Shown here: piece after piece, positions 1 to 61,642 of the stretch
How the letters are laid out: every line of letters starts with the position of its first letter
How positions within the stretch are numbered: the stretch's first letter is position 1
Assembly (NCBI GenBank): GCA_024648695.1
Contig: JACAVV010000033.1
Coordinates: 1 to 61,642 of the forward strand
DNA: 61,642 nt
Source of the DNA: Nitrospina sp.
GTDB lineage: Bacteria; Nitrospinota; Nitrospinia; Nitrospinales; JACRGP01
Direction of reading: 5' to 3'
Notes under the pieces: generated by a model
The model's database searches: none
What the model was told of the DNA's origin: nothing
The model's input: only the letters and a program-made list of their open reading frames with translations
Made by a program: the position numbers and the translations under genes

Positions 1-116
1 GAAAAGTACCTCAAAAGTTCCCTAAATTTCTTGGTCGAAATTCGGGCGCGTTTTAAAATCGGGTTTCGCCGCTTCATAACTACATTTTAGCCCTCTTTGG
101 AGGACGTTAACTAGTC

Positions 117-845
117 ATGAACCTTAATAAATTCTCAGAGGACATAGTTACCAGATTTGAAGCCATGAGAAGCAGTATCTCTACAGATGCGGCTAGAAAC
201 AGATTAGTGGCCGGAGTTCAAAGAAACCTTCAAAACACCAGAAACCTGAGGGATGTGAGTGTTGATGTTGGAGCAAAGTTAGCGAGCATCGATAAACTGG
301 GGAAGGGAATTAAGCAGCAGTTTCAACCGCTCAAGATGATGGCCCCTGTGGATATTGAGGCGGTGCGCAGGTGGGTCACCGTGAAAATGATTGCGGATTA
401 CGCCTCGACCGGGTTATGCGACAATGATACCAAGCCCATCAAAACCATGACCGCCGATGATTTGGGAGACGTAAATTTTGGCGAGGCGTTTGCGAAGTTC
501 TTGTACAGCGATGAAATCCAGATCCTTCAGTTGAGGAGAAAAAGTGGCACTTCGGCATCGATCTACCAGACCGGAAGGATTCCCTGGGCCGGTGGGCGGC
601 CTTACGACAAAATCGGTTTGATGTTGTTTCTGGAATGGTTTCAGCGCAATATCAACCCCTTCGACCTGATTCGCCCAAACGTCAAAGAGGACCAATTCAA
701 AAACCAGATCAAAATATACATTCGGAATTTGGGAACGGCCATGTCCGCATCCAAAAAAGCCACCTGGGGTGGAATGGGTTCGGAAACTATTAGCAGTCTC
801 CAGGACGTTAATACTGCTCTTGATTCTAGGCGAGGCCGTCGATAA
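117..845 (+). CDS. Hypothetical protein, 242 aa
   Basis: I do not recognise this family. The ATG follows a GGAGG at 99-103, which supports the start and a real gene. The protein is basic and soluble, with no signal peptide, membrane segment or recognisable catalytic motif. The first 70 residues look helical; the middle (about 130-185) has a Trp/Gly/Pro-rich stretch suggesting a folded domain; the C-terminus ends in an Arg-rich tail (SRRGRR). It stands alone: nothing on its strand follows for over 20 kb, and a gene-free 570-bp stretch lies downstream. A role cannot be assigned. Confidence 0.6.
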   Translation: MNLNKFSEDIVTRFEAMRSSISTDAARNRLVAGVQRNLQNTRNLRDVSVDVGAKLASIDKLGKGIKQQFQPLKMMAPVDIEAVRRWVTVKMIADYASTGLCDNDTKPIKTMTADDLGDVNFGEAFAKFLYSDEIQILQLRRKSGTSASIYQTGRIPWAGGRPYDKIGLMLFLEWFQRNINPFDLIRPNVKEDQFKNQIKIYIRNLGTAMSASKKATWGGMGSETISSLQDVNTALDSRRGRR

Positions 846-1417
846 TACTCGCAGCCGAAATAAAACCCTAAATACTCATGAAATGTGTGGATTTATAAAG
901 AAGAACAATAGTGGGTTAAATCCCCTAAAGGTGGGTAATTTGGTTGCCTCCCCTATTTGCGCGGAAATACATTCTAAGGAATAGTTCGCCTTCTATAAAA
1001 AACTACGAATTAATTTCGCTTTTCGGCCGGGAGGGCTAATTTTCCGTTTTGCTACTGAAGGCGTTTTGTTGAAGTGGTTTGGGCAAACCAGGAGGAGGAA
1101 GACCGGTTCTCTACAAAGAGAACAAAGTTCGCTTTTTCAGGTGGAAGGCGAAGAATATTACGATAAGTGGCGAATATATATTTTTGTACCTGTATTAGCT
1201 TTGGCCATTCACAATGGTCAGGCAATTTAATCTATAAATCAAAAACCATTGCAAAAGCCGTTTTGATTGACCCCAGATAATTCTTTTCAAGCCAACTCTG
1301 TTTTTTGAAATCCATGACACATTAACAGCACGAAGCTGATTCAGGTTTTATGCTTTTCCTGATCCAGTCCGCTGGTTGTGAATAAACAGTGCATAGAGAA
1401 CTATTTATGTTTGAAAT
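846..1417. other. 572-bp stretch without a convincing gene
   Basis: No reading frame with a start codon, ribosome binding site and protein-like composition is visible. One plus-strand frame stays open from about 1000 to a TAA near 1230 and ends in a plausible hydrophobic segment, but it has no ATG/GTG start; it could be a gene remnant. A short imperfect hairpin (TGGCCATT at 1202-1209 against AATGGTCA at 1213-1220) lies inside it. No terminator with a U-tract is evident. Confidence 0.4.
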
Positions 1418-1927
1418 TCACTCAACTTGCCCCCTCAATCGCTTGCGCAACTTTCTTTGCTTTTTGGGCGGGGGATATTGCTTTTTTATTTGAGTTGTTT
1501 CCTGCTTTGGATTTTGCTGGTTTAAGGATGGAGTGTTTCTTTCCATTCTCGTTTGGGTTTTAAGTGAACTGAAAAAGGGTAGCAAGGCAAGCAAGATAAC
1601 GGCTATGATTCCAAAAAGCGCCCAGGTTACCGTTGCTCTGGAAGGTTCGGAGGTTTTTCCTTTGAATACGGCTTCGATCCAGCCGAAATGCAATATCAGA
1701 TGAATCGCGATTAGAATTATGAGACTGCACGCTATCCAGAAATGGACCTCGCCCCATTGATGGCGGTCCATGTCCCACAAAAGCGAAATCGGCCGGTTCC
1801 CCTGCCCTTGCCTGCTTCCACTTCCGGGCGGGAGAACAAAGCGAAGGACATATCCTGTAGACAATAACAAGGAAAAGCCCAAAAAGGCTAACACATCGAT
1901 AATAAAATTTGCCCGCTTTCGTTTCAT
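1418..1927 (-). CDS. DUF4405 cytochrome b-like membrane protein
   Basis: This small integral membrane protein resembles the DUF4405 family, whose members look like diheme cytochrome b subunits. Membrane segments lie at about residues 9-30, 63-82 and 98-118. Family-typical features are the RFVLPPGSG motif (30-37) after helix 1, RHQWGEVHFW (55-64), and histidines H56, H62, H76 and H80 that could ligate heme. The C-terminal 45 residues are a Lys/Gln-rich cytoplasmic tail beyond the usual domain. The ATG is preceded by GAGGGAGT. It is the last gene of a minus-strand series, but 50 bp separate it from the MTA phosphorylase. Electron transfer across the membrane is an inference from the family; no partner subunit is adjacent. 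Confidence 0.65.
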   Translation of the reverse strand: MKRKRANFIIDVLAFLGFSLLLSTGYVLRFVLPPGSGSRQGQGNRPISLLWDMDRHQWGEVHFWIACSLIILIAIHLILHFGWIEAVFKGKTSEPSRATVTWALFGIIAVILLALLPFFSSLKTQTRMERNTPSLNQQNPKQETTQIKKQYPPPKKQRKLRKRLRGQVE

Positions 1928-1979
1928 ACTCCCTCACCGCAAAGCTGGTGAAACCGGCCACCTTAAACCAGGGTAAAAG

Positions 1980-2864
1980 TCAAACGTCTCCCATCCAGGT
2001 ACGCCAGTCGTCGGTGATCATCCCTTTGTTCTTGTATCGCTCCAGGGCATCCTTACAATGGCAAGCACGCTCCTGCTCTTTAAGTTGCATAAAACATCCT
2101 AACAGGATTCCAGGAAATTTTCGTATGGATTCATCAACGTCGCGTTTTTCTTCCTCGGTTTGCATGCCTTCAAACAATTCACCCTTTTGGAATTTCCTGT
2201 CATGAACCCCTTCGGCAAAATTCGTCAAATAACAAATCGGGGCATAGCACATCTCCAGTTCCCGTGCGAGAAAGGCCTCGGGAACCAGCGTCATGCCCAC
2301 AAGGTCCGCTCCACAAATTCGAAACTTGCGAATCTCTGCAGGCGATTCCAGTCGCGGTCCTTCGGTGCAAACGTATACCCCTTCTTCATGATGGGGAAAT
2401 CCGAGCAGGTGTAAAGATTCGTGGATTGATTCCCGAATCTGGGGACAAAAGGGATCGCTTTGGCGTATGAATCCGATGCCACGATTTTTGAAAAAGGTGC
2501 CTTCCCTGCGTTTGGTTTCATCCAGGATGTCATGAGGAATAACAAAGTCACCGGGCCGGAATTTCGTGTTGATGATACCGGGTCCCGACCAGGAAAGAAT
2601 GCGGCTCGCCCCCCGCTCCTTCAGCGCATAAATATTGGCTCGGTAATTGACGAAGGGGGCGGTGATGGAATAATCGGTTTCGCCATGACGGGATAGAAAC
2701 AGAAACCGGATCGATTCAGAGCTACCGGACCCCACTTCAAACTCATGGACAGGTGCGCTCTTGCCAAAGGGAGTGTCTACAGCAGAGCAGGAAACTTCCG
2801 TTCCAAACGCGTTATCGCTTAGAAGGTGATACGCTCCGCTTCCACCTATAACAGCCAGGCTCAT
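1980..2864 (-). CDS. mtnP: S-methyl-5'-thioadenosine phosphorylase
   Basis: A PNP/MTAP-family phosphorylase that cleaves methylthioadenosine with phosphate to adenine and methylthioribose-1-phosphate, a salvage step for the by-product of polyamine and related synthesis. Visible motifs are the N-terminal GGSGAY (7-12), SRHGE for phosphate binding, NYRANI, the CTEGPRLESPAEIR signature, the DLVGMTLVPEAFLARE segment that contacts the substrate ribose, and NFAEG. Length 294 aa is normal. A CHC cluster near the C-terminus occurs in several bacterial members. It starts 6 bp after the carbonic-anhydrase-like gene and is probably co-transcribed with it. The alternative is a purine nucleoside phosphorylase of the same family; MTAP fits the motifs better. 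Confidence 0.9.
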   Translation of the reverse strand: MSLAVIGGSGAYHLLSDNAFGTEVSCSAVDTPFGKSAPVHEFEVGSGSSESIRFLFLSRHGETDYSITAPFVNYRANIYALKERGASRILSWSGPGIINTKFRPGDFVIPHDILDETKRREGTFFKNRGIGFIRQSDPFCPQIRESIHESLHLLGFPHHEEGVYVCTEGPRLESPAEIRKFRICGADLVGMTLVPEAFLARELEMCYAPICYLTNFAEGVHDRKFQKGELFEGMQTEEEKRDVDESIRKFPGILLGCFMQLKEQERACHCKDALERYKNKGMITDDWRTWMGDV

Positions 2865-2870
2865 GACCGG

Positions 2871-3377
2871 TCAGTCCAGATACGCTTCGGTGTCGGCCAC
2901 ATAATTGGCCGCTGACTCCCGAATGCTTCGGACTTCCTCTTCGGTCACCTCGCGTTTGACTCGGGCCGGACTGCCCAGGACCAGACTGCGCGGCGGGACC
3001 ATCGTTCCAGGAGTCACCAGAGCGCCTGCCCCCACAATGGAATATTCGCCTATCTCGCACCCATCCATCACCACCGCACCCATGCCGATCAGGCATCGGG
3101 ACCTAATGGTGCAGGCATGCAAGGTGACGTTGTGTCCAACCGTCACCTCATCTTCCACGATAAGGGGCAAAGTTTTGCGTGCGACATGGAGAACACACCC
3201 GTCCTGAATATTGGTGCGTTTGCCAATGCGAATGAAATTCACGTCGCCGCGAATCACAGCGTTGAACCACACACTGCTTTGTTCACCGATTTCCACTTCA
3301 CCGATCACCTGCGCGCTATCCATGATCATGGCAGATGAGTGTATCTTGGGGCTGATATCTTTATAAGGATGAATCAT
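2871..3377 (-). CDS. Gamma-carbonic anhydrase family protein
   Basis: A left-handed beta-helix protein of the gamma-carbonic anhydrase/YrdA-PaaY family, 168 aa, built of hexapeptide repeats (IGxxSxVW, IGxGAVV, IVGAGALVTPG). The three expected zinc ligands are visible as H64 (VLHV), H82 and H87 (VGHNVTLHAC), and the catalytic-site neighbourhood RGDVNFIRIG is intact. It likely forms a trimer with metal at the subunit interfaces; many members have weak or undetected carbonic anhydrase activity. A putative SD (AGGTAACA) precedes the ATG. The stop codon lies 6 bp before mtnP, indicating an operon. Confidence 0.85.
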   Translation of the reverse strand: MIHPYKDISPKIHSSAMIMDSAQVIGEVEIGEQSSVWFNAVIRGDVNFIRIGKRTNIQDGCVLHVARKTLPLIVEDEVTVGHNVTLHACTIRSRCLIGMGAVVMDGCEIGEYSIVGAGALVTPGTMVPPRSLVLGSPARVKREVTEEEVRSIRESAANYVADTEAYLD

Positions 3378-3446
3378 TGTTACCTGGTTCCTTAGTTTAA
3401 AGTTAGTTCTGAATACTTGTAAGATTGGCTTGGGAAGGATCCGAGT

Positions 3447-4196
3447 TTACCTCATTTTCTGCCAGGCCTCAAGGATTTGCCTTCTGCTTTCCCGGGCCAG
3501 GATTCTTCGGTCAGTTATGTCCGCAATCGCAGGAAGGATGGTCAGGTGTGTATCTAGAACCGGGTTTTTCAGCAGGGCCCAGACGTGTGAGGAAAATGTT
3601 CGATTGAACCAGCAGGCTATTGTTGGTGAATTGCCATCGCCATAACGAATGGCTATTGGCAATACGGGACGCCTGGTTTCGACTGCGGCCTGAAAAGGCG
3701 ATGATTTAAAATCGACCACCTGCGTACCGTCGGTCACCCCCGCTTCGGGAAACAGGACAACAGAATAACCCAGTTTCATCCGTGACACTATCTGCCTTAA
3801 AATATGTTTCAGTTGAAAACGCCTGCCTCGGTCCACAAATAAAGTCGAGCCCAAACGCGTGAGATAGCCCAACAAGGGCCAGGAACGCACCTCTGATTTC
3901 GCTACGAAAAATGCTGGAAAACAGGTACTCAATGCAAGAACATCCGGAGTCCCGACATGATTGGACACCACCAGAGCATTTGGAACGACATTTTCCAGAC
4001 CATCTATACGGCACCGCATGTTCAAAATGATTACCAGGCTTTTCCCAAGGAAATGGGTCAGTTGCGCCAGATAAAAATATTTTTGTTCATCTGACCGGAA
4101 AAAAACCAACTGAACAATCAACCCCGCCATGGCAAAGCTGGGAAACACCACGGAGATTGCCATCAAACGAAATAGGGCTCGTAATGTGTTCTTCAT
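3447..4196 (-). CDS. 1-acyl-sn-glycerol-3-phosphate acyltransferase-like (PlsC/LPLAT)
   Basis: A membrane-associated lysophospholipid acyltransferase of about 250 aa. The catalytic NHxxxxD box is present (H80, D85 in SNHVGTPD), followed by the substrate-binding block FVDRGRR (120-126) and the FPEAGVTDG block (149-157), which replaces the usual FPEGTRS. Hydrophobic segments at about 10-33 and 50-60 anchor it. It probably acylates a lysophosphatidate-like acceptor at the inner membrane, but the variant block III leaves the acceptor open (another lysolipid is possible). It begins 6 bp after the SGNH-like gene with no clear SD, which suggests translational coupling. Confidence 0.8.
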   Translation of the reverse strand: MKNTLRALFRLMAISVVFPSFAMAGLIVQLVFFRSDEQKYFYLAQLTHFLGKSLVIILNMRCRIDGLENVVPNALVVSNHVGTPDVLALSTCFPAFFVAKSEVRSWPLLGYLTRLGSTLFVDRGRRFQLKHILRQIVSRMKLGYSVVLFPEAGVTDGTQVVDFKSSPFQAAVETRRPVLPIAIRYGDGNSPTIACWFNRTFSSHVWALLKNPVLDTHLTILPAIADITDRRILARESRRQILEAWQKMR

Positions 4197-4201
4197 CGGA
4201 T

Positions 4202-4981
4202 TCAGTACAAGTCCTGTGCTTTGGGAACCAAAGACAGCATATCGGATAAATAGGTACGGACCCCATGATCGGCCAAAGAGGTGAGCATTTCAATAGAGCG
4301 AATTTTGCGTCGAACGGGATACCCCATGCTGTTAAGCATAGCTCCGCCGATATGGGTCCACGCTTTATGAACTTCAAAATAACTGTAATGGATTCCGTCG
4401 AACCCTGCAAAAGATTCGAGTCCGGTAACGAGATGGGCGGGTCCCTGGCATGTCTCTGACAAAAATCGATTGATCCCGCGCATGGAAGCTATGGCCCGCT
4501 TCCAGGTTTGACGTGACCGGGGATACGACAAAGCTCTTAAAATAAAAAACTGTTTCTCACCCAGATTATTTTCCAAATGTTTCGGAATCGGGGTGAAATG
4601 AATTTCTGCCTGCATAAGAGCCAAGCGACTCAAGACACATTCCAGGTCTTCGACAATGCGGTCCTGGGGAACGTTGTACATGATGTCGTTGCCGATATCT
4701 GTAACCAACGCCACTACCCGGGAATAGTGCTGGCAAACGCGCTCGGCTTCGTCAAACAAGGTGCAGGAACTTAAGGGCGGATAAACGATATTTAACATTC
4801 CTGCAGAAGTGCTGTAGGCCCGGCCCGAACCAAAAGCCGCGAGTACTTTGACTTCAACGGAAACCAGATTGAGCTTAAAAAAAGAAACCAGCCCACTATA
4901 GGCTCTCGATAAATTACTGGCTCCCAATAAAAGGATAAGCACCTTATCCTTATTTGAGGAAAGTATGGATACGCTTGACAT
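4202..4981 (-). CDS. SGNH-hydrolase-like protein
   Basis: A 259-aa protein with blocks that look like a degenerate SGNH/GDSL hydrolase: block I as GASNLSRA (20-27, candidate nucleophile Ser22), block III as GNDI (97-100) and block V as FDGIH (194-198) giving a candidate Asp195-His198 pair. There is no signal peptide, so it would act in the cytoplasm. Its immediate coupling to a PlsC-type acyltransferase suggests that the pair edits acyl groups on a lipid or glycan; this is inference. An AAGGG precedes the ATG. The family assignment rests on motif spacing only. Confidence 0.55.
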   Translation of the reverse strand: MSSVSILSSNKDKVLILLLGASNLSRAYSGLVSFFKLNLVSVEVKVLAAFGSGRAYSTSAGMLNIVYPPLSSCTLFDEAERVCQHYSRVVALVTDIGNDIMYNVPQDRIVEDLECVLSRLALMQAEIHFTPIPKHLENNLGEKQFFILRALSYPRSRQTWKRAIASMRGINRFLSETCQGPAHLVTGLESFAGFDGIHYSYFEVHKAWTHIGGAMLNSMGYPVRRKIRSIEMLTSLADHGVRTYLSDMLSLVPKAQDLY

Positions 4982-4993
4982 CAGCCCTTGATC

Positions 4994-5932
4994 TCAGGGG
5001 CTGACAAGCAGGTAGGCTGGAAGCCCAACCGATACCGCATGGTTGTATAAGCTTTGGTACAGGTTTTCATAATACTCTTCCAGCGATTTGAACTGATACC
5101 AGGAAGGAACCTTTACTTGCTCCGGATGCTGGGCCATAGCCTTCGCCTGCCGGCGAGCCTGCTTAAAGTATTTGAATTTGCCTTTCCACCAGTTGGCATT
5201 TTTGTTTCCCCATAAAGGCTCGTCCGGACGAGAACGCGGTCTTAACATCATTCTATTGGAACCCGCGTCCATGTGTATTTCGAATTCAGATAGAAAAGTC
5301 TGGCCCAGCAAGCCATCAAGATCACCCATATGCTGGTTGACGTTGGCTTCTACATTGTGCACTTCTGCATCGCCTACCTTGATGGATTGCAAGACGACCA
5401 AAGGAGACCAAACCTTGCCCCCTGCGGTAGTGAATTGAATATGAGGCGCAGATTTGGTTGTATTCAAATCCAGTTTTTTAGCCAGGGATTTTGATATAGT
5501 GACAAAAGATGCTCCGGTATCTACTATAAATTCTGCCTTGACGCCGCCATTGAGTAACACATCAACATTGTGAACCCCTGCATCCCGGTTCTTGAAAGTG
5601 ATTTCAAAAGGATTCGTACTTGTGGGACCAAAACCCGGCTCACTACTTTCCGTTTCGGCCTGATTCATCGACAGGTGGGGATATTTTTTGTCGAGACGCT
5701 CCAGACCTTTATCTTCAGAACGATACTTTTTAGGAATCTTGGAAGCGCTATCGGTGAAATGCGTTTTACCGTTTTCGTCTTTCCAGGAAAAAAGGCCTGA
5801 ATGAGCCGTATGAGGAAAATGGAGCCAACAAATCATCATCAACACAAAAAAGCCGGCTACCTTTTTGCGGAATATCTGTTCACATATTTGGACGATGCAA
5901 AAAGAATTATTCGAAGGCAATGGGTTTAACAT
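4994..5932 (-). CDS. Secreted retropepsin-like aspartyl protease with DUF4124 domain
   Basis: The chosen ATG at 5932 sits 3 nt after GGGAGG and overlaps the end of ftsK by 26 bp; the frame stays open upstream, but that extension would run deep into ftsK. A hydrophobic signal-like segment follows (GFFVLMMICWLHF), then a DUF4124-type motif (FSWKDENGKTHFTD) and a retropepsin-like domain with the catalytic VDTGAS and the second-strand pattern GLLGQTFLSEFEI. Proteins with this clan-AA fold act as single-domain dimers. It is likely periplasmic. The last 80 residues (Trp/Lys-rich) have no assignment. It is the third gene of the nadB-ftsK unit. Confidence 0.75.
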   Translation of the reverse strand: MLNPLPSNNSFCIVQICEQIFRKKVAGFFVLMMICWLHFPHTAHSGLFSWKDENGKTHFTDSASKIPKKYRSEDKGLERLDKKYPHLSMNQAETESSEPGFGPTSTNPFEITFKNRDAGVHNVDVLLNGGVKAEFIVDTGASFVTISKSLAKKLDLNTTKSAPHIQFTTAGGKVWSPLVVLQSIKVGDAEVHNVEANVNQHMGDLDGLLGQTFLSEFEIHMDAGSNRMMLRPRSRPDEPLWGNKNANWWKGKFKYFKQARRQAKAMAQHPEQVKVPSWYQFKSLEEYYENLYQSLYNHAVSVGLPAYLLVSP

Positions 5933-8237
5933 AAACCTCCCGCGGTTTGATCCCATCTGAGGGGCCCACCACCCCTTCCCGTTCCATGATTTCAACCATA
6001 CGTGCGGCCCGATTATATCCAACCCGCAAGCGTCTTTGAATCATGGAAATGGATGCTTGTTGTTCTTTGGAGACCAGTTCCACAGCTTCATCGTACTTTT
6101 CATCCATGTCTTCCTCGTCGATGTCCCCTTCCTGGGATGCGGCCACCTGCGCGAAAACTTCTTCTTTGCAATCGAGCGTTTTCTGCTGTTTGATAAAACT
6201 CAGAATGCGGTTGATTTCCTCATCGCTCACCATAGCGCCATGAATTCGGCGAAGCTTTCCGGTTCCGGGGGGCAGGAACAACATGTCTCCTTTACCGAGA
6301 AGTTTTTCCGCACCCATACTGTCGAGAATGGTGCGAGAGTCGACTCGCGACGTTACCTGATAGGAAATCCGGGCCGGGAAGTTGGCCTTGATCACGCCCG
6401 TCAGCACATCCACCGAAGGCCGTTGTGTGGCCACGATAAGATGGATTCCAGCCGCCCGCGCCATTTGGGCCAAACGGGCTAACGCATCTTCCACCCCTTT
6501 GGAGGCCACCATCATCAAATCTGCCAATTCATCGATGATCACCACAATGTAGGGGAGCTTTGTCGGAGGTTCTTCTTCCAGAACACCGCCACCCAGATTA
6601 TTTAGAGCTTCTTCCAGTTCACCCTCGCCGTTTTCCACCATCCCGGTTTTCTTTTTGGATTTCGGCTTATTCGTTTCCGCTTCATCCTCCTCCAGTTTTT
6701 GGACATTCGCGTTGTAGCTATGAATATTCCTGACACCCATTTCCGCCATCATTTTGTAGCGCGTTTCCATCTCTGCCACAGCCCACTGCAAAGCGGCGGC
6801 GGCTTTTTTGGGATTAGTCACCACCGGGGCGATCAAATGAGGAATGCCGTCGTACATCGAAAGCTCCAGCATTTTGGGATCAATCATGATCATCTTTACT
6901 TCTTCCGGCGTGGAATTGAGAAGCAGACTACAAATCATCGCGTTGATGCCCACACTCTTTCCCGATCCGGTCGATCCGGCAATGAGCAAATGCGGTACCT
7001 GAGCCAATCCTTGAACCACCGGTTCGCCAATATTGTCTTTACCTATGACCAGCGGCAGTTTGCCGTTTTCTTCTCTGAAGTCCTGAGAAGAAATGATCTC
7101 TTTAAAATAAACCGTCTCGCGCTTGCGGTTGGGAATTTCAATCCCGACCACTGGCTTGCCGGGAACGGGGGCCAGAAATCGCACACTGAGCGCACGCATC
7201 GCCAACGCTAAATCGTCCGACAACGAAAGGATTCTGCTGACTTTAATACCGGGTGCAGGTTCAAATTCGTAAAGAGTGATGACCGGTCCCGGTAACACCT
7301 GAACCACTTTGCCGAGGATTCCAAAATCAGCCAGCTTGTCTTCAAGAACCTTCGAACTTTTCAGAATTTCTTCCTTCAGTTCGTACTCGTCCTTGGGCGG
7401 CGGAGGGTTATTTAACAAATCGAGAGGCGGCACCTGATAATCGCCCATTTCAGCAACAGGCAGAGTTTCCTGCACGGGAAAGGTCTCGGTTTCCTTCACT
7501 TTTTCCTTCTTTCGCTTTTTACTAATCACAGGAATGTCAACCGGTTCGTTGGTGCGGGTAACGATCACAGGTTCCCGTTTGGTCCGTTCTTCCTTTATTA
7601 ATTCCCGTCTTTGCGCTCGGCGTTCATTCCATTCCTGGATTTTGGACGCGCGCTCTCTAAAATGCCGGGTCGAACCATCCAGAGCATTCTTCATGGAGCG
7701 TTCTCCACCTTCCAGTAAATCGTTTACTGTGGACCCAATCATAGCCATGAAAAAAAGAAACGTCAGGGTACCAAGAGCAAGGGTTGATCCAACAAGGTTC
7801 AACCAGGCCATAAGGTTTTTTCCAATCAGTGTTCCGGTCAGGCCACCGGAATGGGGGAACTCTTTGAACCAGGGATCGACTTCAAAATGAATGGCCAGCA
7901 AACTGCAAAAACAAACCAGAAGAGCAAATCCCGCGCTGAGAGTCACTGGCCAGCGCCGGAACGTTTTTCTCCGAATGAGTGTCCATCCAAAGAACAGGGT
8001 AACTAATGGAAAAAACAAAGCACCCGTTCCAAATAATTGCACCAGGCCATCGGATAAGTAGGAGCCCACAATTCCTCCCAGGTTTTGAACCTCGCCGGCG
8101 GTGGAATGGTGCCGGTTAAATGAGGGATCAGAAGGATTGTAGGAATGGAGTGCCATCAAGGCAAACACCGCGAAAGCGATTGCCAGAACTCCAAATATAT
8201 CGTAAGCCATACTGGGCTTGTTATTTTCTTTACTCAT
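5907..8237 (-). CDS. ftsK: DNA translocase FtsK/SpoIIIE
   Basis: A hexameric ATP-driven DNA pump at the division septum that clears chromosome termini and activates XerCD at dif. The start is set at 8237, where ATGAGTAA overlaps the nadB stop by 8 nt; upstream in-frame codons lie within nadB. From this start (776 aa) there are four membrane segments in the first 170 residues, a charged linker to about 275, the alpha/beta motor with Walker A GSTGSGKS (421-428), Walker B VVIIDELAD (about 565-573) and ATQRPSVDV, and a C-terminal winged-helix gamma domain (about 690-760) for KOPS recognition. A roughly 45-residue acidic/Lys-rich insert lies just before Walker B. Confidence 0.95.
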   Translation of the reverse strand: MSKENNKPSMAYDIFGVLAIAFAVFALMALHSYNPSDPSFNRHHSTAGEVQNLGGIVGSYLSDGLVQLFGTGALFFPLVTLFFGWTLIRRKTFRRWPVTLSAGFALLVCFCSLLAIHFEVDPWFKEFPHSGGLTGTLIGKNLMAWLNLVGSTLALGTLTFLFFMAMIGSTVNDLLEGGERSMKNALDGSTRHFRERASKIQEWNERRAQRRELIKEERTKREPVIVTRTNEPVDIPVISKKRKKEKVKETETFPVQETLPVAEMGDYQVPPLDLLNNPPPPKDEYELKEEILKSSKVLEDKLADFGILGKVVQVLPGPVITLYEFEPAPGIKVSRILSLSDDLALAMRALSVRFLAPVPGKPVVGIEIPNRKRETVYFKEIISSQDFREENGKLPLVIGKDNIGEPVVQGLAQVPHLLIAGSTGSGKSVGINAMICSLLLNSTPEEVKMIMIDPKMLELSMYDGIPHLIAPVVTNPKKAAAALQWAVAEMETRYKMMAEMGVRNIHSYNANVQKLEEDEAETNKPKSKKKTGMVENGEGELEEALNNLGGGVLEEEPPTKLPYIVVIIDELADLMMVASKGVEDALARLAQMARAAGIHLIVATQRPSVDVLTGVIKANFPARISYQVTSRVDSRTILDSMGAEKLLGKGDMLFLPPGTGKLRRIHGAMVSDEEINRILSFIKQQKTLDCKEEVFAQVAASQEGDIDEEDMDEKYDEAVELVSKEQQASISMIQRRLRVGYNRAARMVEIMEREGVVGPSDGIKPREVYVKPIAFE

Positions 8238-9885
8238 GGTTTGTCGTTTCTTTTTGGGTGAATAAACGGGGAGTGCTGTCTTGCAATAAGGTGTCACCGG
8301 CCTCTTTAGGATCGGTGGTATCGGGAAAATCAAGATTGTAATGCAGGCCGCGGCTTTCTTTTCTGTTCATGGCCCCTCGAATGATCAAGTCTGCGGTCAC
8401 TGCAATATTGCGCAGTTCCAGAGTGTCTTTGGTGATCAGAAACTTCCAATAATATTCACGGATCTCATCCAGCAGTAACACGATGCGCCGCTGTGCACGT
8501 TGCAGGCGTTTATTGGTACGTACAATGCCGACATAATTCCACATCAGGCGGCGGATCTCATCCCAGTTGTGCGACACCACTACGGACTCGTCACTGGTGA
8601 CGGCGCCTCCGCTGTCCCAGGGTGGTATTTGCCCCGCACGCTGACTCAGGACAGATCCATCGTCTTTTAGAGCCGCCGCCTTAGGCACGGCGCGATGCGA
8701 TAACACCAAGCCTTCCAATAGAGAATTGCTGGCCAGGCGATTGGCTCCGTGCAAACCCGAATGGCACACTTCGCCAGAAGCAAACAAGCGCTTGATATTG
8801 GTCTGACCATCCAGATCGACGGCCACCCCGCCGCACATGTAGTGGGCCGCAGGAACCACCGGTACCCACTGCTCGGCCAAGTCAAAGCCAAACTTTTTGC
8901 AGGTCTTGAAAATATTGGGGAAACGTTCGCGAATGCGGACCCCTTCCAAATGAGTGACGTCGAGATAGACACAATCGTCGCCGCTGGTTTTCATTTCGTG
9001 ATCAATCGCCTGGGCGACCACGTCACGTGGGGCGAGACACCCCATTTTGTGATACTTTTCCATAAAGGTATCACCGCTCTTCAAACGCAGAATTCCACCT
9101 TCACCACGAACCGTCTCCGAAATAAGAAAAGATTTGGCGTCGGGATGGTACAGGCAAGTGGGATGAAACTGAAAAAACTCCATATTGGAAATATTCGCCC
9201 CTGCCCTGTAGGCGATGCTGACACCGTCTCCAGTGGCGGTATCCGGATTTGAAGTGTACAAATACACCTTTCCGGCTCCGCCCGAAGCCAGCATTATTGA
9301 CTGCCCGATGAAGGTTTTGACGGTTCCCGATTTCTCATCCAGAACGTAAGCACCCAATGCTTCGTCGCGTGAACTTCCGGGAACAATGGAAGCGTCCAAT
9401 TGCGCCAGCGTGATGAGATCGACCACCATATGGTGTGTGAAAATTTCGATATTTTTTTGCGCCTTGACGGTATCGATCAAGGTACGCTCGATTTCGAGCC
9501 CGGTAAAATCGGTGGCATGCAGGATACGATGCTTGGAATGGCCCCCTTCGCGAGAGAGATGATAGCCGCTACCCTGTTCGCGATCAAAACGAGCTCCCAT
9601 CTGGATCAATTCCTCGACACGTGCCGGACCCTCGCGGCAAATGATACGAACCACGTCTTCTTTACATAATCCCTGACCGGTTTCCAGAGTGTCGGCAACA
9701 TGTAAATCACAGGAATCGTCTTCCGCCATCACCGAGGCGATGCCGCCTTGTGCGTATTTGGTGGCAGATTCGTCCAAAGCGGCTTTGGTGACAATGGCGA
9801 CCGATCCATACGGAGCCACTTTCAAAGCATAGGTCAACCCGGCCACCCCACTGCCGATGACTATGAAATCTTTACTGATGTCCAT
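8230..9885 (-). CDS. nadB: L-aspartate oxidase
   Basis: A cytoplasmic flavoenzyme that oxidises L-aspartate to iminoaspartate, the first step of de novo NAD synthesis. The N-terminal FAD-binding GSGVAGL (12-18), the TKYAQGGIASV motif, the active-site stretches SREGGHSKHRILHATDFTG and HPTCLYHP, and ASGEVCHSGLHGANRLASNS are all visible, as is the C-terminal helical domain (ELRNIAVTADLIIRGAMNRKESRG). At 551 aa it is slightly long, with small loop insertions. No SD precedes the ATG; a consensus promoter ends 7 nt upstream, so the message may be leaderless. nadA and nadC are not nearby; nadD lies 12 kb away. Confidence 0.95.
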   Translation of the reverse strand: MDISKDFIVIGSGVAGLTYALKVAPYGSVAIVTKAALDESATKYAQGGIASVMAEDDSCDLHVADTLETGQGLCKEDVVRIICREGPARVEELIQMGARFDREQGSGYHLSREGGHSKHRILHATDFTGLEIERTLIDTVKAQKNIEIFTHHMVVDLITLAQLDASIVPGSSRDEALGAYVLDEKSGTVKTFIGQSIMLASGGAGKVYLYTSNPDTATGDGVSIAYRAGANISNMEFFQFHPTCLYHPDAKSFLISETVRGEGGILRLKSGDTFMEKYHKMGCLAPRDVVAQAIDHEMKTSGDDCVYLDVTHLEGVRIRERFPNIFKTCKKFGFDLAEQWVPVVPAAHYMCGGVAVDLDGQTNIKRLFASGEVCHSGLHGANRLASNSLLEGLVLSHRAVPKAAALKDDGSVLSQRAGQIPPWDSGGAVTSDESVVVSHNWDEIRRLMWNYVGIVRTNKRLQRAQRRIVLLLDEIREYYWKFLITKDTLELRNIAVTADLIIRGAMNRKESRGLHYNLDFPDTTDPKEAGDTLLQDSTPRLFTQKETTNHE

Positions 9886-9892
9886 AACCCGT

Positions 9893-9921
9893 ATTATATG
9901 AGCTTAACCCTTATTTTTCAA
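9893..9921 (-). promoter_or_regulatory. Sigma-70 promoter of nadB-ftsK
   Basis: TTGAAA (9921-9916) and TATAAT (9898-9893) are separated by exactly 17 nt on the minus strand. The -35 box overlaps the stop codon of the upstream YfhO gene. The -10 box ends 7 nt before the nadB ATG, placing the expected transcription start at or next to the initiation codon. Confidence 0.65.
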
Positions 9922-12218
9922 TAAGATAATAAGCTGGCTTCGGGTTTAGAGGCTGGAGTTTGGGAAGTTTTCAACCTGTAACAAACGGCTCCCAACAGGG
10001 CTAAAGAAATAAATAAAATGACCAACCCGGTTTTGTATCCCTGTGGTTGATAGGTAAATATGACCGTGTGTTTGCCGGGACTGAGTTTGACTGCTCGAAA
10101 AAAGTGATTGGCCCGTAAAACCCGGGTAGGCTGTTCATCCACAGTAACGGTCCAGTCAGGGGAGTACGAATCGAGCAAGACCAAAAACCCGTCGCCTTGC
10201 TGTTGAGTGAGCAGGGTCAACTTATCGGTTTCGTACAACAGAAAATCGATGGAGGCGGAAAAGTTTTCCGTGGGAGTTATGGGTATAGATTCTTCCAACA
10301 AGACCGTTTTTAATGGATCGAAGTTTATATCATAATACGTATTAAGCAAATGCGGGCTTTTACCCAATTGAAACCCGGGAACCAAAAACGCGCGGGGAAG
10401 TGAGTCTTCCAACTGGACCACCTGTTGCGATGCCACCCAATTCAGCTCCTTTGGCAATATTTCGGGCCGGTCGTCGACCACCCAGTATTTGACGTTGCTT
10501 CGTTTAAGAATGCGCAATCGCTTTTCGGGAGAGGAGTGGCGAAAGATCTCGCGCCACAGGTTGGGTGCGGACAGTTCCAACCCCACTCCAGGGATACCAT
10601 TGGGATACTGGATTCCAAAACTCACTCCCCGAAAAGGAACCAGTTTTTTCTGTTTGATTTTTTGAAACGATAGTTTGTTGGGAATCGCTGGCGCCATCAT
10701 TTTTTCCAGATCCCCAAAAACCCTGCCGGAATAGGTTCGATAGATAGCGGGATTGGACTGAATCAGTTGTGCGGGTTCGGGAACATTTTCATAGAAGTCG
10801 CGTTCGATCATTGGAACGAGCATATGATGTCTCATCATCAAATCGACAAAAATCAATAAAACAATTCCTGTGGTTAAAAAATGCTTTTTCACATGAGCAT
10901 TGTTATAACTCCAAAACCCCAGGCCCAAAAGGGCAAACATCAATAAATTCACCAAAGCAAGTCGATCCGGAAAATTCCATGACAGCAGTAGGACTGCCAG
11001 GGCGGGAGCGATCAAGACTGTCCAGAATGGGATGCCTCTATTTTTATAAGGTTCCACGGGATTCAGCAAAGCCTCAAAAACATGGCCCGCCAAAAATACC
11101 TGAGCCCAGGCGGAGATAAAATAGAATTTTTCCGGAAATCGAAACATGTCCATTACAGGAAAAACTTTATACATCGAAAAATATATCGGGTTGTGCTTAC
11201 CCAGGGAAAAGACCAAACCGATCAAAAATGCGAAACTCCAAAACCGTACAGGTTTTAACCTCCAGAAAATTACTCCCATAAACAAGGAAGCTCCTGCAAA
11301 CCAGCCCATATGGAAACTCTGGATAAAATTGAACTTTTCCGAAGGAATGTTCTCCATGAAATTGGAATGATCCTTGGATAATAATACTTCTGACGCAGCT
11401 GATGGCTTCATAGACCAGTGTGTGTGGTGTTCATAGTCCAAGCCCTCAGTGCGTACAGATTGCTCGACCAGGCTATAAGTCGAAAACAACTGTGGAGCGC
11501 ACAGTCCCAATGTCAACAACACCATAAAAGCAAACCGGACGGTTCGTCCAAGCCACAAGGACCATCGACTCCGGATTGGTTCCAGGGAATTACAGAAAAA
11601 ATAAACCAGCAAAACTGTCATCACATTGACCTCGGGACTTCCAGCAAGGACTTGGCAAACCAGGCAAAGGATGCCCAACACCCAATCTCCCGGACGGTTT
11701 TTCAACCAGACGCGTTGAAAGAAAAGTAAAACCGACGGCAACCAGACGACCGTTAAGAAATAGGCATTGATTCCGGCGCAAGCGAGAAAAAAACCACTCA
11801 GGCCAGCAGTCAATGCCGAAACCAGACTGGCCGCTATGGAAAGTTTCCAATAGCGGGTCAAAGCATAGGTAGATAAAATCAAACCCCAAAAATGGCCGAC
11901 GTAAAACCAATTAAAGGCGGTCGTAAAATCATTAAGCAGGAAGATCACATTCGGCGGATATAAAACACCTGGAAACAGAGTCCCCATTAATGGCATACCA
12001 TGAAACAGGTGCGGACTCCAAAAAGGCAATGTATTTTGCTGAAGAGACTCGTGCAAGTAATGCTTGAGAGGGTAAACGAAGGCCGTAATGTCACGGGAAA
12101 AAAGGGTCGCATTTCCGAATATTAATGGAAAAAAAAACAGAAAAACCACACCCGTCAAGAGGGCAAGTGCCCACGCATCCTTTTTGGGGAGCCAGAAGAA
12201 TTTAACGTTGGAGACCAT
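9918..12218 (-). CDS. YfhO-family membrane glycosyltransferase, copy 2
   Basis: A polytopic GT-C-type membrane protein of the YfhO family with about a dozen membrane segments, an early acidic motif FSRDITAFVYPLKHY, the HGMPLMGTLFPGVLYP loop, and a C-terminal soluble beta-rich region carrying the family signature LLDSYSPDWTVTVDEQ. YfhO proteins are implicated in adding sugars to cell-surface polymers such as lipoteichoic acid, using lipid-linked donors. ATG at 12218 is chosen; a GTG at 12233 closer to AAGGAG is equally possible. It overlaps the 3' end of its paralogue by 17 nt, and the two are evidently a tandem duplication. Donor and acceptor are unknown. Confidence 0.8.
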   Translation of the reverse strand: MVSNVKFFWLPKKDAWALALLTGVVFLFFFPLIFGNATLFSRDITAFVYPLKHYLHESLQQNTLPFWSPHLFHGMPLMGTLFPGVLYPPNVIFLLNDFTTAFNWFYVGHFWGLILSTYALTRYWKLSIAASLVSALTAGLSGFFLACAGINAYFLTVVWLPSVLLFFQRVWLKNRPGDWVLGILCLVCQVLAGSPEVNVMTVLLVYFFCNSLEPIRSRWSLWLGRTVRFAFMVLLTLGLCAPQLFSTYSLVEQSVRTEGLDYEHHTHWSMKPSAASEVLLSKDHSNFMENIPSEKFNFIQSFHMGWFAGASLFMGVIFWRLKPVRFWSFAFLIGLVFSLGKHNPIYFSMYKVFPVMDMFRFPEKFYFISAWAQVFLAGHVFEALLNPVEPYKNRGIPFWTVLIAPALAVLLLSWNFPDRLALVNLLMFALLGLGFWSYNNAHVKKHFLTTGIVLLIFVDLMMRHHMLVPMIERDFYENVPEPAQLIQSNPAIYRTYSGRVFGDLEKMMAPAIPNKLSFQKIKQKKLVPFRGVSFGIQYPNGIPGVGLELSAPNLWREIFRHSSPEKRLRILKRSNVKYWVVDDRPEILPKELNWVASQQVVQLEDSLPRAFLVPGFQLGKSPHLLNTYYDINFDPLKTVLLEESIPITPTENFSASIDFLLYETDKLTLLTQQQGDGFLVLLDSYSPDWTVTVDEQPTRVLRANHFFRAVKLSPGKHTVIFTYQPQGYKTGLVILFISLALLGAVCYRLKTSQTPASKPEASLLSY

Positions 12219-14535
12219 TACGCATTGCCCCACCAGACTCCTTCAAACCAAAAAGATTTTTAAATCTTCCCATGCCAACCAGAAAAAAAGCCACACCTAA
12301 AGACACCCAGGTCCCTGTTCCCAAACCTTCCGGTTCGAAGGAAAATCTGATTTCATGACTCCCCGCATCCAGTTGAACGGCACGAAAAAAATGGTTGGCC
12401 CGCAAAATCTTTTCGGGCCGGCCATCGACGTTCACAGTCCATCCGGGATAAAAGGAATCCAGTAAAACCAAAAACCCGGAGGCATTTTGCTCTGTTTTCA
12501 ACCGGACTTCATTGGTACGGTACTTTATCTGCCGAACTCGGCCTTCAAAGTCATTGGAAGGAATATGAGAAATCGGTTCAGAGATCAGAACCTCCTTCAA
12601 AGGGTCGAAGGATTCATCATAATAAGTATTGAGCATTTTTCCCAATTCACCCTTCCTGGCCTTTGGAACCAGAAAAGCTCTGGGCAAGACTTTCTCAAGG
12701 TATTTCATATGAAGTGTATCGAAAAACTTTTCGCCCATTCCGGATTCAGTTTCTTCCCAGGTGACCCAATACTTCACATTACTTCTTTGAAGAATTCGTT
12801 TTCTTCTTTGGGAAGATGATTTTTTAAACACTTCATTCCACAGCCAGGAACTCTCCAACTCCAATGCGGCGCCGGTGAGGCCTCCCGCATAGGTGGCTCC
12901 GTATAAAGTTCCAAAATCGGGAAATAAACTTTCTTTTGCCGCAATCTGCTTTAGTACTATATTCGGACCTGGAGGAAAACGCAGGTTATTCACGGGACCC
13001 TCCAAATTTCCTGTATACACTCTGGCGAGGTCTCCGTCTTCCTGAATTTGTTTCGCCAATTTTGGCATATCATCATAATAACTCCTATCGATCAGGGGCA
13101 AAACCATATAATTTTGCAGGCCCAGATCGAAAAGGATCAATCCAATCAAAAGAGGTTTAAATAAATACGTTTCCAGTTTTCCTTTGAAAAACAGGAAGGA
13201 TAAAACGCATAAAACAAACAGTGTAGTAAAGGAGAACCACGGGTTTCTTAATGGTTTCCACCAACCGATGCAGAGGGCGGCGGCACTCAAAACAAGTGGG
13301 ATCAGGACCCAATCCCAAGGCACTTCTTTTTGGTCCCGCTTTAACCGAAGCAAAGCGTCCACTCCATAAGCCGTCAGGAACACCAGACTGAATGCGGATA
13401 TCAAAAAATACTTCTCTGGAATTCGAAAAAATTGAACCAGGGGAATCCAGGAATACACCAGGTAATACAATGGATTGTATTTCCCCAGGGACAAAAATAT
13501 TCCTGCCAGAGCCATCATCGCCCAGAATGCAAGCCCTGTATTTTTGCGGAACCTCCATAGCCCAAACACAATGGCCAAAGGGAACACTCCCATATAAATA
13601 CTGGGATTGAATTCAAACATTTCGCCTCCGGTTTGAGACAGGAAACGCGTGTAATCCCTGGGAACCAGCAAGGTCGCCATTTCTGCCGGCTTTAGAGACC
13701 ATTTCGTATGAGTCTCAAAATCCATTCCCCCGCTCCGCAGGGATTGCTGGAACATGTAATAAGTAGGGATCAATTGAAACGCAGTAGACCCAATAGCCAA
13801 AATGGCCATTGCGCCAAGAGCCAAAATTCTTCGGCGGAGATCCGCAAAGGTGGTCTCACTATTTCGGAAAAAAAGACAATGAAGCGCCAGCATGATATCT
13901 GTGGCCACGCATGCTTCGGGCAAACCTGCAAGAATTTGACAGGCTTGAAAGAAAACAGCCGCAAAAAAATAGCGGAATTTTTTTTCCACAAGGTACTTTT
14001 GAAAACAGAAAAAGATCGCCGGGAGCCATATCCCACCCAAAAACTGCGTGCTGTTCAGGGTCGCGGCAAGGAAATACCCGCTTAACAATGCCGTGATCGA
14101 TGCGGCAAATGCGGCCCCTCGCGAAAGTCCCCACAAACGAACAAGTAAAAAAACGAACAAGGTCAAAATGGCGAAGTGGATTATATAGAACCAATTGAAA
14201 GCGGTAGTGATGTTTTCGCTTAAAAAAATCAGGTTGACCGGATAAAACACGCCAGGATACAACGCGGCCATCAAAGGCGAGCCATGAAATGAAGATGGGT
14301 TCCAATAAGGGACGAAACCTTCATGGTAGGCATTGGCTATAAAAAATTTCACGGGATATATGAGGGCCGAGATATCCCGAAAAAAAATGGTATCGTTTCC
14401 AATCCAAACAGGGGACAAAAATACCAATAGAAGTCCCATCAAAGCCAGGGCGACTCCAGCATCTCCTTTTAAAAAGGATTGAAAAATGTTTAGGGGTCCC
14501 CGGTCCTTGCCGTTAGTCACTGTTGTCCAATCCAA
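12202..14535 (-). CDS. YfhO-family membrane glycosyltransferase, copy 1
   Basis: A paralogue of the next gene, colinear over its whole length: FFRDISALIYPVKF, the HGSPLMAALYPGVFYP loop, LRSGGMDFETHTKWSLKP, and the C-terminal LLDSFYPGWTVNVDGRP and RANHFFRAVQLDAGSH blocks. About 12 membrane helices precede a soluble C-terminal domain, 777 aa in total. The first available start is TTG at 14535, 9 nt after the stop of the GT2 gene; the SD is weak, so the start is uncertain by up to 30 codons. It likely transfers a sugar from a polyprenyl-phosphate donor on the periplasmic face, consistent with the donor-synthase-like gene upstream. Confidence 0.8.
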   Translation of the reverse strand: MDWTTVTNGKDRGPLNIFQSFLKGDAGVALALMGLLLVFLSPVWIGNDTIFFRDISALIYPVKFFIANAYHEGFVPYWNPSSFHGSPLMAALYPGVFYPVNLIFLSENITTAFNWFYIIHFAILTLFVFLLVRLWGLSRGAAFAASITALLSGYFLAATLNSTQFLGGIWLPAIFFCFQKYLVEKKFRYFFAAVFFQACQILAGLPEACVATDIMLALHCLFFRNSETTFADLRRRILALGAMAILAIGSTAFQLIPTYYMFQQSLRSGGMDFETHTKWSLKPAEMATLLVPRDYTRFLSQTGGEMFEFNPSIYMGVFPLAIVFGLWRFRKNTGLAFWAMMALAGIFLSLGKYNPLYYLVYSWIPLVQFFRIPEKYFLISAFSLVFLTAYGVDALLRLKRDQKEVPWDWVLIPLVLSAAALCIGWWKPLRNPWFSFTTLFVLCVLSFLFFKGKLETYLFKPLLIGLILFDLGLQNYMVLPLIDRSYYDDMPKLAKQIQEDGDLARVYTGNLEGPVNNLRFPPGPNIVLKQIAAKESLFPDFGTLYGATYAGGLTGAALELESSWLWNEVFKKSSSQRRKRILQRSNVKYWVTWEETESGMGEKFFDTLHMKYLEKVLPRAFLVPKARKGELGKMLNTYYDESFDPLKEVLISEPISHIPSNDFEGRVRQIKYRTNEVRLKTEQNASGFLVLLDSFYPGWTVNVDGRPEKILRANHFFRAVQLDAGSHEIRFSFEPEGLGTGTWVSLGVAFFLVGMGRFKNLFGLKESGGAMRNGLQR

Positions 14536-14544
14536 AACAGGCTA

Positions 14545-15495
14545 TCATCCCTTCAAATTCTTGTTGTATTCCATATCCAGCCACATGGCAAACAAAAGAA
14601 ACTGCAATCCTGATAAAATCAGCAGGGCCGCAAACAATGCACTGGTGGCGGCGACAGAACCGATCAGCAAGCGGTAAAGAAACATGTAAGCACCACTGAT
14701 AAAACCTGCGGGAAATGCGATCAGGCCAAATACATAGAAGAACACCATGGGATGAAAGTCACGAATGACATATTTGTCGACCAGACGCTCGAAGAACCTT
14801 TGTACCAGAAGGCGTGAAATATTAACAATCACACTGGGAAGGCGAATGCCAGAAACTTCACCAATATTGTAGACGGGCCTGATAGGAATATCGCGCACGG
14901 TGCGGTTATCCATATTGAGCTTGATCAGCAAATCATTAGGAACGCCGTACCGTGGATAGACTGATTCCAGATCAAGTCCTTCCAGAGCATCTTTCGAAAT
15001 AGCAGTATATCCACATTGGGAATCGGCCACGTGCCAATAGCCACTGGCTATTTTTGTCAGAAGAGAAAGAACAGAGTTTCCGATAAAACGGTAACGCGGA
15101 ATGGTTTTCCACGCCGTTCCATGAAACAGGCGGTTGCCTTTGGTGTAATCGACCCCTTCATCGGCAACCGGCCCAACGATATCCGGAAGTTCCGCCGGGT
15201 CCATTTGTGCATCACCCGCCATGACCACCGTAACGTCGAATCCATGTTCCCGGCTGACGGAATACCCGGTGCAAATGGCACCGCCAACGCCTTTATTGGA
15301 TTCATGCTCAATCAAGCTGATCTTGTCACTAGCCTTCATCAAGCCCCGAACGATTTCCACGGTCGAGTCTTTACTGCAATCATCCACAACAATCACTCGG
15401 TCTATCCAGTCCGGAAGTGTTTCCACGGTCCGTGCGATTAATTTTTGTTCGTTATAAGCAGGCACAACGACTGAAACGGTTTTGTTGTGATACAC
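14545..15495 (-). CDS. GT2 glycosyltransferase, dolichol-phosphate-mannose-synthase-like
   Basis: A family-2 glycosyltransferase that most likely makes a polyprenyl-phosphate-linked hexose in the inner leaflet. N-terminal VSVVVPAYNEQ (8-18), the VVDDCSKDST nucleotide-binding motif, the DAQMDP metal motif in place of DxD, and GNRLF are visible in a GT-A fold over about 1-215. Two C-terminal membrane hairpins follow (about 240-305), the DPM1/DPG-synthase arrangement. GTG start at 15495 with GAGG six nt upstream. It lies between genes for GT-C enzymes that use such donors, which supports the role. Confidence 0.85.
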   Translation of the reverse strand: MYHNKTVSVVVPAYNEQKLIARTVETLPDWIDRVIVVDDCSKDSTVEIVRGLMKASDKISLIEHESNKGVGGAICTGYSVSREHGFDVTVVMAGDAQMDPAELPDIVGPVADEGVDYTKGNRLFHGTAWKTIPRYRFIGNSVLSLLTKIASGYWHVADSQCGYTAISKDALEGLDLESVYPRYGVPNDLLIKLNMDNRTVRDIPIRPVYNIGEVSGIRLPSVIVNISRLLVQRFFERLVDKYVIRDFHPMVFFYVFGLIAFPAGFISGAYMFLYRLLIGSVAATSALFAALLILSGLQFLLFAMWLDMEYNKNLKG

Positions 15496-15545
15496 CTTTC
15501 ACCTCAAATTAGGAATCCGGTACCTGACTATCGATTGTGCCGAAA

Positions 15546-17804
15546 TCAGGATAACCCGGCAGTGATAGCTTTTTTAACTTTTCTGACACGTTGAATTTCC
15601 CAAAGATTTTGAACTTTCGAAGCCGCATCTGTCAACTCTTTCAATGCCTTTTCTTTTTCCTTAAGAAAATAATAGGTGATTGCCAATTCGATATAAGGCC
15701 GTACTTTTTCTGGATGAGATTGCCGCGCCCTTTGAAAATATAACAAGGCGTCGACAAACTTGTTGTCTACCCGATGAATCAAACCCTCTGCCAACCATGA
15801 CAAATAATGATCGGGCAGTTGTTGTTTTAGCGTTTCTAAATGGGGTCTGGCTTGATCTGTTTTTCCATCAAGGATCAAATTGTCAAACATTTTGAATTGC
15901 CATCGGGGCCCTTTGCGATTTAAAAATTCTCGCGTCAAATGCAACACTTCGCGCTCGGCGGAAAAATTCTTTGTTTCATGAAAATAGAATTCAAAGGAAT
16001 TGATGAAAAATTGCGGGAAATACAACCAAAACAAATCGGCGTCGTGCCCCCTCTGATTAATATCTTCCTGCAAAAATCGCTTAAACTCTTGAAACGATTT
16101 TGTTGAGCGCGCCGAATCGATTTCATCACTTGTATTGGAAAAAGCCAGTAAAACATTATTTATAGGCTGGAAATCAGAAGTCAAACCCGTCTCTCTAAGG
16201 AAAGAATGATTCTGTTCAATGACCACAGGCCGAAGGTCTGAATTGAGTTTAAACAACTCCTGATCGAACAGTGCGATTTCCTCGCGCGATTCAAACGGCA
16301 ACTTTCCAGATTGTGGCCATTTCAATGAAGGATAGCGTTTGGGTGTCAGCCATTCCAGGGAATTGTGATAAAGCAAATCCCATGCAGGAACGCCAACAAT
16401 GTCGTCCCTTAAACGAACCACATCCTTAAAATAAAAATATTGAAACCATGTGATACCACTCACGAACAAGGCATTATCCGGAACAGATAAAAAAACCTTT
16501 TGGCTCAAGGTTTCAGCCGCATAATGTTCTGACCGATTCACTTGTTTGTAGTTAGCCAGGATTTTTGATGGGATCAAAATTAAGATAAAAAGAACCAAAC
16601 CGGTTTTCATGAGCCGTTGATAATTGTCCGGGTTACGATTTCCCAATTTTGATTTTGCCAATAATCGCAACAGTACAAACAAAGCCTGCGAACTCAACAA
16701 GCACGCAACCAGATAGGAGGGAAAATAACTTTCCTGTTTCCAGTTTGTAAAAAAAGTGGCATTGACTCCAACAATGATAAAGAAAAACACAAACAGAGGT
16801 TTCGATTTACAAAAGCACAGGCATCCCCCAAGGATTAAACCTATCGAAACCAATAAAGACACTTGCTGGCTTAAATCTTTCATCAATCCACCAAACACTT
16901 TCCCAAACTTTATTCCCATTTGTCCCAGTTTGTTTAGAGCAAAACCAGCGTCAGGCTCACCTCTTGGCGGTTGGTTTTTATTGGTACGAAAGTTTGAAAA
17001 ATGGGTCTCCTTGTCTTTCTGGTCCGAAACCTGAAAGAAAAATCCTTGAAAAGTTTCCGGGTTTCCCCAGTCAAAAGAAGGTTCCGTTAGGGATCGAACA
17101 GGAAGATACAAAAAGACAGACAGGCCTAACAGGAAGAGCAAGACACAAGCTCCCAAATTTCTCCAGGTCCCGGCCCCCGATAATATTTTAATAGTTTTGG
17201 ATATTGAAGTTGACTCAGAACTCTCGCTTTGTTGCCCCTTGGCAGGATTTGCCTTTTCGGGCAGACTTTCTTTCCAGGCGAAGAATAAAACCAGAATCGC
17301 AGGCAAATAAAAAGCCACTGTGGCATGGTTGCCCGCGCTGAGCCCGTATATAAAAGCCGCTGAAAACAAATACCGAAAATCGTTATTCTTTTTCCAGTAA
17401 AATAAGAGTGTAAAAATCAGAATCGTAAGGAAGGAATGAAGTGTGTAGACCTCGGCCAAAATGGATTGCATCCAAAAAGGCTTGCTGAAAGCAAGGCAGA
17501 CAACGGGCACCATCCCCGCACCGAGGGGCATCCATCCAGAAGCTTCCTCCTCACCAAACAAAATTTCCGTTAAAACCTTGCAGGCCACCAAAAGACTGGC
17601 CAATGTGAGGCAAGAAAAAAAGGCAGAAAATAAATTCACCTTGAGAGCAATGGAACCGAAAGGTAAAAAGGCTGGCAGTTTTGCTATCAGATTATAAAAA
17701 GGAAATCCTGCGGGATGACTGATCCCCCATGCATAGGCGGTATTGATAAACTCGGGAGAATCTTGAAAATAGATAGTGGGGCAAACGGTTGCAAGATAAA
17801 GCAA
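15546..17804 (-). CDS. DUF2723 membrane protein with TPR tail; N-terminus out of frame
   Basis: A GT-C-like membrane protein: the DUF2723 hallmark IYFQDSPEFINTAYAWGISHPAGFPFYN lies near the N-terminus, about ten membrane helices follow, then a soluble region ending in TPR-like helices (about 650-735). DUF2723 proteins are thought to use lipid-linked sugars. The frame here opens at TTG 17804, but the family's first helix is incomplete. An ATG at 17851 encodes the missing start (MTLLTRLIFF) in another frame, and a run of nine T residues (17829-17821) separates the two; one extra T would join them. The gene may be slippage-dependent, phase-variable or mis-sequenced. Confidence 0.75.
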   Translation of the reverse strand: MLYLATVCPTIYFQDSPEFINTAYAWGISHPAGFPFYNLIAKLPAFLPFGSIALKVNLFSAFFSCLTLASLLVACKVLTEILFGEEEASGWMPLGAGMVPVVCLAFSKPFWMQSILAEVYTLHSFLTILIFTLLFYWKKNNDFRYLFSAAFIYGLSAGNHATVAFYLPAILVLFFAWKESLPEKANPAKGQQSESSESTSISKTIKILSGAGTWRNLGACVLLFLLGLSVFLYLPVRSLTEPSFDWGNPETFQGFFFQVSDQKDKETHFSNFRTNKNQPPRGEPDAGFALNKLGQMGIKFGKVFGGLMKDLSQQVSLLVSIGLILGGCLCFCKSKPLFVFFFIIVGVNATFFTNWKQESYFPSYLVACLLSSQALFVLLRLLAKSKLGNRNPDNYQRLMKTGLVLFILILIPSKILANYKQVNRSEHYAAETLSQKVFLSVPDNALFVSGITWFQYFYFKDVVRLRDDIVGVPAWDLLYHNSLEWLTPKRYPSLKWPQSGKLPFESREEIALFDQELFKLNSDLRPVVIEQNHSFLRETGLTSDFQPINNVLLAFSNTSDEIDSARSTKSFQEFKRFLQEDINQRGHDADLFWLYFPQFFINSFEFYFHETKNFSAEREVLHLTREFLNRKGPRWQFKMFDNLILDGKTDQARPHLETLKQQLPDHYLSWLAEGLIHRVDNKFVDALLYFQRARQSHPEKVRPYIELAITYYFLKEKEKALKELTDAASKVQNLWEIQRVRKVKKAITAGLS

Positions 17805-17820
17805 CCAGGGAACAACAATT

Positions 17821-17829
17821 AAAAAAAAA
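17821..17829 (-). repeat. T9 homopolymer at the frame break
   Basis: Nine consecutive T residues on the coding strand sit exactly where the ATG frame (17851) ends in TAA and the long DUF2723 frame continues. Ten T residues would give one uninterrupted frame. Confidence 0.85.
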
Positions 17830-17906
17830 TCAGGCGGGTTAGAAGGGTCATTGAATCACAATTAAAAGCAAAAAAGGCTGAAAATTCAGGTGGGAGAGGT
17901 TGCCCA

Positions 17907-17932
17907 TACCGCCCCGGAAAACCGGGGCGGTA
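17907..17932 (-). terminator. Strong hairpin downstream of pilin gene 1
   Basis: Perfect 11-bp GC-rich stem (17907-17917 with 17922-17932) and a four-base loop, 46 bp after the pilin stop codon. There is no immediate U-tract, so it may act as an mRNA 3' stabiliser or a weak terminator rather than a classical one. Confidence 0.6.
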
Positions 17933-17978
17933 CAGTGATTCCATGAAGTTAACCGTAAGGAGCAACCACTTAAACGGA

Positions 17979-18344
17979 TTAGGAAATGTTTCCGTTCGTG
18001 CCAACTGTAAAGGTATTGGAACTGGAGTTGTGCTTCGCCGTTCCAGAAAAGGCAGTTTCAGCCCCAGAACCTGTGATGCTGACTTCACCAGACTGGATAT
18101 AACCATAACTGGCTATTGCCGTAGCCACTGAACACGATTGTGTGGATTGTGTATCTGCCCACATGGCCTTACAAGCTAAATACAAATTGTGCAAGTTGGA
18201 CTTGGAATCGGAATCATATGCACGTTCTTTGTACTGGTTAAACTGAGGAATAGCAATTGCAGCCAAAATACCAATAATTGCGATAACGATCAAAAGTTCA
18301 ATCAGGGTAAAACCTTTTTCATTGCCAGAAATTCTTTTAAACAT
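17979..18344 (-). CDS. pilA: Type IVa major pilin, copy 1
   Basis: A prepilin with a short leader ([11 protein letters not shown]) cleaved by PilD between G11 and F12, and the canonical hydrophobic helix [20 protein letters not shown] with Glu5 of the mature protein. Cysteines C58 and C71 probably form a disulfide. The C-terminal half is Ser/Thr/Gly-rich ([21 protein letters not shown]). Mature aromatic positions F1, F24, Y27 and Y32 match those of short Geobacter-type pilins, but this protein is about twice as long. It differs from the second pilin by only four residues of 121. A near-perfect sigma-54 element lies 73 nt upstream. Confidence 0.95.
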
Positions 18345-18416
18345 AGTGGGCTCCTCTCATGGTTATGCCACTTTTATTAATAAATTAATAATCATCATTT
18401 TCCATACAATGATAGA

Positions 18417-18432
18417 AGCAATCTTGGTGCCA
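18417..18432 (-). promoter_or_regulatory. Sigma-54 promoter of pilin gene 1
   Basis: TGGCACCAAGATTGCT on the minus strand matches the -24/-12 consensus TGGCAC-N5-TTGC[A/T] exactly, about 70 nt before the pilin ATG. Sigma-54 control of pilA through PilR is well known in other bacteria; no pilR is in this window. Confidence 0.75.
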
Positions 18433-18627
18433 AAAACTATAAATATTCAAAATAACGACTTTACCCTTTAAAAACAACTAATTAAAAAAATAAAAAATTC
18501 GATTTTTATGGCAAACCAGTCACAACCAGACAATTATTGTCAGTTGAAAGTGACATTAATTGGCGTAAACTAGCTGTAAAGGTAAATTTAATCTGTTTTT
18601 CATCCTGGTTTTTTATGAACTACCACC

Positions 18628-20205
18628 TTATTTAAAACGGATCGGACCCAGAGACAAAGGGTTGCTTTCCCGCATACTCAATTTTCTGATTTTTTGACTC
18701 CATTCTGGAATTTTTGAAACGTCCTGGCCAGTCAGTTTGGCTAATGTCAAAAGGTTTTGAAAAGGCAATATAAAATTCGGGTCCAGTAGGACTGCCTGCT
18801 CAAAATAGATTCTCGCCCTTTCCGTTTGCCCGCGATCCAAATAAATCGCTCCTAAATTATTTACAGGCAAAGCGTTATTTCCATTGAGACGAATGGAATA
18901 TTCATAAGAACGAATGGCCAAATCAGTTTGCTTTCCGACCCAGTATTGATATCCAAGTTCATAATGCGGCATGTACCAATTCGGATATACTTTGGAAACA
19001 TGTGCCCAAAAAGGTTTATTACTATGAAACACCGGCGAGTAGCTGGCCGAAACTGCCCCAAAAACAGCAATCAATATTCCGCAAACTAATAAAGCAAGGG
19101 GTTCTCTTTTGCTGGATTTAAACAGTTTGAACACTCCCAAGACCACCATTAAAACTAAAAGGATCGAGGGCAAATACAAGTAGCGCTCCTGGCGTATAGT
19201 TGGAAGCGGAACAATATTCGAAACCGGAATCAGCCAGAGAACAAACCATCCCACAACAAAAGTATAAATGGGTTGAGTTTTCCACCTTCTTAGAGCGGTC
19301 ACAGCAATTAAAGGAAGAAAAAAAACTGCAACAAAAAAATCCCAACGCAACAGGGTTTCGGCAGGATAATAATGATAAGGAGAAAGTTTAAACGGTAAAA
19401 CCAGGGAAACCAGGTAATCCCAATAAACTTTAATAGTAAAAAGCTGTGCCACCCAAAAGGAACCCCCTTTATATTGCTGAATCCCTTCCACCGAACTCAA
19501 GCTATAAACTTCCACCCCGGCCAATATCAAAGATCCGGCAAAAAAAGCTCCCTTTTCCAATAGCTTCCACCCTCTTCTGGCAATGCATAAATCATACAAA
19601 ACAAAAACCAAAGGCAACATGACCGCAATGGGTTTGCTCAACAGACCCAACACGAAAAATAAAAAAGAAGGGATCAGGTTTGAAGCCGTTTTTTGAGTGT
19701 ACTTGATATAAAAAAGTAGGGATAACAATATAAAAAAAGCTGAAAGGAGATTTTTGCGTTCCGAAACCCAGACCACCGATTCAACATGGACCGGATGGAC
19801 GGCGTATACTGCAACCGCGGCCATTGCAGTTAACCGGGAAACCTTCAGGGTCTTCAAAATAACCAGAATAAGCAATGCGTTGGCGAAGTGTAAAATCAAT
19901 TGCGTAAGGTGGTATCCGCGGGCATCAAATTCCCAAAAGGTAAAGTCCAGAGAAAAAGACAATAATGTTAATGGCATGTATGAAGCAAAATGGACATGTG
20001 TAAAAATATCCAGCGTATTCTTCCAATCCAGTTCTTTTAGGTAAGGATTTCTAAATATATAGGCCATATCGTCCGAGTTCACAAGAAACCCGAAACCCAA
20101 CGAAGAACCAAAACAAAGGAAAATGAGAAAAGCCAGAAAAACCCCTCCCAACACTAAATCGGGCGGAGAAAATTCCGTTGGTTGCCGGGCTGTACTTTTG
20201 GACAT
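18628..20205 (-). CDS. TMTC-like membrane protein with TPR repeats
   Basis: A 525-aa polytopic membrane protein of the TMTC/protein-O-mannosyltransferase-like group. Motifs are SDDMAYIFRNPYL (acidic pair in the first periplasmic loop), HFASYMPLTLLSF, AVHPVHVESVVWVSERKNLLSAFF, and about 11 membrane helices up to residue 385, followed by TPR helices (about 410-505, e.g. YELGYQYWVGKQTDLAIRSYEYSI). Eukaryotic TMTCs O-mannosylate cadherins; bacterial members are mostly uncharacterised. It lies between two near-identical pilin genes, which makes pilin or another exported protein a candidate substrate; that is inference. No strong SD before the ATG. Confidence 0.75.
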   Translation of the reverse strand: MSKSTARQPTEFSPPDLVLGGVFLAFLIFLCFGSSLGFGFLVNSDDMAYIFRNPYLKELDWKNTLDIFTHVHFASYMPLTLLSFSLDFTFWEFDARGYHLTQLILHFANALLILVILKTLKVSRLTAMAAVAVYAVHPVHVESVVWVSERKNLLSAFFILLSLLFYIKYTQKTASNLIPSFLFFVLGLLSKPIAVMLPLVFVLYDLCIARRGWKLLEKGAFFAGSLILAGVEVYSLSSVEGIQQYKGGSFWVAQLFTIKVYWDYLVSLVLPFKLSPYHYYPAETLLRWDFFVAVFFLPLIAVTALRRWKTQPIYTFVVGWFVLWLIPVSNIVPLPTIRQERYLYLPSILLVLMVVLGVFKLFKSSKREPLALLVCGILIAVFGAVSASYSPVFHSNKPFWAHVSKVYPNWYMPHYELGYQYWVGKQTDLAIRSYEYSIRLNGNNALPVNNLGAIYLDRGQTERARIYFEQAVLLDPNFILPFQNLLTLAKLTGQDVSKIPEWSQKIRKLSMRESNPLSLGPIRFK

Positions 20206-20261
20206 TTTTATTGAGGGGGTTGGAAGAGTTGGTTAAGAATACGCTTTCAGGGAAAATAGTC

Positions 20262-20299
20262 AAAAAAAATCCACCCCAAGGTTAAACCCTGAGGTGGAT
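20262..20299 (-). terminator. Rho-independent terminator after pilin gene 2
   Basis: Stem ATCCACC/GGTGGAT with an inner AGGGTT/AACCTT pairing, followed on the minus strand by eight T residues; 95 bp after the pilin stop codon. Confidence 0.85.
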
Positions 20300-20394
20300 A
20301 TTTATCAATTCACAAAGATGACTCAGAAGGGTATTTTTACAACCCTAAATAATCGTTCAAGTAATTTGAGCCATACTGTATCCAAGTATTTTAA

Positions 20395-20760
20395 TTATGA
20401 AATATTACCATTTGTTCCAACAGTAAAGGTATTAGCACTTGAATTGTGCTTCGCCGTTCCAGAAAAAGCCGTTTCAGAACCGGAACCTGTAATGCTGACT
20501 TCACCGGATTGAATATAACCATAACTGGCAATTGCCGTAGCTACGGTGCATGACTGCGTTGATTGTGTATCTGCCCACATCGCCTTGCAGGCCAGATACA
20601 AATTGTGCAAGTTAGACTTGGAATCGGAATCATACGCACGCTCTTTGTATTGATTAAACTGTGGAATAGCGATTGCCGCCAAAATTCCGATAATGGCGAT
20701 TACGATCAAGAGCTCAATCAAGGTAAAACCTTTTTCATTTTCAGAAATTCTTTTAAACAT
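20395..20760 (-). CDS. pilA: Type IVa major pilin, copy 2
   Basis: Near-duplicate of the pilin at 17979-18344: 117 of 121 residues identical, differing at position 7 (Glu for Gly), 72 (Thr for Ser), 95 (Ser for Ala) and 108 (Ala for Ser). Start ATG 20760 follows GAGGAG at a good distance; an in-frame upstream extension lacks support. Cleavage after G11, mature FTLIE start, Cys58/Cys71 pair. It has its own terminator and a sigma-54-like promoter, so it is a separate transcription unit. Which copy is the major subunit cannot be told from sequence. Confidence 0.95.
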
Positions 20761-20872
20761 CGTTGTTAGCTCCTCTAATAATAAAATATTTTGGTTAAGA
20801 CAAAAATGATCACCGAAACCAGCAAAAGTAACGACAAAAACGATCATCTGAAACAAAATTTTTATAATTTAA

Positions 20873-20888
20873 AGCAATGTTTATACCA
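20873..20888 (-). promoter_or_regulatory. Candidate sigma-54 promoter of pilin gene 2
   Basis: TGGTATAAACATTGCT keeps the invariant GG and GC dinucleotides ten bases apart and the TTGC box, but departs from TGGCAC at two positions. About 113 nt before the pilin ATG, in an AT-rich intergenic stretch. Confidence 0.5.
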
Positions 20889-21085
20889 AAGAATAAAAGT
20901 CAAACAAATAAAGTTTAAACCTATTTTAAATCAATATCTTACAATATTTCAACAAAACTCGACTGTGATAACCATCTCCAAAAACTGACAAATTTTGTCA
21001 ACTGTCGCTCACAAAATTTGACTCACTAACTGTAAATGAAATTTATAAATCCAAACCTATTCAAAGTCATTAGACCCAAGTTCAT

Positions 21086-21463
21086 CTATTGAACCGTAAT
21101 ATTCCCTGCCGAATTCAATATAAAGGTATTCGGACTGATATTATGCTTTGCTGTCGCCACAAATGAGGTCTCTGACCCTGCAGACGTAATGCTTACTTCT
21201 GAAGACTGAACGTAACCATAAGAGGTGACGGCCGATGCTACATCGCATGGGGCGGTAGCCGTCCGGTCCATCCAAAATGCTTTACAAGAGGCATACAGGT
21301 TGTGTAAATTTGTTTTAGTGTCCCCATCGTAGGTCCGCGTTTTATATGTAGAAAATTGTGGCAGGGCAATGGCTGTCAAAATTCCTATAATAGCCATCAC
21401 TATCAAAAGCTCAATCAGGCTAAACCCTTCTGACGACTCAAGTTTTGATTTGCTTGTTGGCAT
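21086..21463 (-). CDS. Type IVa pilin-like protein, copy 3
   Basis: A third prepilin, 125 aa, more diverged: leader MPTSKSKLESSEG cleaved before F14 (FSLIELLIVMAIIGILTAIA, Thr2 replaced by Ser). It keeps the NLHNLY motif, the two cysteines (SCKAFW and APCDVA), SYGYVQSSEVSIT and TAKHN of the other two pilins, so all three are one local family. No sigma-54 element or good SD is visible upstream. It could be a minor pilin or an alternative subunit. It is transcribed divergently from nadD. Confidence 0.9.
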   Translation of the reverse strand: MPTSKSKLESSEGFSLIELLIVMAIIGILTAIALPQFSTYKTRTYDGDTKTNLHNLYASCKAFWMDRTATAPCDVASAVTSYGYVQSSEVSITSAGSETSFVATAKHNISPNTFILNSAGNITVQ

Positions 21464-21586
21464 AGTCGATAAATACTTTCATACCCTTGAATGAGTAAAT
21501 CTGAATCTAAAAGAACCTTGGGAAACTTCTTGGGTTTATGAATTTTAATGGTAAATTATCCAAAATGATAGTTTAAAATTAACTCA

Positions 21587-22276
21587 ATGGAAAACCTTAA
21601 AATACATGCTGGGCTTTTGGGGGGAACTTTTGATCCAGTGCACAACGGTCATTTGCAATTGGGGCAATTCGTTTTCGAGCATTTCAACCTTGATTCAGTT
21701 TGGTTTTTACCCTGCAATATTTCTCCCCATAAACTAAATCGCAAAACCGCTTCGGGCGAACAACGAATAGAAATGTTGAGACTCGCTCTTGCCCATTCAT
21801 CCAGTTTTAAACTTTGTGATCACGAAATCCGCAAAGGTGGAACTTCCTACACGGTGGATACTTTAAAGGAACTGGAATCCCAGCACGAGAACACACGGTT
21901 TCATTGGATCATGGGATTGGACAGTTTCAACGATGTGGCGGATTGGAAATCGCCAACAAGTTTGATCCAACGATGCCATATCCTGGTGGCAACCCGGGCC
22001 GGATTCATTCCAAAAAACTGGAACCTCACCTTAAATGCTTTGAGTGAAAATTTTGTCGAACGGGAATCATCTGAAAGTTATGTCCTTAAAAATTACCTAG
22101 ACCCAGGTTCAGGGAACCAACTCACTCTGTTTCAATTCACCCCTCTTGATATTTCATCGAGTTCAATCCGTAATGCACGGAATCGGCAGGAAATTAAAAA
22201 TATGTTGCCACCGGATGTTGAAAATTATATTATTAGGCATCATTTATACCTAGCCGGGGCCTATCCCATTAGTTGA
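21587..22276 (+). CDS. nadD: Nicotinate-nucleotide adenylyltransferase
   Basis: Adenylates nicotinate mononucleotide to deamido-NAD. The nucleotidyltransferase signature GGTFDPVHNGHL (12-23) with the HxGH element, the NISPHK substrate loop, SYTVDTL, MGLDSF and the C-terminal ISSSSIRNA are present; 229 aa is at the long end of the family. It is followed without gap by a 21-codon leader ORF (TGATG overlap) and rsfS, the common bacterial nadD-rsfS arrangement. No SD is obvious. Confidence 0.95.
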   Translation: MENLKIHAGLLGGTFDPVHNGHLQLGQFVFEHFNLDSVWFLPCNISPHKLNRKTASGEQRIEMLRLALAHSSSFKLCDHEIRKGGTSYTVDTLKELESQHENTRFHWIMGLDSFNDVADWKSPTSLIQRCHILVATRAGFIPKNWNLTLNALSENFVERESSESYVLKNYLDPGSGNQLTLFQFTPLDISSSSIRNARNRQEIKNMLPPDVENYIIRHHLYLAGAYPIS

Positions 22277-22341
22277 TGAGAGAGTTATTAAGTGAGCTTC
22301 AGCGGTTTGTTATTGATACCGTATTTAACCAGAGGCCGTAA
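22276..22341 (+). CDS. 21-codon leader ORF copying the rsfS start
   Basis: ATG overlaps the nadD stop (TGATG) and the TAA overlaps the rsfS ATG (TAATG), so ribosomes could pass through all three. It encodes MRELLSELQRFVIDTVFNQRP, whose LSELQRFVID matches LSELQRLVVD at the RsfS N-terminus. At DNA level 27 of 31 bases (22291-22321 against 22362-22392) agree, a tandem duplication with a 71-bp offset. It may be a coupling peptide or just a scar. Confidence 0.5.
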   Translation: MRELLSELQRFVIDTVFNQRP

Positions 22342-22703
22342 TGGCAGACCGCAATGTTTTAAGTGAACTTCAGCGGTTGGTTGTTGATGCCGCTTCAGAG
22401 AAAAAGGCGTTTGATATTCTTGTTCTGGATTTGAGAGAGCGGTCCGACATCACGGATTGCTTCATCATATGCAGTGGGAATTCTAAAATACAAGTCCAGG
22501 CCATTTGTGATTCCATTCTTGAAAAGACCTATGGTACTCCCTTTCGGCCGGTTGCTATTGAAGGATACTCCGTGGGAAATTGGGTCATTCTGGACCTTGC
22601 TGAAATCATGGTCCATATTTTTCAAAAGGACGTTCGCACACAATACGATTTGGAGCGACTTTGGGGAGATGTCCCAACAATTGAAGCTATCAGTGAGAGC
22701 TAA
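22341..22703 (+). CDS. rsfS: Ribosomal silencing factor RsfS
   Basis: A 120-aa protein that binds ribosomal protein uL14 and blocks subunit joining when nutrients are scarce. Family features are VLDLRERSDITDCFIICSG, the IEGYSVGNWVILDLAEIMVHIFQ block and the acidic YDLERLWGDVP end. The ATG overlaps the stop of the leader ORF, implying translational coupling to nadD. Confidence 0.95.
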   Translation: MADRNVLSELQRLVVDAASEKKAFDILVLDLRERSDITDCFIICSGNSKIQVQAICDSILEKTYGTPFRPVAIEGYSVGNWVILDLAEIMVHIFQKDVRTQYDLERLWGDVPTIEAISES

Positions 22704-22724
22704 TTCTAGATTTGAGGTTGCTCA

Positions 22725-23111
22725 ATGGATTTAAATAAGGTACCTAAATACCGTTCCCGGCTTGAAGAAATCAGGTCCACCTTAATAGGTGATGTTGCTA
22801 AAAACCTGAAAACAAGCCAGGAAGAATTTTCTGAATTCGTTCCGGATATGACAGATGATGCCACCCGGACTTATAATAGGCAATTAATGTTAAACCTGGG
22901 CCAACAGGATTGGGAAAAACTGAAGCTTGTGGAAGAGGCCCTGGAAAGTATAAAAAATGGGGAGTATGGGATTTGCCAGAAGTGTGGAGAAAACATTCCC
23001 GAAGCCCGTTTAAATATCGTTCCCTTTGCGAAATATTGTGTTGATTGTTTGAATGAAATTGAAAAGGAACAAGAATTGGACAACAATTCCGGTTCGAATC
23101 CTTTAAATTAG
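22725..23111 (+). CDS. DksA/TraR-type zinc finger protein
   Basis: A 128-aa C4 zinc-finger regulator: an N-terminal coiled coil (about 8-85) ending in LVEEALESIKNGEYGICQKCGE, then the finger with CxxC pairs CQKC and CVDC. Such proteins enter the RNA polymerase secondary channel, with or without ppGpp. The coiled-coil tip reads VPDMTDDATRT; an Asp pair is present, although not in the exact DxxDxA form of E. coli DksA, so the DksA role is probable, not certain. GAGG lies 7 nt before the ATG, 21 bp after rsfS. Confidence 0.85.
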   Translation: MDLNKVPKYRSRLEEIRSTLIGDVAKNLKTSQEEFSEFVPDMTDDATRTYNRQLMLNLGQQDWEKLKLVEEALESIKNGEYGICQKCGENIPEARLNIVPFAKYCVDCLNEIEKEQELDNNSGSNPLN

Positions 23112-23118
23112 GGCGTTT

Positions 23119-23145
23119 TTTTCGTTCCTTTTCAACGAACGAAAA
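23119..23145. repeat. Inverted repeat after the dksA-like gene
   Basis: Perfect 9-bp stem TTTTCGTTC/GAACGAAAA with a 9-nt loop, 7 bp after the stop codon. No T-run follows on the plus strand, so termination is doubtful. Confidence 0.4.
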
Positions 23146-23273
23146 TACTGCCAGAGAACCAATGCCCTTTAATTATATCGCCATTTTGGTGGAGGTGAAT
23201 TCTGGGTTCCTGCGGTTTCACAATTGAGATTGCCGGAATCTAATCCTTTCAACTTCTTTTTCGGGTAAGACCA

Positions 23274-24596
23274 GTGTCCTTACAATTTGTACTAACTTTT
23301 TTAGTTTCCGCCGCATTAACGGTTTATATTGCACTATTGAATGACGACCAGATTTTGATCAAGCTGACACAGGATACCAATCTTGAGATCCCTATATTTA
23401 TCTTCCTGTTAGCCTCAATTTTAATCGGAGTTGTGTTGCACTCATTTTTGAATTGGTTTCTTGAAATCAAAGGAATGTTTCGAAGAATGAGTATCGCGTC
23501 CCAAAAGAAAGAAAGAGCAGAAAAAGCTCTCAAATGCCAACAACTCCATTTGAAAGCTCAAAATGCTTTGGATGAAAATGATTACAATCAGGCACGGGAA
23601 ATTTATAAAAGGATCCTGAAGATTGATCCCAATCATGCGGAAGCTTTAAATTTCAAGGGCAACCATTTGCGTGAAGAAGGACAATGGGAAGAGGCCATCG
23701 AGAACCATAAAAAGGCGGCGTTTTATGCTCCAGAACATTTGCAGATTCAATACAATCTGGCCAAGGATTATTCTGCCGCAAACCAGCATGAAGAGGAACT
23801 GGAAACGTTAAGAAAAATCCGAAAACTGGATCCTGGTTCAAACCAACCTTTAAAGAAAATGAGAGATGCTTATCTGAAAATGGAAAACTGGGATCAGGCG
23901 ATCAACTTGCAAAAATCGATTCTTCCGGGAATTGAAGATTCAGATGAATTCGACAAAGAACAAAACCGCTTGAGTGAAATCATGCATGCAAGGGCTGTGG
24001 ACGCTTTCCAAAAAGGTGATCTGGATAAGGCCGTCACCGAGTTTCGCAACATCATCAATACCAATCCAAACTATGTTCCGGCTTACGTAACTTTAGGCGA
24101 AATCTATTACAAAAACGCCAACCCGAAAGAGGCCTATAATATCTGGAAAACGGGTTATGATTACACCAAGTCTATTGTGTGCTTACAAAGCATTCACAAT
24201 GCTCTTGAGTCTGAAGGGCGTACAGAGGATATTATCAATCTTTATGAAGCTGCAATTCGCCTTTCCGGGGAATCTGGACGGGCCGATCTGATAATTCTGC
24301 TTGGAATTATCCACTACCAACAGGGACAAAACAACAAAGCCATTGAAACTCTTGGATTGTTGAAAGACAGCCCGAACATGATGCATCAGATTTTGCTGTA
24401 TATGGCGCAACAAGGCCAAAGTGGCGCCACGCAAAATGAGTCTTCTTTGGAAATCAGCAATAAAGTTAAAAAGTCGATACTGGAGAAAAACTGTACCGGA
24501 TGGAATCGATTGGAAGGATGGGCAGAGCAGGCCGTTCCGATGAGCAGATCGCTTGTCAAGGCCCCGCCTGTAGCTCCGGTTCCGGTGGAAGCCTGA
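23274..24596 (+). CDS. LapA-LapB-like membrane-anchored TPR protein
   Basis: The N-terminal 65 residues hold two membrane helices (about 4-22 and 40-63) separated by an Asn/Asp-rich loop, the layout of LapA (DUF1049). A basic coiled linker and at least seven TPR units (about 90-385) follow, as in LapB/YciM, the assembly and LpxC-turnover factor of lipopolysaccharide synthesis. The C-terminal rubredoxin-like domain of LapB is missing; only one Cys (NCTGWNRLEGW) and an Ala/Pro tail remain. So it looks like a LapA-LapB fusion with a reduced C-terminus. GTG start without a strong SD. The LPS role is inference. Confidence 0.7.
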   Translation: MSLQFVLTFLVSAALTVYIALLNDDQILIKLTQDTNLEIPIFIFLLASILIGVVLHSFLNWFLEIKGMFRRMSIASQKKERAEKALKCQQLHLKAQNALDENDYNQAREIYKRILKIDPNHAEALNFKGNHLREEGQWEEAIENHKKAAFYAPEHLQIQYNLAKDYSAANQHEEELETLRKIRKLDPGSNQPLKKMRDAYLKMENWDQAINLQKSILPGIEDSDEFDKEQNRLSEIMHARAVDAFQKGDLDKAVTEFRNIINTNPNYVPAYVTLGEIYYKNANPKEAYNIWKTGYDYTKSIVCLQSIHNALESEGRTEDIINLYEAAIRLSGESGRADLIILLGIIHYQQGQNNKAIETLGLLKDSPNMMHQILLYMAQQGQSGATQNESSLEISNKVKKSILEKNCTGWNRLEGWAEQAVPMSRSLVKAPPVAPVPVEA

Positions 24597-24639
24597 ACAA
24601 GATATAGATTTTAATACACGCTAAATCACAAAAGAATAT

Positions 24640-24671
24640 CCGGGCTCGCATTTATGAGCCCGGTTTTTTTT
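24640..24671 (+). terminator. Rho-independent terminator of the nadD-lapAB unit
   Basis: Perfect 8-bp stem CCGGGCTC/GAGCCCGG, 8-nt loop, then eight T residues, 44 bp after the TPR gene's stop codon. Confidence 0.95.
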
Positions 24672-24686
24672 GCATTCGATTCGCTT

Positions 24687-25184
24687 TTAATCGGCGACAG
24701 GATTGGATAACCGCTGTTTGAATAATTTGCTTCCCTTCAGGAAGGACTTTGCAGATAACAGAACTTCATTATTCAATTGGAAATATAATCCAAGGTTGGG
24801 ATAGCGGGCCACGTCATTGGAGATAAAAGTTGGCATTCCATACTTGTTTACCAAAGCAGGGAAACGGTCTCCCAGTTTAACTCCAGAAGCAAATTTACCT
24901 TTGAAACTGGGAAGAATTTCTATTCCTTCGACCTTACCCCCACCATTCATCGCATGAATGACCACGCCATGCTGAGGATACTTGATAAAGATACTCGCTG
25001 TCAGCGAATCCACGCCCCGGTCCACATGGATTGCCTGGGGAATGCCCAGTAAGGAAATGGCGCTTTTCAATTCCATTCCGGCCTTTAAGTTTTGCCCAAT
25101 GACCAAAGTTTTATTTTGGGCCCATCCCGGTACAGCCATCAAGGAAATCAAAAAAATAATGGTCCAAATTCTAAAAGCTTTCAC
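24687..25184 (-). CDS. Periplasmic protein of unknown function
   Basis: GTG at 25184 is taken as start because AAGGAG lies about 6 nt upstream and the product then opens with a clean signal peptide (VKAFRIWTIIFLISLMAVPGWAQ); a longer frame from a TTG at 25217 would bury it. The 165-aa product is a small mixed alpha/beta exported protein. Its repeated LK(A)GM / GV(K)LGDRF and GIPQAI / GMPTFI elements suggest two copies of one short module. I do not recognise the family. It is a single-gene unit; its 3' end converges with the terminator of the TPR gene. Confidence 0.7.
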   Translation of the reverse strand: MKAFRIWTIIFLISLMAVPGWAQNKTLVIGQNLKAGMELKSAISLLGIPQAIHVDRGVDSLTASIFIKYPQHGVVIHAMNGGGKVEGIEILPSFKGKFASGVKLGDRFPALVNKYGMPTFISNDVARYPNLGLYFQLNNEVLLSAKSFLKGSKLFKQRLSNPVAD

Positions 25185-25462
25185 GGGGTTCTCCTTTTTC
25201 TTGATGAGGTTCCTCAATCGTTTTCTGGCCGGAAATTAAAAAAGAGCAACCGGCTTTGGTTTTCTGTGGACTCTTCAAAATCGCTTCCTGTAACGCACCC
25301 ATTTAATTCGGAAAAGCAAGGTAAGTCACCTTGAAAAAGTGAGCGGATTTTTGGAGGCCTACTATAAATGTTTGTATTATAACCGGTAATCGCTGTCAAG
25401 TCAGCAACTCTTTTATTTTCATAAACTTAAGAATGAATCCCCTTCCCTGTCCCTGTTTGGGT

Positions 25463-26806
25463 TCATAAAGGTGGCGGTGGTTCCTTGAATCCTTTTTTTC
25501 TTCGGTCCCGTTTGCTTTTGGTTTTTTCTTTTTGAAGTTTACGCCATTGATAGGGGTCTTCTTTTTTAAGATCGACCGTTTCCTCAAGAAATGTTTGGCC
25601 ACTGATTTTTTTGGGAACTTTATTAGCACTCGTTTTTTTGGGTATTTTGGATTCCCATTTTTTCTTTTCTTCAAATTCCTTTCGGGTTAGGCCTGATTCC
25701 ATTTCAACCAGATTTTTTAATGCGCCGGAGTTTTTGCGCGAATATAGACATTCAGCGCGCAGTTTCATCTCTTTAAAATTGACCAATCCCGACTTCAAAC
25801 CCGGCGGAATTTTCGAAGCTCCCACAATGGCCCCCATCCATGCTCCCAGAATGGCTCCTGATTTATCAGCTTCTCTACCCAGTCCAGTCGCCTGAGCTAA
25901 CAAGCCAGAAAAAGTGTTTCCGGGTTTGAGCAGTAAACTGAGGGCAAATGGAAACAGAGTGAGGACATATTTTTGTACGGGATAACGTATTTCCGTATTA
26001 TAAAACGCTGATGCGTTTTCACATATCCAACCATCTATGTCAGGGAGGTTGTTTTTCAGACGTGAGGTCAATACCTTAAGAGTTCTGCTAAAAACGTTTT
26101 TCTCATTTGATTCGGTTTCTTTCCACATTCCATACGCATTTCTTTCAAACCATTGTTCGGCCAACTCACAGGTTTCAATCAATTCCGTCAATATTCTCTC
26201 GCTTTCCGATACAGCGATTCCCTTTTGAGGGTCCAGTTGTAAACATTGGGTAGTTACATAACCCGTAAGTAGCAAACCAATGGCTTCAAGTGGGTGGTGT
26301 GTCCATAATAAACCTGTTTCCAGATAGTCCGTCAATTGATTTCGTTTAAATTGCCGACAATATAATGCAATCGGAACGGCCAGGGTTGCGTAACTCAAGT
26401 CACAGCTCATGCGCCCCGAATCCAGCAAATGGCTTCGGTTTATTGAATCCGTCAAAGCCTGATTAAAGTCATGGTGACTGTGCCTGAACAGGCCGAAGTT
26501 TCCTTCAGGTCCTCCTTGCGCCAAAGTTCGCATGGATTCGAGGATGTGATCGCCGTCAGTTTTTTTTAATTGCAACAAACAATCGCTCACCACCAGAGCC
26601 CGTTGAGTCATGGCCCCATACAAACCTTTCATATGGTAGTGCTTCACCCCTTTTCCCAGGTACGGACGCACATCCTTATAATCATCCATCTTGCCAAAGC
26701 ATTGGGAAATAGTTGCAGGCTTCAATCCGCGCACACTTAAACCCAAAGCTTCACCAATGGCCAAACCCAACCAGCTTCCAGCAATTTTGTCTTTTAGGTC
26801 CAACAT
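25463..26806 (-). CDS. ADP-ribosylglycohydrolase-fold protein, active site degenerate
   Basis: All-helical DraG/ARH fold: the opening GSWLGLAIGEALGL (10-23) and the closing GLGREADKSGAILGAWMGAIVGA (308-330) are typical. The binuclear Mg ligands are altered: the family DDT motif aligns with Ala65-Met66-Thr67, and the C-terminal DxDT aligns with Glu312-Ala-Asp314-Lys315. Classical hydrolysis of ADP-ribose is therefore doubtful. A 100-residue Lys/Glu/Pro-rich tail (from about 345) follows and ends in PPPPL. The gene lies next to the MBL-fold hydrolase without a shared function being evident. It may act as a binding protein. Confidence 0.75.
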   Translation of the reverse strand: MLDLKDKIAGSWLGLAIGEALGLSVRGLKPATISQCFGKMDDYKDVRPYLGKGVKHYHMKGLYGAMTQRALVVSDCLLQLKKTDGDHILESMRTLAQGGPEGNFGLFRHSHHDFNQALTDSINRSHLLDSGRMSCDLSYATLAVPIALYCRQFKRNQLTDYLETGLLWTHHPLEAIGLLLTGYVTTQCLQLDPQKGIAVSESERILTELIETCELAEQWFERNAYGMWKETESNEKNVFSRTLKVLTSRLKNNLPDIDGWICENASAFYNTEIRYPVQKYVLTLFPFALSLLLKPGNTFSGLLAQATGLGREADKSGAILGAWMGAIVGASKIPPGLKSGLVNFKEMKLRAECLYSRKNSGALKNLVEMESGLTRKEFEEKKKWESKIPKKTSANKVPKKISGQTFLEETVDLKKEDPYQWRKLQKEKTKSKRDRRKKGFKEPPPPL

Positions 26807-26822
26807 GTTTCAGGAGAAAAAT

Positions 26823-27590
26823 TCAGTAAAGAGGTACCAGGGGTGTTGCTTCGTCCTGGCGAGCCAGAATCAACTTGGCGGGAAATGGCTTTAATTCTTC
26901 TGAGGCCGTCATTTTAGCAAGCTCAGGAAGGTTGCATTTTTGGCTGAGGTGCATCAATACAACCCATTGCAGTCCGCTATGTCCCACGGCCCCCAAGAGA
27001 TCGGCACAAGCCTCGTTGGAAAGATGGCCGGTATTACTTTTAATCCTTTGCTTCAAGGGCCAGGGATAGGGACCTGCGTCCAACATGGTAAGGTCATGAT
27101 TGGATTCCACCAGCAAAGCGTCAGCGCCTTGCAATTTTTCTTTCACGAGCGGAGTCACGCATCCCAAATCTGTGGCATGTCCCAATTTGTACCCATTGCT
27201 TCGAACCACGAAAGCCACCGATTCCTCCGCATCATGGGGAGTGGAGTAAGGCTCAACTGTCAGGTCACCCAGACAAAGAGAATCCTCCGCAACAATGGAC
27301 TTCCATTCCGTCAGATTGCCGCATTGTTTTTCGATTTTACGGTAGGTACCCTGAGTGGAATAAACGGGGATTTTATATTTCCGGGAAATCGGACCCACTC
27401 CTGAAATATGATCGGAATGTTCATGCGTGAGAAAAATAGCCTGCAAACGACCGGGGTCGACTCCAATAGCGCGCAAACGATGGCTCATTTTTCTTTCGCT
27501 CAGCCCGGCATCGATCAATATTGCCTGATCGCCAGTTTCAATGTATATACAATTGCCGGCGCTACCGCTCGACAAAACAGAAAATCTCAG
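26823..27590 (-). CDS. MBL-fold metal-dependent hydrolase, WalJ/YycJ-like, probable CTG start
   Basis: A metallo-beta-lactamase-fold hydrolase with the metal motif THEHSDH, later ligand positions in STPHDAEES, GHATDLG and ESNHD, and HLSQKCNLP, as in the YycJ/WalJ group (related to 5'-exonucleases linked to DNA-repair fidelity). The usual N-terminus MRFSVLSSGSxGN is present as LRFSVLSSGSAGN, beginning with CTG at 27590 and preceded by AGGAG at 8 nt. No ATG, GTG or TTG occurs upstream in frame; the TTG at 27575 would cut off the first strand. Confidence 0.8.
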   Translation of the reverse strand: MRFSVLSSGSAGNCIYIETGDQAILIDAGLSERKMSHRLRAIGVDPGRLQAIFLTHEHSDHISGVGPISRKYKIPVYSTQGTYRKIEKQCGNLTEWKSIVAEDSLCLGDLTVEPYSTPHDAEESVAFVVRSNGYKLGHATDLGCVTPLVKEKLQGADALLVESNHDLTMLDAGPYPWPLKQRIKSNTGHLSNEACADLLGAVGHSGLQWVVLMHLSQKCNLPELAKMTASEELKPFPAKLILARQDEATPLVPLY

Positions 27591-27657
27591 AGGAGTGTCT
27601 CCTGGCTTTGAGGTTCGGAGGAAAGTTCCAAACCAGATAGTGGTTTGTTACACGTCT

Positions 27658-27688
27658 CATCACCTCCCTCACAACGGGGAAGGTGATG
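27658..27688 (-). terminator. Hairpin between PilZ-globin and MBL genes
   Basis: Stem CATCACCT/AGGTGATG extended by CCC/GGG with one bulge, just 3' of the PilZ-globin gene on the minus strand. No U-tract, so it may be a processing or stability element. Confidence 0.4.
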
Positions 27689-27708
27689 AAGGGAAAGAAC
27701 AATAAACC

Positions 27709-28500
27709 TCAGGGTTTGGGAATGATTACAATCTGGTCTTCAGCGAAACGTTTGAAACATTGGCTTTCATCGAATTTTACGACGGACTTTTCAAATGCTT
27801 TATCGATGCGTAGCCAGCGGTCGCATATATCCTCTGAAAGGCCTTCTTCTTCCAAACATTTTTTAAGAAGGGAGTATCGAATTTGAAAGATTTCTTCCGA
27901 AACAAATAAGTGGCGGTGCGCTTTCAAGGGTGAAGTGCCGTTATATTTCAAATCACCTCCCATGTTTTGACCCATAAAATGGGTGACCTGTTGAACCAGT
28001 TTTTCGCCATCCACATTCTTGAAAAAACCCTTCAGCCAATCATGCTCCATCAACTTGCTATATAGATTTTTATGAACCCGGTCAAGAGTCTCGGAGCCGC
28101 CTACAAATTCGAAAAAGGACGGTTGAATTTCTTGACCCTCATTAACCCTGGATTTCAGAGAGCCTCCATGAACCAAATACAAAGCATCCATTAAATAGGA
28201 ATCATTGATCGCAATAAAACGGCAGGCCACCTTATATTGAAACGGAGAGTCAAAAGCATTTTCCTTTTCACGGTCGATACACCGAACAACCTCAGCGGGG
28301 ACTTCATTCTCTCCCACCCCTTCGGCACCCGGGAATATGACAAACAATCCCATTCCACCAGGGAGTTCGACTTCTGTATTGAAAGCTAAACCTTCAACAG
28401 TCAAATCAACAATATCCGCCAGGGCCAAAACCTGATCCCTGCCGTAGGCAATCGATATGGGTTGCTCCAGTTGCACTCTGGGGAATCTTCTTTTATCCAA
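27709..28500 (-). CDS. PilZ domain fused to a truncated hemoglobin
   Basis: Residues 3-115 form a PilZ domain: the basic RRFPR motif (4-8) and a second motif DLTVEGLAF (32-40, Thr for the usual Ser in DxSxxG), together able to bind cyclic di-GMP. Residues about 127-235 read as a group-1-type 2/2 hemoglobin: FFEFVGGSETLDRVHKNLYSKL (helix A/B), LKGFFKNVD, FMGQNMGGDLKYNG, and LKAHRHLFVSEEIF, where H195 aligns with the proximal heme histidine. A 28-residue tail follows. No membrane segment. The start is TTG after AAAGGA. It may couple a gas or redox signal on heme to c-di-GMP; inference from domains. Confidence 0.75.
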   Translation of the reverse strand: MDKRRFPRVQLEQPISIAYGRDQVLALADIVDLTVEGLAFNTEVELPGGMGLFVIFPGAEGVGENEVPAEVVRCIDREKENAFDSPFQYKVACRFIAINDSYLMDALYLVHGGSLKSRVNEGQEIQPSFFEFVGGSETLDRVHKNLYSKLMEHDWLKGFFKNVDGEKLVQQVTHFMGQNMGGDLKYNGTSPLKAHRHLFVSEEIFQIRYSLLKKCLEEEGLSEDICDRWLRIDKAFEKSVVKFDESQCFKRFAEDQIVIIPKP

Positions 28501-28579
28501 TCTGTTTTCATCCTTTCAATTCAGGGTAAAACTCTATCAACATTTTTTAAAATGGGTCGACCGTTTCAGCAACATTTCA

Positions 28580-30067
28580 CTAATCATCGATTTGGGCTTT
28601 TTGAAGTTTCCCACTGTAATCGACGTAAACGGTTTTCCATTCCGTATAAGTATCCAGAGCCGCGGTTCCCATCTCCCGGTGACCGTTTCCCGTTCCTTTA
28701 GTTCCACCAAAAGGCAATTGGATTTCAGCTCCAATGGTAGAGGAATTTATATAGGTGATTCCTGTATCCAGATCCTCAATAGCCTCAAAAGCTTTGTTCA
28801 CATCAGCCGTAAAAACGGCTGAGGACAAACCAAAATCCGAGTCGTTTACAATTTCAATGGCATGATCAAGGTTATTGCAAGCAATTATGGATAGAACCGG
28901 ACCGAATATCTCTTCCTGCGCAATACGCATTTTTGGAGAAACTTCGGCAAACAAAGTGGGTTTAAAAAAATAACCGTTTTTGCAGGCTTTCCCGGTTTCA
29001 GGAGTGCCACCCGTCAGAAGCTTTCCTCCTTCCCGCTGGCCAATTTCACAATAATTACTAACCTTTTCCCTTTGCCCTTCATTCACCAGAGGCCCAACAT
29101 CGGTTTTGGGTTTCAATCCATCGCCACAGCGCATGGCCCGGGTTTTTTCCAATAAAATGTTTGTAAAATTTTTCAATATTTTTTTCTCGACGATCACCCG
29201 GGAACAAGCAGTACACCTTTGCCCTGTGGTCCCAAAAGCTCCCCATAAAACCGCCTCGGAGGCCAATTCCAGATCGGCATCGGCCAAAACTACAATCGCG
29301 TTTTTGCCCCCCATCTCCAGGGAATACTGTTTCATTTGACGGGCACAACGAACGGAAATATCGGCACCTGTATCCGTAGACCCAGTGAAAGAAACCAAAT
29401 CGACTCGAGGATCGTCTATTAAAGGAACTCCCGTTTGGCTTCCCGTACCCGTTACCAGATTTAAAACGCCGGGCGGCAAACCCGCCTTCTCAAACAACTC
29501 CACCAACCTCAACGCAGAAAGCGGCGTGTCGCTTGCAGGTTTTAGAACGACGGTATTCCCACAAATCAGTGCAGGAACAAGTTTCCACGAAGGAATGGCT
29601 AATGGAAAATTCCAGGGCGTTACGGCGGCCACAACTCCCACGGGCATGCGTACCGACATAGCAAACTTGGCAGGCAACTCAGAGGGAACGGTTTCTCCAA
29701 ACATACGCCTTCCTTCCCCGGCGCCATAATAAGCGGTATCGATTCCTTCCTGAACATCCCCCAGAGTTTCTTTGAGGACCTTTCCCATTTCCCGCGTCAT
29801 ATCTTCTGCCAGCGGCTTTTTATTTTTTACCAGCATTTCAGCCACTTTAAATATTATCTCGCCTCGTTTGGGAGCAGGCGTTTTACGCCACATTTTTTGA
29901 GCTTCTTTGGCCGCGCTCACCGCACGATCAACATCCTCCTTCCGGGAAAGCTGAAAACGTCCAAGTTCCTCATTAAAATTGGCTGGATTAGTATTTGAAA
30001 AAACTTCACCGCTAGAAGCTTTCTCCCAAACACCATTGATGTAGTTTTTAAAGACCTTGGTAGCCAT
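28580..30067 (-). CDS. NAD(P)-dependent aldehyde dehydrogenase
   Basis: ALDH-superfamily enzyme of about 495 aa from ATG 30067. Catalytic residues are in place: N153 (TPWNFPLA), E251 (LEMGGKN) and C285 (GQRCTAC), with the Rossmann FTGSTDTG. The closing [27 protein letters not shown] resembles members acting on semialdehydes such as succinate or aminoadipate semialdehyde. The substrate cannot be fixed from sequence. It stands alone, with a consensus-like promoter about 160 nt upstream and a long leader. Confidence 0.85.
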
Positions 30068-30229
30068 AATACCGACCCGCATTTTTAATTTTAATTTTTT
30101 TGTGGTTCCCAGACGCAAAGTTTTAACTGCTTGGCTTTTAGCTTTAAAAAAGGACGTCTGGAGAGGGGCTTTTCCGGGTAAATCTAAAAGGACAAATCTA
30201 ACATAAATTCAGTTAGATACCTTACTTGA

Positions 30230-30257
30230 ACTATAACAAAAGCCTAAGGGAAGTCAA
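30230..30257 (-). promoter_or_regulatory. Sigma-70 promoter of the aldehyde dehydrogenase gene
   Basis: TTGACT (30257-30252), 16-nt spacer, TATAGT (30235-30230) on the minus strand; leader of about 155 nt to the ATG. Confidence 0.5.
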
Positions 30258-30323
30258 GGGGATTCATTGGCCCGCAGGGGCTCAGAGGAATGCAGAGAAA
30301 AGGTCAGTATGGGTGGTGGGAGT

Positions 30324-30352
30324 AAAAACAAGGGCGGCACAATGCCGCCCTT
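30324..30352 (-). terminator. Terminator of the pil-aroB operon
   Basis: Perfect 9-bp stem AAGGGCGGC/GCCGCCCTT with 5-nt loop, followed on the minus strand by TTGTTTTT; 9 bp after the lipoprotein stop codon. Confidence 0.85.
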
Positions 30353-30361
30353 TAAAAATAC

Positions 30362-31000
30362 TTATTCTCCCTGTCCTGGAGGTCTTACCGAAGACTCCCC
30401 ATTAAAGACATCAACATAAGTGGTGACCGAGGCATCTTCCACTGTCACATTGATTACAGCAATACCAGCTTTGGCCGCCTCTATTACAATTGCTGTCTCG
30501 AATCTTTCTTCAACCCTGCCAGATGCAAATTCATTTGCGTCAGTTGTAGGATCATCGAAACTTCCCTCACCCAGCAAAAACAAACCACAACAAGTGTCAT
30601 CGTCTAAGTCCGCAAGTTCATCGGATACAGTAAAAGTAATAGGCAAGGACAATCCTCCCACAAACAAATCGGTTGGAGAGGTTGGCCGAGCAGAAAACAA
30701 TACTGAGTCACCAATCTGGATACAAGCCTCTGGCTTCGAAGGAGGTGTTACAGCCGTACAGGTAACAATTGCCCTTATACTAACAAAATCACCTACCGCT
30801 ATGGAATCTCTGTCGGTAACTACAGTAAGAGTTACAAAGTCCCCCACAGCCGTCTGACCTGCTGTCGTTAAAGTACCGAAACCAGTTCCTACGGTTCCCT
30901 CTTTATCTGAACGATCTCCACAGCCCTGGATAAATAAAAACGCTAAGACAAGCACACCAACCAGGATGGATTTCATCCTCAATGCCCTGATGGTCCTCAT
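30362..31000 (-). CDS. Lipoprotein of unknown function, last gene of the pil operon
   Basis: The ATG follows AAGGAGGAGG. A signal peptide (10-26) ends in a lipobox FIQGC with the lipidated Cys27. The 185-residue mature part is acidic, beta-rich and Thr/Val-rich, with strands such as FVTLTVVTDRDSIAVGDFVSIRAIV and VITVTVE-like repeats, resembling an Ig-like adhesion or invasin-type fold; four further cysteines (including a CC pair) may form disulfides. No family recognised. It follows aroB by 15 bp and ends at a strong terminator, so it is transcribed with the pilus machinery and may be an accessory pilus component. Confidence 0.7.
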   Translation of the reverse strand: MRTIRALRMKSILVGVLVLAFLFIQGCGDRSDKEGTVGTGFGTLTTAGQTAVGDFVTLTVVTDRDSIAVGDFVSIRAIVTCTAVTPPSKPEACIQIGDSVLFSARPTSPTDLFVGGLSLPITFTVSDELADLDDDTCCGLFLLGEGSFDDPTTDANEFASGRVEERFETAIVIEAAKAGIAVINVTVEDASVTTYVDVFNGESSVRPPGQGE

Positions 31001-31015
31001 GGCCTCCTCCTTATA

Positions 31016-32092
31016 TTAATTTTCCAAAACCTTTTGCAAAAGGCTTTCCGAAATCGTATCAACAAATTCTATTTCGCCAATGCCTCGAACCAGAACAAAT
31101 TTGATCTTTTTTTCAATCGCTTTTTTGTCCAGATACATGGCTTCAATCAAATCACGTGTTTCTAATTTTGGAAGATCGGCTGGCAATTTCATTTTAGCCA
31201 CCAGATTTTTTATCTGGGTCACCACCTTGTCGGAACATAAACCGGACTCTCTGGAAAGTTTCGCCGCGAACACCATGCCTATAGCAACTGCCTCCCCGTG
31301 CTTATACTTTGAATAATCCGTCAACGCTTCCACAGCATGTCCAAGAGTGTGCCCGAAATTAAGTATCATTCGATACTCGCTTTCTGTTTCATCCCTTTCT
31401 ACCACCTGCGCTTTTATGGAACAAGAGGTCTCAATGAGATGTTCCAGACAAGTTTCGTCTCTATTAAGAATTTTCTCCGAATTTTGAATTAAAAAATCAA
31501 ACAGAGCCGGATCAGCAATGATCCCATATTTTATTACTTCTGCCAAACCCGCCCTGTATTCATCCTCCGGAAGTGTTGTCAGGGAATTCGTATCAATCAA
31601 AACTAACCTGGGCTGATAAAATGCGCCTATAAGGTTTTTCCCCTTAGGGTGATTGACTGCCGTTTTACCGCCGACACTACTGTCTACCTGAGACAGCAAA
31701 GTTGTAGGGATTTGAATAAAAGGAATGCCCCTCATAAAAGTTGAGGCGACAAACCCCGTCAAATCCCCAATGACCCCTCCTCCCAAGGCCACTAAAATTG
31801 ATCTTCGATTGCATTGGGAATCGATTAAGAAATCGAAAACCCGTTCCGCTTCTTTAATAGTTTTCGAGGTTTCCCCTTCAGGAATCTCAATGCAAAATGT
31901 TTCAAATCCGCTTTGCTCCAGGCTATACATTACCTGAGTTCCATAAAGTTGCCGAATCCTCGGATGGGTCACCACAACAGCTCGACGCCCCGGAATCCTT
32001 TTCCCCGCTTCTTCGCCTGTTTGGTCCAGCAATCCGGGCCCGATTAAAATATCGTAACTTCTCTCCCCCAGATCAATACGTAACTGCTTCAT
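31016..32092 (-). CDS. aroB: 3-dehydroquinate synthase
   Basis: Second step of the shikimate pathway: DAHP to 3-dehydroquinate, with NAD and a divalent metal. Visible motifs are ALGGGVIGDLTGFVAS (NAD), IPTTLLSQVDSSVGGKTAVN, GKNLIGAFYQP, GLAEVIKYG, NFGHTLGHAVE and KHGEAVAIGM with the zinc ligands. Full length at 358 aa. It starts 12 bp after pilQ; aroB downstream of pilQ is also seen in proteobacteria (pilQ-aroK-aroB). Confidence 0.95.
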   Translation of the reverse strand: MKQLRIDLGERSYDILIGPGLLDQTGEEAGKRIPGRRAVVVTHPRIRQLYGTQVMYSLEQSGFETFCIEIPEGETSKTIKEAERVFDFLIDSQCNRRSILVALGGGVIGDLTGFVASTFMRGIPFIQIPTTLLSQVDSSVGGKTAVNHPKGKNLIGAFYQPRLVLIDTNSLTTLPEDEYRAGLAEVIKYGIIADPALFDFLIQNSEKILNRDETCLEHLIETSCSIKAQVVERDETESEYRMILNFGHTLGHAVEALTDYSKYKHGEAVAIGMVFAAKLSRESGLCSDKVVTQIKNLVAKMKLPADLPKLETRDLIEAMYLDKKAIEKKIKFVLVRGIGEIEFVDTISESLLQKVLEN

Positions 32093-32104
32093 AAAGACGC
32101 AATG

Positions 32105-34084
32105 CTATTGATTCAAAACAATGGTGGGGGTGATAAAGATCAGCAACTCATCAACCGTATCGAGGTCACTAAAGTTTTTGAACAAATATCCCAGTACGGG
32201 AATATCCGCAAAAAATGGAACCTTACTGGTCGAATTATTAACCGCGTTTTCATACAAACCACCCAAAACGGTAGTTTCACTATCAGCCACCAAAACTTCC
32301 GTAAAAGCTTCCTTTGTTGTGATGGTCGGAACCCCATCAATGTTGTTTGTAAAATCCGCCGCGTTTTTCTTGGCTTGAATGGTCATCAAAACATTTTGAT
32401 CGGCAGTGATATGAGGGGTAACTGTTAATTCGATGGTTGCGTCCACAAACTCTATTCGTGTTCCATCCTGCGAAACTGTCGCGTATGGTATCTTTCGACC
32501 ACTTTGAATCTTGGCTTCACGATTATCCAATGTTGTTACTTTCGGACTCGACAAAGTACGTCCCAATCCCTGCTCTTCCAAGGCTGAAATCTGCAGGTCT
32601 AAAATGAAATCCTTGGATAGACTGCCCAGGGACAAACCAACGCCTGCCGCATTCCCCGCAAGCAGGCTTCCTGCATTGGGTAAGTCTACAATAAAGTCAT
32701 CTGTTGTGTTTGTGCTGGATCCCGCATTAATAGTTGCGGGAAATTCATTGTTTGTAGAACCATTGAAACTCCCACCCCATTGTATCCCCAAATCTTTGGA
32801 TGCATTCCGATTGACTTCCACAATTCTTGCTTCAATCATTACCTGACGTGTCGGAATATCCAAAGTGCGAACCACTGTCATCATATCCAGCAGATTATCG
32901 TTGATATCTGTAATGATTAAAGTGTTTGTTCTAGGGTCTGCGGTAATTCTTCCCCGTTCACTTTTTAGATTGTCCAGACTTTTTGTCAACTCTTCCAAAG
33001 CGGCATAGTTCACACTGATAATTTCAGTCTCCAATTCACCCGCAAGCCGTTCTTCCATATCCGCGAGTTTCTTTTCCTGCTTTGCTGTTTTTCTGGCTTT
33101 TTCTTCAGCCGCCAAGGTCGTTTGCGGAGCGAGCCGGACAATATTCCCAAAACATTGTTTTCCTAAACCATTATTCTTGAGTATCAATTCCATAGCCTGG
33201 TTCCATGGAACATCCACCAGACGAATGTTTGTACTTCCTTTTACATTAGGGCTTAGGATCACATTAAAACCACCGACTTCCGACAGGATTCGGAAAATAT
33301 TGACTATCCTGGCATTTTGAAAATCGAGAGAAATCCGTTCTTTTTCTCCACCTAAAATCTTCAAACAATTGTCTTCAGAAAAAGAAGCCATTTTTGAACT
33401 CATTCCAGACCTTTGGCTGTTGTTCTGCATTGCCCCACTATTGGAACCAACCATCTGGCCGCGGTTTTGCGCCAACTGCACTCTCGAAGATTGTCTCGCG
33501 GGCTGAAAATTGATCACCAGTTTGTTAGCTTCCGGTCTGAGAATTTCATAGGACGCTGTTTGATTCAGAGCAAATTCCAACCGCAATACTTCCGCTTCTT
33601 GGAAATAGATCGGACGCAAACTATCCACAACCCCTTTACCAATGGTTTGGGTTGATTTCAAAACACCCTGTGTGGTTTTTGGAAAATCCATAACCAGGCG
33701 TAGCGGTTTTTGCAATTTAAACGCAGTATACTGAAGCATGCCGGAGGATTCCAAAGTAACCGAAACCCCGCCACCTATAGATTCGGTTGAAACATTAGTC
33801 AGCCGGGTCACACCCAAAGAGGCGGATTTTGCTCCACCGGCTTTTTTGGCCAGAACAATTCCAGAGTCATCATTGACAAACCTGGCCTGAGTGATCGAAG
33901 GTTTGGCCGCAGGGTTTGAGACAATTGTATTGCCGCCATCGGCATCCACAAAGCCCGGTGTCGCCGGGACTTGTTCTGCGGCGGACCCTACAGCAGTTGC
34001 CATCCATCCCAGAACCAATAAGGCTCTCAATAAATGTTTCAAACTTTTTCTTATGATAATAGTACCTGAATTATTAGTACTCAC
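32105..34084 (-). CDS. pilQ: Type IV pilus secretin PilQ
   Basis: Outer-membrane channel for the pilus fibre. Signal peptide to about residue 36, a single AMIN domain (about 85-175), a short secretin/TonB N-terminal module (about 255-310), a NolW-type N1 domain (about 355-425, ending with ITADPRTNTLIITD), and the secretin barrel (about 435-655) with GRTLSSPKVTTLDNREAKIQSG and the closing LLIFITPTIV. A Gln/Asn/Ser-rich linker lies at about 205-235. GTG start. Proteobacterial PilQ usually carries two AMIN domains; here I see one. Confidence 0.95.
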   Translation of the reverse strand: MSTNNSGTIIIRKSLKHLLRALLVLGWMATAVGSAAEQVPATPGFVDADGGNTIVSNPAAKPSITQARFVNDDSGIVLAKKAGGAKSASLGVTRLTNVSTESIGGGVSVTLESSGMLQYTAFKLQKPLRLVMDFPKTTQGVLKSTQTIGKGVVDSLRPIYFQEAEVLRLEFALNQTASYEILRPEANKLVINFQPARQSSRVQLAQNRGQMVGSNSGAMQNNSQRSGMSSKMASFSEDNCLKILGGEKERISLDFQNARIVNIFRILSEVGGFNVILSPNVKGSTNIRLVDVPWNQAMELILKNNGLGKQCFGNIVRLAPQTTLAAEEKARKTAKQEKKLADMEERLAGELETEIISVNYAALEELTKSLDNLKSERGRITADPRTNTLIITDINDNLLDMMTVVRTLDIPTRQVMIEARIVEVNRNASKDLGIQWGGSFNGSTNNEFPATINAGSSTNTTDDFIVDLPNAGSLLAGNAAGVGLSLGSLSKDFILDLQISALEEQGLGRTLSSPKVTTLDNREAKIQSGRKIPYATVSQDGTRIEFVDATIELTVTPHITADQNVLMTIQAKKNAADFTNNIDGVPTITTKEAFTEVLVADSETTVLGGLYENAVNNSTSKVPFFADIPVLGYLFKNFSDLDTVDELLIFITPTIVLNQ

Positions 34085-34112
34085 GGCCTGCCCTCATCAT
34101 ATAAAACTGTTG

Positions 34113-35687
34113 TTATTTTTGTGCCACCTGATCGTTTTCTATGTAAAGAACCAGTTCTTTCCTTGTTTCCAATATCTCACCCTGGTAATTCATTTCTTTT
34201 TCCACAACCACCAGCTTATCCTGATCAATCACTTCTACTGTCCCGAAATTGGGTCCTAGCAAAGTGCCTTTGCGAACCGTGTGGCCCGTGCCATCCGGAG
34301 TTTCAATCAAACCTATAGTTCCAAATCCGTTCCAGAGAATTCCGGTCAATTTGAGCGATTCATAATCAATCTGCAAAGGAGTCTTCAATAATTTATCCTG
34401 ACTTTGTAAAACCTTATCCAGAATTTCCGCAAAAAAGTCGACGGTATCCAGGTATTCCGCATCTTTCATGGCGATCAACTCTTTTCTATCCCGGAACAAA
34501 CCTGAATAATACTCAACATCCCCAAACAAAATAGGATCCACCTCTTTTAACTGCAAAAACATTTGATATGGAACGGGTTTCAGCTTCTTCAGTTCTTTTC
34601 CAAACTTCTGAATACGAGGTTTCGCTTTTTTAACCTTTTCCACTTTTGGTTTGGGTGGCAATTTCTTTTTGAACAGTTTCGCAACATCAGCAACTTTTAC
34701 CTTGGGCTCAAGTTCTTTATAGGCCAGGAACGGATCGCGTTTTTTCTTTTTAATGTACAAATACCGGATTCCAGGAGGAAAATAACGGCGAATGAGGGTT
34801 TCGTCACTCCTGCCTGCCTTCAGGCTATCCATGAGCAACTCCAGCTGATTGCTTACATTGCTCCCAACCTTTTTAAGCGCATTGATATACCCCTTGGAAG
34901 TCCAACGATAGTACCACCTGCCGGCACTTGATTCTGCAAACTGAACTAATTTTCGCAACTCACTATCCTTCAAATCGCTATAAGTGTAGAGCATCAGCAT
35001 CAAGTTTCGGTTCTTCAGGACATCCTCCTGTTTCTCCATTTTTTTGGAAAAGCCCCCAAAAGATTTTCCGGAGAATATATCCTCCATTCTCGAAACGTAG
35101 CGAACCGTGGTCAGAGTAGATGCACGTTTAAAACTGGAATACCCGCGGGCATTGTCAAGACGCTTGACCCATTCTTTCCGGTTTTCGGGAATGACTTGTT
35201 TGGATTTGATCAATGCCTCCACCATGCTTTCAGCTTTTGCAGAGGCCTCTTCATCAAGCAAAACGGATATTTCTTTTTGGATAATCTTTTGACCGAGCGC
35301 CGACTTAAACCACTTTAAAGCTCTGGATACTTTGGAACGGCTGAAATTGACTACTAGCGTATCTGACAACACCTGGTAAAAATCATCCTTGTTATAGGAA
35401 CCGGCAAACAGGTTTTTGGTAATTACCAGTTCTTCCCGTGGAATTTTCAAATAAGCTAAAGTATCAATTTGCGCTAATTGATCGGGACCCAGTTTTTCAA
35501 CAATCCGCTTCCAGCCGCTATGCCGTAATAATTGAGATATCTGGTCTTTATATTCCACAGGAGCTTTTCGTGCTCTGGTGGAAAGGGTTTGGGGAACGGC
35601 TTCGGCAACTGTTTCCAGGGCAAACGCAAAACCCAATATGAGCAATACCAGGTACCAGGAAAATGAACTTTGTTTTTCATTAAGCAT
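34113..35687 (-). CDS. pilP: PilP-like protein with a large N-terminal extension
   Basis: Placed between pilO and pilQ, where pilP belongs. Only the last third resembles PilP: KKKRDPFLAYKELEPK (about 312-327) and the beta-domain LTGILWNGFGTIGLIETPDGTGHTVRKGTLLG through VVVEKEMNY (about 443-510). Ahead of this are a signal peptide (about 12-30) and some 280 residues of helical sequence with a DUF2059-like motif (ALKWFKSALGQKIIQKE). PilP is normally about 175 aa and a lipoprotein; no lipobox is visible here. The linker is rich in Lys/Pro. It presumably links PilNO to PilQ in the periplasm. AAGGA precedes the ATG. Confidence 0.75.
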   Translation of the reverse strand: MLNEKQSSFSWYLVLLILGFAFALETVAEAVPQTLSTRARKAPVEYKDQISQLLRHSGWKRIVEKLGPDQLAQIDTLAYLKIPREELVITKNLFAGSYNKDDFYQVLSDTLVVNFSRSKVSRALKWFKSALGQKIIQKEISVLLDEEASAKAESMVEALIKSKQVIPENRKEWVKRLDNARGYSSFKRASTLTTVRYVSRMEDIFSGKSFGGFSKKMEKQEDVLKNRNLMLMLYTYSDLKDSELRKLVQFAESSAGRWYYRWTSKGYINALKKVGSNVSNQLELLMDSLKAGRSDETLIRRYFPPGIRYLYIKKKKRDPFLAYKELEPKVKVADVAKLFKKKLPPKPKVEKVKKAKPRIQKFGKELKKLKPVPYQMFLQLKEVDPILFGDVEYYSGLFRDRKELIAMKDAEYLDTVDFFAEILDKVLQSQDKLLKTPLQIDYESLKLTGILWNGFGTIGLIETPDGTGHTVRKGTLLGPNFGTVEVIDQDKLVVVEKEMNYQGEILETRKELVLYIENDQVAQK

Positions 35688-35723
35688 ACGATCCTTACCT
35701 CAAAATGCCCGAATCCATGAGAG

Positions 35724-36431
35724 TTAATGTTTTGGAGGAGCCGGTGGTGCTGGCTTTTTCGCATCTTTCTTCTTATCACTCCCCGCAGGTTTATCCTCAG
35801 AACCTTTGATATATGCATAGGTTTTGGCCTTGACATTGGTGGTGATCATCACCTCCTGCCCGCCAGATTTCCTCTTTTTGGATCTCCTGCCTTTTCTTTT
35901 CTTGCCAGCTTGTGCTTTTTTGGCTTCCATTTTTAGCTTGGAAAAACTAACCACCTGTAACAGATCCTGGAGTTTGTCAAAAAAACCCACGGTTTCATAA
36001 AACCCGCCCCGAACCGTTATTGACAATGGAATCTCTTTATAAAAATCCTTGTGCCTGCCTTCCTGAAGCTCAAACCTGATCAACTCCAACCCAAGATCTT
36101 CTTTCACAGAATGCACTTCGGTCAATAAGGAAGGCATCTCCTTCGCCAAAGGCATTTGACGCTTGGACTCATTAATATTTCCACGCAGGGTGGAATGCTC
36201 CCTGGAAACCCTTCCCGCCGTCGCCACCAGAGCCTGATTCCGTTTCAACGTATTCTCAAGCTGGATTTTCTTATTATTGTTATCGGTGTATTCTTGCTGA
36301 ACGGTGCTGTAAACCGTAAAATAATACCCCAACAAAATAAGAAGAAACAATACTGCCGCACCTCCGTACATCTGGGGAGCCTTTATGTTTTCCAGCGTGT
36401 CATAAGGTAATTTATCGAATATTTTTTCCAT
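35724..36431 (-). CDS. pilO: Type IV pilus alignment protein PilO
   Basis: Inner-membrane protein that pairs with PilN. One membrane helix (about 24-42), a coiled coil (about 45-95), and the ferredoxin-like PilO domain (about 95-170: LGLELIRFELQEGRHKDFYKEIPLSITVRGGFYETVGFFDKLQDL). A very basic insert (about 172-190) and a Lys/Pro-rich tail follow, both unusual for the family. Seven bp after pilN. Confidence 0.9.
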   Translation of the reverse strand: MEKIFDKLPYDTLENIKAPQMYGGAAVLFLLILLGYYFTVYSTVQQEYTDNNNKKIQLENTLKRNQALVATAGRVSREHSTLRGNINESKRQMPLAKEMPSLLTEVHSVKEDLGLELIRFELQEGRHKDFYKEIPLSITVRGGFYETVGFFDKLQDLLQVVSFSKLKMEAKKAQAGKKRKGRRSKKRKSGGQEVMITTNVKAKTYAYIKGSEDKPAGSDKKKDAKKPAPPAPPKH

Positions 36432-36438
36432 AATAGTC

Positions 36439-37098
36439 TCAAGCTTTAGACTTAGGCTTGCCCATATAACAATAGAGAGTGAATGCCCGCGTAGTCACAC
36501 CATTAGACGTGGACTCTACCAAACGGTGAAGAAATACCGTATTGAAATAGGGTACCTTCTCAAGATCAGATACAAATTTTGCCACCTGACTATCGGAGAA
36601 GGATTGCCCTTTAATCTCAACAAATTCATCCGGCACTTCCCTTTTCTTTTTCTTTCTCCCACGTTTTTTCTTCACTTTAGCCGGGTTCTTGATAAAAATA
36701 ATCGGGACCTTGCGCTTTTTGAGATCCGGCCACCCCATTTGCTGAACACTTTTCAACCATACCCCGTCGGGAAGCTGTTGGTTGATATCATCCAACATAT
36801 GGGTCGTCATGATTTGCCCAGACCTTAACTTATTAATCCCTTTCAATATTTGAGCCAGCCGTTCATTTTTGGTCTTCATTTGCTTAACGGCTTTTACCTT
36901 GGGCGCCAGACCTTTTACCTGGCCGTCAAGGTCCTCAATGTCTGATTTAAGACTATTGACTCTGCCATTTTCAATAAACCAATTGAATCCACAAAGAACA
37001 ACGGCGACCAAAAGGATTCCTAATACGGCCAACACACGCTTCTGAATCTCTATCTTTACCAGTTCCTGCCGATAATTAAATAAGTTGATAGTAATCAT
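36439..37098 (-). CDS. pilN: Type IV pilus protein PilN
   Basis: Begins MITINLFNYRQEL, the PilN hallmark by which the cytoplasmic N-terminus (INLLPYR-type) docks in PilM; then one membrane helix (about 22-42), a coiled coil, and a periplasmic ferredoxin-like domain with DGVWLKSVQQ. A strongly basic loop (KVKKKRGRKKKKRE, about 142-155) interrupts the domain, parallel to the basic insert in PilO. The ATG overlaps the pilM stop by 4 bp. Confidence 0.92.
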   Translation of the reverse strand: MITINLFNYRQELVKIEIQKRVLAVLGILLVAVVLCGFNWFIENGRVNSLKSDIEDLDGQVKGLAPKVKAVKQMKTKNERLAQILKGINKLRSGQIMTTHMLDDINQQLPDGVWLKSVQQMGWPDLKKRKVPIIFIKNPAKVKKKRGRKKKKREVPDEFVEIKGQSFSDSQVAKFVSDLEKVPYFNTVFLHRLVESTSNGVTTRAFTLYCYMGKPKSKA

Positions 37099-38171
37099 TT
37101 TGCGTAATCGAACTTTCGGGTTGCCAATCCCACGGCCACAGAGGACAAAGGTCCCATGTGCTCAATGAGGTCTTTATCGAATTTTCTCGAAACTTTAATC
37201 GCCTCCAAAGGATTTAAAATTTCCACGGGAACATTGAGCTTTCTGGACAACAAACCATCCGCCCCCTGAATCATTGAACCCCCGCCACTCAGAAATACCT
37301 GATCCACTTGTGCATTGGAGGTCGTGCTAAAAAACTCAAATGCCTTTTCAACCTCTTCAACAATTCCATCAAACGAATTCACAATCACTTCCACCACAGT
37401 TTTCTTGTCAACACCGCTGGGGATCTGGCCCAGCTTGAGGTTCTCGGCCTCCTGATACTCCATATTGAACTCGGACATCAGCTTTTGCGTGCATTGAAGG
37501 CCACCCATTGGAATGTCACGGGTGAAGGCAATCTGACCCGCGGACATAATATTGATGTGTGTGAAGGACGCTCCAAGATCAATCAAAGCCACGCCACCCA
37601 TAGCTGTAACGTCCCGATAGATCCCCAATGCGTTGGAAGCCGCAAACACATCCAGATCCACAATCACAGGCTTTAATCCGGCCTCGTTCAGGATATCGGT
37701 ACGGTTGTCAATGATGTCCCGTTGAACCGCAACCAGAAGAATTTCCATCTTGGGTTCGTCCTCTTCTTCGCCAAGATTACCCAATCCGGTCTGACCCAAT
37801 ATCTGAAAGTCCAGGCTCACGTCGTCGATATCAAAAGGAATATACTGCTCCGCCTCTTGATTAATATTTTCTTCCAGTTCTTTCTCGGTCATCAAAGGCA
37901 CAGTGATTTTTTTGATAATGACCGCTTCCCCTGCCACCGAGGCAACCGCATACCGGGTCTGGATTTTTTCCGCCTTCACGATCCTGCTGATCGCATCCAC
38001 AACCACTTCCTCATTTCGAATCACACCATCCACAATGGCTTCATATTCCAGAGGCATGACACCCAGGGACAACAATTCATAGCGGTTACGCGATCCACCC
38101 AATTGCGCCACCTTGACCGAATTCGACCCAATGTCTATGGCAACCAACGGTGTTTTTGCAGATAAAAACAT
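37095..38171 (-). CDS. pilM: Type IV pilus actin-like protein PilM
   Basis: Cytoplasmic actin/FtsA-fold ATPase that anchors PilN. ATP-binding motifs: phosphate-1 VAIDIGSNSVKVAQL (11-25), phosphate-2 ALIDLGASFTHINI, and the adenosine motif VFLSGGGSMIQGADGLL; YIPFDIDDVSLDFQIL is typical of PilM. AAGGA 8 nt before the ATG. First structural gene of the operon pilM-pilN-pilO-pilP-pilQ-aroB-lipoprotein. Confidence 0.95.
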   Translation of the reverse strand: MFLSAKTPLVAIDIGSNSVKVAQLGGSRNRYELLSLGVMPLEYEAIVDGVIRNEEVVVDAISRIVKAEKIQTRYAVASVAGEAVIIKKITVPLMTEKELEENINQEAEQYIPFDIDDVSLDFQILGQTGLGNLGEEEDEPKMEILLVAVQRDIIDNRTDILNEAGLKPVIVDLDVFAASNALGIYRDVTAMGGVALIDLGASFTHINIMSAGQIAFTRDIPMGGLQCTQKLMSEFNMEYQEAENLKLGQIPSGVDKKTVVEVIVNSFDGIVEEVEKAFEFFSTTSNAQVDQVFLSGGGSMIQGADGLLSRKLNVPVEILNPLEAIKVSRKFDKDLIEHMGPLSSVAVGLATRKFDYAK

Positions 38172-38305
38172 GAATCCGTTCCTTGTGTTGTCATTAAATT
38201 TACCCGGCCAAACCTTTCGTTATGCCTTGAATCAGGCCTTAACCGGACAGTTCAATTATTGCCGGGAAAAGTTTCTCCCCGAACCCTTGACACTCTCCCC
38301 TAGCC

Positions 38306-38563
38306 TCAAGCCCGTTTTCTGGCTTTGGCTTTCGGTTTCTTTTTTTCGATCAAATCTTCATCGTCCCCGGAAAAAATTTTGGACCGGTCTCCCAGTTTGT
38401 ATCCCAGAGCCAGGATAATTTTCCGCTTGGTATCCAGGCGGCAATTGTTCCCTTTTTCAATTCGATCAATTGTCTGAACCGTCACATTGGCCTTGCGAGC
38501 GAGTTCAGCCTTGCTCATCATTTTTGATTCCCGAATCTTTCGGACTGTGTTTCTGTTGGCCAC
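38306..38563 (-). CDS. XRE-family HTH regulator
   Basis: An 85-aa Cro/C1-type helix-turn-helix protein: the HTH (MSKAELARKANVTVQTIDRIEKG, about 16-39) is followed by KRKIILALGY and a short Lys-rich tail. GTG start with GGAGGGG upstream. It precedes pilM by 134 bp on the same strand and sits directly after the promoter that probably also serves the pil operon, so it may regulate it. Confidence 0.8.
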   Translation of the reverse strand: MANRNTVRKIRESKMMSKAELARKANVTVQTIDRIEKGNNCRLDTKRKIILALGYKLGDRSKIFSGDDEDLIEKKKPKAKARKRA

Positions 38564-38650
38564 AACAGTACCCCTCCTTTAAATTGATACAAAGTGGCTA
38601 GAATTAAACTCAGCTATTTAACTTTTTACTACTTTTGTTGGATTGACAGC

Positions 38651-38679
38651 ATACTAGACCAATTGTTAATTCTTGTCAA
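38651..38679 (-). promoter_or_regulatory. Sigma-70 promoter upstream of HTH-pilMNOPQ
   Basis: TTGACA (38679-38674), 17-nt spacer, TAGTAT (38656-38651) on the minus strand. On the plus strand a second TTGACA (38643-38648) faces it, giving TTGACA/TGTCAA arms about 25 bp apart; with a weak -10 this could drive miaB, or the arms could be an operator for the HTH protein. Confidence 0.6.
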
Positions 38680-38896
38680 CATATTTTTTATAATTTACAG
38701 AAATAATTTTCTATTATTTAATAATTTACTATAAATTTAAACAAATTTAAATCTTTTTATAAAATGCTGTCCTTCTAAAACCCTTGCCCAGAAGAGGTCT
38801 CCTAGGGTGCTTCCCCTCATCCCCACTCCTGTTGGCTAAATCGACTGTTCAGGTTTAATGTTGAATTCACCCCGGTTTTGCCCTACATTTGACTGC
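38680..38896. other. AT-rich intergenic region before miaB
   Basis: Very AT-rich between about 38690 and 38770, with runs of TTTA/AATT; divergent upstream region of the HTH-pil operon and miaB. No gene or terminator is recognisable. Confidence 0.5.
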
Positions 38897-40234
38897 ATGA
38901 AACAAGTCTACATGGATACATTCGGATGCCAGATGAACGTTGCGGATACGGATCGCATGGAATTGCTCTTGTTCCATTCGGGATACAACCGCACGCCTTT
39001 CAAGGAGGAGGCGGATCTGATTCTGGTCAACACCTGCTCGGTGCGCGAAAAGGCGGAACAGAAAATTTTCTCCCTGTTCGGCACGTTTCAACCTCTTAAA
39101 AAACAAAATCCGGACCTTTTGATGGGCCTGACCGGATGCCTTGCTCAGCAGGAGGGTCAAAGTCTGCTGAACCGGATTCCGGGCCTCGACTTTATTCTGG
39201 GTCCGGACACTATAGAAAGTCTGCCTACGGCTATCGACCGGATCAAGGCTTCCAACAAGCCTCTTGTGTGGACGGAGTTTGATTCTTTAAAAAACTATTC
39301 GATTCCTGAACTTCCCGAATCGCAGATTAAACCAACGGGACCCAGCGCTTTCGTCAACATCATTAAAGGATGCGACAAGTTTTGCAGTTTTTGCATCGTT
39401 CCTTTCACACGTGGACGCGAAAAGTCTCGTGAGGCAAAGGAAATCCTGGAAGAGGTTTCCCGTTTGGTGGATTTTGGTGCGAAAGAGATCATTCTTCTCG
39501 GACAAAATGTAAACGCTTACGGAAAACGCGGCCTGGATGTGCCGGTGGCATTTCATGAATTGTTGTATCAGATTGTCGAGGTGCCGGGATTGCAACGATT
39601 GCGCTTCACCACCAGTTATCCGCGGGATTTCACTCCGGAACTGGTGCAGGCTTACCGGGATATCGATGCCTTGATGAACCACTTGCACCTGCCGGTGCAG
39701 AGTGGCAACGACCGCATTCTGGATGTGATGCGTCGCCAGCACACGGCACAGGAATACCTCGACCTCATTGGGCATCTTAAAAATGAGGTGCCGGACATTG
39801 CTTTGTCGACGGACATCATCGTGGGGTTTCCGGGTGAAACGAATGAGGAGTTCGAGGATACCTTAAAGCTGATGGAAGCGGTTCGCTTCGATAACAGCTA
39901 CATGTTTTGCTACAGTCCGCGTCCGGGCACCCCTGCCGAGGATTTCCCTGATACGGTTTCCGATGAGGAAAAGAAGGAACGGCTACAGCGAACCATCGAT
40001 TTGCAAAACCGTATCACTCTGGAAAATGCCGCAATGTTTAAGGGCAAGGTCGTTGAAGTTTTAATCGAGGAAAAAACCAGCCGCTATGGAGCCAGCTTTA
40101 AAGGCAGATCGCCTCATTATTGGATGGTCAATGTAAAATGCGATGAAAATGCTTTACAGGTGGGCGACCTAGTAAGTGTCCTGGTGGAAGAGGTGATGGG
40201 ACGGGCTCTGGTGGGTAAATTGACGGATCAATAA
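38897..40234 (+). CDS. miaB: tRNA-2-methylthio-N6-dimethylallyladenosine synthase MiaB
   Basis: Radical-SAM methylthiotransferase for A37 of tRNAs. The N-terminal UPF0004 domain carries the auxiliary-cluster cysteines (TFGCQMN, VNTCSVRE, LTGCLAQ), the radical-SAM core has CDKFCSFC followed by IVPFTRG, and a C-terminal TRAM domain (about 375-440) binds tRNA. The second ATG (38897) is chosen because the family starts at KQVYMDTFGCQMN; the ATG at 38858 is also in frame. No good SD for either. Confidence 0.93.
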   Translation: MKQVYMDTFGCQMNVADTDRMELLLFHSGYNRTPFKEEADLILVNTCSVREKAEQKIFSLFGTFQPLKKQNPDLLMGLTGCLAQQEGQSLLNRIPGLDFILGPDTIESLPTAIDRIKASNKPLVWTEFDSLKNYSIPELPESQIKPTGPSAFVNIIKGCDKFCSFCIVPFTRGREKSREAKEILEEVSRLVDFGAKEIILLGQNVNAYGKRGLDVPVAFHELLYQIVEVPGLQRLRFTTSYPRDFTPELVQAYRDIDALMNHLHLPVQSGNDRILDVMRRQHTAQEYLDLIGHLKNEVPDIALSTDIIVGFPGETNEEFEDTLKLMEAVRFDNSYMFCYSPRPGTPAEDFPDTVSDEEKKERLQRTIDLQNRITLENAAMFKGKVVEVLIEEKTSRYGASFKGRSPHYWMVNVKCDENALQVGDLVSVLVEEVMGRALVGKLTDQ

Positions 40235-41676
40235 ACCCCCAGGCGATGGTAGATATCTTCTTCCAAACGAGACAACTCAGGAAATATAATTCTCAACACC
40301 AGCCGCACATAACGGATGGTTTTTAGATCGGGAACTTTTGTTTTATCCTGAAATTTAGGCAAGATCTCGGTACAAAAATTGTCCAGATCGATGATTTGAT
40401 CCAGGGTTTCCCCCGGCAATTCGGTCAGGTGAATTTCGCTGGCTTCCAAAAACCGCAATATGCGAATGAGTCGTAATTTTACCTGCACGGCCTTATCGCG
40501 CAGATCCACCACCATCGCAGGTTCCGGGCTTTCAGAATCCTGAAAGATGCGATTCAACAATTTTCTCAAGCGGCGATAAAAGGCGGTTTCCTGTTTGCCA
40601 TTGAAAAATCGGTCTTCCCTGCCTCCAAACAGCAAATCGAACACTTCCACCATCTGGTATTTTTCGACACCCAGAGTGGCGTTGAGGATCGCTTCAAATT
40701 CGGCGCCATTGAACGGGAATCCCATATCCTCAAGAATTTCGTCCATGGACCCCCGGCTACCTTGCGGCTCACGCGGAACCGATTCCCAGGCAAATTGCCA
40801 CATTCCTGTTTTGTGAGTGGGAACGAAGCGCGGCCCACCTTCTTCGTAACCAATAACAGCCACTTTGTCGAGGGCCCCGATAAACTCCGGCAATGAAAAC
40901 GCGGGTACATCCAGAACTGCGGGATTGATATTGTAAAAAAGCTGAAGCAGTTGTTTCTCCAGAGCTTCGCTACAAAATTCTGATTGGGCGCACAGGCGAA
41001 CAAGCTCCGCTTCCAGGGCAATATGAAAGGCCCGTTGTCGCAAGCTGTCCAAACGCTTGGCAGAACGATTGTAAAGCTCGACCTGGAATATTCCGTTTTC
41101 ATAGGAAGTCAACCGGATTTTCAAAGCATCGCCATTTTTCCAGTGGAGGTCCTTGAATAAGGCATCCACGTCCCAAACGCTCAAGGAGACCGCGCTTTTT
41201 CCCGGAACCCACTCATTGATATCGATATTCTCAGGAAAATGCGCTTCTCCCGAATAACGGTAATAAGGCAAGACATTTTCCAAAGACACGTTCTTTTTCT
41301 GGCGCGGGATTTCTTGTCCATAAGGATCGAGCAGAGTGATGTCCTCTTCTTTTAAATCGGGAGCAAGAAATGGGACCAGCCGATAGCCGGCAAATAATTT
41401 TTTTTCATGGATTTCAGATTTTCCGAGCGAAACATCCAATGGAATGTGACGAACTTTTTCGATCACCACCTTGCAGGGAAGGTACTCCTGATTTTGAAAC
41501 GCAATCAAGCCTTCGTGTTGATCCAATTGTTGTTTAAGCAATTGCAATGTGGAATCGGAAATTTTTCGTCGCCAGCGTTCCTTTATCTTTTTTTCAAAAT
41601 CGAGAGGAGAAAACGGGACACGTGATTGGCGGATCACTTCTTCGGCAAGTTTTAGCAGGGTGAGTCGGGAAGGCAT
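40228..41676 (-). CDS. Conserved hypothetical protein, 482 aa
   Basis: I do not recognise this family. Soluble, without signal peptide or membrane helix. Residues 1-60 (LLKLAEEVIRQSRVPFSPLDFEKKIKERWRRK) look like a winged-helix HARE-type module; a beta-rich middle part (about 65-200) and a helical second half (about 205-480) follow. No catalytic motif stands out. Its 3' end overlaps that of miaB by 7 bp in convergent orientation. A gene of this size with balanced codon use and no internal stops is certainly real. Confidence 0.65.
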   Translation of the reverse strand: MPSRLTLLKLAEEVIRQSRVPFSPLDFEKKIKERWRRKISDSTLQLLKQQLDQHEGLIAFQNQEYLPCKVVIEKVRHIPLDVSLGKSEIHEKKLFAGYRLVPFLAPDLKEEDITLLDPYGQEIPRQKKNVSLENVLPYYRYSGEAHFPENIDINEWVPGKSAVSLSVWDVDALFKDLHWKNGDALKIRLTSYENGIFQVELYNRSAKRLDSLRQRAFHIALEAELVRLCAQSEFCSEALEKQLLQLFYNINPAVLDVPAFSLPEFIGALDKVAVIGYEEGGPRFVPTHKTGMWQFAWESVPREPQGSRGSMDEILEDMGFPFNGAEFEAILNATLGVEKYQMVEVFDLLFGGREDRFFNGKQETAFYRRLRKLLNRIFQDSESPEPAMVVDLRDKAVQVKLRLIRILRFLEASEIHLTELPGETLDQIIDLDNFCTEILPKFQDKTKVPDLKTIRYVRLVLRIIFPELSRLEEDIYHRLGVY

Positions 41677-42012
41677 GGGAATACCCAGTTGAGTGTTTGA
41701 AAACTTCGGGCGGGGCTACTGCCGCAAACTCCGGCAATGGGGAGGAAAATCATTCGATGTCAAACCCCACCGAAATGGGTGAATGGATCATATCACAACT
41801 TGAAATCCATGCCATAGTTTTTTATAAAAATTCTTTAATCATGTACATATTTTTCTCGTTGGCTCGTTTGAAAAGGTCAGGCTTTGATGCTATTATTTTA
41901 TTCCACAACCTTCGAAAAACGCCTTTAATTATTTTCCCAGGCCTGCACAACAGGTTTTACGGTTAATTAAATCAAGGCGCTGAAAATAATTTCTTTAGTT
42001 CTGGAGACAATC
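41677..42012. other. 336-bp intergenic region
   Basis: Divergent spacer between the 482-aa gene and the small gene at 42013. It holds the plus-strand promoter at 41868-41896 and an AT-rich leader; nothing else is recognised. Confidence 0.5.
41868..41896 (+). promoter_or_regulatory. Sigma-70 promoter of the 83-aa gene
   Basis: TTGAAA (41868-41873), 17-nt spacer, TATTAT (41891-41896), about 115 nt before the ATG at 42013. Confidence 0.55.
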
Positions 42013-42264
42013 ATGAATCAAAATTACGAAGCCATGTACCACGACATGTTTAAACGCCTGAACACACGCAAAAAGTTTACCATTTACAAGGTGGAGGGTG
42101 AAAAAGTTATCGTGCAGGAAGATCAGGAAATCTGCGGCGAGAAAGAACCGAAACGGCATGAATTCAATAATGCCAAGGAACTGGACGAATTCATTTATCA
42201 GGAAAACAAGGCCGAACGCGATATCGAAAACCAGCTTTCAGGCGATGATATGCCGTATCGCTAA
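42013..42264 (+). CDS. Small acidic protein of unknown function, 83 aa
   Basis: The ATG follows TGGAGACAATC, an SD at good distance, with a promoter upstream and a terminator downstream: a complete single-gene unit. The product is charged and soluble, with a central beta-like stretch (KKFTIYKVEGEKVIVQEDQE) and an acidic helix. One Cys. No family recognised. A degenerate copy of its last 24 codons lies 8.7 kb away at 50901-50972. Confidence 0.7.
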   Translation: MNQNYEAMYHDMFKRLNTRKKFTIYKVEGEKVIVQEDQEICGEKEPKRHEFNNAKELDEFIYQENKAERDIENQLSGDDMPYR

Positions 42265-42306
42265 CTGGTTTATAACAAGATCAATCTGTTTCTGTTAAAA
42301 TTTTGC

Positions 42307-42349
42307 AATAGCTTCATCTGGCTTTGGTGCCAGTGGAGCTATTTTTTTT
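42307..42349 (+). terminator. Terminator of the 83-aa gene
   Basis: Stem AATAGCT/AGCTATT with inner CTGGC/GCCAG pairing, then eight T residues. It overlaps the stop codon of the convergent repeat-protein gene. Confidence 0.8.
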
Positions 42350-43067
42350 GGGCCATATCTATTTTGCCGTCAAAGTTACGATCCATTTCGATTTTTTTCA
42401 CTTTGCCCGAACCGTCGAAGTGCTCCCATCGGTCGGCTTTGCCATCGCCATTGGTATCGTAATCGGCTTTTATAAGCCTCTCACCATTAGCATAATGTTG
42501 CCATTGGTCGGGTTGTCCGTTTCCAGTGGTATCGAAAGCAGTTGAGGTTTGTACTCCATTGGAATCAAATTCACTCCATTGGTCAATCCTTCCATTACCG
42601 TCCGAATCGCTTTCTATCCTGTTGATCTTTCCTTCCTTATAAAATTGAACGGTCTCCATGCTCCCATTGCCATCATTATCGAATTCTACTTTTTGCAATT
42701 GGTTTCCATTGACATAGTATTCTTTCCAATCGATTCGTCCATTAAACTTGGAATCCTTTTCCACTCTCTCAAGGCTTCCATTGGAACCGTAAAACTGGAC
42801 ATGATCCATATTGCCATCATGGTTTCGGTCAAACTCTACTTTTTCAAGGCTGTCTGGTCCGCGAAAGTATTCGATTTGATCCGCTTTGCCGTTGAAATTT
42901 GAATCATGTTCTATTTTGGTGATTTTTCCATCAGTAGATAGATGTTGCCATTGGTCAATCTTTCCGTCAAAATTGGAATCGATTTCGTTTACTTCGGCAA
43001 AGGCCGAAACGCTAATTGTAAAGAGTGAAATTAAAAATAAAGTTGAAAATAATTTTGTTTTCTTCAT
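42339..43067 (-). CDS. Secreted protein with tandem Asp/Asn-rich repeats
   Basis: From ATG 43067 a signal peptide (to about residue 24, SVSAFA) is followed by about nine tandem repeats of 22-26 residues, each with a DSNFDGKIDQW-type loop and an Fx..G.(L)xKxE strand. The DxNxDGxxD spacing is that of calcium-binding EF-hand or dockerin loops, so calcium-dependent folding is likely; helical partners of a true EF hand are not seen. It is the last gene of the exbB-exbD-exbD-tonB unit (15 bp after tonB) and ends at a shared terminator. Function unknown; exported to the periplasm or surface. Confidence 0.75.
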   Translation of the reverse strand: MKKTKLFSTLFLISLFTISVSAFAEVNEIDSNFDGKIDQWQHLSTDGKITKIEHDSNFNGKADQIEYFRGPDSLEKVEFDRNHDGNMDHVQFYGSNGSLERVEKDSKFNGRIDWKEYYVNGNQLQKVEFDNDGNGSMETVQFYKEGKINRIESDSDGNGRIDQWSEFDSNGVQTSTAFDTTGNGQPDQWQHYANGERLIKADYDTNGDGKADRWEHFDGSGKVKKIEMDRNFDGKIDMAQKK

Positions 43068-43082
43068 GGCTGACAATTCCCG

Positions 43083-44846
43083 TCAATTGGTTAATTGGAA
43101 ATTAAATGGCAATTCCACTTTCAAAAAGGATTTTCCGATTCCCTCAGGAAATCCTCCAAAAGGAGCGGCTCTTTGTACAGCCGCCAGAGCTTCTCTGTTC
43201 AATAATTCGTGATGACAAGGCGCTTTCAATCGTAAATCGCGAACGCCACCATCTCGCCGGATCACAAAATCAACTGTCACCCGTCCCTCCCATTTTTTCT
43301 TCCGGGCAACTTCCGGATACCCTTTTTCCTTTTCAATTTTAGTCATCACCTTCGCCAAGTACCCTTTAAGAATATTTGGATCAGTCACCCGGGGAACAGG
43401 GCGCGATTTCCTTTCCAGCCTTGCCATCTTTTGAACAGGCGATGAAACGTGGGCTGAGCCATCAATCAAAGGGGACTTTGGTAAATCAAAATTTGCCGTT
43501 AGGACTCTGGGTTGTTTCACGGCAAAATGGCGGGGGGAATTCACACCGGCAAAATAACTTGCTTTAACACCTGCTGTCGTCTCAAATTGTTCGAAGTTCA
43601 CTTTACGCGCTTTGGCAACGACCTCCATTTTTTTTACTTCCTGGCGAACGAATGCTTTGGTCTCCGGATTTTTAATCGCATCGGTTTCTACGGGTTTTAA
43701 ACGCCGGGGTTTCTTAACAAGACTTGCAACTTGAGCCACTTCTTCGGTCATTTGAGCGCGTTTTGAATTATTTACTCCCGAATTTAACTTGGACGATTCC
43801 TTACGCTGGCCTGATCGCAATCGGTGTTTTTTAACTTTACTGACCTTTATAGGAGCCTTTGCAATTTCAGGCATTTTCTGAGGGGCTTTAAATGAATGTT
43901 TGAATGATGGCGCCTTTGAGGCCACCAGGAGGTTCTGAACCCCACTGTTTTTGATTTGCGCCTTGCTCACCACCGGTGAAGTCAACTGCGAACTTACCGG
44001 GGCACGCCTTGGCGATACATCCGTTGAAGTGGCAGAGTGGTTTTGAACAGCGCTCACACTCATTCGAGTTTTGCTGGTTCCCGTAGAACCAAAGGAAGTC
44101 TTCGGGAACGATCGCTTTACAGCAGTTTGGCGTCCTGGATAAAAATTTTGTACCTGACTCACCATCATCTGCGCTTTGGCAGAACGCACCCCTTCCGAAG
44201 GAGTGTTTGGCACGGACCGTTTCAACATAGCCTTTGACCCGGTTGAAAAATTTGATGCCTGGCTTACCACCATAGGAGCTTTACCCGATCCTTTTGATGA
44301 GGAGGGAAGAGTCAAGGCTCCCCGCTTTCTCGGGATGGCCTTGGAAGTTATCGAATGATTTTGAATTGAGGCCATCATCATGGGTGCTCTTGTTGATACG
44401 GATGGGGTTTTGACCGGTGGCTTTGGGGTTTGGCGTGGAAACGGGACCTTTGCCTTATTCACCTTTACGTCCGCTTTTACCATTTGTTGTTTGACAGTTG
44501 GAACAGGCGCGGATTTCACCGGTTCCAAAGGAGATTTTTTCAATGTTTGAGGTCGGGCTTTGGACTTTTTGACATGGACTTTCGCTTTAACAGGTTTGGG
44601 AAGCTTTAATGGACGAATGGGTTTGGGCGTCTTGATTGGCCTGATTTTTGGTTTTGGTGTCTCCTTTTTCTCTACAGGCGGCAGTGCAGGTTTCAGCTTC
44701 ACCACTTCCAGTTTAATCGCTGGCGGTGGAGGTGGAATTTTTTTAGATTTTCCGCTCAAAACCTGATAGCCACCCATTACCAGAAACAGGTGTACAAACA
44801 TGGAACCCAGTATTGAGACTATAAATGCATTCTTAATCCATTTCAT
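43083..44846 (-). CDS. tonB: TonB-family energy transducer with a long repeat-rich linker
   Basis: N-terminal membrane anchor (about 8-28), PPPPPAIKLEVVKLKPALPPVEKKE and a Pro/Lys-rich spacer to about residue 150, then six imperfect 35-36-residue repeats (154-343), more basic linker, and a C-terminal TonB domain (about 500-585: YPEVARKKKWEGRVTVDFVIRRDGGVRDLRL). At 587 aa it is far longer than E. coli TonB (239 aa). Pairs with the upstream ExbB and two ExbD to power the receptor at 47804-49918. Confidence 0.85.
   Translation of the reverse strand: MKWIKNAFIVSILGSMFVHLFLVMGGYQVLSGKSKKIPPPPPAIKLEVVKLKPALPPVEKKETPKPKIRPIKTPKPIRPLKLPKPVKAKVHVKKSKARPQTLKKSPLEPVKSAPVPTVKQQMVKADVKVNKAKVPFPRQTPKPPVKTPSVSTRAPMMMASIQNHSITSKAIPRKRGALTLPSSSKGSGKAPMVVSQASNFSTGSKAMLKRSVPNTPSEGVRSAKAQMMVSQVQNFYPGRQTAVKRSFPKTSFGSTGTSKTRMSVSAVQNHSATSTDVSPRRAPVSSQLTSPVVSKAQIKNSGVQNLLVASKAPSFKHSFKAPQKMPEIAKAPIKVSKVKKHRLRSGQRKESSKLNSGVNNSKRAQMTEEVAQVASLVKKPRRLKPVETDAIKNPETKAFVRQEVKKMEVVAKARKVNFEQFETTAGVKASYFAGVNSPRHFAVKQPRVLTANFDLPKSPLIDGSAHVSSPVQKMARLERKSRPVPRVTDPNILKGYLAKVMTKIEKEKGYPEVARKKKWEGRVTVDFVIRRDGGVRDLRLKAPCHHELLNREALAAVQRAAPFGGFPEGIGKSFLKVELPFNFQLTN
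43818..44387 (-). repeat. Six tandem 35-36-codon repeats in the tonB linker
   Basis: Units start at residues 154, 190, 225, 260, 296 and 331, with the core A(P/Q)M.VS.VQN followed by a basic K(R/A)(S/K) stretch and a Ser/Thr/Gly-rich end; the last unit is partial. Positions 4-11 of the unit are best conserved. Confidence 0.7.
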
Positions 44847-44858
44847 GATATTCCACTT

Positions 44859-45278
44859 TCATCTAGAACCGCCGTCGCCTTCGGGAGGTTTGGTTGCCAA
44901 AATAAATTTAGAGACACCACTTCCCTGGGCAATTTCAATCACCATTCCAAACGTTTCAAACTGCATTTTACGGTCACCGCGAATGACCAGCGTCTTGTTA
45001 GAGTTCCCTTCAAATTTTTTTTTGAGGCGATTATGCAATTCACTTAGAGGGAACGTTTGCCCCTCAAACTCCAGCAGGTCACCTTTTCCGATAGAAAGCG
45101 TAGGGTGTTGACCGTGCGTGGAGTTTCCGGATTCGGCTTCGGGCAATTCGACTTTTGTTTTTTGCTGGATCGCGGATCCCGTCAACATGAAAAATATCAA
45201 TAGAAGAAACACCATATTGATCATGGGTATTAAATCCAGACGGAAGGAATCCCGCTTTTGTTTTGGCAAACGAATCAT
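44859..45278 (-). CDS. exbD: ExbD/TolR-family transporter subunit, copy 2
   Basis: Biopolymer-transport protein with a cytoplasmic basic start, one membrane helix (about 14-35) with the essential acidic position replaced in context LIPMINMVFLLLIFFML (Asn instead of the usual Asp), and a periplasmic domain with a Gly/Ser spacer. The Asp-to-Asn change at the proton-binding position is notable next to copy 1, which keeps Asp. Directly follows copy 1 without gap. Confidence 0.88.
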   Translation of the reverse strand: MIRLPKQKRDSFRLDLIPMINMVFLLLIFFMLTGSAIQQKTKVELPEAESGNSTHGQHPTLSIGKGDLLEFEGQTFPLSELHNRLKKKFEGNSNKTLVIRGDRKMQFETFGMVIEIAQGSGVSKFILATKPPEGDGGSR

Positions 45279-45671
45279 TTATCTGACTATGGAAAAATTC
45301 TCGCCCCCGGCGATGCGGGCATAATCGAGAACCTGTGTGAATAAATCATACCTGACTTTTGAATGCGCATGAATTTCCACGGTTTTGTTTTTTTTGTTTT
45401 TCAAGAGTCCCTCAAACTTTTTTGGTAACTCATGAACAGATACTGCATCCTGTTGCAAATATACCGTTCCATCTTCCGCCAGTTTTACGATCAGGTTTTT
45501 CTCTGGAGACGGCTTTCCCTGGGCTGAACCTGTAGGGAGGTCAATATTCATGCCCTCACCTTGAACGGCGAAAGTCAACATAAAGAAAATGAGCAATAAA
45601 AACACCACGTCAATCAAGGGTGCCATATCCAGCTTGCTTATGTTTCGTTTTTTATTATTGATCTGAATCAT
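45279..45671 (-). CDS. exbD: ExbD/TolR-family transporter subunit, copy 1
   Basis: A 130-aa ExbD: membrane helix LDMAPLIDVVFLLLIFFML (14-32) with the proton-carrying Asp21, then a periplasmic domain (VKLAEDGTVYL, VEIHAHSKVRYDLFTQVLDYARIAG) typical of the family. The ATG overlaps the exbB stop (TAATG). Confidence 0.9.
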   Translation of the reverse strand: MIQINNKKRNISKLDMAPLIDVVFLLLIFFMLTFAVQGEGMNIDLPTGSAQGKPSPEKNLIVKLAEDGTVYLQQDAVSVHELPKKFEGLLKNKKNKTVEIHAHSKVRYDLFTQVLDYARIAGGENFSIVR

Positions 45672-46354
45672 TAGATGTTAGCTCTGGCAACCTCAGGGGA
45701 ACGAACACTTGATGAAAAAGTATTTCTTTCAACTTCTTCTTCAAAATAATGCACAAGGTGCTGTCCCAGTTTTTCCATTAAAAATGAAATGCGTTCAATT
45801 TTACGTTCGAAAAAATGCAACATAATGACGGTAGGGATAGCTACGGACAACCCTGCCGCTGTTGTCAACAAGGCTTCCCAAATACCACCGGCCAGCAAGC
45901 TTGGGTTCACCTGCCCTTTGAACTGGGCCACCTGATTGAAGGCTTGAACCATGCCAATCACCGTACCCAGAAGGCCCATTAGAGGCGAGATAGTAGAAAT
46001 CACTTCTAAAACGCGCAATTTGCTTCCCATTTTCAGCAGTTCTTCCTGTCCCGTTACGGAAAGCTTCTCTTCCAGTTTTTGCCTTGGTAAAACTCTATTT
46101 TTATGTCCCATTTGAACCATTCGTGAGGCAGGACCTTCCGTTCTTCGGGACAAATCAAAAGCCTGTGCATACTTTCCCTGGTCCAGCATTCCATTGACAT
46201 TCTCTAAGGCACGTTCGGGGTTGCCCAATTGCTTGATAAAAAAATAAAGGCGCTCGATGATAATAGCCAATGCAATGATCGAACAAATAAAGATTGGCCA
46301 CATGATGATGCCGCCCTTGGTCAACAAATCAAAGGCGGAAAAGAGGGAGTCCAT
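45671..46354 (-). CDS. exbB: ExbB/TolQ/MotA-family proton channel
   Basis: A 227-aa ExbB with three membrane helices (about 14-35, 110-135, 155-178); the MotA/TolQ/ExbB core has ISTISPLMGLLGTVIGMVQAF and SLLAGGIWEALLTTAAGLSVAIPTVIMLHFF. It forms a proton channel with ExbD. GAGG precedes the ATG. First gene of the energising cluster, 43 bp after the Asp-box lipoprotein gene. Confidence 0.92.
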   Translation of the reverse strand: MDSLFSAFDLLTKGGIIMWPIFICSIIALAIIIERLYFFIKQLGNPERALENVNGMLDQGKYAQAFDLSRRTEGPASRMVQMGHKNRVLPRQKLEEKLSVTGQEELLKMGSKLRVLEVISTISPLMGLLGTVIGMVQAFNQVAQFKGQVNPSLLAGGIWEALLTTAAGLSVAIPTVIMLHFFERKIERISFLMEKLGQHLVHYFEEEVERNTFSSSVRSPEVARANI

Positions 46355-46397
46355 GGTTTAACCTCAAAATAAAAGGATCAATAGTATTTATAAATTT

Positions 46398-47678
46398 TTA
46401 ACTTTTTAACCCAATGCGGCCTCGGCACAAAACCGCTTTGGTTCCGCTTTCAGTCATTTCGGTCCAAGTGGCGTAGATGCGTCCCCCACTTCCTGCAAAC
46501 AGGTAAGGATACGCAACGCTGTTTCCCAAAAACGGAATCTTTTGCGGCAAACTTACGGTTCCACTCTGGGAAATTTTCAATATCCAAGCCTGGTTCAAAC
46601 CCCAGCCTTTTTTCTCTTCCGGATCTCTGCCCTGAAACACCACCCAAGCATCGCCATTAATAATATTGACGTCTGGATGGTTTGAGTCCAATACAGCCCC
46701 CTGCACTTCACCCAAAAACCTGAAAGACTTCCCACCGTCACTGGAAATGCTGGCCCTGAGCGCGGCTTTGTTTCCTTTACCGCTATACCAGACTACGAAT
46801 AACTTGCCATTCTTGTAATCTATGGAAGCCCCTGAATGGGGGCAACCATTTATTTGCCAACCTTCAGGAGCCGCATGAACTTTTTTCGACCAGGTGGAAC
46901 CTTTATCGTTGGAAGAAGCAACCACAACAAAACGGGTATTGTCTTTTTTTACATGACGCCAGGAAATGAATACCTTTCCTTTTTCATCAAAAGCGATAGA
47001 AGGCCGGCAACATGGACAAACATCTCCAGCAATTTTTATATTTGCACCAAAAGTTGCCCCTTTATCCAGGGACCTGGCCAAATAGAGTGAGGAAGATCCT
47101 GGCACATTAGTTTCTTTTCCCCTGCCATCCAACCAGGCGACATAGATGGTTCCATCAGGACCAACCTCCATCGTTTGAAACGAATGGTAAGATTTTTCAT
47201 CATCATCGTTGACCTTGACCGGTGTAGTGAAACTCCTGCCAAAGTTCATGGACCGGGAAAATTTGAGATCATTTCCTCCCGCCCAAACCGCGAACCGTCC
47301 GATACCTGGTCCCTGCCGAATCAATGGACCGTTTTCGCCGTGGAAACTCACCTCACCGGGAACCGTGTTAATGACGCGAGGTTTGGAGAAGGTATCTCCC
47401 ATATTGTGGGAACCGGTATAATATAAATCGTTTCCTTTACTGCCCTTTCGAGCGGTATAAATAAAACTCATTCCTTCCGAAGCCTGCAATAACATTTGAA
47501 GCCCGCTACCCTGATCCACCAGTTTTGGAACCGGTTCCCAGGTCACCAGGTTTCCTGAAATTTCCGTTCCATAAGATTCGGATTCCGAGCCAACATTATT
47601 CATAGTAGCCGCGCAGGCGGCGGTAAACAGCATCGCCATTAAAATTAAAGGCAATTTGTAAAATTTAATATTTTTCAT
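46398..47678 (-). CDS. Asp-box beta-propeller lipoprotein with Cys/His motifs
   Basis: A sialidase-fold-like exported protein: signal peptide with a lipobox (FTAAC, Cys22), then five Asp-box motifs (SHNMGDTF 90-97, SMNFGRSF 143-150, SLDKGATF 203-210, SNDKGSTW 256-263, SSDGGKSF 312-319), indicating a beta-propeller. No arginine triad or other sialidase active-site set is evident. Two unusual motifs, GDVCPCCRP (Cys221, 223, 224) and NGCPHSG (Cys279, His281), could bind a metal. It follows the TonB receptor and precedes exbB, so it probably helps to capture or process the receptor's substrate; inference. Confidence 0.75.
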   Translation of the reverse strand: MKNIKFYKLPLILMAMLFTAACAATMNNVGSESESYGTEISGNLVTWEPVPKLVDQGSGLQMLLQASEGMSFIYTARKGSKGNDLYYTGSHNMGDTFSKPRVINTVPGEVSFHGENGPLIRQGPGIGRFAVWAGGNDLKFSRSMNFGRSFTTPVKVNDDDEKSYHSFQTMEVGPDGTIYVAWLDGRGKETNVPGSSSLYLARSLDKGATFGANIKIAGDVCPCCRPSIAFDEKGKVFISWRHVKKDNTRFVVVASSNDKGSTWSKKVHAAPEGWQINGCPHSGASIDYKNGKLFVVWYSGKGNKAALRASISSDGGKSFRFLGEVQGAVLDSNHPDVNIINGDAWVVFQGRDPEEKKGWGLNQAWILKISQSGTVSLPQKIPFLGNSVAYPYLFAGSGGRIYATWTEMTESGTKAVLCRGRIGLKS

Positions 47679-47714
47679 GGTTTAAATTCCTCATCAACCA
47701 AAACATTCCAGAAT

Positions 47715-47768
47715 AGAAAGGAGCCCGCTCAGGGAACCACACCATTTTTGACCCTAAGCGGCCTTTCT
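47715..47768 (-). repeat. Long imperfect hairpin between receptor and lipoprotein genes
   Basis: AGAAAGG (47715-47721) pairs with CCTTTCT (47762-47768), with inner CCGCT/AGCGG and AGGG/CCCT pairings. No U-tract. May lower expression of downstream genes relative to the receptor or stabilise mRNA ends. Confidence 0.4.
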
Positions 47769-47803
47769 ATGACTTGCCTGGAGGGAGCAAGCGGGTCGTT
47801 CTA

Positions 47804-49918
47804 CTAGAAATTAATGCGAACTCCACCAAAAAACCGTCTCAGGTCACCGGCATAAAACAAGGCCGACGAATCGGTGGCGGTCACTGCAGTGGAAAAGTTC
47901 GAAATATAAGCTTCGTTTGTAAGGTTACGTCCTTCAAAAAAGACGTCCGCATGGTCATTGATTTTAAAGCCTGCGCTCATGCCCATAATGGCATAACCGG
48001 GCGCCTCAAACGAATTGTTGAAATCCACTTCCGCGTCGCTGGCCACCAAAGCATTCAAGGCAAAAAACCACTTGTCACCATAGTCATACCGCAATTCCGT
48101 GTTGTAAAAATGAGGCGGTTGACCTGGAATCGTGTTGTCCCCAAACTGGTCGTCATCATCCAGGAAAAAATCGCTGTAGGTGTAGGCGTTCCACCATTTG
48201 AGCGTATCCTTTTCAGTGAACAGTCCCCGAAAGATGTCAATCCCGATGCCAATTTCCGCACCTTGATGGATCGTGTCGTCAGCATTGAATGTGGTGGACG
48301 GAATATTGCCATCCACAGTGAATTTTAAAAGCTCGTCCTCTATCCACGCGCGGTACAAACTGATGTCCCAGGCGATACGGCCATATTCGCCACGCGTTCC
48401 AACTTCAGCGGTCCAAGCCTTTTGGGCATCCAGTTGGATAAACCCGGCTGTGCTTCCCTGAGTCAAATCAGTAAAATCCGGGGGCTCATAGCTTCTACTG
48501 ATGTTTGCAAAAATCTGGGTCTTTTCAAGGGGTTTGAACATGATCCCAACTTTTGGATTGGCGGTATCGTAATCCGCGTCGTCGGTATCACTGGGTGTGA
48601 CATTATCATCCACATCCCGGTCCGCATGCAGGTATTGCAGTCCTGTGACAATAGCCAGTTTCGGAATGATATGAAAATGATTTTCTCCATACACAACGAT
48701 GTTGGTACCGAATTGATCCGCATCCCTGGTTAAAGATCCGGATCTTCCCCCATTATTCCTGAAAACTTTAGCTTCGGTATCACCAAATTGAGTGGTGATT
48801 CCCGCGCGGTACCTGTTTAGAAAACGGCCAATTTTATAGGTACCCGAAGCCTGGGAATAGAAACCGTAATTGATGCTTTCCTGATCAATAACTCCCACAA
48901 AACGTGTAATGGGATGGAATAATTCTTTTTTATAGGCGAACACTCCGACATCGACCTTATGGTCTTCACTTAACTCGATTGTTGTCTTGTTAGAAAAACG
49001 GTAAGATCTGATGTCGCGTTGTTGATCATCCTCCAAAGCCGAAGAACGAACTCCCTGGGGATCCTTGAGCGCATTTTTCAGGGTCACGGTTCCCGGCAAG
49101 TCGAGATCAATCTCATTTACGGTAAAATAAAACCGGGATTCGGCTTGATCGCCCAGTTTCACCCCTACATTCGAATTGAATTTTAAATTTTCCTGATTGG
49201 CATGTTCTCGAAATCCATTACTGACCGCTCCAGATAAGCTTAAAAACAGATCAGCTTTTTCAAAAGCCTGCCCAGTTTGATAATTACCGCGAAAAGTGTC
49301 GTTCGACCCAAAATCAAATCTTAAGCGGTGTCCCGGATGACTTCGTCCGGTTTTGGAAATCATATTTACCGCACCGCCTAATGTAGTTCCGCCAAATTGC
49401 ATGGCATTACCGCCTTTGTGAATTTCAATACGTTGCAATACCAGGTTATCTATTTCCTGAAAATCTCCTGCCCCATCGGCGGAAGTGAAGGGAATACCAT
49501 CCTGCAGGGCGGTCAACCCTTTCTGATGGAAATTTCTCTCCAAACCCGAACCACGGATTGAGATGCGCACTTCCTCTGCAAAACGTTTCGTTGCATACAC
49601 ACCGGGAACGTGGCTCAAAGTATCCTGATAATTGATACTGAACCGGTCTTTGAAACGCTTTGCTCCTATTACATAAACGCCACCTGGTGTCCGTTGAATG
49701 ATTCGAGTCGCTTCAGCGTTATTGGGTACCGTCAAGGTCCCTGGCAATTCGGCCACCGAATCGATCAACTCGGGTGTGGGAGCCGCAATCATCACTTCGG
49801 GCAATTGAATCGATTCCGTCGAATCGGAATTGGAATCATCAGCAATCGAGTGCGAAGAAAAACAGAATAATGTAAAGCAGAAAATAAATAAAACGCATGT
49901 TAACTTTTTAGGTGTCAT
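47804..49918 (-). CDS. TonB-dependent outer-membrane receptor
   Basis: A 704-aa receptor: signal peptide (to about 26), a plug domain (about 75-185: VYVIGAKRFKDRF, HVPGVYATKRFAEEVRISIRGSG, IEIHKGGNAMQFGGTTLGGAVNMI) and a 22-strand barrel ending in FFGGVRINF with the terminal aromatic needed for outer-membrane insertion. Plug and barrel resemble FecA/PfeA-like and copper-receptor-like proteins. The TonB box is not clear, possibly LPEVMIAA (about 39-46). Expressed with the Asp-box lipoprotein and exbB-exbD-exbD-tonB. Substrate unproven; metal import is likely. Confidence 0.9.
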   Translation of the reverse strand: MTPKKLTCVLFIFCFTLFCFSSHSIADDSNSDSTESIQLPEVMIAAPTPELIDSVAELPGTLTVPNNAEATRIIQRTPGGVYVIGAKRFKDRFSINYQDTLSHVPGVYATKRFAEEVRISIRGSGLERNFHQKGLTALQDGIPFTSADGAGDFQEIDNLVLQRIEIHKGGNAMQFGGTTLGGAVNMISKTGRSHPGHRLRFDFGSNDTFRGNYQTGQAFEKADLFLSLSGAVSNGFREHANQENLKFNSNVGVKLGDQAESRFYFTVNEIDLDLPGTVTLKNALKDPQGVRSSALEDDQQRDIRSYRFSNKTTIELSEDHKVDVGVFAYKKELFHPITRFVGVIDQESINYGFYSQASGTYKIGRFLNRYRAGITTQFGDTEAKVFRNNGGRSGSLTRDADQFGTNIVVYGENHFHIIPKLAIVTGLQYLHADRDVDDNVTPSDTDDADYDTANPKVGIMFKPLEKTQIFANISRSYEPPDFTDLTQGSTAGFIQLDAQKAWTAEVGTRGEYGRIAWDISLYRAWIEDELLKFTVDGNIPSTTFNADDTIHQGAEIGIGIDIFRGLFTEKDTLKWWNAYTYSDFFLDDDDQFGDNTIPGQPPHFYNTELRYDYGDKWFFALNALVASDAEVDFNNSFEAPGYAIMGMSAGFKINDHADVFFEGRNLTNEAYISNFSTAVTATDSSALFYAGDLRRFFGGVRINF

Positions 49919-50107
49919 GGACCCTCTCTATCTAATCCAATAGCAATAGCCGCAAATTACGTAAAAGTGGTTTTAAGTCAGAATTATCAAGGAAAATCTG
50001 AATATAAAACCAATAACATTTGAAATGTTTTTTGGAAATATCGGGGAAAGCCAATTTACTTAATGGAAATCAAAGGAGACTCATTTTCTTGGGGCGGAAA
50101 AACCCAC

Positions 50108-50138
50108 AAAAAAAGCGCTCCTGAAAACTAAATTCAGG
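50108..50138 (-). terminator. Terminator of the His/Cys-rich gene
   Basis: Stem CCTGAA/TTCAGG followed on the minus strand, after a five-base AGCGC spacer, by seven T residues; 23 bp after the stop codon. Confidence 0.5.
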
Positions 50139-50160
50139 CTTTCTGCTGTAATGGAATGGA

Positions 50161-50556
50161 TTAAACTATTTTCGGAGGGGGGGAAGACCTTAAAGAAAAA
50201 CTAAAGTGGTAAAACTGCATCAAGAAATCAAAATTCTGAAAGGCTGGATCCAGTTGAAGATTGTTTTCGGCAAGCAAATCCAAAGGAGAGTGGCTAATTC
50301 CGGAACTGCTTGCATGTTTTGGATAAGGAGATCCACCACAATCATGTGCGATCCAGGTTTCCTTATGATGCCCAAAAGCTTTAACATGGGGGCAGGGTAT
50401 AGATAACTCGTGATGGCTCAACGGACAGGCTTTTCCGGCTTTTTCCTGAGAAAAAGGAGCGGCAGGCTTGTGATGATGCATACCGGAAGCAAAAGCTTCG
50501 GCCGTAAATCCGGCGAAGAAGCAAATTCCCACAATGAAAACGATCTTTTTTAGCAT
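50161..50556 (-). CDS. Small His/Cys-rich periplasmic protein, likely metal-binding
   Basis: A signal peptide (1-24) precedes a 105-aa mature part packed with ligands: MHHHKP, CPLSHHE, CPHVKAFGHHKE, AHDCGG and SPYPKH. The tail ends in the proline motif RSSPPPKIV, common in small proteins that sit next to copper-type TonB receptors. It precedes the receptor gene by about 240 bp with its own promoter-like element and terminator. A periplasmic metal scavenger or sensor role, copper or zinc, is inferred from composition only. Confidence 0.7.
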   Translation of the reverse strand: MLKKIVFIVGICFFAGFTAEAFASGMHHHKPAAPFSQEKAGKACPLSHHELSIPCPHVKAFGHHKETWIAHDCGGSPYPKHASSSGISHSPLDLLAENNLQLDPAFQNFDFLMQFYHFSFSLRSSPPPKIV

Positions 50557-50562
50557 GTCCCT

Positions 50563-50591
50563 TTTATAATAAAAAACAAATTATAAGTCAA
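50563..50591 (-). promoter_or_regulatory. Promoter candidate of the His/Cys-rich gene
   Basis: TTGACT (50591-50586), 17-nt spacer, TATAAA (50568-50563), only 6 nt before the ATG, which would give an almost leaderless message. An overlapping TATAAT (50585-50580) is an alternative -10 but has a poor -35. Confidence 0.4.
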
Positions 50592-50699
50592 GAATTTATG
50601 TCTATAAAACCCAAAGGTTTAAACTCCCGGACATACCTTTTTCATTGATTGGCAAGTTTATAGTCGGGGCTTTACAACAATCATGCGAACCCGGTTCTA

Positions 50700-50900
50700 T
50701 TTATTCACCCAGGCCCCGAATACGTTCGCCGGCCTTTGGGTTATCGGGATTGAGGCTTGTTGAAATTCTTCGCACCTTGGGCATGGCTTACTATAAAAAT
50801 TTTCATTTGTTTCAACGATGCGCTCCAACGTTTGAATTATATTTCCCTTCTTCATCCCTCGAACGCAGGGAGGTCAACAAAACCATTTCATCCCCAGTTC
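50700..50900 (-). pseudogene. Degraded, internally deleted copy of the 52583-53170 lipoprotein gene
   Basis: Two blocks match the intact gene on the same strand: 50719-50830 with about 52619-52730 (the C-terminal coding part) and 50850-50900 with about 52963-53028, with roughly 230 bp missing between them and stops in all frames. It joins the fragment of the 83-aa gene at 50901. Confidence 0.8.
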
Positions 50901-50972
50901 ATCTATTAGGAAAACAAAGCTGAACGCGATATTGGAAACCGGCTTTCAGGCGACGATATGGCCTATCGATAG
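50901..50972 (+). pseudogene. Remnant of the 83-aa gene at 42013-42264
   Basis: Reads IY*ENKAERDIGNRLSGDDMAYR*, closely matching the last 24 codons (IYQENKAERDIENQLSGDDMPYR) of the intact gene but with TAG replacing CAG. The short common TTCAT at the junction with the neighbouring fragment suggests microhomology joining. Confidence 0.8.
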
Positions 50973-50991
50973 ATAACAGCCCGCAACACAA

Positions 50992-52476
50992 CTATTCGAA
51001 TTTTGGCGGACAGCTATCGCTCCAACGGACCCGGCCTTCAAACCCGGATCGGGTTCCCGCCTTTTCATCAAAAGCTACGGTCGACAATTTATGATTTTTC
51101 GCCGCCAGGAGTGTTACCGTGTGAAGAGTATTCATGGACTCGAGTTGACAAGCGGATTTGACGATTTCACCATCAGCCCCAACCTTGAAAAAGAGTTCCT
51201 TAAGCACCTCACCCCCACCAGAAATCACGCATCGATAATCACCGGGATTTTTATTTAGAAAAAAGTAATCCCTCTTGGGTCCCGTAGGACTTGGACGTGG
51301 GTGCAAGGTGTTGAGTTGGTAATAATGCTGGGTCCATTGCGAATTGTTTCTTTCCATAGAACCTTTTTTTAAATAACTCCAATAGCTATATTCTTTTCCT
51401 TTGTGGCCCTGGGCCTCAGCGACCCGCTTGTTTTTATAAAGGCAGGCCATCCTGGTGGGATGATAACCCTTGTCCTTCTTGAACCAGGTACGAATCGTCA
51501 TGATAGAATCTTCCTTTTGGAATGCAAACCTGATGGCCCCGGTAATACCGCCATCGGTAGGCGTTCCATGAGGAATTTCCTCTTCAATAGTTGAAACCGA
51601 AAGCTTCATGTCGTGATCGGTCGTCCATTTCAACGAAGGATTGTTCGCCGCTCCTTGCATCGCCTGCTTCACATTGACTTTGAAATTTGCAAAATCCTTA
51701 AACTCAATTCCTTCAATCAGCTTTTTATAAGTAAGCTTTACGGTATGCTCTCCCTCTGTATTGAGAAGCTTTTCAAAGTCGCTCCCTTTTTTAGGAGCAT
51801 CACATTTAAAATACGCAAGCTGACCCTCCTTAACCAATTTTGCATATTGGCAGGAAGCGGGTTCACCCAGGCTTTTTCCATCTTTTAACACTTCGATCAT
51901 TACTGCATCGTCCTGGGCGATATTCTCATATTTTATATAGAACTTTAGTTTCAAGCTCCAGCGGCTGGGTTTAGCTTTGGTCCCGGGATGGCCATAAGCC
52001 TGCAATTCCGTATCGTATTGGCCGATACTATCAATGATGACGGGGCCCTTTCCGCTAAAGCCGGGCCCAATATAAATATCGTCCAGGGTGACCTGTTTAA
52101 CTGGTACCGGCGCCTTTTGTTCCGGGGGCTTGATTTCTTTTTCTTTAGCAAGATAAGCTTTTAAAAAGGCATCAAAATAGCTTTTGTAAGTCACAAGCTG
52201 GTTTCTGCGCTCTTCAGTCTTACCATTTTGAAGTTTATTCCAGGCATCCAGTGCACCTTTCAAAAAAGCCCGATAATTCAATCCATATTGCTTAAGTTGC
52301 TGAAGTTCCTCATAAGTTGAAATGTTCAAAGACTCGCCATCAAAAATATTAGCAGGCAACTTGATTTTCAATTTAGCCATGTTTTGTTCAAATTTTCTCA
52401 TTTGGGCTTGACCCTGCTGAGGAAACGCCAGACCGCTTAACAACACAATCAAGGTGGTAATAATAGTCTGCTTCAA
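50992..52476 (-). CDS. Secreted protein of unknown function, 494 aa
   Basis: TTG start at 52476, supported by AAGGAGG five nt upstream and a signal peptide (LIVLLSGLAFPQQGQA). The product is large, extracytoplasmic and soluble: a helical N-terminal part (about 25-115), a Pro-rich hinge (KPPEQKAPVPVKQ) and two beta-rich regions (about 135-275 and 285-420) that look like duplicated beta-sandwiches (both contain a DGK/E.I.. strand and a G.Y.C/F.C strand). Five cysteines suggest disulfides. No catalytic motif. I do not recognise the family. It is followed by the gene remnants and preceded by the lipoprotein gene (about 100 bp). Confidence 0.65.
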   Translation of the reverse strand: MKQTIITTLIVLLSGLAFPQQGQAQMRKFEQNMAKLKIKLPANIFDGESLNISTYEELQQLKQYGLNYRAFLKGALDAWNKLQNGKTEERRNQLVTYKSYFDAFLKAYLAKEKEIKPPEQKAPVPVKQVTLDDIYIGPGFSGKGPVIIDSIGQYDTELQAYGHPGTKAKPSRWSLKLKFYIKYENIAQDDAVMIEVLKDGKSLGEPASCQYAKLVKEGQLAYFKCDAPKKGSDFEKLLNTEGEHTVKLTYKKLIEGIEFKDFANFKVNVKQAMQGAANNPSLKWTTDHDMKLSVSTIEEEIPHGTPTDGGITGAIRFAFQKEDSIMTIRTWFKKDKGYHPTRMACLYKNKRVAEAQGHKGKEYSYWSYLKKGSMERNNSQWTQHYYQLNTLHPRPSPTGPKRDYFFLNKNPGDYRCVISGGGEVLKELFFKVGADGEIVKSACQLESMNTLHTVTLLAAKNHKLSTVAFDEKAGTRSGFEGRVRWSDSCPPKFE

Positions 52477-52582
52477 TGTTTCCTCCTTAAATAAAGCAAT
52501 TTACTTATTAGATTCGATCAGTAAATTTAGAGATAGTAGAGTTCGATAAACGCCGGGATATAGAATAAAAACCGTGCTGGAT

Positions 52583-53170
52583 TTAATTTTTGGCAACCCA
52601 GGACCCGTCTTCCAGCTGAATGCGTTCGCCGGGTTTGGCATTGTCGCGATTGAGGCTTGCTGAAATTCGTCTCACCTTGGCCATGTCCTGTTCTGAAAAG
52701 TTTTCATTGGTCGCAACGATGCGCTCGAGCGTAGTGATCCGGTCCTCGTTCTCTTCTTTAATGATGCTTTGCACAAAGGCTTTGAATTGCGGATCATTGC
52801 GGGTTCGATCGATTTCAAAAAACACAAGCAAACCGTCATTTCCTTCACCGGCACAACCCAGTTCCTTGAACGACTGAATATCGTCGCGATTGAACTCCCG
52901 GCGTTGCATGGCTCGAATGGCCTTCAGTTTTCCAGGCGGCAGTTTGGCAACGGATTGCAGTTTTCCTTCTTCATCAACCGAACGCACGGAGGCCAGCAAA
53001 ACCATTTCGTCTCCCAACTCTTCATAACTGCCGAGGATTTGATTTTCCAAAGCGGTTTTTTGATCCACAACCGTCACGTTCACATCTGCCAGTTTTTCCA
53101 CACAAGCAGAGAGGGTCACTGCGGCTAAAGATAAAACAACATTTCTAATTATTTTTGCCTGTAGCTTCAT
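52583..53170 (-). CDS. Lipoprotein, possibly DUF1318/YdbL-like
   Basis: ATG 53170 (AGGGA at 8 nt) gives a signal peptide with lipobox LSAC (Cys23) followed by VEKLADVNVTVVDQKTALENQILGSY. The last 50 residues, ENFSEQDMAKVRRISASLNRDNAKPGERIQLEDGSWVAKN, resemble the C-terminus of YdbL-like DUF1318 proteins. A degraded second copy exists at 50700-50900. Role unknown; anchored in the envelope. Confidence 0.65.
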   Translation of the reverse strand: MKLQAKIIRNVVLSLAAVTLSACVEKLADVNVTVVDQKTALENQILGSYEELGDEMVLLASVRSVDEEGKLQSVAKLPPGKLKAIRAMQRREFNRDDIQSFKELGCAGEGNDGLLVFFEIDRTRNDPQFKAFVQSIIKEENEDRITTLERIVATNENFSEQDMAKVRRISASLNRDNAKPGERIQLEDGSWVAKN

Positions 53171-53242
53171 GGTCGGTTCCCTAAAGATTCCTGCCGGATT
53201 ATTGATGGTCCTTCGTTTCCCTGTACTACTCACTACATGCAC

Positions 53243-54499
53243 CTAATTCCCGTTAAACCTTTTCAAAACCAGCGCCGAGTTTTTGGAGCCAAACGATATG
53301 CAATTGCAAATGGCTATGTTCAATGGCTGTTCGCGTCCTTCATTGGCAATATAATCCAGATCGCAATCCGGGTCCAGTTCCTCAATATTGATCGTCGGTG
53401 TCAGAAAACCTTCCCTAAGCGAAAGAGTGGTCACCGAAACTCCTAGCGCACCAGAGGCTCCCTGCGGATGACCAACCATCGACTTGGTGGAACTCACGGG
53501 AATTCGGGAAGCATGACCATTGAATGCCTGCTTCACTGCAAGGGTTTCAATTTTATCGTTCAACACAGTGGAGGTTCCGTGAAAATTGATGTAGTCGACC
53601 TCATCCTCGTTCACTCGTGCATCCTTCATTGCAAGGCGAATGGCACGCGTGGACTGCTTTCCGTCAGGCATGATGGATACGCGATGATAGGCATCGCAGG
53701 TGGTACCGTATCCCAATATCTCTGCATAGATAGGCGCGTCTCTGCGCCTGGCGTGTTCCAGTTCTTCCACAACAAGCATCCAGCTTCCTTCGGCCAGGAC
53801 GAAACCTTCCCGATCACGATTGAATGGTCGCGATCCGCGACTGGGATCGGCATTGAAGTTTACGGGATTGGCTTTCATTCGCTCGAATCCGGTAAGCATC
53901 GCCGGGGTCACACATGCTTCAACCCCACCGGTTAAAAACCAGTCCTCTTGCCCGAACTGAATCATATTAAAGGCATAACCGAGCGAATCCGTTGAACTGG
54001 TGCAACCGTTGGCAATCACGTGACTCCTGCCGTTCAGGCCGAAGAAAATAGACAACTCGCTGGAAAGCATCCCCACCAGTGAGTTTGAAATGGCATAAGG
54101 ACTGATTTTTCTTTTTTGACCGGTAAAATATATTTCGAACTGCTTTTCGGAAAAGTCGAATCCGGCACCTCCACTTCCTATTATGATACCCAAACTTTCG
54201 AAGTCCTCCTCGGTAAAGGATTTCAAATCGATACCGGCATCTTTCATCGCTTCTTCAGCGGCGGCCACAGCAAAAGGCACCGCACGCGGCATTTTCTTTA
54301 ACTCCGAATCAGGATAATATTTGTAGGGATCGAAGTCCTTCACTTCCCCTGCAATTTGGCAGGCCAATCCCTCCGGATCAAAACTGGATATCCTGGATAT
54401 CCCACTCATTCCTTTTTGGGTGTTTTCCCAAAACGTCTTCTTTCCTATACCGTTGGGACTGACGGCCCCTATTCCGGTTATAACAACTCTCCGTTTCAT
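53243..54499 (-). CDS. fabF: Beta-ketoacyl-ACP synthase II-like protein
   Basis: Thiolase-fold condensing enzyme with Cys166 (NGCTSSTDSLG), His307 (NFHGTST), Lys339 and His344 (MVGHPQGASGALG), so the catalytic triad is complete. The usual FGFGGxN glycine-rich end is changed to ISFGSKNSAL, and the nucleophile context is NGC rather than TAC, marking a divergent branch; it may serve a specialised acyl or polyketide-type product rather than bulk fatty acids. No ACP, FabG or FabZ gene is near. A single-gene unit. Confidence 0.85.
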   Translation of the reverse strand: MKRRVVITGIGAVSPNGIGKKTFWENTQKGMSGISRISSFDPEGLACQIAGEVKDFDPYKYYPDSELKKMPRAVPFAVAAAEEAMKDAGIDLKSFTEEDFESLGIIIGSGGAGFDFSEKQFEIYFTGQKRKISPYAISNSLVGMLSSELSIFFGLNGRSHVIANGCTSSTDSLGYAFNMIQFGQEDWFLTGGVEACVTPAMLTGFERMKANPVNFNADPSRGSRPFNRDREGFVLAEGSWMLVVEELEHARRRDAPIYAEILGYGTTCDAYHRVSIMPDGKQSTRAIRLAMKDARVNEDEVDYINFHGTSTVLNDKIETLAVKQAFNGHASRIPVSSTKSMVGHPQGASGALGVSVTTLSLREGFLTPTINIEELDPDCDLDYIANEGREQPLNIAICNCISFGSKNSALVLKRFNGN

Positions 54500-54530
54500 C
54501 TATAACTTTCTCAGGCCACGCCTAAGGGAA

Positions 54531-54567
54531 GCGGGCGGCTGGGCTCGCTTCGCTCTCGCGCCGCTCA
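54531..54567. repeat. GC-rich imperfect palindromic element
   Basis: A strongly GC-rich stretch just upstream of fabF, containing GCGGGCGGC, GGCTCGCTTCGCTC and GCGCCGCTC; it can fold on itself and stands out against AT-rich surroundings. May be an interspersed palindromic repeat. Confidence 0.3.
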
Positions 54568-54702
54568 CTGCTAATTAAATGGATTCATAAAACAAGTGTC
54601 ACCATCTTAGGCTAAAATGCCGGGTGGTAAATTCTTTTATCATTCTATATTATAAGATTCTTTGCCAATGTTTGTGAAGCAAATCATTTTCCCGGAGTCT
54701 CC

Positions 54703-55794
54703 TTGAACAATCAACTAACCTTAAACCAACAAATCGGGCAGATGCTGTTTTGCGGGTTTGAAGGAACCCGATTGCTTCCTTCCACCGAGAAACTCATTCG
54801 CGAAGGGTATGTTGGGGGACTGATCCTTTTCGAACGGAATTTTGAATCGCCTCAACAACTTTGGGAATTAATGTGCGAAGTTCAGGATTGTGCGTTGTCG
54901 GTTCCACCTCATTTGCCCCTCCTGATTTCAGTCGATCAGGAAGGCGGCCGCGTGGCACGGCTGGGATCCCCTTTCACCAGATACCCCTTTCCCTGCGCGA
55001 TTGGCAAATCACAATCGGAATCTTTGGCGTATCGTTTCGGACAGGCCCTGGCGCGGGAATTGCGAGCTGTCGGCATCAACATGGATTTCGCACCGGTCCT
55101 GGATGTTCATACGAATCCGGCCAATCCCATTATAGGCAACCGCGCTTTCAGTGACCAGCCAAGCGAAGTCGCCCGTTTGGGCTACTCTTTTATCAAGGCC
55201 TTTCGCGAGGAACAAATCCTTGCGGTTGGAAAACATTTTCCGGGCCACGGCGACACGCATCTCGATTCTCACCTGGACCTTCCCAGAGTAGACAGGGATT
55301 CGGAATCTTTGGAAAACCTGGAACTGTTTCCTTTCGTTGAAACCATTCGCCAGGGACTCGATATTATAATGACCTCGCATGTCATTTACAGCGCCTGGGA
55401 TGAAAAATTCCCAGCAACTTTATCGCCAAAAATTCTGCAGGACATTCTCAGAAAGCGATTGGGGTTTCAGGGCCTGATTCTGTCCGACGACATGGATATG
55501 AAAGCCATTGAGGATTATTATGAATTTGAATCACTACCCTCCCTCGGTGTCAATGCGGGAGTTGACATGTTCCTCTTTTGCCACGCATTCGAAAAAATCG
55601 AACGCTTCGCGAAACAACTGGAACAGGATGTCCGGACAGGTGCGGTTTCAGAAAAAGCTGTCCAAGAAGTCTCCAACCGTGTTCTTGAAAAAAGAAAAGC
55701 GCTTCCATCGGTTCCTGAGGTGCCCCCCGATTTCGAATCGTTTCGGGAAAGCCATCAAAAGCTGGCCGATGAAATGGCCGGGTATCTTGGGTAG
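54703..55794 (+). CDS. nagZ: Beta-N-acetylhexosaminidase NagZ
   Basis: GH3 enzyme that removes N-acetylglucosamine from anhydro-muropeptides in the cytoplasm during peptidoglycan recycling. Visible: ISVDQEGGRVARLGSPFTRYP (75-95), NMDFAPVLDVHTNPANPIIGNRAF, the acid/base loop KHFPGHGDTHLDSHLDLP (177-194) and SDDMDMKAI with the nucleophile Asp. TTG start with GGAG five nt upstream. 363 aa is normal. Confidence 0.93.
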   Translation: MNNQLTLNQQIGQMLFCGFEGTRLLPSTEKLIREGYVGGLILFERNFESPQQLWELMCEVQDCALSVPPHLPLLISVDQEGGRVARLGSPFTRYPFPCAIGKSQSESLAYRFGQALARELRAVGINMDFAPVLDVHTNPANPIIGNRAFSDQPSEVARLGYSFIKAFREEQILAVGKHFPGHGDTHLDSHLDLPRVDRDSESLENLELFPFVETIRQGLDIIMTSHVIYSAWDEKFPATLSPKILQDILRKRLGFQGLILSDDMDMKAIEDYYEFESLPSLGVNAGVDMFLFCHAFEKIERFAKQLEQDVRTGAVSEKAVQEVSNRVLEKRKALPSVPEVPPDFESFRESHQKLADEMAGYLG

Positions 55795-55844
55795 AATAGC
55801 TGAATAAGATCGAACCTGTCTTCAAAAAACTTTTTCTCCCATAA

Positions 55845-57512
55845 ATGAAAATCAAATTAAATTCCATTGCCGCCTCCCGATGGACCTTGTACGGCCTGGC
55901 CTACATTTTACTCATCATTTATTTAAACTCGTTCTCTCAATACGGTTTTAATATTTGGGATGAAGGTGGTTACGCCAACGGAACTCTGAGAACCCTCAAC
56001 GGACAAACGGCGATCAAAGACTTCAACCCGAACGGGTACGCGCCCGGCCGCTATTTATACGGTTTGTTGTTTTTTAAACTGTTTGGAGTCGAGCTTCAAA
56101 GTTTGCGGCATGCCGTTGTTTTCCTCACACCGGCAATGGTTCTCATGGTGTACTGGATCTCCCGCCGCTGGCTTCCGAGAAGCGTGTCTGTGTTCGCCGC
56201 CCTGATGATGCTTTCTGCACCCTCCATGTATTACAACCGTTTTTATACCCTGTTCACCGTGTTCAACCTGTTTTTTCTGATCGGACTCCTGGAGCGCAAA
56301 AACCTTTTTTATCTGGCGGGCTTCACCCTTTCGGTGATGGTTTCGCTGTCCTTCAAAATAGAAGTGGCGACATACTCCATTGTTATTTTTCTATTCACAG
56401 CACTCCTGCTAATCATTACCGAATTGCAGAGGAAAAAAGATTCAACAGCATCAACGGAGAATCCTCTGGGATCGCTGGTTGCTACCAACCCGAAAGCGTT
56501 CAGGGCATTTATCATCCTGACAAGCCTAGCCATTTCGGCGGCAGTGCTTTATTTCATTCGAATCGACCTGTTTCCCAAAGCATGGGACCTGGTGGTGAAA
56601 GCCCATGGCGTGTGGGGCAATCCGCTTCCCACTTTATTCCCATTTTTCGCATTGTATAAGGAGTGGGGCCCCCATGAAATGTTTGAGCGGCTCTTGTTCT
56701 ATTTGCCGATTATTACCTACTGCATCACCGCCATTCTGTTGATCCAGAAAGTGGTTAAATCCAGGATGACCTTCAACACGGCGACGTTTCAATTAATGGT
56801 CACTTTTCTTTTTGGTTTATGCGCCTTTGGACTGGTCCTGTACCGCGCTGGATTTGACAATTTACTGCGCACCCTTCCGCCGTTTTATATCCTGCTTTGC
56901 TATTTGCTTTATAGGGCCGATACCAGACTCAAACAAGCCTTGATCACTCCTTCAACTGGAAGCCGGATGAAAAAAATCCATCGCATTGTGATCTTTTTCA
57001 CTATTTATTGCCTGCCCCTGGGATTTATAGCCGAAATGAATATCAACCACGGTTTCTATGCAGGCTCCATCGGCGCTGTTAAACAGGAAACCACGCTAAT
57101 CAATCTGGACCGCATGAACGTATACACCAACAGTACCGAAGCGGAATGGATCAAGCAGGTGACAAAACGGATTGAAGAATGGACCGAAAAAGGCGACCCC
57201 ATTCTCGTCCTGCCACTGAATCCCATCTTCTACTTCATAACCGACCGGGTCAATCCGACCCCCTATGACTGGGTCCTGCCGGGAATGTTGAAAGAAAAAG
57301 AAGAGTTGGCAATGGTGGAACAGCTTAAGAAAAATCCACCCCGCATGATTGTCTACGTAGATATCGCCATTGACGGCAAGGAGGAACGGAGGCTGTCAAA
57401 CTACGCTCCCCACTTGTTCGAGTTCATTGCCCTGAATTATGAACTGAAGGAGTTGGCCGGTTTTTTCCAGTTGCTGTTACCCTATGACGGACTTCCAGCC
57501 AACAATGATTAA
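55845..57512 (+). CDS. GT-C glycosyltransferase, PMT/ArnT-like
   Basis: A 555-aa membrane protein with about 11 helices and the signature IWDEGGYANGTLRTLNG in the first periplasmic loop, whose Asp-Glu pair is the presumed catalytic/metal-binding motif of polyprenyl-phosphate-dependent transferases. A soluble C-terminal part (about 420-555) is periplasmic. Follows nagZ by 50 bp, possibly co-transcribed. Acceptor (lipid A, protein or polymer) unknown. Confidence 0.75.
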   Translation: MKIKLNSIAASRWTLYGLAYILLIIYLNSFSQYGFNIWDEGGYANGTLRTLNGQTAIKDFNPNGYAPGRYLYGLLFFKLFGVELQSLRHAVVFLTPAMVLMVYWISRRWLPRSVSVFAALMMLSAPSMYYNRFYTLFTVFNLFFLIGLLERKNLFYLAGFTLSVMVSLSFKIEVATYSIVIFLFTALLLIITELQRKKDSTASTENPLGSLVATNPKAFRAFIILTSLAISAAVLYFIRIDLFPKAWDLVVKAHGVWGNPLPTLFPFFALYKEWGPHEMFERLLFYLPIITYCITAILLIQKVVKSRMTFNTATFQLMVTFLFGLCAFGLVLYRAGFDNLLRTLPPFYILLCYLLYRADTRLKQALITPSTGSRMKKIHRIVIFFTIYCLPLGFIAEMNINHGFYAGSIGAVKQETTLINLDRMNVYTNSTEAEWIKQVTKRIEEWTEKGDPILVLPLNPIFYFITDRVNPTPYDWVLPGMLKEKEELAMVEQLKKNPPRMIVYVDIAIDGKEERRLSNYAPHLFEFIALNYELKELAGFFQLLLPYDGLPANND

Positions 57513-57515
57513 GCT

Positions 57516-58490
57516 TTAATGATAATAAGAAAAGTGGAACAAGGGAGCCAGAATACCCAGTCCAAAAAACAGGCCGCCATAGGAATTGTAGCCCAGTGAA
57601 AAACGGGGATACCAGGAGGAATAACCGTAATATCGTCGCGGATAATAATGGTTATGCACAGTAACCTGACCCGACGAACGATTGGATGAACCAGACGAAA
57701 CCTGGTAAGAAGAGGAACCCGGTTGCGTTACCGGTTTATTGTCATACTTTGCAGAAGGCGTATTTATTTTTTTGACAAGGTCTTTCGACTTTGCATTCTC
57801 GCGCGCCGCTTTCAAACGAATATCCTTCATTTTGGACTGCAACCATCCCGGATTTTTTTTCCAGGCGTCTCCCAACAAAATGGTGAGATCCAAATTCTCA
57901 TCCAGCAGTTGCAGAACCTCTGGAAAACGGACCATCTTCTTGAACGCTTCCTGTGTACCGGCAGGATAATTCTGAATGAGCGCCATTAAATCCCGGTAAA
58001 TCTCCTGATTCAATTGCCGCGCCTTGTACAAAATGGGATAAGCCCGATTGTACAACCTGAATACAGGCAAGCGGAAACCGGCAGGGTATCGGGAAAGAAC
58101 CCGAGTCAATCGGTCGGGGGATTTAACCCCTCCGGCAACCAAATCGTCCACCATTTTCGGGTACTGCAGAATTGACCACAATTCCTTTTGATCACTGGCT
58201 GGAAATTGGGCCACAAAGGAACCCAATTGATTGCGAAGTTTCTGGCTTATATCCGCCGCCTTCACTAGCAAACCCGGCTGACCGGCCACTTCAAACACGG
58301 AATTCAATACGGATTCAGGATACAGCGACAGAGTTTCGACAGGTTTGGAGTTTTTTGCGATGGATTGTTCCAGGGCGAAAAAGGTATCCACTGCAAACGC
58401 AGGGTTTGCCACGGCAAGCAACACAACGGTGAGAAAAGAAAAAAACAGTGAGCCGGCACCGTAATTTTTACGATATTGAAATGCCCCCAT
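57516..58490 (-). CDS. Secreted protein of unknown function with Tyr/Gly-rich C-terminus
   Basis: ATG 58490, with GGAG seven nt upstream, gives a signal peptide (about 12-34, ending NPAFA). The mature protein is helical (about 35-215) with repeated motifs ..RYPAGF.., ..NYPAGTQE.. and ..RFPEVLQL.., then a Ser/Gly-rich linker and a Tyr/Gly/Pro-rich end (HNHYYPRRYYGYSSWYPRF) with a hydrophobic final segment. Probably envelope-associated. No family recognised. Confidence 0.65.
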   Translation of the reverse strand: MGAFQYRKNYGAGSLFFSFLTVVLLAVANPAFAVDTFFALEQSIAKNSKPVETLSLYPESVLNSVFEVAGQPGLLVKAADISQKLRNQLGSFVAQFPASDQKELWSILQYPKMVDDLVAGGVKSPDRLTRVLSRYPAGFRLPVFRLYNRAYPILYKARQLNQEIYRDLMALIQNYPAGTQEAFKKMVRFPEVLQLLDENLDLTILLGDAWKKNPGWLQSKMKDIRLKAARENAKSKDLVKKINTPSAKYDNKPVTQPGSSSYQVSSGSSNRSSGQVTVHNHYYPRRYYGYSSWYPRFSLGYNSYGGLFFGLGILAPLFHFSYYH

Positions 58491-58634
58491 ATTAAATCTC
58501 CAAATCCAAAGGAACCCGATTATTAAGCTTGCCAAATCGTTTATCTACGTATCAATATTATCCCCCCGGACAAAGGAGATTATCAAGCCTTAATTATTGC
58601 CGGGATACCAAAAAACAGGAAAGGAGCTAATAAT

Positions 58635-60140
58635 TTATACGTCTTCAATCCTCCATTCATTGGGTTGAATATACCCTTTGGTAATTTTAGACAGGGCCGA
58701 CCACAACGTAATGTAATGGCATTTCAAAATTTCGTGTCCGCTATGCATGATACTGGTGGAGGCGGTCAGGATAGGCGCTGGTGACACAGGCTTGGGATGT
58801 TTCGCAAGCCAGCGATTATATTTCCACCCATCGCCCACTTTTTGTTTATAAGCCTTACGGGCTTCATACCAGTCATTCTCAGCTTCCTCAAATTCTTTTA
58901 ATTCGATCACGTTCTCCGCACCCTTCATACCCATAAAATAAGGAGCGGGAACATCCGCCTTTTCCAACCGCTTCACAAAGTTTTCCTGCATATTCTGCAA
59001 ACGTTCATTACCGGTTTGAACCACGGTGGATATGTAGGTTTCCGGAATCACCGCATCCAGCTTCATTTTGGATACGGTCATATTGGTGTGGTTCCCGAAA
59101 TATTCATCAGGCAAGCCGATCATATGGCCGAATTCATGCTTGATCACGATATAACGAACCGGCATGGTTCGGTCCACATCCGCGGGAGTATGAATGATTA
59201 TCAGGGCACCCCCATTTCCTTTGGCGGGATCATTACTGAGGGTTTTCAATCTTTGAATCGCAGAACTCGCCCAGTTCTCATTGGCAATTTGGTTGGTACA
59301 CTCATAGGCAAACTCTCCGCCTGGCATTTTTTGGTTCAGCCATTGGACAATCGCATTGGTGCGGCCGCTTTCCAGGTTTCGCGTAAAAAAACTGTCATTC
59401 TTGCCACGCATTCCATAAACAAATGCCTTAATTCCTTTCAATTCATTAATTCGAATCTTATCCGCGTATTGGCAAAATGCCGTCAAATTCCTTTTGTCAC
59501 TTTCAGACAGGGTAATGGAATTAGCATCAAATTGTATGAAGTCACCGGTACGCTTATCGGTACTGAATGATTTGAGCTTGGTTACAATCAATCCTTCCTT
59601 AAAATTAAACTGCAACTCCATTTCCTTGGTGTCGTCCAGTTCTACGGCAAAATTATTGACGTTGGTCACATGCGGAACGACGCCATGATTGATTCCACCG
59701 CTGGACTTATTCTTGGCAATTTTGATCACATTGACGCGATAGGCGTCTTTACCCTGCTCCACCTCATTGAAATGAATATTGACATCAGCACTAAACTCGG
59801 TCCATCCAGGTTTTTCGCTAACCATGCGAAACTTGTTACCCCATCCGTTTTCAATTATGTCTTTTGCTTTCCGCCTGAATTTGATTTTATCCATCGGAGT
59901 CCAAATCAACTGTTTCGGTTTATTTCGATCACGTTGGAAATCGTAACTAAAATTGACAGTCACATCCAAAACATTGGTGTTCGGATTGTACCTGGCGTCA
60001 AATTTACCAATCCCGGTGGCGGGAACGAAGTTTTCTATTTTGAGGTTTCCGGCCGCGCCTTCACGTAAAAACATTGCTTTGCGTATGCGCTCCGCTTTCG
60101 CATTAAACTCATTCATTTGCTCTTGAGATAAAACGGGCAT
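58635..60140 (-). CDS. Zinc-metallopeptidase-like protein without signal peptide
   Basis: Start ATG after GGAGG. A motif HEFGHMIGLPDEY (about 328-340) has the HExxHxxG zinc ligands and the following DEY of M64-like/metzincin-type peptidases. No secretion signal is seen. A beta-rich N-terminal region (about 40-190) resembles an immunity- or structural-type domain, then an all-helical middle part (about 215-320) with ESGRTNAIVQWLNQ, reminiscent of OmpA-like domains. The C-terminal 150 residues are helical. It could be an effector or toxin released by another route; this is inference, and no secretion genes lie in the window. Confidence 0.65.
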   Translation of the reverse strand: MPVLSQEQMNEFNAKAERIRKAMFLREGAAGNLKIENFVPATGIGKFDARYNPNTNVLDVTVNFSYDFQRDRNKPKQLIWTPMDKIKFRRKAKDIIENGWGNKFRMVSEKPGWTEFSADVNIHFNEVEQGKDAYRVNVIKIAKNKSSGGINHGVVPHVTNVNNFAVELDDTKEMELQFNFKEGLIVTKLKSFSTDKRTGDFIQFDANSITLSESDKRNLTAFCQYADKIRINELKGIKAFVYGMRGKNDSFFTRNLESGRTNAIVQWLNQKMPGGEFAYECTNQIANENWASSAIQRLKTLSNDPAKGNGGALIIIHTPADVDRTMPVRYIVIKHEFGHMIGLPDEYFGNHTNMTVSKMKLDAVIPETYISTVVQTGNERLQNMQENFVKRLEKADVPAPYFMGMKGAENVIELKEFEEAENDWYEARKAYKQKVGDGWKYNRWLAKHPKPVSPAPILTASTSIMHSGHEILKCHYITLWSALSKITKGYIQPNEWRIEDV

Positions 60141-60256
60141 GACCGAACCTCCAGCTAAAATTTATCTTTTCAAACTTGTCAGGGATTAGAATAAAATAAA
60201 TTCTAGCACTCAAATAAACTTATTACAACAATAAATTCAATAACTTACGAGCGCTT

Positions 60257-61474
60257 TCAGGACAGAACCACTTTGCCGTCGATCATTGAAAAATCGACCT
60301 GCTTGCGGTCAGGTTCGAAGGGAACATTCTTCCAGGGACCGTGTTTGCCTTGCACGCGAAAGCCTATAATATCCGCAAATCGGCCCGGCGCAATGGTTCC
60401 TGCTAAACTTCCTAAAACTCGCGCACCTTGCCGAGTCGCCATGGATAATAATTCCCTGCGCGATACCTCGGGCAAAATATCTCGCGCGACACGCAGTTCA
60501 TAAAGGAAGTCGAGCGATTCATTACTGGCCAAAGAGTCGGTTCCAAGAGCAACAGGAACTCTTCGATCCAATAAGCGCCGGACGGGCATGAATTTTTCTC
60601 GCCCAAACCACCGCGTGCTTCCGGGGCAAAACACGGCTCCGGCTTTACAAATTTGCAAAATGTCGAGATCGTTTTCAATATGATTCAAGTGAACGGCCAC
60701 CAGGGAATCCACCACCCCCAAACTCTCCAGATATTCCAGCGGGCTGGTTTGAGGCGGTTTCCAGGTTTCTTCATACACATTGCGATTTTTAAGAAGATCC
60801 AGAAGGTCCCCTTGCCCGTCCTGCAAAAACCGGGTCTCTTCAGGAATCTCCGCAACGTGAGATGAAAACGGGCATGAATAGCGGTGAGCCAGATCTTTCA
60901 AACGTCGAAACAATTCCGGGGCTACAGAATAGGGAGCATGCGGCGCGATACCCAATTTAAATTTTTCGCCCTGGGTCATATTACTGTCCAAAACTCCCTG
61001 AACACGTGCGCAGGTTTCCTGAACGCGATCCTTGCGAAACCCAAGGGTTTCCAGAAATAAAACCTGGCGAAAGGGAAGTGATTGATATTCAGGGATCAGG
61101 TCCGGATGAGACAAATAATCGGCCAGAGTGGTCACCCCCGAACGTAACAAATCCTGCGCCCCTTCATGCAAAGCCTGACACCGTTCACTCCAGGAAAGTT
61201 GGACATTTTGTTCAACCAGGGAAATCACCCAATCGCAAAACTTCAGATCGCGTGACACCTTGCCCTTCAATGCGGATAGAGACAAGTGGCAGTGAGCATT
61301 TACGAACCCGGGCATGATCAGGCAATCGCCAAGATCCACCACCTCGCCTTCGAATGGCTCAATAGGAACCCGCGATACTTCTCTAATAACTTTCCCTTCA
61401 ATCAAAAGTTCGCCGGGTCCAAACTCGTCTCCCAACATACTGATGAGGTATCCAAATTTCAACTTGATCGCCAT
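60257..61474 (-). CDS. Amidohydrolase-family deaminase
   Basis: A metal-dependent aminohydrolase of the cytosine/adenosine/guanine deaminase group, about 405 aa from ATG 61474 (a TTG at 61489 is also possible). Metal motif FVNAHCHLSL, later ligands in APHAPYSVAPELF, SHVAEIPEE and AVHLNHIE, and ALGTDSLASNESLD near the C-terminus. The group includes MTA/SAH deaminase and aminodeoxyfutalosine deaminase of menaquinone synthesis; either is possible. No pathway partner is adjacent. Confidence 0.8.
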   Translation of the reverse strand: MAIKLKFGYLISMLGDEFGPGELLIEGKVIREVSRVPIEPFEGEVVDLGDCLIMPGFVNAHCHLSLSALKGKVSRDLKFCDWVISLVEQNVQLSWSERCQALHEGAQDLLRSGVTTLADYLSHPDLIPEYQSLPFRQVLFLETLGFRKDRVQETCARVQGVLDSNMTQGEKFKLGIAPHAPYSVAPELFRRLKDLAHRYSCPFSSHVAEIPEETRFLQDGQGDLLDLLKNRNVYEETWKPPQTSPLEYLESLGVVDSLVAVHLNHIENDLDILQICKAGAVFCPGSTRWFGREKFMPVRRLLDRRVPVALGTDSLASNESLDFLYELRVARDILPEVSRRELLSMATRQGARVLGSLAGTIAPGRFADIIGFRVQGKHGPWKNVPFEPDRKQVDFSMIDGKVVLS

Positions 61475-61642
61475 AGGCTGGGTGTCCAATCGATGCTGAC
61501 AATATTGCGGCTATCGAATTAAGGGCACCTCTAAAAATTGAGAAATTAGAGGAATTTAGAATTTAAGATTGAAAAAGTAGGTAATAAATTTTTGTATTCG
61601 ATTTATGCCGGGTATATGTTGTCCCGTTTTACCCCTGAATTT

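Follow-up and report, generated by a model that had tools for sequence, protein, structure and literature searches.

A single reading frame of 263 residues on the minus strand (28500..27709) of the window, by which we mean the whole 61,642-nucleotide stretch of DNA analysed here, joins an N-terminal PilZ domain to a C-terminal truncated globin (Table 1). The fusion is the rare state of this association, the widespread state being a pair of adjacent PilZ and globin genes that is conserved across the order. Because relatives keep both parts as neighbouring genes, the arrangement suggests that this lineage wires an O2- or NO-binding protein directly into motility and attachment signalling.

Domain architecture of the fusion protein

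The initial annotation, made from the sequence alone, had read a PilZ domain and a 2/2 globin in one frame without stating the strand, and the analysis confirms that frame. Its 5' limit is set by an in-frame TGA (28518-28516), and a promoter scan gave no candidate above chance. Besides PilZ and Bac_globin, no domain was found in the protein by the Pfam search, and the NCBIfam search returned no match.

Table 1. Positions of the fusion gene, its parts and its neighbours within the window
Feature	Position	Strand	Details and basis
PilZ-globin fusion gene	27709..28500	-	263 aa; TTG start 28500, stop 27711-27709; fused orthologues in G001, G003
Probable ribosome-binding site, AAAGGA	28511..28516	-	10 nt before TTG; sequence
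PilZ domain, residues 2-100	28201..28497	-	Pfam PF07238, 30.4 bits; Foldseek 4xrn, 5y6g
R4-R-F-P-R8, RxxxR c-di-GMP motif	28477..28491	-	R4, R8 in 20/20 relatives
D32-L-T-V-E-G37, (D/N)x(S/T)xxG c-di-GMP motif	28390..28407	-	Conservation in relatives, Alg44 alignment
Linker, residues 112-127	28120..28167	-	Least confident part of the model; G001 and G003 have a shorter one
Group-1 2/2 (truncated) globin domain, residues 128-223	27832..28119	-	Pfam PF01152, 33.1 bits
Tyr147, B10 position of distal pocket	28060..28062	-	20/20; aligned with Tyr25 of Tetrahymena trHb
Val172, E11 position	27985..27987	-	Alignment with relatives
His195, F8 proximal heme ligand position	27916..27918	-	20/20 relatives; aligns with F8 His of truncated hemoglobins
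C-terminal extension, residues 224-263 (W229, R-I-D, C248, ...PKP)	27712..27831	-	Conserved in relatives
Aldehyde dehydrogenase, upstream neighbour	28580..30118	-	Pfam PF00171; synteny
Metallo-beta-lactamase-fold hydrolase, downstream neighbour	26823..27575	-	Pfam PF12706; synteny
ADP-ribosylglycohydrolase-like gene, next in shared order	25463..26806	-	Pfam PF03747; synteny

The N-terminal half exceeds the gathering cut-off of PF07238 (22.5 bits), as do the fused and split relatives, and matches the PilZ domains 4xrn, 5y6g and 4i86 in Foldseek, including c-di-GMP-bound Alg44 and YcgR. The motifs on which the PilZ assignment had first been based, RRFPR and DLTVEGLAF, are borne out by the Pfam match and are kept, apart from one substitution, in the residue-conservation alignment, which comprises 20 relatives of roughly 40-53% identity; a loss of these motifs in homologues, the outcome that would have spoken against the assignment, is not seen. 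Within this alignment the second motif carries D or N in 20/20, T or S in 20/20 and G in 19/20 relatives, with the Val also kept. R4-R-F-P-R8 aligns with QRQFAR and D32-L-T-V-E-G37 with DLSAGG of Alg44, the PilZ domain of which has been solved in structure with c-di-GMP. Cys74 of the PilZ half is likewise invariant among the relatives. According to Pfam, the PilZ domain begins at residue 2 with no YcgR-type N-terminal domain before it, which sets the protein apart from YcgR-type flagellar brakes. An assignment to the atypical, motif-less PilZ proteins of type IV pili was ruled out, since both c-di-GMP motifs are present.

The C-terminal half is clearly predicted to fold as a group-1 2/2 globin. 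It scores above the gathering cut-off of PF01152 (21 bits), so that the failure of a profile search to recover a globin, envisaged at the outset, did not occur. A PDB sequence search with the fusion protein matched truncated hemoglobins only, group 1 first, and Foldseek aligns the C-terminal half with the group-1 truncated hemoglobins 1dlw (TM 0.94 of target) and 8ugz (0.92), the rmsd of the globin-half model to PDB truncated hemoglobins of the 2/2 fold being 1.2-1.3. His195, the candidate proximal histidine of the initial annotation, was correctly chosen and occupies the F8 position. The Gly-Gly motif (G181-G182), W155 and W229 are invariant or almost so among the 20 relatives, and H143 is as conserved as the heme ligand positions. 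The E11 position is Gln in 18/20 relatives, including all aligned split orthologues, whereas the present protein has Val172 and the two other fusions have Leu, such that E11 is apolar in the three fused proteins only.

A close alternative had initially been that the globin half is a diverged helical domain without heme. The part concerning the fold is disfavoured by the clear group-1 2/2 globin; the part concerning the cofactor survives in an improbable reading, in which the globin half would be a heme-free adaptor that docks PilZ onto a chemosensory array or another partner. Heme binding by the globin half is predicted from sequence and model, and the conservation of H143, W155, W229, C248 and the C-terminal extension, which equals that of the heme ligands, would fit an interaction surface. 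Yet the F8 His, B10 Tyr and Gly-Gly motif are kept over 20 relatives, whereas a heme-free globin would be expected to lose its proximal His.

The C-terminal extension lies mostly outside the matched truncated hemoglobin structures. Its Cys248, which is invariant (20/20) and located beyond the Pfam globin match, could in principle act as a thiol or redox switch, alone or together with heme. We regard such a sensor as quite improbable, given that the alignment of relatives reveals no second invariant cysteine in the globin half, and that a pair formed with C74 of PilZ would need the two residues to meet across domains.

The AlphaFold2 model, built from 39 aligned sequences, has a mean pLDDT of 87 and a pTM of 0.73 and is weakest in the linker, around residues 111-120. 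Owing to this low linker confidence, the model establishes no interface between the PilZ and globin halves.

Fused and split pairs in Nitrospinota

The search for the same fusion in related genomes, proposed in the initial annotation, recovered it in two further genomes of the same family (G001 and G003). Including the present gene, the fusion is found in three genomes, whereas 21 other Nitrospinota genomes carry a split pair, PilZ then globin, adjacent and on the same strand, these counts leaving out four globins at contig edges and two broken globin frames (L029 and L030, which are fragmented and look like frameshifts). The split proteins are about 110-128 aa (PilZ) and about 140 aa (globin) in length. 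Their genes are mostly spaced by -11 to +22 nt, with one pair separated by 72 nt and one having an uncertain start, and the 11-nt overlap recurs in seven loci. Genomes of the same order that match the full protein mostly encode it as two adjacent genes, and beyond this order the phylum yielded no match to it. Two Nitrospina-type genomes have another, diverged PilZ gene immediately 3' of the PilZ-globin pair (L046 5663-6971 and L073 3598-4925, both plus strand).

In the globin tree, the three fusions group in a single clade (support 100/98) with a long stem, which shows that the fusion had a single origin; the split gene of another genome of the same family (G004) is placed near this clade, without strong support. 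Between G001 and G003, dN/dS is about 0.25 and similar over both halves, indicating that PilZ and globin are both maintained. An assembly artefact was rejected, the fusion being present in two independent further genomes and all three forming one clade. More generally, a fusion devoid of functional meaning, arising by assembly error or by chance joining of unrelated genes, might be entertained because the gene is the sole copy in its source genome and a relative in the same family is split. This we consider hardly credible in view of the three genomes in one clade, the purifying selection on both halves and the linkage of the split genes across an order. The split pair and the fusion constitute a Rosetta-stone pair.

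The position occupied by the pair in relatives is taken by the fusion within a common gene order, namely aldehyde dehydrogenase, PilZ/globin, metallo-beta-lactamase-fold hydrolase and ADP-ribosylglycohydrolase. Among relatives, the split pair also stays together in several other, unrelated gene neighbourhoods, and this retention of the pair while its surroundings change is the strongest evidence that PilZ and globin may function jointly. A phage or mobile origin was rejected, since no relative was found in viral contigs and the gene sits in a conserved order. We note that in Nitrospina-type genomes the pair comes after genes for ATP-citrate-lyase-like subunits (L039 3273-6952, plus strand); ATP-citrate lyase serves carbon fixation via the reductive TCA cycle.

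Cellular context and chemosensory company

The fused gene is surrounded by housekeeping genes and does not lie within a motility operon. The window does contain pilM/O/P and secretin genes for type IV pilus assembly, and their abundance had been offered as an argument for a link to motility or adhesion. This argument is weak, as pilM-Q lie several kb away and relatives keep the pair at places without pilus genes. Three type IV prepilin-like genes are also present in the window (17979-18344, 20395-20856 and 21086-21463), the first two of which are almost the same through most of the sequence that was read; a gene for a hydrophobic protein of 525 aa separates the prepilin-like genes.

The source genome encodes 16 GGDEF domains, two CheA-type kinases and FliG; together with the pilus genes, these make c-di-GMP signalling and two motility machines available as partners. 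With 16 GGDEF domains, c-di-GMP is likely to be available as a ligand for the PilZ half. One ordinary second truncated hemoglobin accompanies the fusion in this genome, in which neither a CheA-globin nor an MCP-globin protein was found.

In other phyla, this group of globins is associated with genes for chemosensory (Che) proteins. A globin-profile scan of GTDB genomes yielded 59 loci in Nitrospinota, Nitrospirota, Bdellovibrionota, Myxococcota and Pseudomonadota. The Bdellovibrionota orthologues adjoin CheA or MCP genes: several Bacteriovoracaceae have the globin gene flanked by an MCP-PAS gene on one side and a Rec-Hpt-CheA gene on the other, and one further genome has a globin gene overlapping the end of a CheA gene. 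The order MCP, globin, CheA recurs in Bacteriovoracaceae-type genomes (L090 2712-7151, L100 1-3868, L097, L172, L173 and L179), some of these loci showing one neighbour only before the stretch ends. In addition, Nitrospinales contain more distant paralogues of the globin, with the F8 His kept, inside CheA or after an MCP signalling domain. In the former (L051 1068-3764, minus strand; L053 1159-3768, plus strand; L054 1788-4457, minus strand; from genomes G013, G046 and G042), the truncated globin is inserted between the Hpt and dimerisation domains, roughly at the expected position of the P2 domain, and our literature search found no paper on a CheA with a built-in truncated globin. In the latter (L052 2824-6360, minus strand; L056 1842-5351, plus strand; L060 1648-2508, minus strand), it forms the C-terminus of the MCP. 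The gene for a globin-PAS protein lies beside CheW domains resembling the C-terminal part of CheA in the phylum that was searched starting from a Nitrospira locus; in this phylum, L163 (365-1348, plus strand) encodes a fusion of a 3/3 globin (PF00042) and a truncated globin (PF01152). Two truncated globins stand in tandem within one 360-aa frame at L166 (1165-2244, plus strand).

The pairing with PilZ is far more restricted. Among 36 other loci outside Nitrospinota, inspected over flanks of up to 4 kb, PilZ adjoins the globin at L086 only, although beyond L086 the flanks were searched by a motif scan that a diverged PilZ could escape. At L086 (2077-3032, plus strand) PilZ directly follows the globin, reversing the Nitrospinota order, and this linkage is apparently independent of that in Nitrospinota; the only related genome with this globin does not show it. 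Neither the 396 genomes from the phylum of a Nitrospira locus nor the 369 from that of a Bacteriovoracaceae locus gave any match to the PilZ part.

Proposed role and relation to known systems

We put at about even the chance that the fusion couples heme-based sensing of O2/NO to a c-di-GMP receptor acting on motility or attachment, a proposal for which we infer heme binding, c-di-GMP binding, complex formation, the direction of signalling and the target. The 2/2 globin would bind heme through His195 and accept O2 and/or NO, TyrB10 being on the distal side, while the PilZ barrel would bind c-di-GMP through R4xxxR8 and D32-L-T-V-E-G37. The ligand state of the heme may alter the contact between the two halves and thereby shift the affinity of PilZ for c-di-GMP or for a protein target, enabling the fusion protein to read gas level and c-di-GMP together. 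The chemosensory array, the flagellar motor or the type IV pilus would be the likely targets. In most relatives, the PilZ protein and the globin, encoded by adjacent genes, would form a complex in the same role, the genes having been fused in this family.

The globin may instead be an enzyme gated by c-di-GMP, with PilZ switching an NO dioxygenase or a nitrite- or O2-chemistry, for example upon attachment. Such an enzyme would be in keeping with the retention of TyrB10 and GlnE11 by the split orthologues and with general knowledge: NO dioxygenase activity is established for group-1 truncated hemoglobins, M. tuberculosis HbN being an example, Nitrospinota are a phylum known for nitrite oxidation, and PilZ domains can switch an attached activity allosterically, as in BcsA. 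A stand-alone globin beside PilZ could be equally compatible with an enzyme, which counts against the sensor. The placement of the fused gene outside any motility operon and the lack of CheA-globin and MCP-globin proteins in its genome weigh in the same direction. We nevertheless judge the gated enzyme unlikely, as the fused proteins have Val or Leu in place of GlnE11, their globins stand on a long stem, the neighbourhood comparison found no reductase gene adjoining the PilZ-globin loci, and relatives of the globin occur in Che operons and within Che proteins. It is this chemosensory company, together with the fused proteins having lost Gln E11, that leads us to favour sensing over turnover; that the fused clade has a long stem and drops Gln E11 yet keeps the heme-ligand His is likewise counted for the sensor.

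More broadly, and with somewhat less than even confidence, we suggest a class of 2/2-globin sensors in which one globin group is wired into c-di-GMP receptors (as a PilZ pair or fusion in Nitrospinota) or into chemosensory arrays (within CheA, at the ends of MCPs or in MCP-globin-CheA operons), with O2/NO and c-di-GMP jointly steering motility or attachment. To our knowledge, gas sensors of the globin type have so far been described with 3/3 globins, and truncated hemoglobins are treated mainly as enzymes acting on NO or O2. If the sensor proposal is true, truncated hemoglobins would gain a signalling role, through a PilZ pairing kept across an order of Nitrospinota, and there would be a hint as to how members of this nitrite-oxidising phylum link the level of gas with attachment and movement.

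The initial annotation knew of no characterised protein with this architecture, consistent with our search of the open-access literature, which found no paper on a pairing of PilZ with a truncated hemoglobin. Among the closest parallels are the globin-coupled sensors, such as HemAT, the globin-coupled diguanylate cyclases and GCS-HD-GYP, which likewise combine a heme globin with a signalling domain and in some cases act on c-di-GMP (PMC5549716, PMC10882959, PMC13401364). These sensors belong to the 3/3 globins (PMC7082302). They carry an N-terminal 3/3 globin and synthesise or degrade c-di-GMP or signal via MCPs, whereas in the present protein the globin is C-terminal, of the 2/2 group-1 type, and has a c-di-GMP receptor domain as its partner; membership in the 3/3 sensor-globin lineage is ruled out by Pfam and Foldseek, the globin being C-terminal and 2/2. 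With the group-1 truncated hemoglobins (HbN, GlbN and those of Tetrahymena and Shewanella) it shares the fold, the F8 His, the B10 Tyr and the Gly-Gly motif, but differs in the fused or paired PilZ, the C-terminal extension and, in the fused proteins, the apolar E11. With single-domain PilZ receptors and the PilZ of Alg44 it has in common the beta barrel and the RxxxR and (D/N)x(S/T)xxG motifs, but has Thr for the canonical Ser in the second motif and a globin attached. The multidomain truncated hemoglobins of Hade et al. 2017, as cited in PMC7082302, similarly have 2/2 globins fused to other domains, but the partners named in PMC7082302, protein kinase and nitrate reductase, differ from PilZ. 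Finally, the PilZ aerotaxis receptors Tlp1 and Aer of Azospirillum brasilense also unite oxygen behaviour and c-di-GMP in one protein, but are chemoreceptors for which no globin is described, Tlp1 being without a typical oxygen-sensing domain (PMC13401364).
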